Source: Bacillota bacterium
Lineage (GTDB): Bacteria; Bacillota; Bacilli; Alicyclobacillales; Alicyclobacillaceae
DNA: 6,119 nucleotides
Direction of reading: 5' to 3'
NCBI GenBank assembly: GCA_021816665.1
Contig: JAKAXI010000134.1
Span: 1-6,119 of the forward strand
The notes beneath the pieces were generated by a model. That model worked only from the letters and a program-made list of their open reading frames with translations. It was not told the origin of the DNA and ran no database searches. Made by a program: the position numbers and the translations under genes. Positions 1 to 6,119 of the stretch are shown piece by piece (the stretch's first letter is position 1; each line of letters begins with the position of its first letter).

Positions 1-90
1 GTATCGGAACTGCGGCGCCTCGTACAGAGTTTGGTCGAGTCCTCTTCGTCCGCGTTGTATCCTGCGATGACTGAACGCCACGATCTTTAG
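1..90 (+). CDS. Probable 3' end of an upstream gene (partial, unidentified)
   Basis: The first forward frame is open from the left edge to a TAG stop at 88-90 and encodes 29 residues ending in ALYPAMTERHDL. Its third-position GC (about 18 of 29 codons) is higher than in the other two forward frames, which also stop earlier. The tail is partly helical and serine-rich (SLVESSSSAL) and carries no motif I recognise. The 78-bp space to the next gene holds a promoter but no obvious terminator. The fragment is short, and a minus-strand frame over the same bases is also open, so this is only a moderate-to-weak call. Confidence 0.4.
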   Translation, partial: VSELRRLVQSLVESSSSALYPAMTERHDL

Positions 91-104
91 CTGGAAGTCA
101 TTCA

Positions 105-154
105 TGGTTGGACTGAATCCAACGAACCGTGTATAATGGGTCAAAATCGTTGGA
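105..154. promoter_or_regulatory. Candidate operator: three TCGTTGGA-like half-sites around the promoter
   Basis: TCCAACGA at 118-125 and TCGTTGGA at 147-154 form a perfect 8-bp inverted repeat whose 21-bp spacer holds the TATAAT box. A third copy, TGGTTGGA at 105-112 (7 of 8 matches), overlaps the -35 region. With the left arm it makes a tighter palindrome, GTTGGA-N5-TCCAAC, at 107-123. The first and third copies lie in the same orientation exactly 42 bp apart, close to four helical turns. The left arms lie upstream of the predicted transcription start, so this is a DNA site and not an RNA hairpin. The natural candidate binder is the adjacent HTH protein; that link is inferred. Confidence 0.5.
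108..137 (+). promoter_or_regulatory. Sigma-A-type promoter of the HTH-guanylate kinase operon
   Basis: A perfect TATAAT -10 box lies at 132-137. With an 18-bp spacer, the best -35 candidate is TTGGAC at 108-113, which matches only the first three consensus positions. Transcription would start near 144, about 25 bases before the ATG at 169, leaving a short leader that contains the ribosome binding site GAGGAG at 158-163. The weak -35 fits a promoter that needs an activator or is modulated by a factor bound at the surrounding repeats. Confidence 0.65.
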
Positions 155-168
155 GATGAGGAGACACC

Positions 169-987
169 ATGACTGGCGTACAGTTTCAATTGAATCGTCT
201 GTTGTTCGAGCGCGGGATGAACGTACCTGCACTCGTTAAAAAAAGCGGTGTGAACCGAAACACCCTGTACGCTATGAAAAACAACGCCCTCAGTAGGGTC
301 GACCTCGACGTCCTTGAGCGCGTCTGCAACGCACTCCTTTGCTCTCTGTCTGAACTCGTTGTGTACGACCCAGCTGAGTCAGAAGAGCGCCCCGTGATCC
401 GCTTTGACTCGTCGTTTCGGCGCGAGCGGGAGGGGCGTATTTTTATTATTTCCGGTCCGTCTGGCGCAGGTAAAAACACACTCATCAACCAGTTGAAAAG
501 CCTGCACCTTGGCGTGCACTACATTCCATCTTTCACGACGCGCTCGCTGCGCCCGGGTGAGGTGCAGGGCAATCCTTATCACTTTGTCGACTTGGAGTCA
601 TTTCAGAAAATGATCGAGGCGCATGAGTTCCTGGAGTACGAGCAGATTCACGGCAACTACTACGGTACGCATGCGAAGTCCTATGAATACGCCATTCAGC
701 ATGGCTACGACGTTCTCAAAGACATCGATGTCAATGGCGCCCTGAACTTCCGTAAGTGGTTTCACGACCATGTAGTGCTGATCTACGTTCGCCCGACTGA
801 CTTGTCCACCCTGCAACGGCGACTGTCTGACCGCGGCGATTCAGACGAAGACATTCGTTTGCGTTTGAAGCGAATTGAATTCGAAGAGTCGAAGCGCGAT
901 GAGTTTGACTACCTGATCTATAACGATGACGTGTCGTTGGCACGGAAAAGCCTCCTTGACATTCTGACGGCAGAAGGGGTTCTGTGA
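169..987 (+). CDS. XRE-family HTH domain fused to a guanylate kinase domain
   Basis: This 272-residue protein has two parts. Residues about 5-66 match a short Cro/CI-type HTH (LNRLLFERGM, then SGVNRNTLYAM as turn and recognition helix, then DLDVLERVCNAL). After a charged linker, residues about 89-270 are a guanylate kinase, which transfers phosphate from ATP to GMP. The P-loop is GPSGAGKNT (96-104). Aligned with the yeast enzyme, the GMP contacts are retained: S121, R125, R128, E131, Y137, E156, Y165, T167 and D187 of DIDVNG. The lid region has RLSDRGDSDEDI. The residue after the P-loop lysine is N103 where Ser or Gly is usual. The start has GAGGAG 5 bases upstream. It is first in a tightly packed operon with an ABC transporter. 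It is unlikely to be the housekeeping Gmk, which normally lacks an HTH. I infer a nucleotide-responsive regulator; whether it still has kinase activity is unknown. Confidence 0.9.
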   Translation: MTGVQFQLNRLLFERGMNVPALVKKSGVNRNTLYAMKNNALSRVDLDVLERVCNALLCSLSELVVYDPAESEERPVIRFDSSFRREREGRIFIISGPSGAGKNTLINQLKSLHLGVHYIPSFTTRSLRPGEVQGNPYHFVDLESFQKMIEAHEFLEYEQIHGNYYGTHAKSYEYAIQHGYDVLKDIDVNGALNFRKWFHDHVVLIYVRPTDLSTLQRRLSDRGDSDEDIRLRLKRIEFEESKRDEFDYLIYNDDVSLARKSLLDILTAEGVL

Positions 988-988
988 G

Positions 989-3001
989 ATGGCTGTGCGG
1001 GGAGGACGCCGTTCCTCGCTGCAGAGAGTGGACAAGCTCAGATATGCGGGGCGATTGATCACCGCCTGCCTAATCCTGTGTGCAGCCATGCTGATGCTGC
1101 CCATTCCTTCTGCGGCGGCAGCAACCACTGGGCTGCAGCACGTTTCTGTCGGATTTCGCGGTTACTACGGCAAAAACTCGTGGGTGCCAGTCACCGCGCA
1201 AGTCTCGAATCCGGGCCCCGCGACCGCAGCACAACTGACGATTAGCGTCTCATCGGACATTAGTTCGACCCGCAATGCCTCTGGCACGTTGCATTGGGCG
1301 TTCAGTTTGCCAGCGCACAGCACCGTCAACAAACAGGTCTTGGTGCCAGGATTCCTGATCGGAAACGGCAGTCTGAATCTCGTCATCAACGGCGTGGTAC
1401 GAAACTCCATTCCGCTCGCAGGCAATGCGCTCGGTAACGTCGCATTGGTCGTCGTGCTGTCGCATCAAGCACAAGTGGCGCAGACTCTGCTTGGCAGTGA
1501 AAACAGCACGACAGCTGCACCTGTGCTACCAGTTACGATCGCGCCGAGTGCATTTCCTGCCAGTATCGATGGACTGAGCGGTTTAACAGCCATTGTCAGC
1601 ACTCCAAGAGACCTAGCTGAGCTGTCACCCACGCAAACCGCCAGCATCCAGTCTTGGGTGAGGCTTGGCGGACTGCTGATTGTGACAAACACGCTTGGCG
1701 AAGGTGCCCCGTGGAGCGGGTGGTATCCTCTCACCGCAGCACCTGCTCACAAGGTGTCAGGTTCAGGACTTGAACTGTTCATCGGCGGGACGCAACTCCC
1801 AGCACCGAAACTCACAATCCAGGCTGCGCCCTACTCCCTTGCCCCAGGGGCGAGTTTGTGGGCCGAAACAGGCGTGCAACCGCTCATCGCGGAACAGAGC
1901 GAAGGACGCGGAACCGTGGTGCAAACGTCGTTTTCACCATCGGATCCGGCGCTTGTGGTTTGGCCAGGCATTGGTACACTGTGGACAACGTTGCTCAAGA
2001 TGGGTGGTTCGCAAAGTCAGAGTGCGCTGCCAGACTATTTATCTCCTACTGGTGTGTTTTCACTGGCCTCCGCGAGTGAGGGATTGACGCCGTTGCGAGT
2101 CCCGTCGCTGCGGTTTTGGGCTACGCTGTTTGGGATCTACGTCCTCTGTGCTGGACCGCTCCTGTTCTTTCTCTTGCGCAGGTTAAGGCGACAGCCAGCA
2201 GCGTGGGTCGTTCTGCCAGTCTTCAGTGTGTTGGTGACGGTCGGGATTTATCTCTTTGGCGCTTCGCAGCGACCCACTGGGATGCTGACGGAGGGCGCAG
2301 GTATCCTCGACTTGGTGGGCAATGGCCAGGCAGAGGCGTACGGCGTTCGCGCGATGATGTCGCCGCGCGTCTCAACTTTTGACGTTGTGGTACGCCAGCC
2401 CATGCTCGCTCTGCCGCTTGTCGAGCACAACAACGGGGTGTCGGAAGAAGAGTCCACTTTGATTGGGAGTGGAACGCGCATCTCCTTTCGCAGGGTGTCG
2501 CGATGGGGTGTTCGTTACAGTTATCTAGCCGGGGCAGTCAAAGGGCAGGGGGAACTTTCGGCGGCACTCGCGAATGACCTTGGAACTCTGATTGGCACGG
2601 TTCAGAACCACACTCCCTACACGCTAAACGACGTCGCCATCGGTTGGAACGGAGCTCTTTATGAACTTGGCGATTTGAAACCGGGCGCAACAGCAGTGGT
2701 TCCATCAACGCAGAGTACGATTCTCAAGACAGGGAATTGGCTCAGCGCCTACAGCGGATATAACCACGACATCACGCGCTCGATTGGCCGTTCGATCGGT
2801 TCACTTGCAGGTACCGAGCAGTTGCTGTACTCGGATATCGGCATTAACTCTGCGCTCATTGTCGCGACGACGCGAGACACGACGCCGGGGCTCGGAAGTG
2901 TGGTTGCGTTTGAGCCGAAGGCCTCTGATCAGACGTTAACGCTAGTGCGCCAGTATGCGAATGTTGTGCAAGCCGGAGAAGGCGGGGTGCGAAGTACGTG
3001 A
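989..3001 (+). CDS. Exported membrane-anchored protein, extracytoplasmic partner of the ABC transporter
   Basis: This 670-residue protein has an Arg/Lys-rich n-region, a hydrophobic core at about 22-38 and a signal-peptidase-like PSAAAA site near residue 44. Residues about 48-135 look like an Ig/beta-sandwich domain. Residues about 150-335 contain an alpha/beta segment (LTAIVSTPRDLAEL, then SIQSWVRLGGLLIVTN) resembling the domain found in GldG-like ABC auxiliary proteins. Two membrane segments (about 375-397 and 405-424) are joined by a basic loop (RRLRRQ), so both large regions face outward. The C-terminal part holds another beta-sandwich-like stretch (GTVQNHTPYTLNDVAI, then ELGDLKPG). There is no C-terminal anchor. 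The ATG follows the kinase stop by one base and has AAGGGG at 974-979 as ribosome binding site, so translation is probably coupled. It overlaps the ATPase gene by 4 bp. I recognise no named family; the role as a substrate-binding or cell-wall-facing subunit is inferred. Confidence 0.85.
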   Translation: MAVRGGRRSSLQRVDKLRYAGRLITACLILCAAMLMLPIPSAAAATTGLQHVSVGFRGYYGKNSWVPVTAQVSNPGPATAAQLTISVSSDISSTRNASGTLHWAFSLPAHSTVNKQVLVPGFLIGNGSLNLVINGVVRNSIPLAGNALGNVALVVVLSHQAQVAQTLLGSENSTTAAPVLPVTIAPSAFPASIDGLSGLTAIVSTPRDLAELSPTQTASIQSWVRLGGLLIVTNTLGEGAPWSGWYPLTAAPAHKVSGSGLELFIGGTQLPAPKLTIQAAPYSLAPGASLWAETGVQPLIAEQSEGRGTVVQTSFSPSDPALVVWPGIGTLWTTLLKMGGSQSQSALPDYLSPTGVFSLASASEGLTPLRVPSLRFWATLFGIYVLCAGPLLFFLLRRLRRQPAAWVVLPVFSVLVTVGIYLFGASQRPTGMLTEGAGILDLVGNGQAEAYGVRAMMSPRVSTFDVVVRQPMLALPLVEHNNGVSEEESTLIGSGTRISFRRVSRWGVRYSYLAGAVKGQGELSAALANDLGTLIGTVQNHTPYTLNDVAIGWNGALYELGDLKPGATAVVPSTQSTILKTGNWLSAYSGYNHDITRSIGRSIGSLAGTEQLLYSDIGINSALIVATTRDTTPGLGSVVAFEPKASDQTLTLVRQYANVVQAGEGGVRST

Positions 3002-3930
3002 TTCAGGCACTCAATCTAAGCAAACGTTACGGTCGATTTATGGCTGTACAGAACTTGAATTTAATGGTGCGTCAAGGAACGGTGTTTGGCCTTGTCGGCG
3101 AGAATGGGGCAGGTAAGACCACGACCCTGTCGATGTTCGCGACCTTGACTGCGCCCACATCGGGACGAGCCTATATCGATGGGTTTGAGATCACGAGCCA
3201 GTCCCAAGAGGTCCGGCGCAGTGTCAGTTACATGCCGGACTCGTTCGGCGTGTACGACGATTTGAGCACCGCGGAGTACCTTGAGTTCTACGCGGACTGT
3301 TATGGGGTACCCAAACAGGTTGCACGGAGAAGAAGCATCGAGATGCTCGAGTGGGTTAACTTGGTCGATCAGCGTGGCACATACGTCAATGCGCTCTCCA
3401 AGGGGATGCAACAGCGGCTGGAAATTGCCCGCTGTCTGATGCACGACCCACAGGTGTTGATTCTCGATGAACCGGCTTCTGGACTCGACCCAAGGTCGCG
3501 TATCGACATGCGCGGCGTATTGCAGCGACTACGAGAACTCGGTAAAACCATTCTCATCAGCTCACATATTTTGTATGAACTGAGCGAGATCTCGGACGAG
3601 ATCGGCATCATGCGCGGCGGTGAATTGGCCGCAGTCGCGAGCGTCACCGCACTGTTGGAGCATTCGAGTGCCCATCGTCGACTATGGTTGGCCGGGGACG
3701 CAGACAAAGCTACGTGGGAGCACTTGCTCCGCGCCGACAACTGTGTGCGAAACATACGCTATGCAGAGGGCGGAGTGGAAGTCACCTACGCGGGTACAGT
3801 TGAGCAACAAGCGGGGTTAATGCGTTACTTGGTAGAGCAAGGGGTCAAGTTGTACCAGTTCGCAGAGCGTCCGACAGACATTGAAGCGCTGTTTCTGCGC
3901 TTGACCGACCAGGCGGTGAACCTGCTGTGA
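2998..3930 (+). CDS. ABC transporter ATP-binding protein
   Basis: This 310-residue cytoplasmic ATPase powers the adjacent permease. It shows Walker A GENGAGKT (34-41), signature LSKGMQQR (133-140), Walker B VLILDEP (153-159) with catalytic E158, D-loop SGLDP (161-165) and switch histidine H190. The Q-loop region reads YMPDSFGVYDDLS, with D81 where glutamine is usual; this MPD form occurs in a subgroup of ABC-2 exporters. The signature has K where Gly is typical (LSKGM), also seen in this class. Residues about 220-310 form the C-terminal accessory region usual for ABC-2-type ATPases. Translation starts at GTG 2998, inside a GTGA overlap with the previous stop, with GGCGGGG at 2981-2987 as likely ribosome binding site. 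The substrate cannot be read from the sequence. Confidence 0.95.
   Translation: MIQALNLSKRYGRFMAVQNLNLMVRQGTVFGLVGENGAGKTTTLSMFATLTAPTSGRAYIDGFEITSQSQEVRRSVSYMPDSFGVYDDLSTAEYLEFYADCYGVPKQVARRRSIEMLEWVNLVDQRGTYVNALSKGMQQRLEIARCLMHDPQVLILDEPASGLDPRSRIDMRGVLQRLRELGKTILISSHILYELSEISDEIGIMRGGELAAVASVTALLEHSSAHRRLWLAGDADKATWEHLLRADNCVRNIRYAEGGVEVTYAGTVEQQAGLMRYLVEQGVKLYQFAERPTDIEALFLRLTDQAVNLL
3911..3919 (+). promoter_or_regulatory. Ribosome binding site fixing the GTG start of the permease
   Basis: AGGCGGTGA matches 8 of 9 bases of the ideal AGGAGGTGA and ends 7 bases before GTG 3927. It lies inside the ATPase coding sequence, which supports the GTG start in the GTGA overlap over any downstream ATG. 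Confidence 0.7.
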
Positions 3931-4766
3931 ACATCAACCCGCTCTTGCGGAAAGAGTTTCGCCAACGTATGCGCACAAATCGGGCGCCGTTTGTGATTAC
4001 CGCGTACACCGTTGTGATGTCCCTGTTGACGTTTTTTCTGCTCTACGAAAACGTCCAAGGTCAGCTGTTGCCGCTTTTGCCGGTGCGCTCTGAACAGGTG
4101 TTTGTGATTCTCAGTCTATTGCAAATGATGGTCGTGGCGCTCATGACACCAGCGTTTGCAGCGGGATCTATCTCAGGGGAGCGAGAGCGTAGAACCCTGG
4201 TCGTACTCCTGACCACACCGCTTTCGCCTCTGCGCATTCTCGGCGGGAAAATCCTGTCTTCCAGCGCACTTTTGGGTTTGCTCTTGGTGACCACGCTGCC
4301 CCTTTACAGTCTGGTCTTTTTGTTCGGTGCCGCAGTGCCAGCCGAAGTTGTCGCTGTGTTCGCGTTTCAGCTGTTTACCATTGTCCTAATCGCGACTTTG
4401 AGCGTGTTGTGGTCGACGATTGCGCTGCGCTCCGGTTGGAGTACTGTGCTCTCGTATGCTACCGTAGGATGGATGGTGTTGGTATCGGGCGCAGTCGGAT
4501 ATGGACTGCAGATTATTTCAAAGCGGGATCCGATGGAGTTTTTTGCCGCCCACTGGGCCGTCATTTTTCTCTCCCTCAACCCGCTGTGGATTGAGGCTTC
4601 GTTTGAGGCCGCTGTGAACGCCCCCGCTCACGCATGGGTAGAGTTTGTCGCGTTCTACTGCCTGTTAGCGTTGCTGCTAACCTTGCCGAGCATCTGGCGA
4701 TTGCGACCGCAGGCACTCCGAAAGTTGCCGGCTGTCAAGCGGTTGAGTGAGCAGGACTACGAATGA
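3927..4766 (+). CDS. ABC-2-type transporter permease
   Basis: This 279-residue protein is the membrane channel partner of the preceding ATPase. A short basic N-terminus (LLRKEFRQRMRTNR) is followed by membrane segments at about 22-40, 57-79, 112-134, 140-166, 172-194 and 239-257, giving the six-helix plan of ABC-2 permeases; the stretch at about 208-220 is hydrophobic but short. After the second segment comes SGERERRTLVVLLTTPLS (83-100), the conserved cytoplasmic element of this family that contacts the ATPase. Such pairs usually export drugs, lipids, polysaccharides or peptides, or act in envelope assembly; the cargo here is unknown. With only one permease gene, the transporter would be a homodimer unless the exported protein or a distant gene supplies the other half. 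Confidence 0.92.
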   Translation: MNINPLLRKEFRQRMRTNRAPFVITAYTVVMSLLTFFLLYENVQGQLLPLLPVRSEQVFVILSLLQMMVVALMTPAFAAGSISGERERRTLVVLLTTPLSPLRILGGKILSSSALLGLLLVTTLPLYSLVFLFGAAVPAEVVAVFAFQLFTIVLIATLSVLWSTIALRSGWSTVLSYATVGWMVLVSGAVGYGLQIISKRDPMEFFAAHWAVIFLSLNPLWIEASFEAAVNAPAHAWVEFVAFYCLLALLLTLPSIWRLRPQALRKLPAVKRLSEQDYE

Positions 4767-4771
4767 GAAGA

Positions 4772-4794
4772 GCGCGCGGTTTCTTTTTTGCGCG
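4772..4794 (+). other. Weak hairpin after the permease gene
   Basis: CGCGC at 4773-4777 can pair with GCGCG at 4790-4794, extended by two G-U pairs around a pyrimidine loop. The T-rich run (4780-4789) lies inside the loop and no U-tract follows the stem, so it is not a classical intrinsic terminator. At most it may partly reduce read-through into the adaptor gene. Confidence 0.25.
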
Positions 4795-4799
4795 GTTCG

Positions 4800-4834
4800 T
4801 ATTAAAATCGTTCTGTCAGTGAAACATCTGTCAG
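4800..4834 (+). promoter_or_regulatory. Possible weak promoter and direct-repeat operator before the adaptor gene
   Basis: The 95-bp gap contains the AT-rich run TATTAAAAT (4800-4808), in which TAAAAT at 4803-4808 matches the -10 consensus at 5 of 6 positions. No convincing -35 lies 16-18 bp upstream. Just downstream is a perfect 8-bp direct repeat, TCTGTCAG at 4812-4819 and 4827-4834, with a 15-bp period. Direct repeats overlapping a start site are typical of regulator sites, but the binder is unknown. The gap suggests that the adaptor gene has its own control in addition to any read-through. Confidence 0.35.
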
Positions 4835-4846
4835 GTAAAGTGTATG

Positions 4847-4854
4847 AAGAGGGG
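4847..4854 (+). promoter_or_regulatory. Ribosome binding site deciding the adaptor start
   Basis: AAGAGGGG lies 7 bases before ATG 4862. It sits downstream of the alternative in-frame ATG at 4844, which has only a poor match (AGGTAAAG) in front of it. This favours the 214-residue form over the 220-residue form. Confidence 0.6.
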
Positions 4855-4861
4855 CGAACAC

Positions 4862-5506
4862 ATGCGCGCACGGCAACTTGTATTGGTCAACATCTTGATT
4901 ATCCTCATCGTGGCCGCCTTAGTCGCGGGAGGGTTCTGGTACTTTTATAATCAGAACAACTACATCCACGTAAGTGACGCGACGGTGACAGTGCAATCCC
5001 AAGATGTCGTGGCCACCGCGACCGGGAAGTTGACCGAGTGGACGCCGCAGGACGGCACGAGTCTCTCGGCCGGACAGGTGATTGGTGTCGAGACGCTCCC
5101 AACGGGGCAAAAACTCAATATCACAGTTCCGCAGGGCGGACAGGTGTTGAAAACCGATGCTGTCCCGGATGAGGTTGTATCCGCGGGAACCTTGTTGGCA
5201 GTCGTCGGCAACCTGAACCAGGAGTACATTGAGGCAAATGTCAGGGAAACAGAGATTCGCCACGTCGCGGTGGGACAGACTGTCGACATTGCAATTGACG
5301 CTTATCCGGGGACCACGTTCACCGGAACCGTCACACAAATTGGCGAACAGACAGCAGCCCAAACGTCACCGTTCCCGTCAGCGCAGTCGTCTGGAAACTT
5401 CACGAAAGAGGTTCAGCGCATACCTGTGGACATCTCCTTACAGGATAAGCAGGGGAAAAACGTTTTGCCAGGGATGAACGCGTCTGTCCGGATTCACCGC
5501 AACTGA
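4862..5506 (+). CDS. Short EmrA/HlyD-type efflux adaptor (membrane fusion protein)
   Basis: With the start at 4862 (supported by AAGAGGGG) the protein has 214 residues; starting at 4844 gives 220. It has one N-terminal membrane helix (about 5-27) and an extracytoplasmic body. Residues about 36-115 form a lipoyl-like barrel-sandwich hybrid (VVATATGKLTEW, then VPQGGQVLKTDAVPDEVVSAGTL as the second half). Residues about 120-214 form the beta-barrel with the EmrA-type motifs YIEANVRETEIRHVAVGQ (122-139) and GNFTKEVQRIPVDISL (178-193). The two lipoyl halves are separated by only about 25 residues, so the alpha-helical hairpin that reaches an outer-membrane channel in Gram-negative homologues is absent, as expected for a cell without one. 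Such adaptors assist MFS or ABC exporters. The candidate partner here is the upstream ABC transporter or a gene beyond the right edge. Confidence 0.85.
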   Translation: MRARQLVLVNILIILIVAALVAGGFWYFYNQNNYIHVSDATVTVQSQDVVATATGKLTEWTPQDGTSLSAGQVIGVETLPTGQKLNITVPQGGQVLKTDAVPDEVVSAGTLLAVVGNLNQEYIEANVRETEIRHVAVGQTVDIAIDAYPGTTFTGTVTQIGEQTAAQTSPFPSAQSSGNFTKEVQRIPVDISLQDKQGKNVLPGMNASVRIHRN

Positions 5507-5550
5507 CCCGATCTTACTGAATTTGTAACCTTGGCGTAAGGCAAGACGAT

Positions 5551-5559
5551 GGGAGTGAA
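5551..5559 (+). promoter_or_regulatory. Ribosome binding site deciding the start of the last gene
   Basis: GGGAGTGAA resembles the GGAGGTGA consensus, and its GGGAG core ends 8 bases before ATG 5564. The in-frame ATG at 5549 overlaps this site and has only a weak AAGG upstream, so 5564 is the better start. Confidence 0.55.
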
Positions 5560-5563
5560 GGAC

Positions 5564-6119
5564 ATGAATGGCACTTTGCTCGGGGTTATTGCCCTGGGGC
5601 TTGTCTTGGTGTGTCTGTGGATCTGGATGAATATCCTTCTGACGCGCCCGAAGCGTCGGTCAGTGGCAGAAGATGCGCGAAGCCGCGTGCCACAGGCCCA
5701 GTCCGAAGTGTCTGAAGAACGTGACCCTGACAAATCGCATGATCATACGCTGTTAACTGCCTCGTCAGGAGGGGGATTGGCAGGACCGGAAGCCGCCCCG
5801 GAAGTAGTAGCCGCTGCAGGGGCGTTGGCAGGGGGGCCACTCGCGCGTCCAAATGACTCATCTGAGACGACACAGGAGGTAAACCGCAGGTCGTCCGCCA
5901 GCGACGCTCAAGACCTCGAGGTTGTCTCTAGCCGGCGCGACACAGGGAAGACGCCGAAGATCTTTGACCGATCACAGACTCACCCGTTTCGCATGAACAC
6001 CTTCGTCGCGCCCTCGTTTGAAGAGAAGACTTGGGTGGAGTCGTTTTACCGACTTCACGAAGACCCTTCCGTGGTCGGTTGGATTGCGTTTCATAACAAC
6101 TCGGTGGGTGCGTCTGACA
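5564..6119 (+). CDS. Single-pass membrane protein, unrecognised (3' end beyond window)
   Basis: The frame is open from ATG 5564 to the right edge, giving 185 complete codons with no stop. Residues about 4-26 (LLGVIALGLVLVCLWIWMNILL) form one membrane helix followed by a basic stretch (RPKRR), which predicts an outside N-terminus and a cytoplasmic body. Residues about 33-137 are low-complexity, first charged and then Ala/Gly-rich (AAAGALAGG), and are probably disordered. From about 140 the sequence becomes folded-looking: HPFRMNTFVAPSFEEKTW, then VESFYRLHEDPSVVGWIAFH. That helix followed by a strand after PSVVG faintly resembles the start of a Roadblock/LC7-like domain, but this is speculative. 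It follows the adaptor gene by 57 bp on the same strand with no clear terminator, so co-transcription is likely. No function can be assigned. Confidence 0.75.
   Translation, partial: MNGTLLGVIALGLVLVCLWIWMNILLTRPKRRSVAEDARSRVPQAQSEVSEERDPDKSHDHTLLTASSGGGLAGPEAAPEVVAAAGALAGGPLARPNDSSETTQEVNRRSSASDAQDLEVVSSRRDTGKTPKIFDRSQTHPFRMNTFVAPSFEEKTWVESFYRLHEDPSVVGWIAFHNNSVGASD

Follow-up and report, generated by a model that had tools for sequence, protein, structure and literature searches.

NadR, BirA and the archaeal riboflavin kinase regulator RbkR each join a biosynthetic enzyme to a helix-turn-helix (HTH) domain, and are thought to couple the level of a metabolite to transcription. Guanylate kinase (GMK) catalyzes a required step to GTP and should be essential. 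Bacterial GMK is a dimer, and in B. subtilis the enzyme is one of the known targets of (p)ppGpp, with deletion of ten C-terminal residues weakening both the binding of pppGpp and the inhibition by it (available text of PMC6783271). In BzdR an N-terminal XRE-type HTH is joined through a linker to a C-terminal kinase-type domain, which is inactive and senses benzoyl-CoA for a catabolic operon; the work on BzdR argues that such regulators come about when an HTH joins an enzyme and catalysis is then lost, and the active intermediate was built synthetically (available text of PMC3602430).

Here we analyze a stretch of 6,119 nucleotides (the window) from a bacterium of the Alicyclobacillaceae, in which an XRE-type HTH and a complete guanylate kinase domain are encoded by one open reading frame (P0001; ‘the fusion’). 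We consider it probable (about 0.6) that the sole guanylate kinase of 17 Alicyclobacillus-group genomes, fused to a conserved HTH, binds a site at its own promoter and thereby sets its own expression by the occupancy of its kinase site. Fusions of enzymes and HTH domains are a known kind; what is new is the enzyme, its status as the only one found in the genome, the intactness of its kinase site and an apparent binding site at the promoter of the same gene. A search by title and abstract, with most subscription journals outside its range, returned no paper on an HTH-guanylate kinase.

The fusion is like NadR, BirA and RbkR in the joining of enzyme and HTH, the step here being GMP to GDP, but differs in that a candidate site was detected at no promoter other than that of its own gene, with no regulon. 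It shares with BzdR an N-terminal XRE-type HTH, a linker and a C-terminal kinase-type domain (available text of PMC3602430), but does not belong to the BzdR type as judged from its sequence, which has an intact kinase site, and from the genomes, in which no second enzyme was found. Like ordinary Gmk (TIGR03263), it has a full domain and an intact site and is the only PF00625 gene in its genome, whereas its N-terminal HTH, its GKNT P-loop and its position outside the slot before rpoZ set it apart, as does the lack, in most fused proteins, of the C-terminal tail of the ordinary enzymes of the family.

Architecture of the fusion protein

The coordinates of the features discussed here are given in Table 1.

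Table 1. Features of the window, with positions counted from its first nucleotide.
Feature	Positions	Strand	Basis or remark
Promoter block TTGGACTGAATCCAACGAA, with palindrome TTGGA-N5-TCCAA at 108-122	108..126	+	Candidate operator; binding putative
Half-site TCCAACGA, a form of TNCAAYGA	118..125	+	Upstream of 17/17 fused genes
Inverted half-site (TCGTTGGA on + strand)	147..154	-	21 nt from the first, -10 between; 2/17 genomes
Predicted -35, TGGACT	109..114	+	Alternative TTGGAC at 108-113, 18-nt spacer, by eye
Predicted -10, TATAAT	132..137	+	Promoter prediction
HTH-guanylate kinase fusion (P0001)	169..987	+	Intact ORF, ATG start, 272 aa
HTH_26 (PF13443), Cro/C1-type, residues 8-68	190..372	+	Pfam, helices in model, conservation
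Predicted recognition helix, residues 30-37	256..279	+	Place in the fold
Guanylate kinase domain (PF00625), residues 89-268	433..972	+	Pfam / NCBIfam
P-loop GPSGAGKNT	454..480	+	Sequence; invariant across 19 aligned rows
670-aa protein, no Pfam/NCBIfam match	989..3001	+	Starts 2 nt after the last base of the fusion
ABC transporter ATPase (PF00005)	2998..3930	+	Pfam / NCBIfam; co-directional
ABC-2 type permease (PF12679)	3927..4766	+	Pfam; co-directional

The first-pass annotation, made from the sequence alone, had read an XRE-type HTH and an entire GMP kinase in a single ORF, and profile searches and a structural model confirm this. P0001 matches HTH_26 (PF13443) with an E-value of 1.1e-14 and 54.9 bits (Pfam cut-off 22) and Guanylate_kin (PF00625) with an E-value of 9.3e-36 and 123.7 bits (Pfam cut-off 25.2); its score of 174.2 bits against the NCBIfam equivalog TIGR03263 (cut-off 160.45) makes it a member of that family. 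An AlphaFold2 model (mean pLDDT 94, pTM 0.73) places the kinase domain after the HTH, which has a helical fold with helices at residues 8-14, 19-26, 30-37 and 46-56. When the model was compared with the PDB by Foldseek, all 50 matches listed, out of 1513, were guanylate kinases.

A GTG codon at 394-396 (V76), with a weak AGAAG upstream, lies by eye at about the position where HTH-less relatives start. An internal start at V76 could yield an HTH-free kinase.

Distribution of the fusion and the ordinary gmk slot

A search for the architecture across genomes, which the first-pass annotation had proposed, covered 59 genomes of the order and found it in 17. These comprise all three genomes of the genus of the window, here g1 (G000, the genome of the window, and its genus-mates G001 and G002), and 14 of 15 genomes of the next genus, g5. 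At the protein level the fusion is present in at least 20 clusters (among 120 of 314 matches listed); further scoring of 7998 candidates (best 120 of 5262) gave a top 20 made up of fused clusters already known, and a query with the HTH only matched the protein of the window and three close fused ones. Ten of 50 loci from named genome records carry the fusion, all ten of them from Alicyclobacillus. This recurrence speaks against an architecture that arose by chance in the window. Matches were present in 71 of 50,697 phage records and 84 of 72,556 plasmid records, none covering more than 80% of the protein, and a mobile fused copy carried by a phage or plasmid was rejected on this basis.

Exactly one PF00625 match was found in each of the 17 fusion genomes, 16 of which are at least 98% complete and seven of which are in four or fewer contigs (the highest contamination, 10%, is that of G063). 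The genome of the window is only 72.6% complete, so that its PF00625 count alone would prove little, although the ordinary gmk slot can still be read there. RemA-like matches are present in 40 of the 59 genomes of the order, and 30 remA loci were examined. In 21 of these gmk lies directly after remA, with its P-loop 40-117 nt past the remA stop, while eight, including those of all three g1 genomes, lead straight to rpoZ in 64-104 nt with gmk absent (one of the 30 loci could not be parsed). None of the 15 g5 genomes has a RemA-like match, so rpoZ was used to locate the ordinary slot in that genus. In all 14 fused g5 genomes, rpoZ is located 122-142 nt after a gene that we take to be yicC-like from its start motif, with no gmk between the two. 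No gmk thus occupies the ordinary slot before rpoZ in any of the 17 fusion genomes.

G062, a complete g5 genome without the fusion, has as its sole gmk an ordinary gene, for a 203-aa enzyme, in the slot between yicC and rpoZ. The fusion and the ordinary gmk are thus mutually exclusive in g1 and g5, which fits the fusion as the working GMP kinase. Two more rpoZ-type genes, identical-looking, occur elsewhere in G062, and second, weaker PF00625 genes are present in two other genomes that have an ordinary gmk (G004:C1:3969671-3970135 and G015:C74:397-867).

The first-pass annotation had pictured a sensor separate from a housekeeping gmk. This is contradicted by the single PF00625 gene found and the empty slot in all 17 genomes, and an accessory sensor of this kind was rejected on these grounds. 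The same annotation had argued that a genome with no other gmk, together with a protein that does not bind DNA, would point to a housekeeping enzyme with an inert N-terminal extension; the first half of that statement holds in that no other gmk was found in any of the 17 fusion genomes, while the conservation of the HTH speaks against an inert extension.

Kinase site and C-terminal tail

We compared 18 positions of the kinase site (P-loop, GMP pocket, lid and conserved Arg/Asn). All 18 are invariant in the 19 aligned fused proteins, which represent 19 of the 20 fused clusters (P0007 is absent from the alignment). At 16 of the positions, each of 15 canonical GMKs has the residue of the fused proteins; at the remaining two, the canonical enzymes have D (12 enzymes) or E (three) at position 187, and A, I or V at position 235. 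The GKNT form of the P-loop is common to the fused proteins and to HTH-less enzymes of a family designated f2. The fused kinase looks competent on this sequence evidence, and it is expected to have GMP kinase activity because it is the sole gmk.

The kinase domain could instead act only as a sensor, its catalysis lost, and a precedent is BzdR, whose shikimate kinase-like domain, joined to an XRE domain, no longer has activity (available text of PMC3602430). We consider this extremely improbable here: the intact site residues, and the lack of any other gmk found to make GDP, led us to rule out a catalytically dead sensor of the BzdR kind from the sequence. A PezAT-like toxin-antitoxin in one chain was also set aside, the kinase being the sole gmk and having an intact site.

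The C-terminal ends are less uniform. Sixteen of 20 fused clusters end 19-24 residues past the ND motif, and the other four end 28-42 residues past it. Canonical enzymes of the family extend 32 and 39 residues past this motif in the two of 14 that were computed and about 32 by eye in the others, and the tail of the 16 clusters is about 10 residues shorter than that of the ordinary enzymes, the latter mostly counted by eye. By eye, the f2 enzymes are also without the canonical tail sequence, so loss of the tail probably predates gain of the HTH. The GMP-pocket residues of the (p)ppGpp target of B. subtilis are conserved in the fusion too, but the C-terminal tail that favors pppGpp binding in the B. 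subtilis enzyme is shortened in the 16 clusters (available text of PMC6783271). By its tail, the fusion falls outside the (p)ppGpp-inhibited GMKs of Bacillota, whose C-terminal tail acts on the lid of the other subunit in the dimer. The case for (p)ppGpp as a ligand, raised when the locus was first annotated, is weakened by the shortened tails, and (p)ppGpp is less likely as the signal of the fusion.

Conservation and origin of the HTH domain

Mean pairwise identity across the 17 genomes is 0.78 for the HTH and 0.76 for the kinase domain. Values of dN/dS, computable in eight of 12 pairs, range from 0 to 0.15 for the HTH, 0 to 0.05 for the kinase and 0 to 0.42 for the linker, with those of the HTH mostly above those of the kinase domain. 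At the predicted recognition helix, N29, N31, T32, L33, Y34, A35, K37 and N39 are identical in 17 of 17. Because it is as conserved as the kinase and under purifying selection, the HTH is hardly inert. Catalytic and DNA-binding-type domains that are both conserved in one chain are what would be expected of a protein of the NadR kind.

For phylogenetic placement, a tree was built from 66 kinase domains (midpoint-rooted; the program warned of long branches), leaving out L008 and P0038, in which the P-loop pattern was not found, and G010, which has the same domain as P0018. The fused and HTH-less proteins of the Alicyclobacillaceae form one clade (96/92), in which the HTH-less members are interleaved. 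The presence of the HTH requires six changes on this tree, two of them forced by well-supported branches; the HTH parts are clearly homologous, which makes one gain followed by several losses likelier than many gains. The tree includes seven HTH-less proteins, some of which may reflect wrong gene starts, and the DNA was checked for the gene of G010. This gene is the sole PF00625 match of its genome and encodes P0018 from residue 1 or nearly so; its kinase, represented in the tree by P0018, is placed within the fused clade and no HTH remnant is present in the DNA upstream of the gene, so that here loss is seen. In f2, an HTH-less kinase of the same type is located elsewhere, adjoining tadA, dnaX and recR (by eye).

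Two further HTH-less kinases of the GKNT type, P0127 and P0128, show weak similarity at the C-terminus to a ParB-type nuclease (PF08857, E-values of 1.1e-4 and 2.7e-4, just below the cut-off). The GKNT kinase lineage may thus have joined other domains too.

The interleaving of HTH-less members in the tree, the HTH-less gene that serves G010 as its sole PF00625 gene, and the g5 species G062 with only the ordinary 203-aa enzyme indicate that the kinase does not need the HTH, and could all be accommodated by a housekeeping enzyme whose HTH is non-regulatory, serving folding, dimerisation or localisation and binding no specific DNA. We regard this as unlikely, given that the residues at and around helix 30-37, where contact with DNA is expected, do not vary among the 17 genomes, and that a conserved promoter element accompanies the HTH.

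A conserved element at the promoter of the fusion gene

A sigma-70-type promoter is predicted at 109-137, with 10 of 12 consensus positions; two such sites were predicted in 1200 nt, compared to a mean of 0.5 in shuffled sequence. The 19-mer TTGGACTGAATCCAACGAA occurs once, without mismatch, in each of G000, G001 and G002, and a search of these three genomes found no other copy at one or two mismatches and three matches at three. When G002 and G001 are compared over 20 kb, no exact non-coding match is longer than the 19-mer except one of 77 nt at a tRNA-Met gene. The kinase dS between G000 and G001 is 2.8, near saturation (not computable for the HTH).

All 17 fused genes have the shorter pattern TNCAAYGA in the 130 nt that precede the F6 codon; the genes are related and hence do not represent 17 independent trials. 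Its background frequency is 77 in 2457 tiles of 130 nt (3.1%), and random sequence with the same neighbor make-up gave a mean of 0.9 in 17 and at most 4. Upstream of HTH-less relatives, the pattern was found in one of the 14 genes with a full 130 nt, and there the match is 120 nt away (from a set of 16 genes with assumed starts, two of which have almost no upstream sequence; the f2 genome G051 was left out). In g5 the element lies beside the -35 region or in the spacer, and most g5 genomes differ from g1 in how it is positioned with respect to the -10. Part of the element coincides with the core promoter, to which some of the conservation may be due. In G010, part of the promoter (TGTATAATGG) is kept, while both the element and the HTH are lost. 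A candidate site lies at the promoter of the fusion gene in every fusion genome, and the fusion may, like NadR, control a gene of its own pathway. The first-pass annotation’s proposal of a regulatory role is made plausible by the purifying selection on the HTH and by the conserved element, which lies within the region from 91 to 168 that it had singled out for DNA-binding assays.

Only in G000 and G002 do two half-sites clearly form an inverted pair, TCCAACGA-N21-TCGTTGGA, with the -10 box between them. In a shuffle test of the second arm, these two genomes gave values of at most 0.01, G061 and G064 gave 0.11 and the rest at least 0.38; at the 10% level the second arm is no better than shuffled sequence in 15 of the 17, and a clean dyad is not a feature of all the genomes. 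A match to the g5 element in G062 was dismissed as chance, being inside a coding frame, with a reversed control also giving one match. Rfam gave no match in the window at the gathering score, and a known RNA leader was rejected for this reason.

A longer form of the element occurs once, at the fusion gene, without mismatch in 10 of the 14 fused g5 genomes, and another longer form once, also at the fusion gene, in the other four (at most one mismatch); a shorter pattern has one extra match, with one mismatch, in G000. Because the longer patterns derive from the same promoters, information lies only in their lack of further copies. Chance alone would also leave a 17-19-mer without copies elsewhere, and this lack counts against no more than a large regulon that uses the full site. 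The fusion might also regulate a wider set of promoters (e.g., those of purine genes) through degenerate sites, its own promoter being one among them. In favor of this, a half-site as short as TNCAAYGA occurs in 3.1% of the background tiles, and NadR and BirA act on pathway genes beyond their own. The lack of near copies of the 19-mer in the three g1 genomes and the single occurrence of the longer forms in g5 speak against such a regulon, which seems to us distinctly improbable.

Elsewhere in the window, the 18-nt sequence GTTCGTATTAAAATCGTT at 4795-4812, upstream of an HlyD-like gene, is among the longest exact non-coding matches between two genus-mates. It has AAAATCGTT in common with 143-151, beside the gmk promoter, and the occurrence of this string in both places suggests that 4795-4812 may be a second site or a promoter.

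ABC genes downstream of the fusion

In the window, 1 nt separates the fusion from the gene for the 670-aa protein, and the genes after that overlap. In all three g1 genomes the fusion is followed, in order, by the 670-aa gene and the ABC genes, but the same ABC genes follow it in none of the 11 g5 loci compared (of 14; G031, G029 and G006 were left out). In three of these 11, different ABC ATPase genes lie close by, on the other strand. Each of 14 genomes searched encodes the 670-aa protein a single time, and its gene adjoins the fusion in G000, G001 and G002 alone; a homologue is located elsewhere in all five fused g5 genomes tested, and in G010 is on another contig. The 670-aa/ABC set is an older module that became linked to the fusion in g1.

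The first annotation of the locus had suggested control of an envelope transporter. On this reading the fusion would be dedicated to the downstream ABC transporter, regulating it in response to guanine nucleotides or (p)ppGpp; the conserved gene order in g1 and the close packing of the genes in the window favor it. The different placement in g5, the 670-aa homologues found away from the fusion, the status of the fusion as sole gmk and the missing alarmone tail in most fused clusters all weigh against it, and we consider it very unlikely. Transporter regulation as a general role was rejected from the g5 loci and the separate 670-aa homologues, and control of an envelope transporter would be at most local to g1.

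The end of the window (5549-6118) encodes the start of a protein of at least 190 aa, cut by the window end, with a hydrophobic N-terminal stretch (by eye); Pfam and NCBIfam gave no match to it.

A model for autoregulation and its implications

In the model that we propose, the fusion would be active as a GMP kinase, and should be the only one of the cell. A GMK dimer would present two HTH domains together, as a dyad like TTGGA-N5-TCCAA needs, and the paired HTHs would bind the TNCAAYGA / TTGGA-N5-TCCAA element. In g1, binding over the -35 region would block the promoter and so repress both the fusion gene and the following ABC genes, which would share this promoter. GMP, ATP or GDP in the kinase site would alter the affinity for DNA, giving feedback from the guanine nucleotide pool.

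More tentatively, the whole group may run its only guanylate kinase as its own repressor via kinase-site occupancy, having first lost the alarmone-linked tail and then gained a built-in feedback, with the fusion a still-catalytic intermediate between enzyme and regulator; we hold this broader account to be possible, at rather less than even odds. G010, in which the HTH is lost, and G062, with an ordinary gmk in the usual place, provide ready comparisons. If the reading is correct, a lineage as wide as a genus would have this enzyme control its own gene, and the fusion would be a natural, active HTH-enzyme intermediate of the kind that had to be built for BzdR.
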